The notes under the pieces: model-generated
Told to the model about the DNA's origin: nothing
What the model saw: the letters and a program-made list of their open reading frames with translations, nothing else
The model's database searches: none
Shown: positions 1-64,000 of the stretch, piece by piece
Layout: every line of letters starts with the position of its first letter
Numbering within the stretch: the stretch's first letter is position 1
Source of the DNA: Pratylenchus scribneri
Lineage: Eukaryota; Nematoda; Chromadorea; Rhabditida; Pratylenchidae
Reading direction: 5' to 3'
DNA length: 64,000 nucleotides
Assembly: GCA_030063045.1 (NCBI GenBank)
Contig: JAQSEB010000001.1
Span: 3,534,001-3,598,000, forward strand
Program-made: the position numbers and the translations under genes

Positions 1-73
1 ACAATTGCAAAATGGCCAGCTCCCGAAACCAGATCCAAATCAACAGCAACAAAATGATGGGGGGAACAAATAA
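1..73 (+). CDS. 3' end of an unidentified gene (partial)
   Basis: An open frame entering from the left edge reads QLQNGQLPKPDPNQQQQNDG followed by GNK and a TAA stop at 71-73. The residues are a low-complexity Gln/Asn/Pro-rich C-terminal tail. It converges on the minus-strand glutamate-receptor-like gene ending at 245, leaving about 170 bp for both 3' ends. Too little is visible to name a family. Confidence 0.4.
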   Translation, partial: QLQNGQLPKPDPNQQQQNDGGNK

Positions 74-244
74 ATATATGAGTGAATTTTTGTGAGGAGA
101 ATTATATTTATTAATATTTATTTTATGATATTTTTCAAAACATAAATTGCTATGATAATTTATTCTTATTATATTTAGTAAAAAAAATATAGGTAGTTTT
201 TGGACAGAAATTAATATATTTTTCAATAATTTTGATGAAGTGAA

Positions 245-3200
245 TTATTTTTTTGATTTCAAATTAAATGCGCAATTAACTTGGACTTTTATTTCTCTGT
301 GGAATTGACTGAATTGATAACAATTTAATTTGTTAAATATTCCAAACTCAAATTCCAACTTCGCCAAAATTTTCTCGTGTTTGATTGGCCGCCCCTCTGC
401 GCACTTCAGGCAATTCATTTCGTTCCATTCGTTCACGCATTGCATCCAATTGTTCAATGTCAACTTGTTCTGAAAATATTCCAAAATTAAATATTATTTT
501 AATTATAAATATTTAATTATTTTTCCCGAAAATTACTATTTATAAGAAGCGAAATGATGGCCGGCTCCAACATTTCGCGATGGAATTTGAAACGTCTAAG
601 CAAACTTTGTTGTTTATGATAATAGGATGTTTCCGTGAAAAATGCGAACAACGACAAAGAAATGCCAAGGACGAACAAGAAGAAAATGCCGAACATCGAG
701 GCAACATCTTTATTAATAAAATATCCAATTTTTAGTTAAAAAATTACCCAATGGCTTCAATTCAATTTGGTCATCCGCCGGCGCTAGGCCCGTCTTTTTG
801 CCGAACATTGTCAGTGAATGGCTATAAAATTTTGTATCAGAATTTGGGCTGAAAATTCTGGGGAAAATTTGATATTGAATTTTCCCTCAAGCGAAATTCA
901 CCCATTGCAATCTTCGGTGGGGCCATAGTCCAATTTGAAGCCATATTTCATATATTTTCGATATGTTCGACGGATGAAGTCACGGTTCATTACAATCGCT
1001 TTATTCTTTAAATATTAAAATTATTAAATTCAAATTTATTTACTTTAAGTAAAAAAATTAAATTTGTTTACTTTAAGTAAAAAAATTAAATTTATTTATT
1101 AATATTCAATTAAATAATTTTTATGGATTACCAAAGCTCTTGCAACTGTTGAATTTTTGGAGAACATAAAATGGGATGGCATCCGAGGCAATCCTTCACC
1201 AACTAAAGCCAAATTGCAGCGACGGCGAACATAAATCTGAAAAATATTTTTTTAAATGCTCAATTAATATACAGTAAATCCCCTAATAGTAGCCCTGGGC
1301 TACTGAATTTCAGAAACCTTCCAAAGGAAGCAAAAATTCAAATTTTACACCTTTTTCTCCTTAAAAATACGGTAGAGGGTACTATTAATAGAGGGGGGGG
1401 GGGGTTTATTATAGAGGATTTACAGTAATATAAAAATCACTCACCGCTGTCATACTATTCTCTTGGATTGGGAAAATATATCCTCCCTTTTCCACATAAT
1501 CAATTGCTTCCCAAATTGTGTTCGTTTCCACAATATTATTCCCAATGGCAGCCCGAAGCGATTTTTCATGGGATGTGTTCGCGTGTAATAATTCTTCAAA
1601 ATACCTGAAATAAATTGATTTATTTTGAATAAATTTTCATTAATTCCCAACCAATTTCCTTTGTAATTTGTGACAAATTGATATTTTCGATGGGCCACTA
1701 ATCGGATTAATTCGCCGCCATCAGCGAATGGACTGGGCGGCACCGGTTGAAGAAGGGAGGAAAGTAACAGAGTTTGATACATGTCCATGAGGAGACGGCA
1801 TTGCATTATTGTGAATACAAGCAAGGAAAAATTTCCTATAAAAATATTTCAATGATAAAACAATGGATTTTTGAAGAAAATTTGAATTATCGGTGCTAAT
1901 AAGTCAATTCCACAAAGATGCAAATATTAGTGCTTATTACACAAATGATACAAAAGAAATTCAAATACTATAAATTTCTGATCTAAATTTGAAAAGATTG
2001 AATTAAATGCTAAAATAATGAATTGAAACAGAAAATAAAAATTCAAATAAAAAGAAAAGGAAAATTTGTTTAGAAAAACAAATATTTAAAAAAAACAATG
2101 TTTGGTAAAATATAAAAAAAAATGTTTAGAAAAATATATAAAAAAATGTTTAGAAAAATATATAAAAAATGTTTAGAAAAATATATAAAAAAATGTTTAG
2201 AAAAATATATAAAAAATGTTTAGAAAAATATAAAAAAAATGTTTAGAAAAATATATAAAAAAATGTTTAGAAAAATATATAAAAAAATGTTTAGAAAAAT
2301 ATATAAAAAATGTTTAGAAAAATATATAAAAAAATGTTTAGAAAAATATATAAAAAATGTTTAGAAAAATATATAAAAAATGTTTAGAAAAATATATAAA
2401 AAATGTTTAGAAAAATATATAAAAAATGTTTAGAAAAATATAAAAAAAATGTTTAGAAAAATATATAAAAAAATGTTTAGAAAAATATATAAAAAATGTT
2501 TAGAAAAATATATAAAAAAATGTTTAGAAAAATATATAAAAAAATGTTTAGAAAAATATATAAAAAATGTTTAGAAAAATATATAAAAAAATGTTTAGAA
2601 AAATATATAAAAAATGTTTAGAAAAATATAAAAAAAATGTTTAGAAAAATATATAAAAAATGTTTAGAAAAATATATAAAAAATGTTTAGAAAAATATAA
2701 AAAAAATGTTTAGAAAAATATATAAAAAAATGTTTAGAAGAATATATAAAAAATGTTTAGAAAAATATATAAAAAAATGTTTAGAAAAATATATAAAAAA
2801 TGTTTAGAAAAATATATAAAAAAATGTTTAGAAAAATATATAAAAAAATGTTTAGAAAAATATATAAAAAAATGTTTAGAAAAATATATAAAAAATGTTT
2901 AGAAAAATATATAAAAAATGTTTAGAAAAATATATAAAAAAATGTTTAGAAAAATATATAAAAAAATGTTTAGAAAAATATATAAAAAAATGTTTAGAAA
3001 AACACAAAATAAGTTCTCGAATACAAATAAATTATTATTATAAAATTAAATCAAAAATTTATATTTGCATTGAATTTGCATAATTTTTGGAATCGCCCAC
3101 ATTTGCAATTTGCATTACCATTTGATTTTGTGTAATTGATCAAATTGGTATTTATCTTTTAAAAAAAATGGACTTACCTGCTGCGGTTGCAAAATCGAAT

Positions 3201-4271
3201 CTGTCCGGTTGATAAAGTTGAAGACGAACAAGTTTCCAAATAATCTAAAAATAATACAATTCAAATATTTAAATAATTTTTTTACCTGAAATTTCGTATA
3301 ATGACCCTCTTTTCGAAGGCCAATTTTAGTTTCCATAGTGGCCAACCAAATGCAATACAATGTTTGCAAAATGAGCATAATTCCCATCGCAATCCATGTG
3401 GAATTTCCATATGGACTGAATGTGTTCCACATTCGGCTTGAAAAGTCCATCACACGGCTATGCACCAAATAATATAATTGGGTCTAAATTTAAATAATTT
3501 AATTTAAATTAATATTTTTTTTGGAAAATTTTAAGAAAATATTTTTCTTTTTAAAATTTTTATTATTTATAAAATAAATTTAAATAAATATTTTTAAAAA
3601 TAAAAATAAATTTTTATATTTTATATTTTATATTTATTCGAAATTTTGAAAAAATAAATTTTACGCTTGTAAGTGGATAGCTGAATGTGAAATATTCGGC
3701 GCGCAATTTTGTTTGCTGAAAGAAGGCGCATACTGTATCGACAGTTCCATTTTGGATGAGCCCAAAAATGCCATCCCAACTGCCATTTACCTTTTAATGA
3801 ATATAATTATTTAATTAAAAATATGTAAATGCCCTCACAAAATTGCCCCAGTCCATTCGACCGGGCGCATTCCGGTGGATTACTGGCTCAATTCGTAAAT
3901 GCGCATATTCCGACAAATAGTTGATTATCTAATTTTATTCTATTTTAATTGTGTTCAAAATAAAATATTTAAATATTGAAATATTTTATATATAATATAT
4001 TTAATTATATATATCTCCCAAAAATTTATAAATATATTACAGTATTATTCGCTTCTAGGCTTCCGGCATATAGTTTAAATAAGAATACTTCGATAAAGTA
4101 TTTTATTTTGCCAACCTCAGCACACCACCCTGGGAATGGGCACGAAATTGTGGGATGCAATGTTGGAAATTTGCGGCATTCATCGAAAACTTCGGGCGGA
4201 TTATGAGCAAAAAGCACTCGAATTGTTTTGATGTGTTTTTCGGAGAAATCAATGTAAGGATTATTTTCCAT
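245..4271 (-). CDS. Ionotropic glutamate receptor-like subunit (divergent, nematode IR-like type)
   Basis: Probable ligand-gated cation channel of the neuronal or sensory membrane, about 570 residues in about 11 exons. In protein order: an S1 ligand-binding half (PTISCPFPGWCAE near 4150; GSWDGIFGLIQNGTVDTVC near 3760), where the Arg in QTKLRAEYFTFS aligns with the carboxylate-binding Arg of the family; M1 (WIAMGIMLILQTLYCIWLA, about 3380); a pore region (LFGNLFVFNF, about 3230); M3 (LLVFTIMQCRLLMDMYQTLL, about 1790); S2 (KGGYIFPIQENSMTA about 1460, then about 1130-1230 and 890-1000); M4 (MFGIFFLFVLGISLSLFAFF, about 680); and a cytoplasmic tail with stop at 245. No large amino-terminal domain is visible and the usual SYTANLAAF motif in M3 is absent. 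The ATG at 4271 lacks a clear upstream splice AG, so a signal-peptide exon further upstream may be missing. Most introns are 40-60 nt, but one of about 1.35 kb holds a minisatellite. Confidence 0.8.
1268..1427. mobile_element. Small inverted-repeat element (MITE-like) in an intron
   Basis: Imperfect terminal inverted repeats ACAGTAAATCCCCTAATA (about 1271) and its counterpart TATTATAGAGGATTTACAGT (about 1408-1427) enclose about 120 bp with a run of G at about 1393. It lies in the glutamate-receptor-like gene between the exon ending near 1240 and the one starting near 1440. Target duplication unclear; no coding capacity. Confidence 0.5.
2095..3003. repeat. Intronic minisatellite, about 23-25 bp unit
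   Basis: About 37 tandem copies of a unit close to ATGTTTAGAAAAATATATAA plus three to five A. Copies differ almost only in A-run length and in ATATATA versus ATATA. The array fills most of the intron between about 1830 and 3176 of the glutamate-receptor-like gene. Open frames across it are products of the repeat and not genes. Confidence 0.95.
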
Positions 4272-4289
4272 TTTTAGATTATTTTAAAA

Positions 4290-5070
4290 AGTGAAGAAAG
4301 AAATTTAGAATGGTATTAAATAATTTAGAATTAATGGAATTTGTAAAAATAATGTTTTTAAGGGAAATTTCGTACCCTTTTGCGGATTATGGATTTTTGG
4401 AACATTTTTTTGCTCTAAATATTGGTGGCTTTTCCCTCAAATGTAAAATGGAATTTGATACTCGAAAATTGGCACAAAATTAGGTAAATCCCACTCAATG
4501 AATAATCAAACATCGAACACAATTTTGACAAAAAAAAAATTTATTTAAAATATTTCAAATATATTAATTTTATATTACAAATTAATTAAATTTATAAAAA
4601 ATTGAATTAAAAATTTACATTTTTTATTCCAAAAAACTAATTGATAAAAAAAGTGACGTTTTATTACTTTTTTTAAAGTAACACAATTTCAATGGTTCCA
4701 TTTTAATTTATAATATGGCAAGTTTTTTGCCCAATGGTTATTTAATTTTAATATAGTATTTTATTAGAATGTTTCCAAAAAATCTTCTTTCCAATTCGTT
4801 GAATTGTCGCTTCTTTTTTCTAAATAATTTATTCCTCTTTGACAAATTTTCATTCCGATTTTATACTCGTTTATTAATTAATATAAATTTTTTAAAATTA
4901 ATTCAAATAATCACAACCCAAATAGCTACTAATAAATAATTAAATAAATCTGATAATAATTATGAGCAAATTGCATAAATTTTAATGAATATATTTTAAT
5001 AATATTTAATTTATATTTATTCAATTAATAAATGGCAAGATCATTTTTAAGTAATTTTGTACTTCCTTTT
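4290..5070. other. Intergenic, AT-rich; probable 5' region of the receptor-like gene
   Basis: Mostly A/T runs with no supported exon. Positions 4380-4500 are slightly richer in sequence and could hold a missing first exon of the minus-strand receptor-like gene, but no signal-peptide reading frame with proper splice sites could be settled. The 3' side abuts the terminator region of the BTB gene at 5076. Confidence 0.4.
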
Positions 5071-5075
5071 TTTAT

Positions 5076-8000
5076 TTATTTCTTTATGGCTGTTGTCATT
5101 GGTCGGCGAATTCCGCCAATTTTTGTTTGTTGATTCATTCCACTTCTTTGTCCCAATGAATTGCCGACTATTCGAGTGCTGCGCGGATTTGTTTTCCGTC
5201 GACTTTCCCTTTGAACTTCCGCAGTTGTATTAGTCATCGATTCTGTAGCCGTCGTTGCAGCCGTCATTGCATTCATTTTTGGCATTGGCCTCACAATGGA
5301 TTGCGGTTTTGCGCCATTTTTCTGCATTTTATTTAATTCAAATAAGTAAATATATTTATTTAAAGAACAATTTTTTTTTAAATTTCGTTCTTCTAAATTC
5401 TATCTGAAAGAACAAAAAGCTGAACAAATTGAGACAATTTCATTCCTTAAATAATTCCCTCCAATAATTCAATTCCATTATTTTCACCTGAATTACCGAT
5501 GGTCCAATTGCTGTAGAGGATGTTGGACCCCCAATCCTTTCCAAATATGCATTGATGCCTGCCCGAATATTCTGGTCTACGGTCATCACCGTGTGCGTCA
5601 ATTGACGTTCATTCATGATCGCTTTGGGTGAGTCCACAATCTGCAAATTGTCAATATTTTAACATGTTAATTTCTAGTGAAAAATATTTAATAAGAATAC
5701 ACAAATAAATCTTACAAAAAAACAACCTAATTGCTATTTACGGTACGGTATATGAATCAGAAAATAAATTTGTCTGAGGCGTTATCCCTAATTATTTACC
5801 TCTTCCGCAGATGTCGAAGCTATGGCACTAATAACATTTGTTGGACCAGAATGGATTGGAGGAGTTGGTGGACATTGTTCGGGCTGCTGTTGATTTTGTT
5901 CTTTTTCTTCCAATTCTTCGCATTTTCCTGTAGATTCCACAGCATTAATTCCCATTCTTTTCTGATCCAACTGATTAAATGGAGTTAATTTTTGTTCTGA
6001 ATTGTTGCTTTGACTCATATCTCGACTTTTTCGCTCAATTTTTTGTTTCATTTTCAATTTCCTTTCTACAGTTTGTGATTGTTCCATTTCTTTCGCATTT
6101 TGGCCATCTTTCATTTTTGCTTCTTTCTTCATTTCCACACTTTTGGCATTTTTATTTTTCATCCTTTGCTGTGCAATTTTAGCCGGAATTTTTGTTCCCA
6201 ATTTTTCAGTCTTTTGGATCTCATTTGGTCCTTTCATTGTCATTTTTGGTCTAATTTCTTTTTCCTCCTCCGATTCTTTATCATTTCGGCTGCTGATACT
6301 TTCACAGTATTCCTCCTCCATTTGAGTGGAAAGTGAAGGTCTTGAGCCGGTAATTTGGCTACCATATCGCATTGAATTTTTTCGTTCCAGAGAACGTGTT
6401 CGTTCATGAGAATTAGATGATGGATGGCATAATTGGCTGAATCCAACACTGGATGATCTTTTGTAGCTTCGACCGGCACTTGATAGGCGAGGCGGGGCCA
6501 TTCGAGGCATTCGCATTTCGACGAAAAGGCCATCTTAAAATAAAATATATTTAATTATATTGTAGATTTATTTTGTCTTTTTCTTAAATAAAATGAGTAA
6601 AAAAAGGTTTAATTTATTTAAAAATAATTATTTTAAATATATGAACTAACTTTCATGGATTCGATTTTGTTGGTCGGCATTCAATTGATTCCATTCCGTT
6701 GAATTCACAATTGAATTGGCATAATGGATCATATGCTGGTCCAAAAGATCCAAAAGACGACGGCAAAGACATTTGAAACGCTGAAATACATATTTATTTT
6801 TTTATTAATTTATTAATATATTTATGAATTAAAATTTGTTTTTTACCGGATTCCATTCATCCATCAAAAATTGATCTCGCCATCCAGCCGAAATAATGGA
6901 TTGATTGCTTCCAAAAAGCAATGAACGATTTGAGCCTCCAAATGATTGGGGTTGTGGCTTTTTCAACGGAGAATTAGTACATGAAGATGCGCCGGAATTT
7001 TCCCTATTTAATTCAATTATTTAAATATAATTAAATATATTTTTTAATTTATTTAAATTTAATTAAAAATTTAATTTAATCAATTAAAAATAAATTAAAT
7101 TGAAAGCTTATATTTAAATAAAAATTTTAATATAATGAATATTCAACCTTTCCATTGTTGTTCCGGATTTTTCCTCCAATTGAATTAACAATTCTTTTAG
7201 CGTTAAAAATGATCGAATCGTCGTTTCGGCTGACAATGAATGAATAATTGGAGGTAAAATGTCCTCAAGCAGAGTCAAATTCAGGGCCAATCTACGGCCA
7301 TATGAACTGAAATTAAAATAGAGAATTAATTAAAAAATAATGAATTCTTGCCAAAATGCATTGGATTGAATGAGTGAGTCAAGGGAATTGGCCAAAAATT
7401 CAAGGCAATATTCCTCCACATCATTCACTGCTTTCAGCACTTTTTGGGCCATTCCTTGCAATTTTATTCGAGGCAAAGTCAGCTGCAATTTTTCGCATCC
7501 CAAAAGTACATCGATCACATTTTCCTCGTCCACACTTTGAAGAAGGGCATCACGGCAACGTTTTTGCCAATGATCGGCCAAATGCAAGAAAACACGACCT
7601 ATAGGAATATTTAATAAAAAAATAAATTTAATAAAAATTCCCAATGAATACTCAGAAATATAAATAATTAATTTTTTCTTTTAATTATTTTAATAAAAAT
7701 AAATTAAATATTTTAAATTAAAAAATTAATTTAATAAAAAATTCTTAATGAAAATTCCAAATTTTAATCAATCATTTTTGCCGATAATTTAAAAAAAATG
7801 AATTAAAAATTAAATTAAAATATTTACCTTTCCAAATTCTGGTAAAATTTGCAGCTTGCCAATTCATTGCTTCATCAAATAATTTTTTCATTTCCTAAAA
7901 TTAAATAAAAATTCATTTTAGATTAATCCCAAATTCCTACAGGAATTTCCAATTCCATTTTTGGTAAAGCATCGAAAACAGCCGAAACGCAGGATGCACA

Positions 8001-11000
8001 GGGGCGATGGAAAAAATGGCAAAACTTTAAATGAATTTCTAATTGAATTATAAATAAAAATTTTATTTTAAGTAATTAATTTTTAATTAATTATTTGCTT
8101 TACCGTAGCTCTCATATGAAGCACAATGAGTCGAATGAACAAATTAATTTTTGTGAATGCGCCCAATTCCACCAATTCCCATAAATCCAACGAATTTTGA
8201 TCATTTTGAGATGGCAAATTGCAAATACCCCCATAAATGAATTGGAGGAAAAAATGCACGGATGAAGTCCCAAAACGGCGCATTTCAATTTTGCAACGGC
8301 GACCGGGTGAAGGGGCAAATTTCAGGGAGGAAATTTGTTGCTAAAAAGAAATTATTTTTTATTAATAAAATTAAATAAAATTTACTCGAAAAAATTCGGA
8401 TCCACTGGCCCATAGAATGGCAGTATGGGCCAATTCCTCGCCATCTCCAGCAATTAATCGGGCATCCGCCAAATCGGTATCTTCCTCCAAAATTTGCAAC
8501 AAATCTTCGCCCAATTTGGTGGATGCCATTGGCCCAATTTGCTCGTTCGTTGGAAATACGAATGGCTGGAATTCTTGGCCAGGAGTTGGCAAATCGATGG
8601 AAGTCAGTGAATTTGCGGAGGATGCACTCAAACGGCGGGCGGCAATTGCACGATTCCGAATGCTTGTGGCCATCTATTCAAAAGGAAAAAATTAATGGAA
8701 TAAAAAACATTAAAATAATCGGAAATATTCTTATACTTAAATAATAATAAAAATATATATTAAATATTAATGTTTTTATATATTTATTCTTCCCCGGAAT
8801 TCTTCGATTAAATTGCTTTGCTTTACGAACAATTTTCCATTTTTCTTAGACTTTTGATTTTATTAACCTTTCTCATTTCATATTTTTATCGAACCACTTT
8901 TCACCTATCCAATCCAACAGCTTCCCTGTTTACCAATAACCAGCCAGCAGATTGTTCAACTTTGCTATTCTCAATGTATTGGCCTTAAGTTCCATCCGCT
9001 CTATTCATAAATGGCCTTTCACTGCGGGGCAAAATTGACCATTTTTCCATTTTCTATAATTCCAATTCCAAGTTCTCTTTCAATGAATCCAATTCTCATC
9101 CCTATCCATTTTCATCCTTTAATAGTTGGAAAAAATTTATGGGACAAAAATTTTCTATGTATATGTTACGGCCAATAGTGGAAATCGGGCATAACTAGTA
9201 ATGGCCGGCCAAAACTAGTAATGGCCGGCCAAAACTAGTAATGGCCGGCCAAAACTAGTAATGGCCGGCCAAAACTGGTAATGGCCGGCCAAAACTAGTA
9301 ATGGCCGGCCAAAACTAGTAATGGCCGGCCAAAACTAGTAATGGCCGGCCAAAACTAGTAATGGCCGGCCAAAACTGGTTATGCCCGGGCAAAACTGGAT
9401 TAAGATGAAAACAAGGTGGATATTGGTGGATTAAGGTGGATATTGGGGGATTAAGGTGAATATAGAGGGATTAAGGTGGATATTGGGGGAATAAGCCCCG
9501 AAATGGATGGGAAATGCCACGGAAGGCCACTGGAAGGTTGGGGAAGTGCCTGAAAGTGCGTGGGATATAGCCGGATATAGGAGGATTAAGATGGATAATG
9601 GGGGATTTAGTCGAATTAAGTCCCGAAATAGTTGGGAAATTTTCCGGAGGGACAGTGGAAGGTCGGGAAAGTGTAACAGAGGTCAGTAGATACGCGGGAT
9701 TAAGCCGGATATATGGGGATTAAGGAGGATTAAGGGGGATTAAACCCCTAAATGGAAGGTCGCGAGTCCTGGTTTAGGCTGTTTTGCTTCCGGCTTCGCG
9801 AGATTCCTATGCTCCGAACCCATAACCCTAATCCCCAGCCCCTAGCTAGGCTTAACCCGGCTTATTCTACCTAAATCCTCCTTAATCCCACTCTGTCTCC
9901 GGTCTTACATTTCCCCGATCTTCCAATGGCCTTCTGGGGCATTTAGCATCCATTTCTGGGCTTAACCCCTCTATATCCACCATAAATCCCCCTATCCGGC
10001 TTAATCCCTCGAACTCTCCCGGCCTCTGTTGCACTTTCCCTACCTTCCAGTGGCCTTCCGGACCATTTCCCATCTATTCCAGGGCGTATTCCCCCAATAT
10101 CCACCTTAATCCCCCAATATCCACCTTAATCCCCTAATATCCACCTTAATCCCCCAATATCCACCTCAATCCCCCAATATCCACCTTAATCCCCCAATAT
10201 CCACCTTAATCCCCCTATATCCACCTTAATCCCCCAATATCCACCTTGTTTTCATCTTAATCCAGTTTTGCCCGGGCATTACCAGTTTTGGCCGGCCATT
10301 ACTAGTTATGCCCGGGCATAACTAGTATTGGCCGATTTTCGGCCATTACTAGTTTTGGCCGGCCATTACTAGTTATGCCCGATTTCCACTATTGGCCGTA
10401 ACATATACATATAAAAATCAAAACAGGTGCAAAGATTGTTAAGAAAAAGAGCAAAATGGAATATTTTTGGTCAATTTTGATGCTTATTTACTGACCCGAA
10501 ATAAACAAACTCTTCAATAAAATTCCTAATAAATATTTTTAAGATAATTTTTGAATAAAAATTGAATTAATTGATCATCAATCGCATTTTAATAGTGGAG
10601 AAATTATGGGAAACAATAATGGCGCTATCAACAACGGCCAAAGGCCACAAATGAATGTTTCTTCAGTAGAAGCAGATGGAAAAATTAAATTTGCTGGAAT
10701 GTGAGTTTCGATATAATTTATTTGAATATTGATGATAAAACCTTTTCAGATTGACCACCTTCCAGTTCCATTTTCACGTAAAGAAAAGGCTTTTAAAGTC
10801 CAAAATTCTAACGTAATTTCAAATTAAAATTCATTTATTTTTCTTCTATTAAAGAACAACATCTCTTTCTGGAGATCCAGTCAAATGGAATTTGGACATA
10901 TATTTTGCGAAATATGAAAATATGACTGCTATCTGCATTAATATTCGGCTTATTGATTCCCCAACTGATAAATTGCCTGCAAAAATTTCATTTGAAATCA

Positions 11001-14000
11001 AAAATCCACTTGGAATTTATGCATCTAAAATCGGCATCAAAATGGAAATTAATTCGAATTAATTGTTCAAATTTCAGAAGTGACGGATCAAACATTTACC
11101 AAAAATGGGGATGGCTGCCATTTTCGCAAATTTATCAAACGTGGCGCGATTAATGATCTGTTTGGCACACTAATCACAATGCAGCATTTTGCATCCGAAT
11201 GAGGTAACAGTGGGGTATACCATAAGCAAGTTTCAATGTATGAAGTATGATCAATTTCTTAAAATTTAATTATGCAGTTGGCTCATACCTCATACCCCAT
11301 AGTTCTTATTACCGGGACCAATTTGTTGGGGGCGAGAGTGGGCCTAGGCAATAGCCCCCAGTGACCCAAAGAAAGAGATTGGATTTTGTTGGACTAAACT
11401 TTAGTAAATATATTTATCTATTGTAGGGAAAATTGTGACAACAGAACGCCGTAAAATGTATGGGGGAAAGTGAACCAAAAATTAACATTTATAATGGGGA
11501 AAGGAGCGGGTTTGAAAAGGCAGATTAGGGCAATATTTGATTGATAAGGTGGCGGGGTGAAGGCAAAAAGTGGTAGTACAATAGGATGAATAGGAGAAGC
11601 CCTTAGGACATTATAGCAACACCCATATATAGTCCAAACTCCAAATATAAATATATTTGTATATATTAATATAAAAAGCATATTGCAGAATTAGAATATA
11701 ATTTTCAGAGCGTTATTGTTCCTGATTGCCGAATTTTGCAAAATATGAAAAATATGTTCGAGCAAAGCTTATTAGCGGATTGCCGCATCACTGCTGGGGA
11801 CAAAGAATTCAAAGTGACAAAATTCAAAAGATGAATCTACTAAATAACTAAATTAATTCAGGTTAATAAGTGCATTTTGGCATGCCAATCACCAGTTTTT
11901 CGGGCAATGTTTGAACATGAAATGGTCGAGAACAAAAATGACATTGTCAAAATAGACGATGTAGAAGCGGAAGTGGTGGAACAAATGTTGCGATTTATGT
12001 AATATTTTTAATTAATTTAGTATAATTTAATTTTCCTTTTTGAGATATACCGAAACAGCACCAAAATTGAAAGAAATGGCCAGAGAATTGATGGCAGCTG
12101 CCGACAAATATCAGCTCGAGCGATTGAAGGTTAAAAACCTCACTTTCTTTAAATAAATCTTTTTATAATATTTCAAATTTTAGACGTTTTGTGAGCTTTC
12201 GCTGATCAATTCAATCGATACTGAGAATGTTTGTGAATTGTTGGTTTTGGCCGATCTTCATTTGGCCAAACAACTCAAAACCTGGGCAATCAAATATATT
12301 CAAATACATAAAAAGGAGGTTGATAATATAAATTAATATATAATTTCAAAATTTTTGAGGTTATGGAAACAGAAGGATGGAAAATGATGAAGGCAAATTA
12401 TGGCAAATTGTTTGGTGAAATTGTGGAGCTGCTGATTTTGGGTCAAAATTAAAAATGATGAAGCCAAATAGAAAGATTAAATGTATATTTTAACAATCCA
12501 TTTAATCATTTATATATTTGGGATTAATTTTAAATTTCTTTTATAATATTCCATCCATAATTTTAAATAAAACTTTGATAGTGTAATATTTAAATTTTAA
12601 AGAAATAAATATTCTTATCAAATAAATATTCTTAACAAATTAATAGAATCATAATTATTTCCCAATTTAATTTATAATTGTATATACCGTATTATCTTAG
12701 GGAATTTTCTATCCAACATTATTCTAATATTTTACTTAAAATTCTCATTAAATATAACTTTAAAAATTTAAAATATGGACCTGCTCCAATCCGCTGCCCA
12801 TAGATGATTGGCTACCGGGACGCTGTTGTATATCTTCCGCTGCGGATGGCAAACTTCGAGTCATCATTGAAGACAACGAACAATGTTGCTGATTTGTGCC
12901 AATGTCAACAAAATATGGGAAAATTGATGCGGATTGTTGCTTCAATCTTAAATTAGCCAATTATTTGATAATATTAATAAAGAATTTGGTTTATAAATAA
13001 ATTGAAAAAAAAATACTTGGAATTTTTTCCACATATTTAAGTTCACATTAAGATAAAAAATTTTTGGCTTAATTTTTTAATAATTTAATTAATTAATTAA
13101 TTTTTATTATTTTAATGTTTCCTGCCTCTCTTCCCCTTGGCCTATATTTTGGTCAATTTGAGTGCTGCCAACTTTTGGAAGATCTAAAATATTTTAAATA
13201 TCATTTTAATAAAAAATTATAATTTTGCCTTCATTTCCTTCAGGCAAATTCATTGCCAATTGTTGCTGACTGGAAGTTTTATTTACAGTAGCCAATTCCC
13301 GGAATGAGATCAATCCAACGGGATTGCCGGAGGATGAAGGCGATGGAAATGAGGCGGACATCATTTCGGGCTTGAAATTAAAATTAAAAATATTTTTTTA
13401 TTTCAAATTTTGCTTTTATTTAAATACAAAATTAATATCTTTGATTTTTGTTAAATAATTAAATAAAAATGTACCATATTGCTGGAATTCTGTTGATATT
13501 GTCCTCCACTATTTTCGAATGTACTGTTTGAATTTGTTGTCGTTAATGAGCGTAAAGTGTGCCAATTTTGTTGGTCGTTATTTCCGTTCGGTTCACAACG
13601 TCTTCCACCGGGGCCATTTTCATCGGGATGATCTTTTTCCAGGTCTGAATGTGTCTGAACAAAATTCAGGCCAGTGACCTCCTCATCAGTGTAAATTGAA
13701 CGGATAAAAAATTCCAATGCCCCGGAATCGACGTCACCAACGCAAATTTCAAGCAATTCACGATGTTGGCGATTGGCTAAAAATGAATGAAGTTCAATTA
13801 AGAAATTAAGGAAAATATTTTTAAAAAATAGGAATTAAAAAAAAAGCAAAACAAAAATAATTATAAAATTTAAATTTTGAACGACCATTTCTAGGCGTAA
13901 TTGCCTCCAATGTTGGAAGGATATAGCGTTGAAAAAAACTGGGTGCCCTTCGTTTTAAAATGCATAAATGGGCTGGCATTTTTCGTCCATCCGCTGAAAC

Positions 14001-14274
14001 CAAAAGTAAATCTGCCGTTGGTTGATGGCCTTAAAAAATAAATTTAAAATATTTTTATTTTATTTTTTTAAAGTAATAAATACAAGTAAAATTATTCAAA
14101 AATTAAATCAAATATTTTGTACAATTTTAAATAAATTTGAAAAAAATGTTTACCAATAATTGAGGCCATATTTTGGCGCAATTGTTTTCCAATTTCTTGT
14201 CGGAGTTTTTCGCGTTTCTGTGCAAATTGTTCAGCCAAAATTTGTTGCTGTTGTGATGGACGCGGCGAGTACAT
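5076..14274 (-). CDS. Two-BTB-domain protein, BTBD8-like
   Basis: Large minus-strand gene. ATG at 14274 ([11 protein letters not shown]); exon 2 starts BTB1 ([20 protein letters not shown], about 13970); exon 3 (13776 to about 13475) continues it ([20 protein letters not shown]); then Ser/Asn/Gln-rich linkers to a donor at 12781. After a 4107-nt intron the next exon starts at 8673 in the same phase, with [20 protein letters not shown] and BTB2 ([14 protein letters not shown], about 8240). A helical BACK-like region follows (FCHFFHRPC about 8020; [18 protein letters not shown] about 7850; [20 protein letters not shown] about 7500; [19 protein letters not shown] about 6730), then a basic, Ser/Glu/Lys-rich tail to 5076. 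The order of two BTB domains, GEDLL linker, FIYGG, FF.(R/K)P and the terminal W.L...DQQ segment matches animal BTBD8, a vesicle-trafficking protein. Joining the two halves as one gene is inference; 8673 could instead be a trans-spliced start. Confidence 0.7.
9156..10411. mobile_element. Foldback-type element with long tandem-repeat arms
   Basis: Both ends carry the same sequence inverted: TATGTATATGTTACGGCC at 9156 and its reverse complement ending at 10411. Each arm continues through GGAAATCGGGCATAACTAG, copies of the 20-mer AATGGCCGGCCAAAACTAGT (about nine on the left, fewer on the right) and copies of a roughly 19-bp ATTAAGGTGGATATTGGGG unit. The inner parts also mirror each other around about 9784, so the whole element could fold into one hairpin. 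No transposase frame. A TA target duplication is possible (TA either side of TGTATATG...CATATACA) but not proven. It lies within the long intron of the BTBD8-like gene. Confidence 0.9.
10606..12452 (+). CDS. MATH-BTB protein (SPOP/BATH-like), MATH half possibly damaged
   Basis: Likely substrate adaptor of a CUL3 ubiquitin ligase. ATG at 10606 follows an AG splice-like site (ATTTTAATAG, possible trans-splice site). MATH pieces: exon 1 to GT at about 10699, KFAGI then [12 protein letters not shown], then [19 protein letters not shown] (10874 on) and [12 protein letters not shown] (about 11122-11160). BTB pieces: [16 protein letters not shown] (about 11770), [20 protein letters not shown] (about 11885), [16 protein letters not shown], and a BACK-like end [17 protein letters not shown] to the stop at 12450-12452. 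The BTB half is intact with good splice sites. The MATH half is not: the frame meets TAA at 11060, a clean acceptor (TTTCAG, ending 11077) has no GT donor between 10882 and 11060, and the [12 protein letters not shown] frame runs into TGA beside the next donor. It could be a pseudogene, an assembly error or unusual splicing. It lies opposite to and inside the BTBD8-like gene. Confidence 0.65.
11295..11630 (+). repeat. Dispersed repeat D, copy 1
   Basis: Shares with three other loci in this window the blocks GGGGCGAGAG, a CCTAGG-centred block, ATTTATCTATTGT, AATATTTGATTGATA and GACATTAT in the same order. It sits in the intron between the MATH and BTB halves of the MATH-BTB gene. No coding capacity. 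Confidence 0.75.
12460..12770. other. 3' flank of the MATH-BTB gene
   Basis: AT-rich DNA with AATAAA-like polyadenylation motifs (about 12566 and 12603); nothing else supported. On the other strand it is intron of the BTBD8-like gene. Confidence 0.5.
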
Positions 14275-14504
14275 TCATTCATTCAATTCTGCATTAATTT
14301 GAGTTTATTCATTTTTTTGTTGGTTGCTGTTGGCGACAATGAAAGAAAATTCTGAGGTGAAAATGTGAAAAAAAAAATACTGAATATGAGAAAATTAATT
14401 ATTTTCTTGAATTTTATTTATTTTTTTCTACCAAAATTGATTGAAAAATAAAATTTTAAAAATTAAATTTTTAATTTATATTTATTTTATCACAAAATAA
14501 ACTA

Positions 14505-15060
14505 GCCCGCAAGCGGGCTCGCAAACCGCGTACAACTCTGGGTTGAATCAGTGGGGATGGATGTATTATTTGGGGAAATTTACGATGTCATTCATCTTTG
14601 CGTCGTCAATTCGCTTGGGACTCGGCTTCGCTCGCTACGGCCGCTTCGCGGCCTCCGCGAGCTCAGCCTCGTCCCAAGCGAACCGCCGTCGAGGGCCGCA
14701 GCTCTGAATATTCGTCAAGTTGTTAGCTTTATCCATTTTCGCCCCTTCGGGGCTCAAACTGGGTTCGCTTCGCTCACCCAGCTCGCTTTGCTCGTTTCCT
14801 TTTTGATGTCTGAATATAATGTGTTAGGGGGTGTGCTCCGCCAATACGCATGGGACTCGGCTTCGCTCGCTACGGCCGCTTCGCGGCCTCCGCGAGCTCA
14901 GCCTCGTCCCATGCGCACCGCCGTCGAGGGCCGCAGCGCTGACTATTCGCTGAGATGTTAATTGTATCCATTTTCGCCCCTTCGGGGCTCAAACTGTGTT
15001 CGCTTCGCTCACCCAGCTCTCTTCGATTGTGAATCGTCAATGTGAATGGATCTCGAATGT
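14505..15060. repeat. GC-rich tandem duplication, about 230 bp unit
   Basis: Two copies about 230 bp apart of a block containing GGGACTCGGCTTCGCTCGCT, GCGGCCTCCGCGAGCTCAGC and CCGTCGAGGGCCGCAGC (about 14619 and 14848), followed by CGCCCCTTCGGGGCTCAAAC (about 14738 and 14969). It is full of short palindromes (CTTCGCTCG, CGCTTCGCGG) and far more GC-rich than its surroundings. The 136-codon frame across it is not conserved between copies and has no gene features. Origin unknown; possibly a mobile-element fragment. Confidence 0.75.
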
Positions 15061-15281
15061 AATTCGGTTGGCCTACTGAGGGTCGCAGGTCGCAACGCTT
15101 ACTAATCGAGAAAATATGGATAATATATTGGAAATATTTGAAAATATATTGGAAAATTGGAAATTAAATATTTTTATTTATAAATATAATTTACATTATG
15201 TATTTTAATCGGAATAGTTAGGTGACCTTTTGCTGATTTTTCGAAAATTTTTTTTCATCGTATCATTTTAATCTATAACTC

Positions 15282-15475
15282 AATCGATTCGCCATAGTCG
15301 ATTTAGTAGGTAAAATTTCAATTTCAGACCAAAACAATGCTGTTAAACAATAGTTATGGTCAATTAAACCATTTGGTTTAAAAATTTTTAAACCCTATAA
15401 ACTTTTGTTTAAATTGAACAAAATTGGTAAGAATTGAAATTTCATATACTAAATCGACTATGGCGAATCGAATGA
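15282..15475. repeat. Hairpin unit 1 of the composite repeat
   Basis: Left arm AATCGATTCGCCATAGTCGA then TTTAGTAGG; right arm about 150 bp later is its near reverse complement (ACTAAATCGACTATGGCGAA). Between them lies AACCATTTGGTTTAAAAATT. Same layout as units 2 and 3. Confidence 0.75.
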
Positions 15476-15627
15476 AACGATATTAAAAATTTACAACTCG
15501 TTTAGACTATGTTACCAGCTAAAATGGAATATTTGAAATTGTAAAAAATTATTAAACCGGTTTAAGAAGTTTAAACCGGTTAAAATATATTTAATATATC
15601 ATATTTCTTCAATATAAATACTTCTAA

Positions 15628-15700
15628 ACCACTTGTCTTCGAACCCACGACCTCCACAAAAAACCAAATTTTACCCTCTACGCTAAAGATGGATTTGACC
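15628..15700 (-). repeat. tRNA-like (SINE-type) fragment 1
   Basis: On the minus strand an A-box-like TAGCGTAGAGGG (about 15676-15687) is followed about 35 nt later by a B-box-like GGGTTCGAAGA (about 15636-15646). It is the most diverged of three such pieces. No cloverleaf acceptor stem, so not a functional tRNA gene. Confidence 0.5.
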
Positions 15701-16420
15701 AAAATACAACTGGTTTAAACTGGTATAACTCACAAATCGTAGTTCTAAATCACACAATCCATATTTCATTTTAAAGCTCTGATTCTGCTCTTTAAAATGA
15801 GCCTAAATTTATGGTGGAATAATGCCGAAGAAAAAAATTTTCCCAGACTGCGTAAGAAAAATGTCAAAATTCCAATTTTTGAGAGACCATAACTCGGCAA
15901 CCAATGGACCGTTTTATTTGATCAGAAGCTCATTTTATTCGTCTTTTAATTCTCTATTTAAATTACCAATTTCCGCAGCCTTGCGCACAAAGCGCACGGT
16001 ATGCGCAGCTAAAACGCCTGGTTTCGAGACAAATCCGCGATTTTCTGGCACGCATAATTCAACTGTTCGAAGGAGTTGGGCCAAGAGTGATATACCATGT
16101 GAAAGCTCTTAACCTGGAGAAGTGCCCTTTCTCCAAGCTGCGCACCGGTTTACCATCAAGGAAAAAATTTTTACCTAACCAAACCGGTTGCAGAACCGGT
16201 TTAAAAGCCATAAAAACCGGCGCGAAGCGCGCCCTCTGGCGGACTTATTTTTCCTGAATTCCCTATGAAATCAACTTTCGAATGATACCAAATAAGCAGG
16301 GTAAAACCTCCCAAAAAATATCAAATTTGATTTCAAAGCTGGAACCCCCCTCATTTTTATGCCCCTTTTTTTTGCAAATTTTTTGAAAAAAATTTTGTCG
16401 TATCACTTTGAAATAAGTCT

Positions 16421-16614
16421 TAATCGATTCGGCATAGTCGACTTAGTAGGTAAAATGTTAATTTCAGCTCAATTTAAACCATTTAGAGCATATTTTTAAT
16501 CAATTAAACCATTTGGTTTAAAAATTTTTAAACCCTTCTAAATATGGTTTAATTTGATCAAAATGAGCTGAAAATGAAATTTCATAGACTAAATCGACTA
16601 TTGCGAATCGATTA
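16421..16614. repeat. Hairpin unit 2 of the composite repeat
   Basis: Left arm TAATCGATTCGGCATAGTCG; right arm ACTAAATCGACTATTGCGAA. Core AACCATTTGGTTTAAAAATT identical to unit 1. An extended arm region (TTTCAGCTCAATTT versus AAATGAGCTGAAA) strengthens the inverted repeat. Confidence 0.75.
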
Positions 16615-17087
16615 ATGCCATAATTGAAGTATTTAGATTCAATTTCGTACTATCAGATTGACCTGTCAAAATTATCGAAAAATTTCATATGGAAAATTTG
16701 AAATTATTTCCAAAATTTTATATCTTTGTAAATTATGAACATATTAATTTGAAATAAAGTTTTATCGATGCAGAAATTTATAGAGAATTTTTTAAAAATA
16801 TTTTAAAATTTAAATTTTTAGTCAACCCTACGAAAACCGGGATTTTCAAAAAATTTTCAAAATTTCAAAAATTTCCAAAAATTTCAAAGGGGTTAGGTTC
16901 TAGAATTTTCTAAATATTTTTAAAAAATTCTCCATAAAATTCTGAACTATAGATTGAAAATAATATTATGACAAAACTATCTTTTGCACAAATTATGGCC
17001 CAAAAACATTTTGGCCAATGCGAAACCAAAGGGGGGACCCTTTGCTGATTTTTCGAAATTTTTTTTCGTCCTATCGTCTCGAAATAG

Positions 17088-17288
17088 AGCTTAATCGACT
17101 CGGAATGATTGATTTAGTAGGCTAAATTTCAATTTCGGCTCATTTTGAAACATTTAAACCAAAGATATGGTCAAATAAACCATTTGGTTTAAAAATTTTT
17201 AAACCCTTCTAAATATGGTTTAAATTGATCAAAATGAGCTGAAAATGAAATTTCATAGACTAAATCGACCATTGCGCATCGAATGAGC
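17088..17288. repeat. Hairpin unit 3 of the composite repeat
   Basis: Left arm GCTTAATCGACTCGGAATGA; right arm GACTAAATCGACCATTGCGC. The core again is AACCATTTGGTTTAAAAATT. Arms have diverged but the layout is kept. Confidence 0.7.
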
Positions 17289-18339
17289 CTATTTTCAATT
17301 CATTTAGACATTAAACCGGTTTCGCGCAAAACCGGTTTAAAGGGTTTAAACCACATATTTATGGATAAAATTATTTAATTTTGGTTTCATATAATGTATA
17401 AATTACTTTCGAAACCCTTTCTTCATACATGCAATACTTATATCACAATTTGCATTTCGTCAGCCTTTATTTTATGAATTTTGGCAAAAATTAGGTTTTG
17501 TGGAGCCGCGCACTCGAATGCGCGAGTGAGTTGGGCCAAGTGTTATATACCGTTGGATAGCCCTGGAGGTCTAGTTATGCCTTTTGATAAAGCGCCGCCG
17601 TGATATATTCTATTATAAAAAATACAGTTGAAAAACTCTCATTGCTGGGTGAAAAATGCAAATTTTGAAACGGTTTAATGGCCATAACTCTCGAATGGCC
17701 AAACCGTTCGGGCTAATCTATATGTCATTTTACTCGCCATAAAAATCTCTATAAATAATGCCAAAAACAATTAAATATTTACCATTTTAAAAATAATTTT
17801 TATTTATGAGTTTAAAATTTGGGCCAAAAATTGGCAATTTTGTGTCATCCATAGCTCACCTGCGCGAAGGAGTTGGGCCAAGAGTGATATACCGTTCGAA
17901 AGCTCTCACTCTCTAGATGTGCCCTTTCTCCCATCCGCGCACCAATTTACCATCACCGAAAAATTTTACAGCCCAAAAAATGCCAAAAAATGAAATATTG
18001 AAAAATGGTTTTGAACCGTTTGCCAAACCGGTTTATGCGCATGCCGCCGCTGACGGGCGCGTAAAAGCTTTTGACCATAGCTACAATTTGATATATAAAT
18101 TGTTCAGAAATTCGAAAATTTGCAACGGTAAAGCAATTTTTTAATACTAAATCGCCAATGGCGAATCTAATGTAACTATTTCAAAGCATATACAATTTGC
18201 TTAGGCTATGTCACCGGTTAAAATTGGAACTTATGGAAATTTGGAAATTTTTAAAAAATTTTAAACCTGTTTAAAAGATTTGAAACCGGTTTGGATTCGT
18301 TTATTTATTCATTAATCATCATTTTAAATCATTTGCCAC

Positions 18340-18405
18340 TACTTGGATTCGAACCTTCGACCTCAAAATTATCAATCTATAGTCAAACCACTGAACTAAA
18401 TCATC
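18340..18405 (-). repeat. tRNA-like (SINE-type) fragment 2
   Basis: On the minus strand TAGTTCAGTGG (18389-18399) is a canonical-looking A box and GGTTCGAATCC (18345-18355) a perfect B box, about 34 nt apart as in tRNA genes. The acceptor stem is not convincing, so a tRNA-derived SINE head is more likely than a tRNA gene. Confidence 0.6.
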
Positions 18406-18587
18406 AAAATCGAAAATGGATATCAAATTCGTGCTCAGCATCATCGTTTACCCTATATTCAACTATTTATTTATGGAAAATTGAAAATTTTGTAAATTTA
18501 AAAAAATATTAAACCGGTTTAAATGGTTTAAAACCGGTTCAGAATAATTTATATTATCATATTTTATCATTATAAACTATTTTATGT

Positions 18588-18648
18588 CACTTGGATTCGA
18601 ACCCACGACCCCTTAAAAATCGAATTTTTACCCCCTGCGCTAAACACG
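18588..18648 (-). repeat. tRNA-like (SINE-type) fragment 3
   Basis: On the minus strand an A box TAGCGCAGGGGG (18631-18642) and B box GGTTCGAATCC (18593-18603), both near consensus, the latter within GTCGTGGGTTCGAATCCAAG. Related to fragments 1 and 2. Confidence 0.6.
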
Positions 18649-19329
18649 GTTTTCATCAAATTCCAACCGGTTTAAACCGGTTAAACTCCGAAACCGCTGG
18701 ACCAAACCAATACAAACCATATATCATTTTGAAGCTCAGATTCAGCTCTATAAAATAGGACTAAATTCGGTGTCCAAAAATTCCGTAGAAAAAAATTTTA
18801 CATGCATGCGCGAAAAAAATCCAAAATTTTTACCCATTTAAACCGCCATAACTCTGTAACCCGTGAACCGTTTTTCAAAATTTTTTTTTCATTAAACATC
18901 CCAGAATTTTCTACGTCTAAAAACACATTCGCCCCATTTGTTTACCTGCAGCGCTTCGCGCTGCGAGCCTAAAAGCACCTGTCTTCGAGTTATGGCGCAA
19001 ATCGCGCTGTGCTCTTAGTTTTTGACCAAATTTGGCATGTGATAGCTCAATCGACGCGTTTTTACAGCGGCTACCTCATATCTAAGCGATTCGACACAAA
19101 ATCCGTGAGAAAAAATTTTATGGCCAAAAAAGTGGCCAAATTTGGCCATTTAATTTTTTCTCGACTTGTATTTCGAGAATGGAAAAAATTGACGGTAATG
19201 TAATATTTTTCCTGAATTCCCTAGGAGATCAGCTTTCGAATGATACCAAATACGCCGGGTAAGACCTCCGGCTAAATCTCAAATTTGATTTCAAAGCTTC
19301 ATCCCCCCTAATTTTTATGTTGGCACTAT

Positions 19330-20620
19330 GCCGGAGCGGAAAACGCACGCGTAAAAAAAATTTTTTTTCCAAAAAATTCGCCATGCTCAATTACCCATAA
19401 AAACATCAAATTCCTGGGGAAAAGCTCAAACCCGAGCAAACTCTCGACTTGGCCACTCTCGAAACCGGTTTTTAAACCGGTTGGTCGGGCACCCAAAATC
19501 GATACCCAAAGTTGTCCGCTAGGAGATCATTGTTATTTAAAACCGTTCTCTAGCCCTAAAAACCCAGCCCAAACTCATTTTCACTTTGATGTGTATACAT
19601 CCCCCCTCATTTTTTTATATTTTTATCACAAAATAAATATTTTAAATATTTTTAATAATTTATTTACAGTTATTAAATATTCGTAAGAAAAAATGAGGTC
19701 AGATAAATGTCAAGAAATTTTGATTTTTTGACTGAACATTTTTTGAATGTCAAATTCATTGAAGCATGCGGGTACAATATGGAAAGGAAAAATATTTTTG
19801 GACAAAGCAGCGAATTGGCTGACAATGCATTTTAAAACATCGAAATTTTTAAAAAAAAAAGGAGTAATAAAATGGATTTAAATTTTATTTATTTATTTTT
19901 TTAGGAAACTTAATGAATGGATTTTAGGGCTTAGTTAAATTAATAAATTTGAAAATAAATATTTATGGGACATAATATTATTTTAATTCATAAATTACTG
20001 AGTAAAAATGTTTTTCTGAAAGTATAAATTTCAAAAAGGAATGTAAAAATGGAATTGTTTAAGAAGAATAAATTAAAGAATTCCAATTGGCCTAATAGAA
20101 TGAAAAGGGCCATATATAAAACATAGAAATGGAGAAAAGGGAGAAGAAGATGCCACGCAGAGTATTGGCCAATTTTCCCGGATAAACACAAAACATTCCA
20201 ACTGACACAAAAAATTCCCTTGGGATGGCCGACGGGCACATTTCCTCCTAGCTTCGGTGCCATCATTTTCTACCCTAAAAGGGAAGATGGGCACAACATT
20301 GTGGGTGGAAGAGAAATTGGGGGCAGACAAATGAAGGTTCGGGTTGGCCACAAAATTTCATCGATTCCTAATATTCCTCGTTGGCTTTTTCTTTGTTTTA
20401 AAGCCTTCGAAATATTTGCATATTTGTTATTATTTAAGTTATTTGTATCATATTAATTATATGGAAGAAAAAATAAAATCCTATTTTAATTCAAATATGA
20501 ATTTAAAAAATTGAAAATTTTAAATAGTCTTTTTAGATTATGCCATTTGCCTGTGAAATAAATTTTTGCTGGTCAAATTTAAAAATTCATCTTAATTTTT
20601 TGTCCTAAAATCACGCTTCA
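19330..20620. other. Gap without supported genes
   Basis: Contains AT-rich DNA and one GC-elevated island (about 20060-20360). Overlapping frames on both strands in the island have no splice structure, signal peptide or recognisable domain, so no gene is called. Confidence 0.5.
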
Positions 20621-20629
20621 ACAGGTTAA

Positions 20630-21840
20630 CGATTGTCAGATCTAGGATTTAAGTTGGGGCGAGAGATGGACCTAGGTGTCCGCCTTGGACCTACGCCGTA
20701 GGCCTAATAAGCCCATAGTGGCCCAAAATACATTATATTGATAAAGGGAACTCGAATTTTATTATTTATCTATTGTGTTGAAACCGGAAAAAGTAGGGTT
20801 CGGCGGTATCGGGATACCGGTCGGTATTGATACCGAAATACCGGGGGTTGGCCAATACCGTTACCGATTTGGCCAAAACCGCTACCGACCCCGGTAATAC
20901 CGTTACCGTTTTTTCGAATCGGTATTAGTCGGTATTGACAAGCACCCCAAAAAAGAGCATTTTCGACCAAATGTTTAAATTTTTTTCAGGCCAAATTATG
21001 ATTTTTCTTCTAAATGACATTTCAGCCTAATTTTAATTTTTTTTTATCAATTCGTTTTATCTCTTTTAATTTTATTATTGCCATCAATTTCTCACTTAAA
21101 TTTTGCAAGATTTTTGTTTTTTCCATTCCCTTTAAATAAAAAATATTAATTATGAAATATTTAGTAATAGAAAGTGAAATTATTATAAAAATGTCCATAT
21201 CAGCGGCGGAGCTTTGGCTGAAAATATTTTGGTCGTGAAGGCTAATTTGGACAAACTTTATTTGGCACCTGAAGTCGAAAGCGAGAGTGAAGAAAAAGAC
21301 GACGATATTTCGGAAGAACATGAAGAGTTTGAAGAGTAAAAAAATATTTGAGATTGATTTTAGAAAATGAATTTGATTTAAAAAAACATTGATTTTTGCA
21401 ATAAAAACATTTATTTTTAATTATTTTTTTTGAATTTTGAAAGAAAAAATTGATTTTAAATTTTTTTTGCCATTTTTCGTTCAAATACCGACTAATACCG
21501 AATACCGATTTCTGAAAATACCGTTACCGTTTACCGACCCCTGACTCAATACCGATACCGAATCCCGAGTGGGCTGGTACCGGCCAATACCGTTACCGAC
21601 TTTGGCCCCAAATACCGATACCGCCGAACCCTAGGAAAAAGGTGATAACAGGAAGTAGCAAAAGCGATAGAAAAAGTGAACATTTAGTGGCGAAAAATGA
21701 GCGAGTTTAAAAGGACAGATTGGGGCAATATTTGATTGATAGTATGACGGATAATTAGGTTAGGCAAAAAGTGGGAATATAGGAATATAGTAGGATGAAT
21801 AGAAAAAGTCATGTAGACATTATTGTCACTGACAAGATTG
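20630..21840 (+). repeat. Dispersed repeat D, copy 2, split by a hAT element
   Basis: The left half (20630-20793) has GGGGCGAGAG, GGACCTAGG, GCCCATAGTGGCCCAAAA and TTATTTATCTATTGTG. The right half (21634-21835) has GATTGGGGCAATATTTGATTG and GTAGACATTATTG. The halves are contiguous in copies 1 and 4, showing that the intervening 840 bp is an insertion. Confidence 0.75.
20794..21633 (+). mobile_element. Decayed hAT transposon with 8-bp target duplication
   Basis: Terminal inverted repeats begin TAGGGTTCGGCGGTATCGG at 20794 and mirror this at 21633. The flanking 8-mer GGAAAAAG occurs directly on both sides (20786-20793 and 21634-21641), the hAT signature. Subterminal DNA is rich in ATACCG(T/A)TACCG repeats. 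Internally a plus-strand frame (about 21203-21339) reads SGGALAENILVVKANLDKLY followed by an acidic tail and stop; this resembles the C-terminal end of the hAT dimerisation domain, so it is a deletion derivative of an autonomous element. Confidence 0.85.
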
Positions 21841-23340
21841 ATTGGATAAATGGATTATCAGATTTATGAGATATCGAGGAGAAATGTCGTTAAAATAAGT
21901 AGCAATAATTCCCGTTCCCCAAGTCTATTTAAATTTAATTAGCGAAAATAATATTACCTCTGGATTTTGACTAAAAGTGAGGGAGGAAGCCTATGGCTTT
22001 TGATGAATAAGGATTTTTTTTAAAAATGTGTCCAAAAATATTCAATTTCCATCATCATCGCACAACCATTGGCCCCCTTATTTGGGACTTCTTTATTTCG
22101 GAGTCCATCTGGCTTAATTATGCGCGCCCCACTGGCTTTGTATTGAATGAATGAACAATGAATTGAGTTGAGGGTGGAGGGAGAATGAAGAGCATTTCGG
22201 ATACTATCTACTGCTCGCTCATGAAAATGGAAATGGGAATTGAGGGCAACAGACAGAAGAGAGGAAACAATATCCGCTTTTGGGGGATGAATGTGTGTCG
22301 ATGATGGCCACCAATTTTGGGGATGGGCCCAAAAATATTTTGGGTGAAGGCGCACATTTTTCATTGATGGGAAATGGAAGTATTATTTTTGGACAATGTA
22401 AAATAATTGAGTATTAAAAGCAAAAAATGTGCATTATTTATTGAAAAATAATTTCAATTTGATTAAATTGTAATTAATTATTTGCATCTAAAAATAATTT
22501 TTTTTAAATTTTATTTTGCTTTTTGATTTCTATATGGATAAAATTATTTTTAGGATTAGGATATTTTCATTATTTTCACTAGGCCCACCTAATGATCGAT
22601 TTTATTTTATAAAAGTTTATGCTTATAAAAATGATTATTGTTTTCTTATAAACTTTATAATTGAATTTATTTTTATTTTAGTATATTTGCTATCTATTTG
22701 AGCTTTTGTTATTTATAAGTTTGGTTTATGTTACCATGGAAACATACATATTAGCTGCTGGAGGGAGTATTGGTATAGAATTGACCAGAAAAAGGCGGCT
22801 TTTGTTGGGCCAAATGAAGCAAAAAGAAATATAGGAAAGGCTTCCAACAATGACAAATTTTGTGTTCTAAAAATAGTAAATATTAAAATTTGTGGAAGAT
22901 AATATTTAATTGTTGTGAGGCCATTCAAAAAAACAGCTGGAAAATCAAATTATTTTAAATCAACGTAGATTGTTTTATATATATTTTTTTTGATAATATC
23001 TTGGGTACGGTTAAAAAAATGCAGCAGCAATATTGCGATGTTGAATTGTTGTTTTTGTTGTCAATTTTCCTTCAGAGGAATTTCTGAATTTACTATTGAA
23101 CATTATTAAAAATAGGCGAAGGAAGGCTTTAAGAGTGCCAAATCAATCAAATAAAATATAAATGCAATCAAGATTTTGGCCACCAAAAAGCCCACCTCCG
23201 GCATCTATTAATTCCGATCAAAATTTGCTGAAAATTAAAAAAAATGCGAATATATGTATTCCAATAATGTGAATTAATGAACAATATGGAAATTTTAAAG
23301 CAAAGTAATTGGGAAATATGTTTATGTCATGGTTAATATT
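21840..23340. other. Gap without supported genes
   Basis: AT-rich DNA plus a GC-elevated island at about 22040-22370. The 114-codon minus-strand frame in the island shows no intron signals or domain. Nothing else recognised. Confidence 0.5.
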
Positions 23341-23344
23341 TGAA

Positions 23345-23706
23345 ATTGGTTAATTCCAGAATTATCCAAATGCTTTGCCTGGTTAATTTTGGAAATCTCG
23401 GCTCCTAGATGTCGTAAGGATTCGAGAAAAGGCTCATTGGACCTGGCAGTCTATTTAGTAAATGATATATCAATTTTAGATAGGTTTAGAGATTAGTGTT
23501 AAGGCTAGGGGTACGGCGCCGGAAGCGGGATAGAAATCTAATGGAAAGTGTTTCTAACATTCTTATATTGGTCTAATAAAATTGAAATTTCATATAGTAA
23601 ATCATACTGAATCGAATGAGCCTATTATCGAGCTTTACGATAACTAGAAGCCGAAACTTCCAAAATTAGCTAACCAGGCGCCTGGATAATTCCGGAATTA
23701 ATCAAA
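23345..23706. mobile_element. Foldback element (about 360 bp)
   Basis: The left end GGTTAATTCCAGAATTATCC and the right end (GGATAATTCCGGAATTAATC) are inverted copies. Pairing continues inward through GCCTGGTTA, CTAATTTTGGAA-like, CTCGGCTCCTAG and AGGCTCATT for about 110 bp per arm. The inner GAAATTTCATATAGTAAATC and GAATCGAATGAGCCTATT match the arm of the hairpin units at 15-17 kb. No coding capacity. Confidence 0.75.
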
Positions 23707-23709
23707 TAT

Positions 23710-24885
23710 TCGCTGCAAAATAATATAATCAAAGCTCTGGCCAAAATTCATTTCAAAATGATGAAAAATTTTATTGTCATTTTTATTATTAAATAAAAAA
23801 ATATTTTAATAAAAAAGCATGCCATTGAAAAATATTATCAAGATTATAAATTCATTAAATTAATATCAATTAATATGCCAAAAAGCATTAGATAAAAAAT
23901 TAATTCCATAATTTGAATGAATTTAGGCTATCGTATTTGAATGAAAGCTAATTTAATATTATTCTATGTTAATCTAAGAATTTTTAATGACTTCTAATTC
24001 TATCAACTAAAGCTTAATTCGTTTAGGCGAATGAATGTTGCAAATTTTTTAGATTTTTAATTTCATATGGGTACATTTTGGAATTTTTTAAATTAAAATT
24101 TCTTCTTCACGAATTAGTATAATAATATTATTTTAATTTAAAAGCCTAGAAATTAATGAATAAAATATAATATAAAAATATATAATAAATAATTAAAGGA
24201 AATTAATTTCTCCATATATTTGCCTCCTTCAAATATGAATCAAAAACCGTATTCCACACTTTTGTGGCTTTGCGCTTGACTAATTCTCTTCTTTTACATC
24301 AGCTGCTGATGAGATTTGCTCTTATGGGATCTTTTCAAAAGTTTTTGGAGACATTTTCTCAGCAATCCCGGCTGTTGGTTTATTTTTCTTCCATTCATTT
24401 TGTGCCAAAAAGCAATTAGTTTGCGCACAAATATACACATTTTTATTCCTCATAATTCCGAAAATAGTCCTTCCTGCGAAAATTGTGGAAAAAAGGAAGA
24501 AAATCACTGAAAACATTGGCGCAAAATTGTAAATGAATGGAGGGTAGGGGGAAATGAACCAATGAGCGCGAAACATTTTGAAGATGCACATAAATATAAA
24601 TATTATCTTGGGGACTATCATTAAAATATTATTTAGCGCATTTTTTTCTGGGTGAATGAATTTTTCGTGAATTGTTGACCTATTGGAGGGAAATGGGAAA
24701 CATATTTTTGTTGAATAGGGTTTGAGTTGTTTTTGATTTTATAATTTTGCCAAAAATGAAAAATTGAGTAAATTGTTGATATGAGGGGAAAATTCGGGGA
24801 AAGAATTTTAATGTAAATGGCCTTTAAAAAGATGTCAATTAAATGTATAGTTTTTGTACATCGTCACAGTTTACAGTACTCAATA
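23710..24885. other. Gap without supported genes
   Basis: AT-rich DNA with one GC-elevated island (24280-24640). Frames in it are short and unsupported. Confidence 0.5.
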
Positions 24886-24887
24886 AG

Positions 24888-25808
24888 CAAAAGGTGGAAT
24901 TAAAATAGGCGGAATTATTCTAAGTAAAACAGTTGGAATTATTCTAAGCAAAAAAGGCGGAATTATTATAACTAACCAGGCGGAATTATTCTAAGCAAAA
25001 AAGGCGGAATTATTATAACTAACCAGGCGGAATTATTCTAAGTAAAACAGGCGGAATTATTATAACTAACCAGGCGGAATTATTCTAAGTAAAACAGGCG
25101 GAATTATTCTAAGCAAAACAGGCGGAATTATTCTAAGTAAAACAGGCGGAATTATTCTAAGCAAAACAGGCGGAATTATTCTAAGTCAAACAGGCGGAAT
25201 TATTCTAAGTTAACCAGGCGGAATTATTCTAAGTTGACCAGGCGGAATTATTCTAAGTTAACCAGGCGGAATTATTCTAAGTTGATCAGGCGGAATTATT
25301 CTAAGTTAACCAGGCTGAATTATTCTAAGTTAACCAGGCGGAATTATTCTAAGTAAAACAGGCGGAATTATTCTAAGTTAACCAGGCGGAATTATTCTAA
25401 GTTGACCAGGCGGAATTATTCTAAGTTGACCAGGCGGAATTATTCTAAGTTAACCAGGCGGAATTATTCTAAGTTGACCAGGCTGAATTATTCTAAGTCA
25501 AACAGGCGGAATTATTCTAAGTCAAACAGGCGGAATTATTCTAAGCAAAACAGGCGGAATTATTCTAAGTCAAACAGGCGGAATTATTCTAAGTCAAACA
25601 GGCGGAATTATTCTAAGCAAAACAGGCGGAATTATTCTAAGTAAAAAAGGCGGAGTTATTCTTAGCAAAACAGGCGGAATTATTCTAAGCAAAAAAGGCG
25701 GAATTATTCCAAGCAAAACAGGCGGAATTATTCTAAGCAAAACAGGCGGAATTATTCTAAGCAAAAAAGGCGGAATTAAAAAAGGTGGAATTATTCTTAA
25801 AAAGTGGA
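24888..25808. repeat. Minisatellite, 24-bp unit
   Basis: About 36 tandem copies of a 24-mer beginning GGCGGAATTATTCTAAG and ending in variable AAAACA, TTAACCA, TTGACCA, TCAAACA or CAAAACA. The unit length is a multiple of three, so a repetitive 80-codon frame (NYSK.NRR) runs through it by chance; there is no splice or start context for a gene. Confidence 0.95.
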
Positions 25809-25809
25809 A

Positions 25810-27310
25810 TTAAAAGAGACAATAAAATTTAAATTTGATAAATAAAATGAGAAAATTGTTAAATTACTTCAGATTTTTAATGAAATAAAATAAAATGTTA
25901 AATTATTTAAAACTTAAATATATTTTAAGCTGTCATTGCTATTATTTTGTGCCGATATAAATTCTTGAATAAATCTGACTGTGTTAATAGATAGGCACAA
26001 TTTTTGTTAAGGTTTTTAAAGTCGCGCATTTTTTGGTCATTATTTTTAAGCAATGTGACCATTCTGCTGTGTGGAATCTTCTACATATTTTCCCATTTCT
26101 TCCCTTAACTTCCTTCATTTGCTTTGGCACCAAAAGCTGCTTCTTTTTGCAAAGAGCATTTTGCCTGTGCCCCATCATTTTGTCCTCGGAAAAAGCGACG
26201 ATTTTGTCGCTTTGGGGGATTATGTTTTCGCAAAAAGGTCACACAAAAGGTAAATGCGGCTGATGGGATGGACGAGAATTACGTCAGCAAAAATGCCAAC
26301 GAAGGAAAATTGAAGTGAAAAAGGTCATTATTTAGGGTCAACCTCCGACGGAGAAGACATACTACAAATATGTAGCACATCCTTTTCCGGATTTTTTGCT
26401 ACAACGATAAAAAAATAACAAATTTTCTTAAAACAAAATAATTTAAAAGATTATTACAAAAAATATATTCAGTCAGACTTATTGGCAAATATCATAAAGG
26501 TTAAATATTTTCGGGATAAATTCTGTTGCCAATATTTTTGGAAAAAAGGGGAATAGCTGTAATCAAGTAAATTGAAGTGAATTAATGCAATGGTGTTTTC
26601 CTGAAAATTCTTTGCTTTTTTTGGATTTTCTTCAGTTTAAAATAATTTTGGCTAGAAAATACAGAATAATATCCAGTGAATTAAAAGTACAAAAATCCAT
26701 TAGCACATTCCAATTTTTTATTGCAACAATTTTGCCGAATACATCACCCATAGACATTTTACACCTACGCATCTCAAATATTTAAAACATTTTCCAAAAG
26801 CTTATTTAATGGCAATAAAATCACGAGAAAATATTGGGAAAGTGTCAAAACATTCCATAAAATTATATGTAATTAATTCTGAGTAAGATGGGATTAAAAA
26901 TTAAAATTGAAGGTGTCATCCACAGTAAAAATTCATTAAAGTTGACGCATAAATTACTATGGAAAATTAATTTAATTAAATGGTGATGAATTAAATTTCA
27001 TATACATGATATTCAATTGATCTCTAGAATAGAATATTATCAAACTGTCAGAAATTTTAGTCAAAATGGAAAATTTTTTCCTACCGTATTCCATCTATTA
27101 GATACTGATGAAATTATTGAATAAAATAAAAATATATAAATAAACAATTTCGTAAAAATGCATACTTTTAATTAAACTTTGTAACAATATGTTATTTATA
27201 ATTTTACACTAATATTTCATTAAATTCAAGATTTTATCTTTTAGCGAATTTTGAATTAAGACACAAATTTAATTTTACCTTTTTTACCTTCGACCCCATC
27301 TAATTTGTAA
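25810..27310. other. Gap without supported genes
   Basis: AT-rich with a GC-elevated island at about 26030-26300. Several overlapping frames there on both strands cancel each other as evidence. No RNA gene seen. Confidence 0.5.
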
Positions 27311-27319
27311 AAGAATAAA

Positions 27320-27792
27320 GGTACTTTCCTGTTAGCGGGGGGGGGGGGCAAGCCAATAACGGGGGGGGGGGGGCAGGTCAATAACGGGGGGGGGGGCAGG
27401 TCATTATAGGGGGGGGGCATATGTTAGAGACCTTTCCTATTAACGGGGGGGGGGGGCAGCTGATTTTTCATTTGCCCCCCCTCATAATGACCATCCGGTC
27501 CTTAATATATAGATCTTATAATTTATTATATGTTAGAGACCTTTCCTATTATAGGGGGGGGGGCATATGTTAGAGACCTTTCCTAATATAGGGGGGGGGC
27601 AGACCATCCGGTCCTTAATATATAGATCTTATTAAATATATATATCATATATATTAACGACCGGATGGTCAATAACGGGGGGGGCAAGTGTAAATTGGCT
27701 GCCCCCCCCCTATAATGACCTGCCCCCCCCCCGTTATTGACTTGCCCCCCCTGTTATTGACTTGCCCCCCCCCCCGCTAACAGGAAAGTACC
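27320..27792. mobile_element. hAT-like MITE with G-tract arms and 8-bp target duplication
   Basis: Terminal inverted repeats GGTACTTTCCTGTTAGCG followed by a long G run (left, 27320) and C run then CGCTAACAGGAAAGTACC (right, ending 27792). The 8-mer AGAATAAA flanks both sides (27312-27319 and 27793-27800). Inside are direct and inverted copies of G9-13 tracts with CAATAACG or CATATGTTAGAGACCTTTCC between them, and GACCATCCGGTCCTTAATAT twice. Many tracts could form G-quadruplexes. Non-coding. Confidence 0.85.
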
Positions 27793-27799
27793 AGAATAA

Positions 27800-30170
27800 A
27801 AGCACCATATTCCCCATGCCCGTGCCCATTATATTTCGCGCGCTTTCCATTTTAATCCCTTCGAAGGATTGTACTCTAAGAAATTTTTCGCGCAAATTGA
27901 GGTGTCCAGTCAAACTATCGAGGAAAGGGGATTGAAGGGAATGGAATCTGCCACTCGGGCCGATGGTCCCGCGGCTTTTGGTCCAACAAGCGGATATGCC
28001 CCACTTTGAAGTGAATTTTTGCCAGAAATGGAATATTCCTCCTTCTTTGCTATTGGCTTCCAATCCCCTCCCTATTGGCCATCCTCTCCGCGCACTCAGC
28101 ATTTTGGCACAAAATCCAGTCTTCCCTTTTTATAATGGCAATGGTGGGGCATTGGTGATGGCAGCGGCGAAGGAGACGGTAATATGTGACCTGTGACGTC
28201 AATGGAAAAGACGATGTTGAAAGAAAATAGGATGATCGCCTTCGAGAAATTTTATCAAGCAAAAATATTCAAAATGAAAAATAATCAAAATTTTAAAATT
28301 TGAATTTATTTTAAAAAACAATAAAAAAATATAAAATATTTCCGATTCCTGATGGAAAAAATCTATTTTTTCCTCAATAATAAAATATTCCATAATAGAA
28401 GATAGAACACATAAAAACATATTTTGGCACACCCCCACTCAAAAATGGGATGATGGCATGCAATCAAAATTTTAAATGCATGGCCGAAAGATTGTTCAGA
28501 TTATAAAGATATTAATAATAAATCAAAAATCTACATTTTTTTGTGTTTTACTCGAAAAATGGTAGCAATAATTTTTGTACCAGCAATTTTTGCATCCCTT
28601 CATTAAAAAAGTTCACAAATAATTGGATAATTAGCATCGTTTCCATTTTTGATTTATTTCCTTTTTTATATTCATTTTCTAAATGTCATCGAAGGGGCAA
28701 AACCGTACATTGATATCAAAATTTGGCTTTAAATAATTCTTAAAGAATTTGATTTTCTTATTTTAATTGGAAATCTAAAAATTTCATTTAATTTTTTTAT
28801 ATCACATGATTTCCATATTCATTCAAAATTATGATGAAGTAAAATTTCCTAATTTAATGTTGTAATTTTAATTTTATAAGGTCATAATTAGTAATTACTA
28901 TCGGAGATTACTAAAAAAGGATATGAAATTTGATTATATATTATATTTAAATTGAAGGGTTCATTTTTGGAAATAGAATTGTTGCCAAATTTAGTCGGCA
29001 AATAAAAATGAGTGCATTTTCTATATAAATTGTTACCCAATGTAAAAAAGCAATGTCTGGACTGGACATAAACAACAAAACATTTATTGCGTCACAAAAA
29101 ATTGTACAAATTTATAGTAGATATGAAATGCTTGGGGATGGGTTACTTTATTATTTTTGACGTCATAAAATGGGGAAAATAAATGTTTTTTAAAAAATGG
29201 ATGAAAAATTGGGGAAGTTCAAAACTGCTTAGAAAGCATAAATTTTGCACTTTTGTCAGCTATCAGATTTAAAAAAAACATATCTAAATATTTTCTAATG
29301 GAAATTTTAATAAAAAGATTTATATTTATTAATTAATTTAGTTTATAATTTTTTGTCAAATTGTTTTTATTTTATTTGATCCAATTATAATATATTTTAT
29401 CTAAATATATATTTTTTTAATATTAATATTTTATTCCAACATGAAAATGAAAACGTAACAATGGTCAAAGAATTTGAGCCCATCCTCTATGAATTGCAGC
29501 TTTTCTTCCGGTTTTTGATCGAATTATTTGCTTTATTCATTTGATCGCATTTTTGATCAAATCCCTCACATCCCACAAATTATAAAGTCAATTTGGATTT
29601 GCAAATGAAACAAAACTGCCCATGGAATATGATCGGAAGGGCAAAATGGAAACAATGACCAAATCTTTTGGGTGAATTTATCCGATTCTAGGATTTCCTT
29701 CGGAACACAAAGAATATAAAACAATTGAAAGAAGGGAGGAATAGTGGACCGGATGGACCCGCATCTTCCACTGCGAGCTTTGAGGAATGGCTTTGGGCTT
29801 GATCAACGCGGATTTGTGGCCAAATGGAAACATATCCGGCTTTAAAAGATGTGGGCTTTTTGTTTTATATTTTTATTGTTTTTTTGGCCATTGTTCCTTT
29901 GCGGTTCTTCTATTCTTTATGGCTGAAGCTGAGCCAGCTATTTAGGCTGAATATCTTTGTGGTCGGTTTACGCACTCCATTCATTTGGCCTTATCTTATT
30001 TTCAGAAGAATTTCATCCAAATAAATTCAACTTTCTTCTGAAATTCTATTTATTTGCATATTTTACGTTGAATTTCTGTTCAATTTCCTAAAATCCATTT
30101 TCCGAATCATCTTAATTAAAATTTAAATCCACATTGGACATTGCCCAATTTTGGGCTGAATTGGCCAAGG
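27800..30170. other. Gap without supported genes
   Basis: AT-rich DNA with GC-elevated islands at about 27800-28200 and 29460-29850. A 66-codon hydrophobic frame at 29824-30024 has no partner exons. The last part is the upstream region of the Pro/Ala-rich gene. Confidence 0.5.
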
Positions 30171-30175
30171 AAAAA

Positions 30176-33071
30176 ATGTTTTCTAAACGGCAAAATTTCC
30201 CAACTTCTCTCAAAGCAATGTGATTTTTTGAATATTTTTAAAAATTAATTTCACTGTTAAAGGAATTGGCAAAATAATTGAATAAATTTAATTTTATTTC
30301 AGCTCGTTGATTTCCTTTTTGTGTGCCCAAAATGCACTGGCACAAATTGTGCCTCCTCCCCAACTTCTGCCCACATTGCCTCCAGCCGGACCATTGCCAT
30401 CTGGCCTTGTCCCAGTGCCAGCCATTTTTTGCACATTTGGGGCACCTTGTCCACCACCTCCGCCACAACCTCCGGCACCAGGAGTCCCAGAGGTAAATTC
30501 GAATTTTTGTCAGAGGACATTAGAATTAGGAAGTATTTGTTGGTTATCCGTGCACCAGATTTTGAACACCCCCAAAAATGTTCTCCTATATAAACCATAG
30601 CGCGACTTTAAAATACTAATAAGAAATCGAGATGGCATTGTAGTAAGGAATAGGGATCCTAGAATAAAGATGAGATGTGCCAACCATAATGATTAATGAC
30701 TAATTTATTTAAATCTTAAATGATGGCTTGACTCTGGGTTTGTCAATACCGTAAAGCAGAGATTGTGGGTTAATTTAAATTTGCTAAAAGCAATATTTAA
30801 TAGAAGAAATGACAAAATAAACGGAAAGGTTAATGTTCCTGCGTCACAGAATTTTCCAGAGTAATGGACCTTATATTAATCTGACATTCTCATTTTAATC
30901 TGCCACGAAAATGGAAATATGGGAAAGCAATGGAATGTGTCCAATTCTATGAATTTTGCATTTTTATATGAAAGATGTACAGTAAATTTGAGAAAATTGA
31001 TTTTTGATGGTTTCGGCAATTTAAGATTGTATTGATGTTAAATTTAATTTTGGAATGGCGAATTATTAGATTTTTGATCAAATTTATAAATCGAAATTTT
31101 AGGTAGAAAGCCCTCCATTGGAATTGTATTATCCACCAACGCCACCAGCACCAGCGGTTGGCTGCCAATTTCCAGCTCAACCAGCAGCAGCTGCTACACC
31201 CATGCCTCCATGTGGCCAATTGCCAGCTTCACCACAGCCATCACGTAATTTTTATTTTAATTTCAAATATTGTAATATTATTGTCTAATTTAGCACCGGT
31301 AGTCGGACAAGAAGCCCCAGGGCAAATTTTTGCACAGCCAGCAGTTCCGGCACAATATGGTGTTCCGGGTGCTGTTGCTGCGCCAGGACAAGCGATGGGA
31401 CCAGCACCAGGTTTGATTTCAATAGACACAATTTATTTCTTATAATTTCTTAATGATTTGTTTTAATTGAATTAAAAATGGAAATATATTCATTTATTTG
31501 TCCAAATATATTTAATAAAAATATGGAAAAATTAAGTAGTAATTACTCCTCCACCAGCAGCAGTTGCTACAGTCCCAGCAGTTCCACCAGCGGCAGTTGG
31601 TGGCCCTGTCTTAGCCAGACCAATTGTAATTTTTCAAATTTTATTTTAATTCTAATAAAATTTAATTAAATATTCATAGTGCAAATAATATCAAATATTT
31701 TTCATCAATTAAATTAAAAAATTTAATATATTTTGAAATAAAATAATATAATAATTGATGAAGTAGAAAATTAAAAAGAAAATCTTAAAAAATATTCAGG
31801 CATTCGGATATGTTCGAATGTTATCTCCTGAAGTACCGTTACCACCAATTCCTGCCACTCCTGTGCCAATGCCCGCTCCGTTGCCGGCGCCATCTCCGCC
31901 ACCTCCTCCTGTTGTTTATGAACCAATTCCACCAGCACCAGGTATTTTAATAATTAATTTAAATCAATAATAAAATAATTTAGATCAATAAAATAATTAA
32001 AAATTCTTTTAAAAAATTCATTAAAAATTTATTTTAATTCCAGCCCCAGTGCCAGTGCCAGCTCCATTGCCAGCTCCTCTGCCAGCATTTCCTGCCAGCC
32101 GAACAGCATTTTTCTTTGATTTTGGCGGAATTGTGCCTCCTCCACTTCCACCTGTTGCCCCCATTCCACTGCCACCTCCAACTTTGGCCACCCCTACCCC
32201 ATTGCCAGCACCAGTCTATTTGGCACCTACTCCACCGCCAGTGCCGGTGCCGCCTCCAATGGCTGGTGAAGAACCAAAAATTATTATTTTTTTATATAAA
32301 TAAAAATTCAGTAGCCGCGGCCCCAATTGTGCCAGCTCCATTCCGTCCACTAACCCTTCAAGATTTCATCCAAGTTGTACCCGAAACCCAATTGCCAATG
32401 CCGGCGCCAGCCGTCGTCGAATCAGCCGCACCAATTCCAGCCGGTAAAAAAAAATAAAAAATTAACTAATTTTGTTAATAAAAATTAAATTTAATTTAAT
32501 ATTTCCCTACAGAACCAGTGGCCCCTGCTCCAATTCCGCCGGCTTTATGTCCCAATAGTTGGCTTTCCATTGCGGCTGCCTCCGGTTCTGCCCTTTGTCT
32601 TCCCTCCGCATTCCCCACCGTCGCCGGAATGCCGCCTCCGGCAATTTTGCCTGCCTCCGTCACATCCGTAGCCGTCGATGTGAATGGAGTGCCGATTCCT
32701 GTGCCGGCTGCCCCAGCTTTGCCTCCTTCTCCACCACCAGCTTTAGTGCCACCTCCTCCGCCAGTTGTGGCTGCGGCACCTCCATTGATTGGGCCAAGGT
32801 AAATTTTTAATGTTTTGTTTTTTGTACAAATTTAATTAAAATAATATAAATGTTAAAAATTACAAAAAAAATATTTCAAAAAATTTACAGACCAGCGCCA
32901 TTGGCCTATGCCCCGGCTGTGCCCGTGCCTGCCCCTGCTGTATTCCCTGCTGCCTCTCCAGCCCCATTGCCGCCAGTTTGGCTTGGCCCATACAAAAAAT
33001 ATGTGGCCGGAGAGAGAAAAGCCGCTGCATCAAATGCCGGTCAACAAGCGGCGAATCAGCAGAAGAATTAA
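30176..33071 (+). CDS. Secreted Pro/Ala-rich repetitive protein
   Basis: Predicted secreted structural or gland protein of roughly 500 residues in about nine exons. Exon 1 (30176-30219) ends in phase 2 at GT, and the exon at 30303 completes it in frame, giving MFSKRQNFPTSLK, then AISLISFLCAQNALA and a likely cleavage before Q; this match of phase and signal peptide decided the start. Later exons (about 31103, 31270, 31542, 31800, 32045, 32313, 32515, 32891) are dominated by PAP, PVP and PLP runs, with scattered cysteines (IFCTFGAPC, VGCQFP, MPPCGQ, ALCPNSW). The last exon ends in a non-repetitive basic tail (WLGPYKKYVAGERKAAAS) with stop at 33069-33071. Exons keep frame across introns, so the repeat is selected. 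No named family is recognised; cuticle, extensin-like or gland-secretion roles are possible. Confidence 0.75.
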
Positions 33072-33074
33072 TCA

Positions 33075-34285
33075 AATATTTTTGCCATTTTTGGTGTTGG
33101 GTAGAGAAAATCAGCATTTTTTGTATAATTGATCTATATTTTTAGTCATCGAATTCATTCAATTCTTTTGGACTTAAATTGTAGTATTTTTAGTGGATAG
33201 ATATTCTTAGATTTCCTTAAAAATTCCTCTCATACAATTATTGTAAAAATTGCAATTTCCTCTCCTAACCGGTGAAGGTGTTTCTCCCAATATTTTTATT
33301 GTAGTAATTTTTGTAGATTTTTTTTTATTTTATTTGGAATAAAATTTTTTGTTCAAAGCTTTAATTATAAATTTGTCCGATTTAATTGAAAACAATTGAA
33401 TGAAAATAATTTTATGATTAATTTTTTCCAAATTTTTTCGAAATATTTTCATAAATTTTTTTTATATAATTTTTGTCTTAATTTTTTACCGTCTTACCTT
33501 TTTCCATATTTTTTTCGGAATTTTTCTTCGTCGTTATCTTTTTCCATACTTTTTTTAAAATTTTTATTTGAGAATTTTTTTTTTGTTAATTTGGATATGA
33601 AATTGTCCAATTTAACGAAATGAAAAATAATGTCTTTAAATGGAATTTGTAATTCTACATTTTTTTCGAATGTTTTAAATCGATTATCTTACGTAAAAAA
33701 TAAATATCTCCCAAAAATGTTCGTCCATATTTTACGTGAAAATTCCCTCACTTTCCATATTCCGCCTAATCCTTTCTCCCACATCTGGCTGCCATTTATT
33801 CCTCCTCATTTTCCTCCTTTTTTGCTTATTTCCGGCTTTCACTTTTGAGCATTTTTAACGAGAACCAGGCGTTGGTTGCCCTCGAATCTTTAATGCCGTA
33901 TTCAGGAAAAGGAGCTTGGTCACCAGTCACCACATATTTTCCCACTAATTGGCAAAAGTCAGGCAAAAGAGGAGAAAGGGCTATTGGCTTCATTTTCATT
34001 TCTACTTTGGGTCATTTATTAGCCTAATGGATTCATTCATCTCTTTCATCTTTTGGTCTAAATTGACAAGTTTTTAAGTAAAAATGTCATAATAAAAATG
34101 TTGCCATTTAAAAAGAATATATTAATTTAAAAATGGATGATTATCGATTTAAAATAAATAGCAAAATTATTAATTTTTAATCAATTTTTGTTTTTGTTTT
34201 TCGAAAATTAAATTCATTTTCCATCGGTGAATAGTCAAAAAAGAGAAAGTACTTGTTCACTTTCTATCCGCTTTTTGAGTCAAAA
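33075..34285. other. 3' flank of the Pro/Ala-rich gene, no gene
   Basis: T-rich DNA with a run of TTTTTCC-type repeats (33400-33620) and a GC-elevated island (33780-34020). Frames here are low-complexity and unsupported. Confidence 0.5.
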
Positions 34286-34289
34286 AGTG

Positions 34290-34425
34290 AAGGGTCCCTC
34301 CCCCCTATGGGCTTTCAGGATTAGGGTTAGGATTATGTAGGATCATTCAGGGATAGGAATCGTCCTAGGCAACACCTAATGACCCTAACTTTAATCCTGA
34401 TGACCCAAAGGGGAAACTCTTTACT
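34290..34425. repeat. Dispersed repeat E, copy 1
   Basis: GGTCCCTCCCCCCTATGGGC then TTTCAGGATTAG and, about 100 bp on, AAAGGGGAAACTCTTTACTT. The same blocks in the same order occur at 57212-57385, where the C run is longer. Non-coding. Confidence 0.55.
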
Positions 34426-34429
34426 TTTT

Positions 34430-36185
34430 TCTTTCTCAACAAAAAAGTGGATACAAATGTACTGTACAAGTACCAATACCAATATTAATCACTAAAATCA
34501 ATAGCAAAATTATTCATTTTTAATCAATTTTGTTTTTATTTTTCCAAAAAAGTAAACTCATTTTTTATCGGCAAACTAACAAAGAGGAATAATACCTTTA
34601 TATTTCCTCCCAAATCCAATCTAACACACAAATAAAGGTGCAATAAAATTTGTTTTCCCTGGGATTTGTTCAGCCCAAAACCTTCTGGCGCCATTGGAAA
34701 GGGCCAATTCATTCCTCTCTTCGGCCAACTAATCCGCCGCCCAACTTTGATTCATCCCACCAATTCCTTTAATTTTCCTTTATTCACAATGCCCTCCTAG
34801 GCTTCCAAATGGCCATTTGGCCATCTCCCCGGAGGGGAAAATGACAAATCTTCCAATCCAACGAATACATCGCAGAGGCAGTTGTCACCGTTTTATGGGC
34901 CCAACCCAAAACCCCCTTCCTTTCCAATGTTCATTGGCCGCCAACCCTTTTTGATTGCCTCTATGGGCCATAAACTTGCCCACCTCCTCCTTCCAATTTG
35001 GCCAATTCTCCCAATTGATAATTCTAAGGAAGCAAAGGAATTTATCCTTTGTGAAAGGCACATACATACACATTTGCCATCACTTTGTGAGGGATGTTTT
35101 GGTTCATTTGGCCGTTGTCCTTGGAGATTTTCTGTCCTTCCATTTCAAAAACAAAGATTGAGTGAATCACCGCTTACTCACCCCAAAATAAAAGGCCTAA
35201 AGGGGAATTTTAAAATCCTATCGAATATTAATTAAAATTTAAATAAATTTTTATCAATATTCAAAATTTTTAAATATTTGGAAATGTTTTTTTTTGGCGA
35301 ATTTTCCTTTCTTCAAGCTTTAATCCTGACTCCCATTCTCGAATGACTCAGGAAGCCTAAAAATAGAATTTTAAAATCTTACCGAATCTATAAATAATCA
35401 TTTTTAAATATTTGTAAATGTTTTTTCGGCGAATTTTCCTTCCTTAAAAACTTTAGTACCTGCACCCGAATGGCCCAGGAAAAAGCTCATTATATCGCAA
35501 AAAGATTGAGCAAGAAGTATTAAAAAATGATGTCATTTTTTTCAAAGATTTTATGAATTTCTGAATTTTATATTCCCTTAAAAAAGTTATTTTTAAATAT
35601 TCAAATATTTTTCTAACAACTAAATTAAATTTATTCAAAATATTTTTTGAAATTTTTAGCTCAACATTTTTTTAATTATTTTCCTTTAAATTAACAACAA
35701 AATTTTTATAAAAATCTCATTTTTCTGACAAATAAATAAAATTTATTTCAAAATATTTTTTTTTGACATTTTTGAGCCCATACCTATACATAAGCCTAGA
35801 AAGATTTATGTTCTCTTTATTCTCTAGCTCCTTAAAAATAATGAATCCATTCCATCCAAGTTTTCCCATTAGCCATTATTCAACCCAGGATTTATGTTCT
35901 AAAGAGAAATGGATGGAATTGATTTGGTTGGATCGAAGACCAAAGTTTGGAGTATTCGAATAGGAAATTAGGCAAAAAGTAGGGAAGTTGGCCATAAGGA
36001 CCAATAAAAAATATTTTGGTCTACGACTGGCAGATGGTCGCCATCGTCCTTTTAAGTTTTTAATCTCTTTTTTGCAAAAGGATAATCTAAAAGGAAAATT
36101 TTTTACCATTTTTCTCTCCTAATTCGTGAATAATTTTTTTGTATTTTATTTATTTTTATGTTGTAAATTTGTAAACCAAAATTCC
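34430..36185. other. Intergenic, upstream of gamma-glutamyltransferase
   Basis: GC-elevated islands at 34660-35170 and 35780-36110 are separated by AT-rich DNA. Frames of up to 117 codons occur but lack splice sites, domains or signal peptides. The part near 36150 may hold promoter sequence. Confidence 0.45.
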
Positions 36186-36192
36186 AGGAAAA

Positions 36193-39100
36193 ATGGCCCT
36201 AAATAGTTTTGGCCAATCCAGCCCATTGATGGCATTCAGCGAAAATCGGTCACCATCAAATGGAAGTGGGCCGGATAGTGGCCGAAAAAGTAATGGCCTC
36301 AAAAGTATGCCACCAACACCACCACAAATGTACACAACCGATGCGCCAATGGCAAATGAGGAGTTCACAGGTGAGAGGGAAAAATTAAAAAATAATAAAT
36401 TTCTTTTTTTTTCTTTGCTTTTTCACAATAATTAATATATAATTAAAAATTTGAATAAATTAATTTTCCATATTTTAGATTTAAAATAAAAATAAGTATA
36501 AATATCGTAGAAAATTTTTATATTTTTAAAGGCACAACAACGGTGAATTCATCGCCCACAAAAATTCCATTAAGTGGCAGAAGCAATGATACAAAAATGG
36601 GAATGAATGGACGAAGCAATAATTCGAATGCAATGATCAGAAAAAAGTGAGTGTTACATGACAAATATATTTAAAAATATTTTAAATTTATTTGGATATT
36701 CAAAATATAAAAAAAACACAAAAATTATTACTTCATATTTTTGGTTGAATTATTTAAAAATTAAAATCTTAGAATTGAATTAAAATATATTTCTCTTAAG
36801 GGGTTTACCTTGGGTGTTGTGTTCAATGGTCTGCGTGATTTTCCTTCTTCTCATCATGATTGCATATTTGATGTTCAAAATTTATGGCAATGATCAAATC
36901 GAATATTGGAGTGTAAGCTTTAACTTTAATAGATTTTGGTAATAAATTATGGCAAAATTATTCAATTAATAAAAACATGAATAAAAAATAAAATTTCCTT
37001 TTCATTTGATTAATATTTTAATGAGAATAATTTTTTTCACCAACAGCTAACTTTTTTTAAATCACAAATTTTGAGTTTAGTTCCAATTTTACATAATTAT
37101 GTTCATAAATATATTTATCTTGCTAAAAATGCTCTAGGTTATTGGAAATTTAAAAATTTAATTTTAAATATTAATTTAAATTTTAATTAATTTTATAGAC
37201 CATTCCTCCATCTTCAACACCTTCGCCAATATCATCGGCATCGCCTATTTCTTCGTCCATCCAAAATAAATCACCTCTTTCAGCAATGACGACGACAGTA
37301 CCCAAATTCACAACAATGGCCACAACAACAATTAGTTCACAAAAAGTAGGACAAAATGAACAAAATTTGGCTCCAATTTGGCCAAAATTGGATCAGAAAC
37401 ACGAAAGTGTGGAAGCCCGATTTTCGAAGGCAGCAATTGCCAGTGAAAATGCATTGTGCTCGGAAATTGGCAGGTAAAATAATTTTAAAATGATTTTAAA
37501 AATTAATTAAATTATTAAGGAATGTCCTTCTGAAAGGGGGCAATGCCATCGATGCGGCCATATCCATTTCCATTTGCATTGGAGCATTGAATTCCCATTC
37601 TTCAGGATTGGGTGGCGGCTTCCTAATGACTTATTATCAAAGGTGATGGAAAATTTATTAAAATTAATAAACATAATTAAAATAAATTATAGAATAAAAT
37701 TAATGAAAATTTAAAAAAAATAAATTTTTTAAAAAATATTTAGAAAAAATTTAATATTTAATTTCATATTTTATAGATTCTATGGAAAATGCTATTCAAT
37801 TGATGCGCGTGAAACGGCTCCATCTAGGACGGATAAAAATACTTTTAATTCAAATCCAACGGATGCAAAATTTGGTCGGAAAATTGAATTTTTTATTTAT
37901 TAATTTAATTTTGTGCTTTGAAAATTTCTTAAATTTTGAGGAATTTAATAAATCATTTTAAGGCTATAAATCTGTGGCCATCCCTGGCGAAATCCATGGA
38001 TTTTGGACAGCATTTAAACGATTTGGAAGTGGAAGAATTGCTTGGATGGATTTGTTAATGCCAACAGTGAATTTATTGAATGAAGGTAAAAAAAAAAAAT
38101 GTAAATTAATTAAATATATAATTAAAAAATTACAGGATTTCCCGCCTCAAAATTGTTGGAAACAAATTTAAAATATTTTGAGGAAAAAATTTTAAATGGG
38201 ACATTTCCCGGAATGAGGTAGTTAAAATGAATTTTCTTTTTAAATATTTTTTAATAAATTAAATTAAAAATTTTTTTATTTTAAATTTTTAAAAAAATAA
38301 TTTAATTATTAATTTAAGAAATCAATATCTGAATCCGTCAACCGGCAATTTGTACAAAGAAGGCGAAATTGTTAGGAAACCTATTTTGGCAAATACCCTT
38401 CATCGATTGGCACTCAGCCATGATCCTGTCCAACTTTTTTACAGCCCAAATGGCGAAATTGCCAAGGCCATTGTGGAGGAATTCGCATCCAGTATCAAAA
38501 TTTTAATTGCAAATTGAAAAAAATAATTTTACATATTTATAATTTATTCCATTTTTTTAAATATAATTTTTATTCTTTAAAATAGACGGATTAATTAATC
38601 GAAAGGATTTGCATATGTATCGAAGTGTTGTGGACGAAAATCCATTATTGAACACCGAAGCTGACTCAAAATTGATTTTTTGTGGGCCAAAACCTTCATC
38701 GGGATTTGCGGTCACCCAACTCATTTTGGCCATAATGCTTAGTCAGTAAATGGGAGGAATAATCAAATTATTTAATATTCAATTTTAGAATTTTATCCAA
38801 TGAAAAGTAATTCCACAATTCCATGGAATTCGGATGAATTTTGGCATCGATTAATTGAGGCTGAAAAGTTTGCATATTCATTGCATGCCAAATTGGGTAA
38901 AACTTAATTTTTTATTACATTTTTTTAAAAGTTAATTTAAAAAAAAATTCAATTTTGGATTTATTTAAATAAAACTTAAATTAAAAAAGCAAAATAAAAG
39001 CAATGATATTTTTCTCAATTAATTTCATTAACTACTTCGTCATCGTCATTTGTCCCATTTATTAAAGGTGACATTAATTTTGTCAAAAATTCGGAACAAT

Positions 39101-40185
39101 TTGCAATGGAAATGACAAAAGAGCAATTTGTGGAAAAAATTAGGCAAAAAATTGGCCAAAAGGCATTCAATCAAAGTGAATATTTGATGGGGAAAAATGT
39201 CGAAATAGAGGTGAGAAAAAATTGAGACAATTATTTTAATTAATAAATAATTTTATAATATTTTGATGACAATTAATTCTAATTTTAATATTTAAAATTA
39301 TAAAAAAATTAACTAAAAATAAATTAATTTAAACAAAATTTTGTTTTACGTTTAAATTTTAATAAATCCAAATAAATTATTTTTAGCCAATCAATGAGGC
39401 CGGTGGCACATCCCAATTATTGGTCATCGATGTGGATGGAAATGCTGTTTCAATGACCAATTCCATTAATAAACCGTAAATAATAATTCATTAAAAAATA
39501 AATATAAAATTCCGTTCAGTTTTGGCTCATTGATTTTATCACCCCGCCTTGGCATTGTTTGGAATAATCACATGGCAGATTTCAATTTGCCAAATTTATC
39601 CAATAATACACAAGGATTTGCGGCACAATCTTCAACGAATTTTATTGAACCAGGAAAACGTCCAATGTCTTCAATGAGTCCAATGATTGCCTATGATAGA
39701 GAAACGAAAAAGGTCAAATATAAAAATTTTTTATATTAATTTATGACCAAAATTTTTCAATGAATTTCAAATAATTTTAGGTTAAATTGGCAATTGGCGC
39801 CAGTGGAGGGCCTAAAATTTCTTCTGCCATTGCCCAAGTTCTAATTCAAATGCTCAGTTTTGGCCACGGCCCAAAAGAGGCAATCGATACCCGTCGAATT
39901 CACAATCAATTTACTCCAATTTCTACCGAATTTGAAGCGGAATTCCCAAAAGTAAAAAAAACATCATAATTTTTAGAAATATATTTAATTAATAATTTTT
40001 AGGCAATTTTGGACGCACTCCAAAATCGAGGCCAACAAATGGTCCCAATGCATTTTCCATTTTCCTATGTTCAAGCTATTGTAATGGCCGATGGTGAATC
40101 GAAGGATGAAAAAGTCCCCGGGGAATTTATGATTGCCTCAAATGATGGAAGAAGACAAATTCACAGCCAACCAATCGGATATTAA
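36193..40185 (+). CDS. Gamma-glutamyltransferase (type II membrane enzyme)
   Basis: Transfers or hydrolyses the gamma-glutamyl group of glutathione at the outer cell surface; roughly 780 residues in about 16 exons. ATG at 36193 follows TTCCAG, a likely trans-splice site. A cytoplasmic Ser/Asn/Pro-rich tail of about 100 residues precedes a transmembrane anchor (CSMVCVIFLLLIMIAYLMF, about 36830-36890) and a Ser/Thr-rich stalk. The catalytic domain starts at ASENALCSEIGR (about 37440) and NVLLKGGNAIDAAI, followed by GLGGGFLMTYY, DARETAP and VAIPGEIHGFW. The autoprocessing and catalytic Thr lies in NEAGGTSQLLV (about 39395), followed by DGNAVSMTNSIN, FGSLILSPRLGIVWNNHMAD, PGKRPMSSMSP (oxyanion and binding loop) and LAIGASGGPKI. 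It ends SQPIGY at 40185. All hallmark motifs are present, so it should be active. Introns are mostly 40-240 nt. Confidence 0.93.
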
Positions 40186-40479
40186 ATATACTGTATTGAT
40201 AATTCCCATTCCCATATTATATTCTTATTTTTTAAATTTTATTTTTCTAAAAATATTTTTATAATCTCATTCTCATCTAAATTAATTTTTAATTTTTTTA
40301 TTAAATTTTAAAAATAAAATTCTTAAAAATTTTAATATGTGATTTATTGCAAAAAAAGTGGTTCAAAAAGGAGGTTTCCCATTGCAAAAAAAGTGGTTCT
40401 TCCCATTTATATAATATATAATCCGTTCTACATTTTGAACAAAAAAATTCATATCTGGATTTCGAGGGATTTTTAGGTT

Positions 40480-40575
40480 TTGAGACTTGATTGATAGGGT
40501 GACAGAGTAATTAAGCAAAAGTGGGAGTACTGTAGGACAAATAGGAAAGGCCCTTAGACATTATTCTTCATTTTT
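40480..40575 (+). repeat. Dispersed repeat D, copy 3 (3' part only)
   Basis: Matches the distal third of the other copies: TTGATTGATAGGGTGACAGA, AAAAGTGGGAGTAC-like, then GGCCCTTAGACATTATTCTT. It sits between the convergent transferase and transporter genes. Confidence 0.65.
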
Positions 40576-40711
40576 GGCATTGACAACTAACTGATGGGCG
40601 AAAAAATAATTCGATTAAAATTTAGTAATGAAAAAATTTTATTATTGAAAAAATTCAATTATTTTATAGATTTAAAATTTTATAAAATTTAAATTGAAAA
40701 TTATGTAGATT

Positions 40712-42949
40712 TTATTCCAAATTATCATTGCCAAAAATTATGCTCAAATTTGCCCTCAATCCGGCAATTAATCCAAAAATTCCAACGCCAACCAATATCA
40801 AATCCTCCAAAATTAGCCAAATTGCCGAAAATTTTCGACCCTCCTTCAAATGAATTGGAAGCCAAGTGAACAAATCCAACAATGAAGGAATAACAAATGC
40901 CAAAAGCATTCCTAAATTTTTTGCAATGAATTTTATTTATTTTTATATGGACAAAATTCCCACCAGTGGTGACTCCAACCAAAGGGATCATTTCCTCCAA
41001 ATTTGGTATGGCAATGGCAAATGTCACTTGAAAAATAATTTTAAAAAGAATACAAAAATATAATCACTTGCAATTCCAACTAAGAATGTGCGGAAAAGCA
41101 GCTCAATTTTTAATTTATTTTGTTTCAACTTTTTATTTCCACTTTTTTCCAATGCATTGGACAATTCAGGCCAAAGCATATCGACAATGACGTACATTTG
41201 AATGACAAAACCCAAATAAATAACCAGGGTTAAGGCCAGACGAACCAACGAAAATTGGCTTAAAATTAAATAAAAATTAGAAATTTAATATCAATTTAAT
41301 AAAAAAATAATAATAAAAATTATAATTAAATTAATATTAATTTTTAATTAATAAATTAAAAATAAAAAGTTTCACATTTCTTTTTGGGGCAAATTCAGCG
41401 TAATACTCCCTCGCACATTTTGCCCATAAGAAATATAGCCAAGGAATCCGGAAGAGGCATAAACCAAGGAAACAATTGTGAGTCCAACAGAAAGAATGCC
41501 AAATGGACCCAACATTTGTTTGGGCCGTTTCAGGCGATTTTCCAAGGGCAAAACCTTTTTTAATATTGAGTAATTTAAATAATTAAAATATTTAAAATAA
41601 AATTTTTTAAATATTGAATAAAATTACCATTGCCTGCCCCTCAAATGAATATAAAATTGAGCCGGAAGCGGCCATAATTCCATTGAAATTTGTGAAGGAA
41701 GGCAATTCCAATGAATGGCTTTCTTTTCGAATTAAATGCTAAATTAATTTTTTTAAATAAATTATTAAAAATTTTGAGGGTTAAAATTATTCAAAAATTA
41801 ATTATTTGTGCATTAAAATTACCTGAAAAATGAAAATAAGTGAACAAATGCACAATAAATTGCCAATTGAGGAAATGATGGCAATTGGCCTTAAATTGCG
41901 CACAAAATTGATCAACACAAAAAGAGGAAATAAAATTAGCATCCATTCAATCACAGTGGCCTTCGGAATGTTGGGGCCAACAATGAATTCATCAAAAAAC
42001 TGGAAATATTTTTTAATTAAAATTAATTTAAAAAATTAAAAAATTTTTGAAGTATATTAATAAATAATTAAAAATTAAATAAATAATTAAATTAAATTCA
42101 CTTCTTTTATATGAACTCCACAAAAAATATAGAAAACGCTGGAAACGCCCATTTGAAGGGTCACAATGGAAGCATTCACAAAAATTCTGGAAATATTTAA
42201 TTAAAAATTCTACCCAGAGTTCTTTTTTACTTTGCCGCCTTTGCATATCGGCGAATTGGCCGAAAACTTGACAAAATTGCTTCCTCCGCCATATTCCCAT
42301 AATTTAGGAAAGAATTTCCCTTTCTTGAAATTATTAAAAAATTAAAATAATTTTTTAATTTTTTTTTAGATTATTTAGAATAAATTTTAAAAATAATAAA
42401 TAATATTTAAAAAATAAATAATTAAAAAAATTTTAAAACAATTTAATAAATCAACGACTTGCCTATTTGACAATAAATGTGAGCATTTGACTAATTTAAG
42501 CATACAAATGCAATTTAAAAAGCCAAAAATGAAGACCAACGAGAGACCAGTCTATAAAAGACAAAATTGTTTTAAATAAATTTTAAAAAAATGAACCCAA
42601 AGGCCAGCTTGCTTGAAGGCCAAAGGAAGTGAAAGGCAACCGGGTCCAATCATTCCCTTTGCAAAATTAACCAATATTTCTGCATAACTGGAAACAATAA
42701 AATTATAAAAATTTATTTTTAATTTTTTGTTATCTTTACTTCTCTATAAAATTTATTAAAAAAATTTTTTTAATTGAAATTAATTTTAATTTACTAAAAC
42801 TAAAACACTCACGATAATCCATTTTCTCGTTCCCCCAATTTTTGTGAACAATTTTGTTGCTTTTCTAAATCATCTGTCGTAGATGAGGATGCCGTCGTTG
42901 TGCACATGGATTCAATTGATGGAAAGGAAATTTGCGAATTTTTCTCCAT
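40712..42949 (-). CDS. Proton-coupled amino acid transporter, SLC36/PAT-like
   Basis: Predicted amino acid symporter of plasma or lysosomal membrane, about 490 residues with about 11 transmembrane segments in about 11 exons. ATG at 42949 follows TTTTAAG, a likely splice or trans-splice site. After an acidic Ser/Thr-rich N-terminus comes the first transmembrane segment with the PAT signature (EILVNFAKGMIGPGCLSLPL, about 42690-42650), then GLSLVFIFGFLNCICMLKLV, RIFVNASIVTLQMGVSSVFY, IEWMLILFPLFVLINFVRNL and AASGSILYSFEGQAMVLPLE (about 41665), the typical GxxxFSFEGxxxxLPLE-like loop. GFLGYISYGQNVRGSITLNL and LVIYLGFVIQMYVIVDMLWP follow, and the last two segments (LLAFVIPSLLDLFTWLPIHL; LILVGVGIFGLIAGL) end at 40712. 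Neighbours show no functional link. Confidence 0.88.
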
Positions 42950-42959
42950 ATTACTCTTA

Positions 42960-43455
42960 AAATAAATTAAATTTAAAATATTCAACAAGAAAAGTCCAAA
43001 GTATTTTCGAAGAAACATACAAAAAGCAGTAAAAGTTTAAGCAAATATTTCTTATTATTCAAGGGGAATTGGCTAAAAAATTGTTTAATAAGGAGAAAAT
43101 TCGTCTATTTGGACGCTTTTTGAAGCCTCAAGAGTTGAAAAAGAATGACGATCCGTAAAGCAAATAAATTGTAAATTGGCTGAAAAACGTGGAAAGCGTC
43201 TTTTCACGTGGAATGCTCTCTTTTTCCTTTAGTACAAAATGGAATGAATGGTCGGTTTCACTTTTTGGTCGTTTTCTTCTTTCTTCAATTGTGATTGATT
43301 TTTATTTGCCCTTCAGCCAAATATAATAAAAATATTTTTAATGATTATTCGGGAATTCCCAATTGGGAAAATTCCCACCAAAAATTCTGTAAAAGAATTT
43401 AATAAAAAATTTAATAAAGTTTTATATCAATCAATTGAAATTGTTCATCAAATTT
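42960..43455. other. Intergenic between transporter and secreted-protein gene
   Basis: Contains the 5' region of the transporter gene (minus) and the 3' end region of the next minus-strand gene. No extra gene or repeat recognised. Confidence 0.5.
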
Positions 43456-43458
43456 TAA

Positions 43459-45189
43459 TTAATTTTTTTCCACAATTTTCTTTGGCGCATCAACATTTTG
43501 GTAACCAGTTTTTTTGACCACTTCCAATATTTTATGGCCAGCCTCCTTTGTAATGGCGCTAATGTTCCTTAGGGCATCATCCGCTTGGCCTCCCAATTTT
43601 TCAACAAATTTGTCTTGATCCGCGATCAATTTCTCGATGATTTTCTTAATTTTTTTAAATTTAATTTTTTGAAAATATATTAATTAATTAATCTCTAAAT
43701 TAAAAAAAATTAACAAATGAAAATTGTTTTTTTTTTCATTAAAAAAACAATTGTCGGAAAAAAAACGTTTCAATTATTGATAATACAAATTTTTAATAGA
43801 GTAGATTGTGGTCAGGTTTTAGACAATCTCGGTTTAAAACCTGGTTTTCGGTTTGAAAAAATGTTAGTTTTCGGTTTCTTCTATTTTCGGTTTTTCTGTA
43901 AAAAATTCCCAATTTCAGTTTTAAATTGCATCGAATTTCTCAACCCAAACCAACAACAATCTACTCTAATTTTAAGATCAAAATAATTTCCACAATCTTG
44001 TCTTGATAAATTTTATATATTACAAAAAATATTATGGGAAAATTTTTTTCAAAAATGCCTTAGGGGGAAACATTTTCCAAAAAAATTATATTTTGTTCAC
44101 CTCAACATTTTCGCCTCTTTGCTTGGCCCATTTTTCGATGGCTTGGATTTGCTCTTCAATTTTATCGCCGGCTTTCTGTACCAAATCGCTCAATTCATCG
44201 AGGAAATCATCATCTTCATCCTCATTTCTATTTTGCATTGTTTTATTTGTTGCAACTTTTCCTCCAACAATTATTTTGTCCTTTGGAGTTTGGCCATTAT
44301 CATTTGCCTTTTGCTTGGTCTCTCTTTTAGAAATTGGCGGATCCGAGGAATTCTAAAAATATATTCTTCAGAAGATGATAAAAATTGGTCGTTATGATGG
44401 TAATCAAAATAAAATTGCAATTTTTCCCATTAAATTATTTTAAGCGATTTTTATAGATTAGAATTAATACATATTTTATGATACCATAAATTCTCTTTTA
44501 ATTCCTAACTCTCTAATAATTCCCCACCCCAAATCTCTATCAGTTATTTATAAGTAGAAAATTCTTTTTTCGGATATTGATTATTAAAATAAAAATTTTA
44601 AAAAATAAATATAATTGCGCGATGGAAAAAATTTTAAAAATTCTTCACTGCACTTTCCCAATCTTTTAAAAACATTAAAAAATAATTCTCTAATCCCTAC
44701 TCTAATAATTCCCCACCTTTCGGAAGGTTAAAAAATAATTCTCCATGGAAGTATTAAAAGAGAATTTACGGTAATTCTTTACGATCTCTTTTTGATGAAT
44801 TGAATCATTTGCCAACGAAATGCCCAATGAAGCGGCCGCAATTTCGGGTGGTTCAACTTCAGCAGATTTCTAAAAAGAATATTCAAATTATTAATTTGAA
44901 ATTTATTGATAGAGAATTTGGTTTAAATTGATCAAATATGAAAAAATAAAAGAGAAATTTTAAGAGATTAAATTATTTTAAGCAGTTTTATGTTTAAATA
45001 AAATAAATATTTTATTTAACATTTTTATACCATCTGCTGTGGATGAATTGGGTGATTTGTTAATGAAATGCCCAATGAAGCTGCTGCAATCTCCGGTGGT
45101 TCAACTTCGACGGGATCTACATTGACGTCGAATTGGCCATTTGAAAAGGAAAATGCAAAGAGAAATAAAAGACATATTGAGAGAAACAT
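43459..45189 (-). CDS. Small secreted helical protein with duplicated exon (SXP/RAL-2-like)
   Basis: A 227-residue protein in four exons, all joined in phase 0: 45031-45189, 44783-44869, 44101-44352 and 43459-43644. The start MFLSICLLFLFAFSFSNG is a clear signal peptide, cleaved before QFDV. Exon 1 ends with EVEPPEIAAASLGISLTNHP, and exon 2 repeats it as EVEPPEIAAASLGISLANDS, an exon duplication. Exon 3 is charged (NRNEDEDDDFLDELSD) and leads into amphipathic helices (EEQIQAIEKWAKQRGENVEV; EKLIADQDKFVEKLGG; DALRNISAITKEAGHKI). The helix with a central W-A-x-x-x-G and the following helical pair resemble SXP/RAL-2 (DUF148) proteins, a nematode-specific secreted family; this match is by eye. Two inverted-repeat elements sit in its introns. 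Confidence 0.75.
43798..43967. mobile_element. MITE-like element in intron 3 of the secreted helical gene
   Basis: AGAGTAGATTGT at 43798-43809 and its exact reverse complement ACAATCTACTCT at 43956-43967 bound 170 bp rich in TTCGGTTT. A related fragment (CCCAATTTCGGTTTTAAAT to ATCTACTTTGATC) lies at about 52537-52595. Non-coding. Confidence 0.55.
44478..44778. mobile_element. MITE-like element between the duplicated exons
   Basis: ATACCATAAATTCTCTTTTA at about 44479 is inverted as TAAAAGAGAATTTACGGTAA at about 44756. Inside, CTAATAATTCCCCACC occurs twice (about 44513 and 44702). It fills most of the intron that separates exon 3 from the second exon copy. Non-coding. Confidence 0.6.
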
Positions 45190-45194
45190 TTTAT

Positions 45195-46125
45195 GGCTAA
45201 ATTAATGTTTTGTTATAAATTTAATAAAAGATGAAAAGAAATAATTTTAAGAAAGTGTAAAAAATCATTCAATTTTATTTTGGAGGAAAATTGAGGGAGG
45301 ATGAAGATTGAACTAATCAAAATATTTTTTGTTCACATTCAATATTTTTTAAACTTCTTCAATCAATCAGTTTTTTTATTCGATGAGCATCAAAGTTCTT
45401 CTTCAACCTAATCTTTTTATTCCACTAATCATATTGTGAAATTAAATGTGAACAATTTTAGTTCATTTTCAAAAAGGGCTCTTGAGAAAGTGAATGAATT
45501 ATTGTAATTATTTCCAATGGATGGATGCAATTAGCTCAAATCTCAATACAAAATTTGATAAAATTGAAAATTAATGAATACTGATGAACTTTTCAAATCA
45601 TCCAATGTCAATGAAAATAAATAACTCTAATTAAAATTCTACCAGAAAATTATCAAAACAATAGGCGAAAATAAAAGAAAAAGAAGAAATAAAATTAAAA
45701 TTTTTTTAACAAAATTCAATCAGCTCGATTTGCTATAAAGTATTCAATGATTATAAAAATTGCTCAACATGTCATGAATAATTAAAAGACAAAATATTCT
45801 CATTTATTTCCAAAATATCATATTCTATTACATTTTAAAAATTAAAGTTTCAAACAAATGAAAACTTTCAATGACATAATTAAATATTTTATAATACGAT
45901 GAACAATAATATTTAATTTTAATTTAACAAAAATGTCATCCAATTCCAAAGGGAACATCATTAAAGTTACAGAGGACCACATCCCATCTTCAGCCCAACC
46001 ATTTTTACAATGCCCTTTCCAATTAGCTGGGCAGCTGATTCACCATTGATGATTCGATGAAATTTAAAAATTTGGGTTCAACCAAACCAAATTCACAAAT
46101 ATAATTCATTTTGATGAGAACAAAG
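45195..46125. other. Intergenic, shared 5' region
   Basis: AT-rich, upstream of the minus-strand secreted helical gene and far upstream of the plus-strand secreted Cys/Pro gene. No gene seen. Confidence 0.5.
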
Positions 46126-46129
46126 AATA

Positions 46130-46530
46130 ATGTTAAGATAAACTATTTGAACCATTCATTGTTAATGAAAATTGAGAGGTTTATGGCAAAATTTTTAGCT
46201 GCCATGCCCTCAAAAAATAAATTTTTAAAGGAAAGATAAATTGGAAATAGTATAGAAGAAAGAGGAAGAGATGGAAAATAATTAATAAAATTATAACATA
46301 TCGATTTGAAATTCTTGATTAGAATGATGATCAATAATAACATGAATTCTTCCCAGTAAAAATAAAAATATATGGAAAATGTTCTTAAATTAATTGAAAA
46401 TATTCTTAAAATAATTCCTTAATTCCCAAAATATCATTTACCATTTAATTACAACTTAATCTTAATTATATTTCCTTTTTTTTCATTTAAAAAATACAAA
46501 ATTTGGAAATTGCCTGAAGGAAAATCAACA
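46130..46530. repeat. Locus duplication F, copy 1 (upstream of the secreted Cys/Pro gene)
   Basis: Shares ATAAACTATTTGA, GGAAAATAATTAAT, CTTGATTAGAATGA, GAAAATATTCTTAAAATAAT, CCAAAATATCATTTACCA and GGAAAATCAACATAA in order with 48185-48555, diverged by substitutions and small indels. Offset about 2.04 kb. Confidence 0.7.
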
Positions 46531-46891
46531 TAAGAGTATGAGAATCAATTCGTAAATTCGAAAATATCATAAAATTACGTCATTCTAATAGCGGCTTCAA
46601 TTTTTCGGCTAACAATTTTCATTACCCATCCACTGTTGATTCATCAATCACCATTTTCTATTAAATTGAAAAAATGAATTCGACTAAACCAAATTCACAA
46701 ATAAAATTCATTTGGATGAGCAATTTCAAATTTGTCTGACTGAAATATTATTTTGACTTCCATAAAAAATAAATCGGCCACCCTATTTCTTTTTTTTTTT
46801 AAATATAATTTTTTTTCATTTTCAATTATTTATAGGAATATAATTTTCATTCATTCCATCAAAATCATTTATTCAAATTCTGCCAACAAAA

Positions 46892-47812
46892 ATGTCTTCC
46901 ATTCATTTTTTGTTTGCGTTCCTTTGTTTCCTACTAATGGCCTTCCAAGCTGCCGATGCTTCTCGTTGGTGTGTCATTTGGATGGAAAATGGAGAAGCGA
47001 AATTTGCGGTGCTTGATCCCATTCTTGATGGGCTGCCGCCTCAAAAATGCAAACAATCATGTTCTGGTCAACCTGGTGCTGGCCAAACATTCTCATGCAC
47101 TTGGAGTTAGTTTTTATAATTGAATTATTTACTGATTCGCCACTCATCCAAATTTCAAAAAATAAATATAAATTTTTGAATAAGAAAAAAAGAAATTAAA
47201 TATTTATAACTAAAAATAATCTAGCAAAAATTTGGTTGAATGGCTAAAAAATTTAAATGAATAATTATTAACAATTTCAATTTTAGGCATCGATAAAAAC
47301 AGTTACACTTGTTCATTGCAATTTGAACCTGATGGCGATAATTTCTCTTTGACCGAAGGAGTTTGCCCCGATTTGGATGGAAATCCTATTTCGGTCGGTA
47401 AAAATAAAGAAGAAAAGCCGAAGCCGGACCCAAAACCACCAAAATCGGACTCGAAACCGGAGCCACCAAAACCGAACCCGAAACCGGAGCCACCAAAACC
47501 GAACCCGAAACCGGAGCCACCAAAATCGGAGCCACCAAAACCGGAGTCACCAAAATCGGACCCGAAACCGGAGCCTCCAAAACCCACAGAGAAGACTGAC
47601 CCAAAATCAGAGCCCAAGAATGAGGATAAGGCGGATGGAGTTGGTTCGAAAAATCCAAGTGTATGTTGTGGACAAATTTGTTCAGAACAAATTTCTTATG
47701 TCTTTCAATTTAGGTGATTTTCTTGTTGATGATCACCGGCGGATCATTGGTTCTGATGTGGATGGTTTTGGCTGATGGAGGATATTTTGCTGGTGGTGGC
47801 GGTATTCTTTGA
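46892..47812 (+). CDS. Secreted cysteine-bearing protein with Lys/Pro repeat and hydrophobic C-terminus
   Basis: A 228-residue protein in three exons (46892-47105, 47287-47660, 47714-47812). The start MSSIHFLFAFLCFLLMAFQA is a strong signal peptide, cleaved around ADA/SRWC. The mature N-terminal domain has six cysteines (SRWC, QKCKQSC, FSC, YTC, GVC), enough for three disulfides. It is followed by about 60 residues of KPEPPKPNPKPEPPK-type repeat and an acidic/basic linker. Exon 3 adds a hydrophobic segment (VIFLLMITGGSLVLMWMVLA) and a Gly-rich end (GGYFAGGGGIL). The hydrophobic end could be a membrane anchor or GPI-attachment signal. Splice phases agree at both junctions. No known family recognised. 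It lies near another secreted-protein gene of almost the same length, transcribed divergently. Confidence 0.78.
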
Positions 47813-47819
47813 TGTGGAG

Positions 47820-48180
47820 AAAGAGAAAGAAAGGAAAATGAAAGAAAGATGGATTTTATAAATTAAATGATGAATATGAATTTAATAATTATCATCATTT
47901 ATTTCATTGAGCATAAAAAAGAAGCATTATCATTTGAATTTATTATATCCAGATCGAGAGTCGAAAGTGTCGAAAAGTATTTGTTGAGAACAATTACATA
48001 ATTGGAAAGCAATTCAAAAACATTTAATAGCTTTGTATACAAAATATTCATTCATCATTTTAATCTAATTGTACAAAATAAAAAATTTTTAAAGGAAAAA
48101 TGTGGATTTGATTAATTTTATAATTCATTTCATTGATAAATTGTCGCCAAAATTGTTTTGGGAACAAACAATGAATAATA
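47820..48180. other. 3' flank of the secreted Cys/Pro gene
   Basis: AT-rich with AATAAA-like motifs; nothing else supported. Confidence 0.45.
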
Positions 48181-48184
48181 AAAA

Positions 48185-48555
48185 AGGATAAACTATTTGA
48201 TCCATCATTGATCAGTTGTTAATGTAAAGTGAAAACTTCGATTTAAATGGGAAAAATCGCAATATTATTATCTTGTATATCTATATCTATTCAAATAATT
48301 ATAAATAGAGAAAAGTAAATTTGAGATATCACAGAAGAACAGATGGAAAATAATTAATAGAATGAGATTATCTCGATTTAAATTAATCTTTGATTAGAAT
48401 GACCAATAGAATCATGAATATTTTCCCACTATATACTGAAAATATTCTTAAAATAATCCCAAAATATCATTTACCACTTAATTATATTTCCCTTTTTCTT
48501 CAATCATAAAATACAAAATTTGGAATTTGCCTCAAGGAAAATCAACATAAAGAGA
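48185..48555. repeat. Locus duplication F, copy 2 (no gene follows)
   Basis: Diverged second copy of 46130-46530. In copy 1 the secreted gene starts about 760 bp downstream of the block start; the equivalent place here (about 48.95 kb) has no open signal-peptide exon, so the gene copy has decayed or was never duplicated. Confidence 0.65.
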
Positions 48556-48559
48556 TTTA

Positions 48560-50490
48560 TTATATCGAAAGGTATCCGTATGATATTGAATAATCATATA
48601 ATTTTAGAAAGTAGTAGTTTAAAAACCGTAGATATTAGAACAAAGTTCATTAGCATTTTAAATTCAACTTGGTAACAAATAATTTTTTAAGAAGACTTTT
48701 TTTATAGTTTTTAATCGTTGTTCGCATTTGGAGCACAAAATTTAGCAATTCCCATGATTTCTTATTGTATTAACACTTAATCATAATTCCCATGAAAAAA
48801 CCAAAAGTCGTTTTTTATGCTCTCAATAAAATCTAAAATGTTATGGGAAATGTTTTTGTATTTTGGAAAAACCTTTGATAAATAATGGACTTTCATCAAA
48901 AAATAAAGTATTCAACATTCAACTGTGAATATAAGATTAAACTTTTGACTTTTTTTACAAATTTAACATTAACAACCATACAATTCTAATTTCGTGAAAA
49001 GAAAAATAACGAAATAAAGTTGTAATCATGAATGAATTTTATCGAGAAAATAAAAACAAATTCCAGCTGCTATAACCACGAGCCACGACTTCTTCTTTTA
49101 AATTTCTAATATCTTCAGCTGAGAATTCAATATTTGTTATTTTTATTCATATTATATTTTCAAAATATTTTGCATTTTCACTTTTTTCAATAATATTTTT
49201 CCTTTTGCACTTTAGCTTCAATTTCTAAATAATAATTTTTGGTTGTTCCATAATTCACAAATATCACAGTGTACTAAAGCAATTTTAATTATATACTTTT
49301 GGCATTTTTACATAGCTCATCATCAGCATTCAGCAGATCTTGTGAATTTTAATCCAAAATTAGCTATTCAAATATGTCAAATGTCATAAGGGATAAAAAA
49401 ATTAACAAAAATTTAATTTTATTCTCATTAATGCGCTAAAAAAATATAATTTTCTCATAAAAATGTCATTTTTGAGTCATAAAACTTTTTAATATTAAAA
49501 AAATTATTTGTAACTAATAAACACTGAAAAATCCTGATTCGTGGGAAAAACCATTCCATTCTTTATTCTTTTCTTCATATTTTCTTATTTTATTTTGCAT
49601 TTTTTCATTTTTTAACTATTTTTCTATTGTTTACAATTCATTTTTTCATTCAACAATTGAATTTTAAATATTTGAAAGGAAATTCCAATTTCTCATGTGC
49701 AATCAAAAAATCTAATTTTCACATTTAATTTAAAGAAAAATATTTTAGATGATCAACAGCAATTTAAAATATTTTTCTCAAATTTAATAAACAATAAATT
49801 CGATGGCAAAGCACTTAACAATGTGATGTGAAACTAATTGTTTATAGCGCCAGGCGCGCCTTTTTATAAAAGAAATTCAAATTTAATTATTGTAAATTTT
49901 ATTAGGCCATATTTTATTTTCTTTCCTAAGAATTCCACATCCTTATATTTTAATAAAAATTTTCTTTTATTTAATTCAATGCTTATTTAATGTACAGTAA
50001 AATGTACTAAGAATGTTCTCTCCGGCGGGTTGGAATAATTTTACTAGGAATTCTCCTGACCAAAGATTTAATTCTTTTCTTTCCATTTTTGAATATAATT
50101 GAATTTAATTTTGCCTGAATATTGTTCTATTTATTTTATTTTATTTTTTCGAACTTTTATTGTAAAATTTTATTTAATTCATCGCTGAATGAATATTAAT
50201 TCAATTTTTAAATTAGTAGAAAATATTAATTTACTCACAAAATCATATTAAATTCACAAATTTTAATCTAGAAAATAGGCATTTTTAAGGTCGTAAAATT
50301 GTGACTTAAGGAATTGTTTGGTTACAATTATTAGTTTTAGATTTATAATTAAATATTTATTATGAGAAGAATATATTTTAAAACCTGGATTTAACTATTT
50401 TTCATTTTTAAAATTTTGAATTTTTCTACGGGTAAATGTATGTGCAATTAAATAATATTATTCATTAATTAATTTTTATTAATTTTTTAG
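48560..50490. other. Gap without supported genes
   Basis: Very AT-rich. No frames with gene features, no repeats of note. The final part is upstream of the receptor gene. Confidence 0.5.
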
Positions 50491-50492
50491 AG

Positions 50493-52924
50493 ATGTCCTC
50501 ATCGACCAATTTAATTCCTTCTTCCACAAATAATTCCATCAATTTAAATGTCAACAACGCCGCTACTTTTGCCACAGTTATGCCCATATCCATGCCCTTT
50601 TCATCCTCAGCTTTTGTACCATTTCCTAATTATCTTCTTTATCTGCAATTGGCCCAAAATTGTGTGACTCTCTTGGCCCATTTAATTACAGTTAATTAAT
50701 TACAATTATATTTTTAATTTATTTTTATGGATAATTAATGAAAAATATTCAATATAATTTTTAAATTAGTTTAGAATCTATTAAAAATTCATGGAAATAT
50801 TAAATATTAAAATATAAGGAATTGGAATTCTCCTCAATTTCCCTTTTTAATAATTAATTTTTGCTATTTTTGTGCAGTTATTCACAATGGGTTCCTTGCT
50901 ATGGGCCACCCATTATGGACTGAAAATTGTTCGCATCAAGCATTTGTCCCATGGGCTTCATATATTTTTCGTTGCCCATATCGCTTTTGCGGCATTGACA
51001 ATTCCTTATCAAATTTATCGGATTTTCGCCTGGAGCCATGATGCCGTATACAATACATATAATATGGATGTATGCAAAATTATTTAATTAATTTTTTATT
51101 AATTAAATAAAATCAAAGTTTAGATTCTCTTCTGGCTTTCGGCCCCAGAATTGGTCTACTATGGGGCAATTCCATCAGCCGTATTTCTGCTTACCGTGGA
51201 GCGGGCATTCACCCTGAAATTTCTATTTATTTGGATCACCAAAAAATTCAAATTGATTGGGACATTTGCATTCATTGGCATTGTACTTTTTAATTTCAGC
51301 GCCCATTTGATTGAATTGCCGTTGAATTATAGCCTAGGTTAATATTATATCATTTTTCAAAATAATTTGGTATTGAATTTAAAATAATTATTTATTTAGA
51401 TTAGATAAGTTTTTAGTTTTTTGGCTCCTAAAATATGTAAAGTTGCAAAATTTGGCGATGTTAGTCAATGCCAAAATTAACTTTAAGAGCCTTCCGTATT
51501 TGTCTTACTGTACCCCTACTTTTGTGTCTAATCGCTCTGTCACCTATCAATCAAATATTGCCTCAATTTGTCTTTTTAAATTCATCCTTTTCCCCTCCTT
51601 ATGCATTTTACCCTTCACTTCACATTCCATATTTTGAAGCACAATTCATAAAGAATAATTAAAAGTCGAGTTTCCATTATTCCAACCCCGTACATTGAGC
51701 CACATGGGTCTTACTAGGCCTTTGGCGAAGACCCGGGGCGAGAGCACAGACCCATCTCTCGCCACAAACCATTTTAGCTCTAGATTAAGACTAATAATGT
51801 TATACGGCCTAAAATTGTAAATGAAAACAATTTATTTGTTCATTATCTCGGTCTAGATTTTGAACGGAGTACTCCATATCTAAACAAATATCGAGAAGAA
51901 TTTGTAAAAACAAAATAAAAATATATAAGTTTATAAGAATTATTGTAATTTTTTCAGCACAAATTTGCCAAACGGCCAGTTGTACTACGGACAATAATCG
52001 TCTTTATTATCAAATGGGCTCAAAAATTGTGTTCAGTTGCGCCGATGTCCTCATCTCCATTTTATTCCTCTTTTTATTGCGCGAAACTGGAGCAGCCAAA
52101 AAATTGGTTTCAATTGGAATATGGTTAAAAGATTTCAATTTTTTCCAGAATAATCGGGTCATTCTGTTCACATTGATCATTGAATTTGTGATTGGCGTGA
52201 TCCCAACATTCTTGATGGTTGTTTTCAATAAAGTAGGTTGAAATTAATGGGAAAATTAACAAAAACTTTTATAAATAGGTACTTTTCGGTTATCTGGGTG
52301 CAAATTTGAAATTTTTTGAAATTTTTATTCCATTACTCATATTTGATTGAAAAACGATGAAAAAACACGATTTTAGCTGATTTTAGGGTTAACGAATTTT
52401 TGGGGTAATTAAGTAATTTTGGGGGAAAATCAGCACCCATATAACCGGGAAATTTAATAGAAATAAGAAATATATAATAATATTAAGACAATTTGGATTT
52501 CTTCTTCAAGTACTCACTCAGTTATTTATAGCAAAAATCCCAATTTCGGTTTTAAATCTCATATCAATTTTCTGGAACCGAAATCTACTTTGATCAACCC
52601 TAAAGGCCATACATTCATAATAAATCCTCCATACAGTTCACCAATATGTTCATTGGCGGTGTGCCGAATGGCGGGGAGAAGGGTGAATTGGTCATAATGC
52701 TGTGCGCATTGGATGGGGCCGCATGTGGCATTTTGTATTCTTTTTTGTTGTTTCGTCGTCGGAACCACTCATCCACTGTTTCCGTTTTACATGCCCATCC
52801 TCTTCCCATCACTCTCCAAAATAATCATCATCAAATTCACAATCAGCAATCGCCGACAAATGATATGGAATTGGGGACCATTTTGCAGAATCAAAACAAC
52901 ACAAATGGATGGATACAAAAATGA
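50493..52924 (+). CDS. Serpentine (seven-transmembrane) receptor, nematode chemoreceptor-like
   Basis: Predicted G-protein-coupled receptor of about 390 residues in five exons (50493 to about 50693, 50879-51068, 51124-51336, 51958-52231 and 52636-52924). ATG follows TTTTTTAGAG, a plausible trans-splice site. A Ser/Asn-rich extracellular N-terminus leads to hydrophobic segments: YLLYLQLAQNCVTLLAHLI, GLHIFFVAHIAFAALTI, ELVYYGAIPSAVFLLTVERA, LIGTFAFIGIVLFNFSAHLI, IVFSCADVLISILFLFLL, VILFTLIIEFVIGVIPTFLM and ELVIMLCALDGAACGILYSF, followed by FRRR and a His/Asn/Gln-rich cytoplasmic tail. The PSAVFLLTVERAF motif at the end of the third segment recalls the ER(x)F-type motif of nematode chemoreceptors. 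The exact family (sra/srab/sre-like) cannot be fixed by eye. Introns carry dispersed repeats. Confidence 0.78.
51465..51790 (-). repeat. Dispersed repeat D, copy 4 (inverted)
   Basis: Reverse orientation relative to copies 1-3: TATCAATCAAATATTGCC, CTGTCACC, TGGGTCTTACTAGGCC, CCGGGGCGAGAG and CCATCTCTCGCC. It lies in the intron of the receptor gene between exons 3 and 4. Confidence 0.7.
52285..52448. mobile_element. Small inverted-repeat element in the receptor gene
   Basis: CGGTTATCTGGGTGC (52287-52301) and its near-inverse GCACCCATATAACCG (52433-52447) enclose about 130 bp of AT-rich DNA in the intron before the last exon. Non-coding; target duplication not clear. Confidence 0.5.
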
Positions 52925-53445
52925 ATGAATATCAGTGATATCAACATTTTTTACTATGATCCATTTTACTGAAGACAATTTAATTCAAATTAATATATCA
53001 TATCCTTTTTAAATTTTGTCTGATTAAATCATCAATTTTTCAGAAGAATATTTGTCAAAAATCCCCAATTCAATTTCTTCTTTTTTATTCATTAAATTTA
53101 GACCATTTCAACACTCCAACATCCACAATTTTTTATAAAAAAATATTGACGTCATTTAAATATATTTTTATTATTCATAGTGTGATCTTTTCATTGGCTT
53201 GAAAATGGATGGCCGGCAAGGGTTAATCGTTTAATTTAATTCCGCTGCTGTTTCCAACTCATTTTTCCATTAAATCCAAAGTCAAAAGATGGGCAATTGG
53301 ACAGTTTCATCATCATTCATTATCCAGCACAAAATCATTTTTAAAATGTTAAAGCTTTTTACTCTAAATATTATAATAAAGTAAGGAATAGCTTTTATGC
53401 TCGAAACTTAATATGATTATTTGATTTCATATAAACGAACTGAAT

Positions 53446-54103
53446 CTCCATTTTCGATTAAATTTTCTCCCTATCGGGTCCTGGGGTCCATTTTCGACTA
53501 AATTTTCTCCCTATCGGGTCCTGGGGTCCATTTTCGACTAAATTTTCTCCCTATCGGGTCCTGGGGTCCATTTTCGACTAAATTTTCTCCCTATCGGGTC
53601 CTGGGGTCCATTTTCGACTAAATTTTCTCCCTATCGGGTCCTGGGGTCCATTTTCGACTAAATTTTCTCCCTATCGGGTCCTGGGGTCCATTTTCGACTA
53701 AATTTTCTCCCTATCGGGTCCTTGGGTCCATTTTCGACTAAATTTTCTCCCTATCGGGTCCTGGGGTCCATTTTCGACTAAATTTTCTCCCTATCGGGTC
53801 CTGGGGTCCATTTTCGACTAAATTTTCTCCCTATCGGGTCCTGGGGTCCATTTTCGACTAAATTTTCTCCCTATCGGGTCCTGGGGTCCATTTTCGATTA
53901 AATTTTCTCCCTATCGGGTCCTGGGGTCCATTTTCGACTAAATTTTCTTCCTATCGGGTCCTGGGGTCCATTTTCGACTAAATTTTCTCCCTATCGGGTC
54001 CTGGGGTCCATTTTCGACTAAATTTTCTCCCTATCGGGTCCTGGGGTCCATTTTCGACTAAATTTTCTCCCTATCGGGACCGGTTAAATTTTCTCCCTGC
54101 AAT
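53446..54103. repeat. Minisatellite, 40-bp unit, nearly identical copies
   Basis: About 16 copies of a 40-mer (AATTTTCTCCCTATCGGGTC + CTGGGGTCCATTTTCGACTA). Only a few single-base differences exist (CTTGGGT near 53721, CGATTA near 53456 and 53895, TTCTTCC near 53947). The last unit ends CTATCGGGACCGG. Four 40-mers and one 160 are not separable by eye as a higher-order repeat. Confidence 0.97.
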
Positions 54104-54189
54104 GCTATTTTAAAATTTTTATTATCGTTCTTTCGCAATCTGAATTGTTCAGAAAGTCAATAAACATTTTTTATTAGAATTTAAAGCAC

Positions 54190-54295
54190 TTTATAAGCGC
54201 CGAGTTTTTTGCCGAGTTTTTGAAAATTTTTGCCGAGTTTTTTCCGAGTTTTTAGACCCGAATGCCGAGTTTTTGGGTTTTGGAGATGGCATCCC
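54190..54295. repeat. Short GCCGAGTTTTT repeats
   Basis: GCCGAGTTTTT or CCGAGTTTTT occurs five times in about 80 bp. Simple local repeat, upstream of the coiled-coil gene. Confidence 0.6.
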
Positions 54296-54366
54296 TGAAC
54301 TGAATTGAACTTTATAATTTTTAGACATATTTCACAGTATTGAAATTATTAAATTAATTTTACAAA

Positions 54367-54781
54367 ATGAGCAACAAATCAACAGCAATTGCTGATCAAA
54401 AGGCCTTGTTGGAATTGCAGCTTAGCTATGAAAAGGTATTCTAATTATTAGAAAGTCACTGTAAAAGATAAAATTATACAAAATTAAAGTTTTTACTTAG
54501 AATATAATGAGAAATTATCCATTTTAATTTTAAATCATATAAAATTCCGTCATTAATTCACATTTATTTATACAGAAAAGACGCTCCACCTTCGTAAAAA
54601 ATACGATGCTGACAAGAATCAAAAGCAATACGAACATGAAAAGAAGTTGCTGGCGTACCGAGAAGAAAATTCTGCAAAGGAACATCAACGGGCCATGGAG
54701 CTGGAAAAGGCGAAGATGCAGAATCTTCAATTGGAAATTGAATTGGCCAAGCTGAAACTGGGAGGAGGGCTGAAACAATAA
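54367..54781 (+). CDS. Small coiled-coil protein
   Basis: Two exons encode about 88 residues. Exon 1 (54367-54435) reads MSNKSTAIADQKALLELQLS then YEK, with a GT donor. Exon 2 begins after an AG near 54583 (TLHLRKKYDADKN in phase 0) and ends LKLGGGLKQ with TAA at 54779-54781. The product is almost all charged heptad-like helix (YEHEKKLLAYREENSAKEHQ; MELEKAKMQNLQLEIELAKL) without signal peptide or membrane segment. No family recognised; it could be an adaptor or cytoskeletal subunit. The exact acceptor (AAAAG versus ACAG) is uncertain, but only the former keeps the coiled-coil frame. Confidence 0.6.
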
Positions 54782-54789
54782 GAAGGAAG

Positions 54790-55905
54790 TGAATTGTGAA
54801 ATTTTGAGATTTCTTTCGGACAAAAATATGTAATCCCTTCATATCCACCTATTTATCTGTTTTTCCTGATATTTTACAAATAAAATTTTGGACTATAACT
54901 TTGAAAATTTATATAATCTTTTTTTTGGAATATGGTATTGGTGGCAATTCCTTCGTTTATGATTTATATAGAGAAATGGCATTTTGCTTAGATTTGGGCT
55001 AAATTGTCGCCCAAAAAGTGGCTGGCAAAAGGCAAACATCGGCGAATGATGAGTGGAACGTGGATTTTTTGGTTTGGGTGAATTCGGCGATGAGCAATGC
55101 TAAAATCTAAAAGTAACGGTTAAAATTGGATGAGAATTTTCAATTTATAAATCATCAAGAAATCAAATTAAACTCAAAAATACTCCTTTTAATGGCTTTA
55201 TTTTGAAAATTATTGCCAAGTCTTTTTATACAGGTAGAAACTAGATAAGATAATACAACAAAAAAATTAAACAACAATTCCCTCGCGGTGAATTTTTATA
55301 CCAACCTTCTCGTCTTTAGCCTCATCAAATCGATGGACCGAATTCCCCTCACCACTCTCCCAAACCCCATTCTTATCAGACAAATTTGAGCTCTTAAAAG
55401 TTGCCCTCCAATGACATTTTTGTTTATTTCTTTTTGAGTTTGGGCCATGTTTTTTTGATGACAACTTTGCATTTGAATATATTCAAAAACAAAAGGTTCA
55501 AAAAATTTCATTAATTGTGCCCAATAAAATCAAACAAAATTATGCCTAAAAAATAATCATAAACATGTTTGTCTCTTTTAGAAAATATCTTAGCATTCTT
55601 ATTGACCCATCTAAAAATTTAAAATAATCTTAAATCTGTTTTTGTCGGCCTTGTTTTCATTTATCGATGTTTGGGAAGGTTTTTCTTTTTCCAAGTCCGT
55701 GTTCCTTGAACAGAAATAGAATTAGCAAATAAATTTGATTATTGTCCATTCACTGATTAGTAAATCGAAATATCCTATATAAATAATTTTAGCGATTCAA
55801 TTTAATGCTTAATTTATTCTGGAAACTTTATTTGTAGCGAAATAATATCTCATCAAAAAAAAAAAAAACAATTCGAATTTTACATCGTTTAATTTTCATC
55901 AACCA
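54790..55905. other. Intergenic between the coiled-coil gene and SCAMP
   Basis: AT-rich. At 55267-55511 two overlapping minus-strand frames of 65-71 codons exist with a downstream AATAAA (reverse strand, about 55190), but neither has clear start context or family. Confidence 0.4.
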
Positions 55906-55912
55906 CTAAAAA

Positions 55913-58900
55913 ATGTCCGGTCTTGACGACAATCCATTTGCCGATCCATTCAAGGTTCGCAATAAAGGGAATTTTGTCCATAAAGAATGTCGTAATGGGT
56001 TGTATAAAATTCGAAACAATTTGCTACGGTCAATTTTGGCCTAATAATTTGATCACTTGAAAGACAATTTATTTATTTATATAAATAGCTGAAAAGCAGC
56101 TATTTAAATTAAAATATATCCCATATTTGGCCTCAAGATTGGGGATAAAATTGATGCTTTGGATTAGACTTGGTTGTCAAGACTAGGAATAGTAAAATAG
56201 CTAAATACATAGGCTAAGCTTTCAGTGATCCATCCAAACATGTGTCCAAAATGCATTAAAATTTCCAAACAATACATTGTTTTCCACATATTTGTTTCAT
56301 TTTTACGGAATGAGCTTATTAGTTTAATTTAAATGGCACTTTTGACCAAATGCCCAAAATTAGTAATTTTTCAACAACTAGTAGACAAGACCAACACTAT
56401 GGAGTATAAACATTAAAAGAAGATAATATATATTAGGCTAATTAATTAAAATAAGGGGATTAATCTAGTTCAATAGCTGGCCTATATTTTTATTTAAATT
56501 ACAAAAATGTTACTCTATTCTATTACATATACCGTAGTTTCAGTGAGTTGTCTAAAAAGCTTATTATTATTAGTCCCATTCAGTCTTTTAGCCTAGACTG
56601 AATTGTTTAAACATATTCCTTGTCACCATGAAAAGTTAAATAAAATTATATCAAAATTCAAAATTAATAGTTAATCATTTTTTTGATTCCAATATCAAAA
56701 AATTTTGTCGAATGGATCAAAGCACAAATATAATTTCGTTTTCTAAATTCAGGATCCAGCTGTTCAACGTGCCGCAAGACCATCGCCGGCGGAGGAGGCA
56801 AATCCGATCAAAATGGGTGGCGGCATTCAACCACCACCGCCCCAACAACATTCGCCAAAAACCGGCTATGGGGGCACTTCGCAAACTCCGCCTAGACCGG
56901 TTAATTTTTTAATTCAATATGGGCATATAAATTGGAAATAAATTTGGCAATTTTTATCGAAAAATATAATTTAAATTCCTCATTTTTAATATTTGCGCGT
57001 TCCATGGAAAAATTTTTTAAAACTTTTCAATCAAACCATGTTTTTCTAGTTTAACATTTAAAGTATATATTTGTAACTGAGATTTCAGTATTTAAAAAGA
57101 GTTTTCCAACAAACTAATCCAAAATCATCACTGGTTTTACAAGTTTAATTAATCCTTGTAATGGTAGTTTTATTGTTTGGGTTCTCACTTTTTTTAGAAT
57201 TTGAAGGGTTTATGGTCCCCCCCCCCCCCCCCCCCCCATGGGTCTTCAGGATTAGAGTTAGACGTTAGAGTCATTCGGGTTCGAGTATAGATTATGGATA
57301 TGTGGTAAAAATGATCTCAGATATACCATATCCCTAACAACCGAAGGGGGACACTTCACTTTCATCCTTCTCATGAAAAAAGGATGTAAACTCCAGAAAT
57401 ACCCCTGTAATTTAATAAATAGCCTAAACCAGTTTAGATAAAATATAGGTATCTTAAATAAACCATTTTCAGTGAACCCGCAACCACCCTCATTCATTAT
57501 TCCTTTTTTCTACTTTCTATTCCTGGATTTTGAATCATTAGATAAATTTGAAAAATTCCCCATTCTTCTTTGCAATTTGCATACTTGCTTTTTTCACGTT
57601 CAGTCCTTTATTCCAAGCATTCCTTTTTTACATATCGATTTTTCGTATGCATATTCCGTTACTAACTCACGTCCTTCCCCCGCCAATGCCAATGCTTCTC
57701 GTTTTTTTCCATGGCCACAGTCCGCCGCATAGGCCAACTATTTTTCCCATTCCTCTATAATGGTTAAGAAGTGCCAATGCCGTCCGTAGCCCCTTAGTCC
57801 CAATTCTCAAAGCGGATGCCAATATTTGGTCACCGTTTTCGATGTCCTCTTTTGCTATTTCTATTTCTGCTCTTATATATACTCCTCTACTGAATAAAAA
57901 TTATATAACTATTAAGTATTCATGCTAACGGAAATTTTTAATGTTACTTTTTTTCCAATATGCAAAAATGTAGGAGAGGGAGCGGATTTTAGGTCGCAAA
58001 AATCGCAAAATAGGTGCCTATGCCTATTTAGATTTTTTTCGGGAAATTTGCCAAAAATAGGTCTTAAAAAACCTAAAATTGGTAATTTTTGGCTTTTTAT
58101 TGAATTTTTAACATGAAATTTTCCTTTAAAAAGTGAAAAATTGGTAAAAAAATAGGTCACAATTTTGTAAAAAAAGCATGAAATAAATGAACAAAAAAAG
58201 CATTTATGTGTTTTTCTCATCAAATCTGATGAAAACAAAAAAAGGTCAAAACCTAAAAATCCGCTCCATGTAGAACTGCCTAAAAAGTAGATATTTTTTA
58301 AATTTTTTCAGAAATTTTTTTATTTAGATAATTCATCCCATTTCTTTTCTTTTTAATATTCAATTCCCACTTTTTAAGATTGTCTTGTCTCATAAAAAAT
58401 AATTTAAAAATTTTAGAAATTTTTAATTCCAAATATTTGATCGAATTTATAAATTATCAAATCATCTTTAATTTCTCTTTTATTATATTATAAAATGGTG
58501 AGTAAATTTTTATTTTGAAAATTAACTATGGGGTGCAAAAAATCGTTTTGTTAAGTTATAATTTCCTCAAATATTTCTACTAAACAGGTTCAAACCGCTG
58601 TGCCAATGAATGAGGACGAATTATTCCGCCAACAAGAGGAGTTGCGCAGACGAGAACAGGTAAAATAACATTTTAATAATTTATAAATAAAATAAAATTT
58701 ATTTATTTAAAATTAACAAATAAATTATTTAGGAATTGCTTCAACGCCAGCAAGAATTTCAACGGCAACAAATGGGCGGTGGCGGAGTTGGAGGCCCGGC
58801 TCAACGACCGCCACATAATTGGCCACCACTTCCACAATTCATTCCGTTGCAGCAGGGTTGCCAGAATGTCCCCCCACGGGGGGCATTTGCCCCCTTTTTG

Positions 58901-60637
58901 AGATTTTGCCCCCTTTTGTGCCCCCCGAGCCGAGTTGCCCCCCAAATGCCCCCTTTTTAAAATTTTGTCATTTTTTCCCTTTTTTATTATTTTTTGGTCT
59001 AATTTTTCGCTGCGCGGCAAATTTTTGGTCTAATTTTTCGCTGCGCGGCAAATTTTTGGTCTAATTTTTCGCTACGCGGAAAATTTTTGGTCTAGTTTTT
59101 CGCTGCGCGGCCATTATTGGAAAAATTTTTGCATTTTTGGCACTTTTTAAAAATGCCCCCCAAAATGCCCCCTTTTTTACTGAAAATGCCCCCCAAATGC
59201 CCCCTTTTTTTTCCAAAATGCCCCCCAAAGTAAAAATCCATCTGGCAACCCTGCGTTGCAGCCTTGTTTCTACCAGGACATTGATGTGGAAATACCCGTT
59301 CAATTTCAGGTTGAATTTTTATAATTTTTTTTTTAAAATTAGATACTTATTACGCTTGGGATAAGATTTTTTGTCTCACTTTTCGGTTCTTTTTGGCCTC
59401 TAATTAGATGCTAAAAAGACCTCCCGGTAGTCTAGTTGGTGTCACACATTTTTGCCAAAAAAAAATTTAATTCTATTTTCCGCTAAAAACATGTTTTTAG
59501 GGGTTTTGGATGATGGGGAATCCGATTTTGGAAATTATTTTTCATGAATTAAATTTCCTGAACCATTATAGGTACAGGTTTATAAACCGGTTTCGAAAAA
59601 ATTGAACTTTGGTAATTTAGGTCATATAATACATCATTCGACGCGTATCGATATGCTGATCACGAATCTGCTATTTGTTATAAAAACCCAAAAACTAAAA
59701 AAATTATAATTAAACAAATCATTAAATAAAATAATCCAAATTTTAAATAAATTCATTCATTTAATTAGGAAACCGTTCGCCTTGTCTACTATGTCTATTT
59801 GGTTTATGTACTCGCTTCGGTGGCCAATGTTTTTGGGGCCTTTTTTTATTTGATGGCCGACGGTACCATTGGTCTTTTGCTTTTGGCCATAATCCAGCTG
59901 GTTATTTTCACTCCGTGCGCATTCCTCTTTTGGTTCCGTCCTGTCTATAAGGCATTCCGGTGGGCAAATTAATTTTATAAATTGAAGAAAATTAAAATAT
60001 TAATTTTTTTCAGCGATGATTCCTCCTTCAATTTTATGATGTTTTTCCTGGTTTTATTTTTCCACACAATTTTTTGCATGGTCCAAATGCTTGGCCTCAA
60101 CTATGCAATGTGAAAAATAAATTAAAATAATTAATTAAAAATGCTTAAAAATTATTTTTTATTTATTTCCAGTGGCTGGACAGTCACATTACATGTGTTC
60201 GGCACTCATTGGTTCATTGCCCTCATTATGCTTATCCCAACGTTGGGCTTCACAGCCGCCTTCATTGGCATGGTGTTTTCATTGATTAAGGTGAAAAAAT
60301 TATTTTTATTAAATATTTAAAATTATTAAAAAAATTTTTATCTAAAGGTCCATCAATTCTATCGGGGTGCCGGATTCAGTTTGGACAAAGCTCGTCAAGA
60401 ATTCAGCAATGGGGTAATGGCGGACAGGAATGTGCAGAATGTGAGTGGCAAAATAATTTAAATTAAATTAAATTAATTTGAATTATAACTAGAAATTACA
60501 CAAAAATTCAAATATTCTAATAAATTAAATCATTTATAAAATTTCAATAAAATTATTAATTATTTTAGGCCGCCAATCACGCTGCCCGTGCCGCCGCCAA
60601 TCATGCAGTGAATGAAATGGTCAGTGGACGATATTAA
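55913..60637 (+). CDS. Secretory carrier-associated membrane protein (SCAMP)
   Basis: Post-Golgi and endosomal trafficking protein, about 330 residues in about ten exons. It starts MSGLDDNPFADPF, the NPF-type EH-domain ligand of the family; a Pro/Gln-rich linker follows (56753-56900), then a coiled coil (MNEDELFRQQEELRRREQ at about 58605; ELLQRQQEFQRQQ at 58733). NWPPLPQFIPLQ is separated by an inserted element from PCFYQDIDVEIPVQFQ (59262-59309), the conserved pre-membrane E-peptide. Four membrane segments come next: LVYYVYLVYVLASVANVFGA, IGLLLLAIIQLVIFTPCAFL, FNFMMFFLVLFFHTIFCMVQ and HWFIALIMLIPTLGFTAAFI. The tail is HQFYRGAGFSLDKARQEF and ends VSGRY at 60637. Unless the 401-bp element at 58853 is spliced out, the frame stops at about 58957 and the membrane domain is lost. 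Two long introns (about 55955-56752 and 56903-58588) carry repeats. Confidence 0.9.
57205..57385. repeat. Dispersed repeat E, copy 2, with a C20 run
   Basis: A run of about 20 C (57218-57237), then CATGGGTCTTCAGGATTAGA, and later CGAAGGGGGACACTTCACTT and TCTCATGAAAAAAGGATGTA. Parallel to 34290-34460. In a SCAMP intron. Confidence 0.55.
57977..58267. mobile_element. MITE-like element in a SCAMP intron
   Basis: GGAGCGGATTTTAGGT at 57979 and ACCTAAAAATCCGCTCC ending 58267 are inverted copies. ATGTAGGA before and ATGTAGAA after suggest an imperfect 8-bp target duplication, though three bases separate the left copy from the arm. The interior is AT-rich with several AGGTC/AGGTG and CCTAAA motifs. 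Non-coding. Confidence 0.6.
58853..59253. mobile_element. hAT-type MITE inserted in a SCAMP coding exon
   Basis: Terminal inverted repeats CAGGGTTGCCAGA (58853) and TCTGGCAACCCTG (ending 59253) are perfect over 13 bp. The target 8-mer CGTTGCAG is directly repeated on both sides (58845-58852 and 59254-59261). Inside, TGCCCCCC(A)AATGCCCCCTTTT blocks occur in both halves and a roughly 31-bp unit (TTTTTGGTCTAATTTTTCGC + TGCGCGGCAAA) recurs about four times at 58992-59112. Non-coding. Together with the duplicated target it adds 409 bp, which is not a multiple of three. Confidence 0.92.
59310..59768. other. SCAMP intron with AAACCGGTTT-type sequence
   Basis: Contains ATAAACCGGTTTCG near 59581, like the composite repeat at 15-19 kb, but no full copy. 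Otherwise unremarkable intron DNA. Confidence 0.4.
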
Positions 60638-60639
60638 AA

Positions 60640-61415
60640 AGAAATACCGACAAAGGAAAGATGAATTGAAACTTGAACATTGAATGATGACGGATATATT
60701 TTTTCCAACTGATTTTTTGGTGATTTTTATACGCATTTTCTCAATTCTATTATATTTTACATTCTTCAATTTATACAATTTTTTAATATTTTTCATATAT
60801 TTTAAATTCGACAATACAATTTTTTATATTTTTTTGGCAATGAAATTTAGTAAAATTCGAATATAAAAAATAGTATTTTGATCTATGATGTGTACAACTT
60901 TCAAAAATCGGAAAATATTTTATCCCTGTGGGCCCCACTATTATTTTTTGAGGAGTGGAAGAGAAGGGAATTTGAGTAAATGGATGGCCACAAAATGCTA
61001 TGGTGGTAGAAAGGTTGGGCCATAATATTGGGGAGAGAATTCGAACCCGCGGTCGGGGAAGGGGCCAGCAGGATCCCAGAGGGATGATGCCAATGTGGAA
61101 TATGTGGATATTGAGGAATAGAAAATGCGCCGGCGGGGAGAAATAGGTAAATGAAATTCTTCACAAGATCAGTATATTAGAGGTGAAAAAGAAATGAAGA
61201 AAATTATGAGAAAATAGGCCCAGAGGCGCGCGACTTTGTTTTTTTTTTTTTTGCCTAATAGAGAATTGTCAGAGTAGTCATAATTATTTGAATTTGAGGA
61301 GAAGAAATGCATTATTTCTATTTTTCCATTTTATAAAAAATTATTCAGAATATTAATTCCTTTGAAAATTAAGTGAAAACTAAATTAATCAATTTAATAT
61401 ATAATAATTTAGCGT
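60640..61415. other. Intergenic between SCAMP and the secreted Gly/Gln-rich gene
   Basis: 3' flank of SCAMP, a GC-elevated island (60920-61150) with an unsupported 87-codon minus-strand frame, and a T run at about 61228. Promoter of the downstream gene presumably lies here. Confidence 0.4.
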
Positions 61416-61419
61416 AAAA

Positions 61420-63184
61420 ATGTTAACAAAATATTCTCTCATTTTTTTATTATTATCCACAAATTTCCTTTTAATAAATTCAATGAAAAAATATAAATCG
61501 GTTGCCGAAAATGAAAAGGGTAAAGGAAAGGAAAAAGAAAATACTGATCAAAGCCAATCGCCGCAACATTCTCAACAACCGCAACCGCAACAAACTGTCC
61601 ATGGAAAAGATAAAGGAAAGGAAATTGTTACCACCCACCAAATTTCTACTCTCCCTAGTGGTTGCTTTTGTATTAAAATTTTTAAAAATTCATTTAAATA
61701 AATTTTAAATTTTTTTTAATAAATAAATTAAAATTATTTTCGCTAATAAAATTCGACAAATTTTCATCAGAATTGCCAGCAACTAAAATTATCAATCTTG
61801 GACCTAAACCAGTAATAGATAAGAAAAAAAGATTTATTCCGTCAAAGAAAGCTCCAATTATTCTTCATGTTATTGATGATAATTCAAAATATGCTAGCAT
61901 GGTTCAGAAATGTGAGAGTTTAAAATTTGATTTTTTTTATTTGAATTTTTAATGTTTAAAGGTAATTTATTTAAATTGATTATTTTTAATTTTAAATAGT
62001 AATTTAATAAAATTAAATGAATTAATTCAAGTTACTGGAATACCTGCTGATGCCAAAAAGGCATCAGAACGACTAAATATACAAAACTCTCTAAATCCTA
62101 AACCAATTTCGTCGCAAACGCATCCAAGTAAAAATTAAGCGATATTATGCAATTGGTAAACATTTTCATCACAGATGAACCTTCGGGGACTGTCAATTTT
62201 CCTGCATTAATAGAAAAAATTTTGTCTGGACAACCGATAGGCAATTTTCAATTTCATCAACAGAATATGCAGGGAATTCAGCCAAATGTTGGAATACAAT
62301 ACAAAATTGGCAATGAATTTTATGGAATTGGTGGATCAGCGGAAGGAAGTAACATTGGTACAAATCAAGCAACGGGACATACCACGACATTTTCTGATCA
62401 ACTAGGGAAAGGAGGATTTAATTGGAATTTGGGAAATGATTCTTCTGGACAATTTTCTGGATTTCAAAAGCTACAGGGAATTGGAGGAAGCAGCGGAATT
62501 CCTAGATCTACTGCTGATGAAAATCGAGGAACGGGACAATTATTATTGGGGATGGGCAATATCTTGAATTATGGACAAATCGCCGGACTTCAAATTCAAA
62601 AGCAACAGGGAATAGAAAGGGAGAATCATGGATCTGTGGAAGGAAGTAATAGATTGGTTGATGGAAATCAAGAAACAGGACAATTAGGATTAAGGAAAGG
62701 AAGATTTGACTTGAATTCTGCTCCATTTTCCGAAATTCATCAACAACATGGAATAGGGGGAAATAGTGGAATTCATAGACCTACTGGCAATGATGAAGGA
62801 TCCGGCAGTAGAAAATATTCATATCATCAATTTTTGGTGAAAGGGAAATCAAGTGGAAATGAAGAATCCAATCAAGAATTGAGTGGAAGTGAAACAGAAT
62901 CCGATGATGGAATAGCCCAGCAATTTTCGCAAGAAACAAGCGAAACCGTTGTAGTAAGAAAAGCACCATCGACAGAATTAAAATTAAATACAAATACAGA
63001 TCAATTGCAACAAATTTTCTTAGGCCATAAGAGAAGCAGAAAAGATTCGATTTCAAAGAAAGAAGGAACTTCTAAATCAATTCCAAATGAAAGTGACAAA
63101 TTTGCTTCACAAAATCAAGAAGAATTCAGTCCTCCTCATTCTTCGCAAAAACTACCATTGGAGAAGAAGTCCAAAAAACAGTAA
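61420..63184 (+). CDS. Secreted Gly/Gln/Ser-rich protein with basic C-terminus (effector-like)
   Basis: A 494-residue protein in four exons: 61420-61657, 61771-61911, 62032-62127 and 62175-63184. All junctions keep phase 1 and the exon lengths sum to a whole number of codons, which supports the model. MLTKYSLIFLLLSTNFLLIN is a clear signal peptide. A Lys/Gln-rich segment (KGKGKEKENTDQSQSPQ) follows, then ATKIINLGPKPVIDKKKRFI and IQVTGIPADAKKASERL. The long last exon is rich in Gly, Gln, Asn and Ser with diverged repeats (GIGGSAEGSN; GIGGSSGIPRST; GIERENHGSVEGSN; GIGGNSGIHRPTG). The C-terminal part is acidic (ESNQELSGSETESDD) and then strongly basic (GHKRSRKDSISKKEG; LEKKSKKQ), like nuclear localisation signals. 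No cysteine-rich or enzymatic domain. Signal peptide plus nuclear signals is a pattern seen in host-directed nematode secretions, but the role is inferred. Confidence 0.75.
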
Positions 63185-63189
63185 AGAAT

Positions 63190-63840
63190 ACTGACAAAAG
63201 GAAGGATCCAATGTTGATTTGAAAGAGAAGCAAATTGCAACGTTTATTTGATGTGAAAACAAAAAAAAATACATATATTTTTAATTTCAAACTTTCAACT
63301 GTTTATATTTTTATTCTTTTCAATTCAACAAATTTTTTATTTTTATTTTCGGATATGTTAACCATTTTTTCGATAAATTCTATTTGACAATTAATTCTTG
63401 ATTGAAAAAGGTTTGGAGACAAATTAATATTTTATATATAAATCAATATACTGACAAAATTTAAAATTTATTTAAAATTTTTACCTTTTTATTAATGCAA
63501 AATTTGCCGGAAATTTGTGGAAGATAAAATCATAAAATGAAATTGAACAATATATTTTTCTTTTCTGAGGCAAATTTAAAAGTCTATCATTAAAAGTATG
63601 ACGTATAATGCTTTTTTACATGCATTTTTCCTATTCTATATTTGTTGGCTATTTTTTCAATCTAATTTACATTCTCCATTTTTTTTTTACATATTTTTCA
63701 TATTATTTTCTTTAAAAAAAATTATTACTTTCTTGCTGAGATTTCTTTAGGCAAAATAATAGATGAACAAACAATTTTACTATGGATTGACGATTGGGTC
63801 GAAGGATATAACAAAAAGTGCCTTGCCCATGATCATCCCT
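63190..63840. other. 3' flank of the secreted gene, no further gene
   Basis: AT-rich DNA with polyadenylation-like motifs; no exon supported. Confidence 0.5.
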
Positions 63841-63842
63841 TT

Positions 63843-64000
63843 TCCATAGGGTTAATTCCCCGTCCCGCGGGGCGGGGACGCGGGGCGGGGAATCCATGAA
63901 TTTTGGGCAAATTCCCCGCCCCGCTCCCCGCACCCTGATTCCCCGCATTCCCCGTTCCCCGCACTTCGACTCCCCGCCCCGCAACCTTTTTAAAAGGCAA
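63843..64000. mobile_element. GC-rich element, cut by the window edge
   Basis: It starts abruptly at TAGGGTTAATTCCCCGTCCC and consists of CCCCGC/GCGGGG blocks in both orientations, in sharp contrast to surrounding AT-rich DNA. The TAGGGTT start resembles the hAT ends seen at 20794 and 58853. The right end lies outside the window, so target duplication cannot be checked. Confidence 0.45.

Follow-up and report, generated by a model that had tools for sequence, protein, structure and literature searches.

The window analysed, a stretch of 64,000 nucleotides of the Pratylenchus scribneri genome, contains a SCAMP gene that spans positions 55913 to 60637 on the forward strand, to which all of the window features given below also belong. 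SCAMP is a membrane-trafficking gene and is present as two copies in this nematode genome. The span includes two N-terminal exons, one at 55913-55954 (MSGLDDNPFADPFK) and one at about 56753-56899, so that a 3-nt ATG exon at 58495, part of an earlier model of the gene, is doubtful. In the numbering of this analysis, a strong native donor lies directly after exon 2 (58588-58659), at 58660, and exon 4 (59769-59959) contains WFRPVYKAFR, the SCAMP E peptide; an earlier note on this DNA had placed this peptide in the preceding, interrupted exon. That exon, exon 3, consists of an upstream part of 120 nt (58733-58852) and a downstream part of 48 nt (59262-59309; PCFYQDIDVEIPVQFQ) separated by an insertion. 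Exon 3 would be 168 nt long without the insertion, with both boundaries between codons, and is 577 nt long with it. No stop codon or frameshift other than that due to the insertion was present in the SCAMP exons of this copy.

The inserted element is 401 bp long (58853-59253) and has left and right terminal inverted repeats of 13 bp at 58853-58865 (CAGGGTTGCCAGA) and 59241-59253 (TCTGGCAACCCTG), which are perfectly complementary (13/13 bp). Copies of an 8-bp target duplication, CGTTGCAG, flank the element at 58845-58852 and 59254-59261, and a 31-bp internal repeat of four units occupies 58991-59114. The element separates ..FIPLQ from PCFYQD.. exactly between codons. Its size, ends, duplication and position had all been correctly described in the earlier note, as had a stop on reading through (predicted at about 58957 and located at 58958). 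The insertion point lies within a block that is free of gaps in 9/9 aligned SCAMPs, which speaks against length variation among nematode SCAMPs at this point.

The 13-mer end was found 254 times genome-wide as an exact match, compared with 0 times for a reversed control, and hence the ends of the element are not due to chance; 254 exact ends imply roughly 125 copies in the genome. At least 50 matches to the element were listed, and 40 of 672 candidates were scored. Perfect 8-bp target duplications, without a mismatch, were present in all 33 of the full family copies examined. Copies had sizes of about 370, 401, 432, 463 and 494 bp, in steps of 31. The SCAMP element has 2 differences from the majority sequence of nine close copies, a sequence matched exactly by two copies, and the family is young. 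A longer relative of 3,007 bp, L063, has the same ends and a target duplication of GTCAAAAT; one end agrees with the element over 110 bp at 100% identity, and the opposite end over its first 79 bp. One of six open stretches scanned in L063 matched PF05699 (Dimer_Tnp_hAT) with an E value of 9.3e-5 and 22.6 bits, against a cut-off of 21.4. Ends of the CAGGG type are typical of hAT elements. The 8-bp duplication, the short CAGGG-type inverted ends and the sharing of these ends with an element carrying a hAT domain place the element among the non-autonomous hAT elements, and it is both short (401 bp) and multi-copy, as expected of a MITE. No important difference from hAT MITEs was seen; the one peculiarity noted is the 31-bp internal tandem repeat, which varies in number.

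The interrupted gene is located on a 5.3-Mb contig (C1), and another contig (C2) bears a second, diverged version of this locus. A SCAMP profile search gave matches on C1 and C2 only, and the two regions are colinear. The C2 copy (C2:2163293-2164954) has an empty site with a single CGTTGCAG and an intact SCAMP frame. The claim of a recent hAT MITE insertion was, therefore, upheld: the empty-site copy, the 33/33 perfect duplications and the relative with identical ends and a hAT domain match support the view that a hAT-type MITE recently entered a coding exon of SCAMP and duplicated its target site in doing so. Comparison of the C1 and C2 genes, with the N-terminal exons left out, gave a dN of 0.016 and a dS of 0.090; to judge from sequence divergence, the interrupted copy was under constraint before the insertion. 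Exon 4 of the C1 copy has a one-codon deletion relative to C2 and eight other nematode SCAMPs. Decay would not yet be expected after so recent an insertion, so the open C1 frame carries little weight, and the existence of an intact second copy means that the interrupted copy is not required to work. A protein search with the intact SCAMP found no match of >80% identity among the best 120 of 533 matches, indicating that no protein of this species was among these 120.

The earlier note had suggested that the element had become an intron, using either of two GT donors within its left end, at 58868-58869 (AAT/GTCCCC) or 58934-58935 (CGA/GTTGCC), and the final AG of the right target copy as a ready-made 3' splice site. 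Translation confirmed that joining either donor to 59262 restores the frame without stops and adds 5 or 27 residues. A further frame-restoring donor to 59261 lies at 58787, in the SCAMP exon upstream of the element. Splice sites were scored with a model derived from 67 introns (61 from eight hand-chosen high-scoring gene models plus 6 from SCAMP), with leave-one-out scores for the native sites. Both proposed donors were weak, with scores of -4.19 and -3.65 that were at or above those of only 1/67 native donors and exceeded 28/181 and 45/181 exonic decoy GTs, respectively. The acceptor has the position and phase claimed for it but is likewise weak, being at or above 2/67 native acceptors, with 77/157 decoy AGs scoring lower. 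In a larger set of 94 predicted introns, contaminated by the tested junction and by overlapping predictions on both strands, the proposed sites were at the 2nd and 10th percentiles. The candidate intron has a GC content of 44%, compared with 5-27% in six native introns, and 5 Ts in the 20 nt before the AG, compared with 8-14. When the same element was placed at random SCAMP coding positions, a frame-restoring GT..AG was available at 165/794 positions for the same strand and 90/794 for the other, a chance rate of 11-21%. A two-genome gene model, which was forced to use some GT..AG at the element, chose 58786/59262 in its first pass and 58867/59262 in its last. In a predicted RNA fold the element ends pair (z -4.15), and such pairing could bring donor and acceptor close together.

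A search for other exonic copies, as proposed in the earlier note, yielded one further case. Two of the 33 copies examined were exonic with homology support, the SCAMP copy and one on contig C95 that interrupts the GOST_TM exon of a GOST-family gene; when seven candidate exon peptides were compared with Pfam, GOST_TM was the one match. The would-be acceptor of the C95 insertion scored -6.4. Four uninterrupted copies of this exon, 98-100% identical, are present elsewhere and suggest tolerance through redundancy. The 33 sites, 11 of them with flanks of only about 300 bp, were also ranked for exon-likeness by a small gene model that had been trained by comparing C1 with C2. SCAMP ranked first and 24 sites scored less than the median for 840 random positions, but the SCAMP score of 39.7 was lower than the 90th percentile of random positions in the same loci (54.7). 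This score separates poorly, and hence only the two homology-supported cases were used. An open-frame scan of 22 copies was uninformative, as the longest frame for SCAMP was the wrong one. The copy in L030 borders on a stretch that looks coding and that has three paralogous matches, which end 6 bases short of the element.

Insertions of maize Ds and Ds1 into exons are reportedly spliced as introns, with proof from RNA attributed to Dennis in 1988, Wessler in 1991 and Giroux in 1994. Ds1 is said to be about 400 bp long; its end contains possible donors, and the acceptor lies within or close to the target duplication. The SCAMP insertion is similar in being an exonic hAT element of like size and in the arrangement of its candidate donors and acceptor; splicing in maize was shown in RNA, whereas the candidate SCAMP sites are weak. 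Introners have the structure of DNA transposons in many families, according to Gozashti et al. (2022, PMC9860276); some carry one splice site and recruit the other from the target copy. In an Aureococcus family whose duplication is 8 bp long, both splice sites come with the element and four codons are added. The SCAMP element shares the transposon structure, and its acceptor candidate comes from the target copy as in some introners. In contrast to introner families, which recur as introns in many genes, the present family provides two supported exonic copies among 33. Its sites do not appear to be usable and consistent as those of introners are, given scores as low as 1-2/67 and target duplications ending in AG in only 3/33 copies, a proportion that also rules out an AG-ending target as a family feature. 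Among the literature matches listed, which covered few subscription papers, none described hAT intron gain in a nematode.

Removal of 58868-59261 or 58934-59261 by the spliceosome, with 5 or 27 residues added before PCFYQDI, would thus draw on two stop-free, in-frame introns, on the pairing of the element ends, on the last gene-model pass and on the intron-like action reported for maize Ds and some introners. Although feasible, such an intron gain finds little favour in the sequence and is unlikely, as the sites are among the poorest, the candidate is GC rich and T poor, a comparable arrangement is offered at many coding positions, few duplications end in AG, the extra residues would break the gap-free block and the intact second gene leaves the interrupted one free not to function. 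A very recent, hAT-driven gain of an intron in an animal, with SCAMP mRNA losing the MITE through an acceptor made by its own target duplication and the empty form still in the genome, is similarly doubtful. Rescue through native sites is also unlikely, if a little less so. Either splicing would pass over exon 3 (58660 to 59768), or an AG at 59261 or 59276 would be joined to the exon 2 donor. The resulting SCAMPs, shorter by 56, 40 or 45 residues, would retain the frame and every membrane segment. As exon 3 is 168 nt long and begins and ends between codons, skipping preserves both; the earlier conclusion that all four membrane segments are lost thus holds for read-through, which stops at 58958, but not for every transcript. 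The exon 2 donor is unsurpassed by any native donor, the exon has been greatly enlarged, and the summed scores were 4.78, 1.93 and 3.14, compared with about -3.9 for the proposed introns, all from the contaminated model. Against such rescue, the sites of the native 73-nt intron upstream of exon 3 are still strong (sum of 6.95) and this intron would normally be removed first, and skipping loses PCFYQDIDVEIP, of which 11/12 residues are invariant in nine aligned SCAMPs. According to PMC10138993, a pool of 500 nematodes was the source of the assembly, haplotigs were purged, and annotation drew on P. scribneri RNA-seq described as unpublished. The pooling and purging would allow the insertion to be a rare or mosaic allele, or an assembly artefact, with little bearing on the normal gene; the precise ends, the target duplication and the C1-specific flanks on a 5.3-Mb contig make this very improbable.

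The insertion is probably, instead, an ordinary, recent and disruptive one in one of two SCAMP copies, with the intact C2 copy remaining. The 401-bp MITE was inserted at CGTTGCAG in exon 3, and the hAT transposase responsible probably came from a longer relative that the genome still contains. The native sites flanking this exon outscore the proposed new ones. The flanking native introns would still be recognised, so that most transcripts would keep the element, stop at 58958 and be degraded or yield a truncated cytosolic fragment. The C2 copy would supply SCAMP, and the insertion would therefore be tolerated as a null or hypomorphic copy. Counted against disruption were the prior constraint, the intact exons, the existing GT..AG, the choice of the gene model and the predicted end pairing. 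If the interrupted copy does make a useful product, in-frame skipping of exon 3 is a more likely route than excision of the element.

Splicing of the element, if seen in RNA, would constitute a directly observed birth of an intron in an animal. The locus presents a clean, recent exonic transposon insertion whose empty site survives in the other copy of the gene, and can serve to follow how a nematode genome rich in duplicated genes tolerates gene-breaking insertions.

The 401-bp element at 58853-59253 has perfect 13-bp inverted ends, is flanked on either side by CGTTGCAG and sits exactly between two codons of SCAMP exon 3, with ..FIPLQ to its left and PCFYQD.. to its right. The window corresponds to C1:3534001-3598000 of assembly G000 (227,248,964 bases, 276 contigs). 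A search of this genome found the region again on contig C2, in colinear order and with 90.3% identity over 42,621 aligned positions. The C2 SCAMP gene is uninterrupted, with a single CGTTGCAG between ATTC and CCTTGT, showing that the element inserted in the C1 lineage and duplicated its target. The perfect ends, the flanking copies and this empty site bear out the proposal of the earlier note that a hAT MITE splits IPLQ from PCFYQD, and a frame stop on reading through the element, also claimed there, was found at 58958. Judged from the sequence, this is a real, recent and precise hAT MITE insertion in SCAMP. The E peptide, previously placed in the interrupted exon, sits one exon downstream, and the gene extends further 5′, with N-terminal exons from 55913. 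Across 1-64000, colinearity with C2 was repeatedly lost in stretches that had no C2 match, as would fit extensive turnover after the copies separated. A tandem-repeat-like stretch at 24898-25797 matched C2 in many registers and again ∼56 kb off (at ∼18.2-kb and ∼75-kb offsets within the C2 stretch compared), and positions 2001-4000 were unusually AT-rich (18% GC, with GC and AT skew both positive).

The 13-base end had 254 exact copies in the genome versus 0 for a reversed control. Perfect 8-bp duplications flanked all 33 full-length family copies examined, which were those most similar to the query; family lengths were ∼370, 401, 432, 463 and 494 bp, the step being a 31-bp internal repeat. 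The SCAMP copy and the majority sequence of nine close copies differed at only 2 positions (two others matched the majority exactly), indicating a young insertion. A longer relative, L063 (3,007 bp; C40:739495-742501 of assembly G000), shares the element's ends, with identity over 110 bp at one end and over the first 79 bp at the opposite end, and has its own 8-bp duplication, GTCAAAAT. One of six scanned stretches of L063 matched the hAT dimerisation domain PF05699 (22.6 bits; cut-off, 21.4), and the remaining five gave no domain match above a cut-off; genome-wide, PF05699 matches number 150 or more (of 373 candidates, 150 were scored). The ends and duplications, together with the L063 match, identify the element, by sequence features, as a hAT MITE. 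A second 3,007-bp pair of the same inverted ends, known here from the ends alone, lies at C26:37578-40584. At C145:1056771-1057326, left and right partial copies adjoin, as they do similarly on C31, C71, C137, C141 and C1, which suggests composite or internally expanded derivatives.

The earlier note held that the element had become an intron through its target duplication. Junctions 58867/59262 and 58933/59262 (introns 58868-59261 and 58934-59261) do restore the frame, adding 5 and 27 residues, respectively. The last pass of a two-genome gene model chose 58867/59262 (58786/59262 in the first pass), although some GT..AG was forced, and the predicted RNA fold of the element pairs both ends (z, −4.15; none of 100 shuffled sequences was as stable), which would bring donor and acceptor close. 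Frame restoration carries little weight, however, given chance, site strength, family behavior and the protein block concerned. When the element was placed at 794 coding positions of C2 SCAMP, with the donor drawn from the element's first 150 bases and the acceptor from any right-target AG, a stop-free, frame-restoring intron was on offer at 165 positions when the orientation was kept and at 90 when it was reversed. In leave-one-out scoring against 67 native introns, donors 58868 and 58934 each reached only 1/67 native donors (28 and 45 of 181 decoy exonic GTs scored lower) and acceptor 59261 only 2/67 native acceptors (77 of 157 decoy AGs scored lower); a larger set of 94 introns, the tested junction itself among them, was milder (2nd and 10th percentile). 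The element is 44% GC, versus 5 to 27% in six of the gene's own introns, and since a GC-rich inverted end always lies 5′ of the right target copy, the family is ill placed for a native-type T-rich acceptor run. Target copies ended in AG at 3/33 sites, and exon likeness, a weak score, was under the random-position median at 24/33. The extra 5 or 27 residues would land within a block that is gap-free in 9/9 aligned SCAMPs. Splicing of the element from SCAMP mRNA as a new intron would thus be improbable, and the interrupted SCAMP most likely represents a gene copy that the insertion has disrupted while its partner is intact.

Loss of all four membrane segments, also claimed earlier, would follow from read-through but not in every transcript. 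Exon 3 (120 + 48 = 168 nt) lies between codons at either end, so that a transcript skipping it would stay in frame and retain all membrane segments. The native sites for such a skip, donor 58660 and acceptor 59768, had a summed score of 4.78, versus about −3.9 for the proposed introns, in the 94-intron model, whose set includes the tested junction.

Maize Ds provides known cases of hAT elements being spliced out of exons. Some introner families are described as drawing one of their splice sites from the target duplication, whereas both sites are carried by an Aureococcus family that has an 8-bp duplication and adds codons (PMC9860276). Nematode intron gains are discussed elsewhere, together with the fact that their source sequences have not been found (PMC9169325). 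No published hAT intron gain in a nematode was found in the literature surveyed. If the element were spliced, the mechanism itself would not be new, given maize Ds and introners.

A SCAMP profile search of the genome matched C1 (one match) and C2 (three matches) only. Outside the N-terminal exons, 269 codons were compared between the two copies and showed 10 nonsynonymous and 15 synonymous differences (dN, 0.016; dS, 0.090), indicating that both were constrained until recently. C1 exon 4 is one codon short, the residue being present in C2 and eight other nematode SCAMPs. Among the matches listed, the closest named SCAMP protein was from Meloidogyne (73%), with two others nearer (80% and 77%). 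C1 and C2 may represent either diverged haplotypes or a duplicated genome; for the P. scribneri draft, 41.4% of BUSCOs are reported to be duplicated even after purging, and the k-mer profile to be diploid (PMC10138993).

The search for other exonic copies supported one more among the 33 examined. This 370-bp copy (L032:1464-1833; C95:135963-136332) splits a GOST_TM exon (PF06814; E, 1.1e-5) and offers an in-frame bridge through the same donor and a right-target AG, albeit with an acceptor score of −6.4. Another family copy lies ∼600 bases upstream (L032:2440-2840). Beside a copy in a different stretch, L030:2546-2728 looks coding and has three paralogous matches of 74 to 77% (C146, C4 and C184). 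That both exonic copies can be bridged in frame has a chance of ∼0.04 (0.21 squared) under the 794-position placement, a mild coincidence. The uninterrupted 62-residue GOST_TM exon occurs at four other loci (C25, C231, C48 and C198; 98 to 100% identity). Each of the two exonic insertions with support thus lies in a gene that is also present uninterrupted elsewhere; two cases are few, but they point to exonic insertions being tolerated through redundancy.
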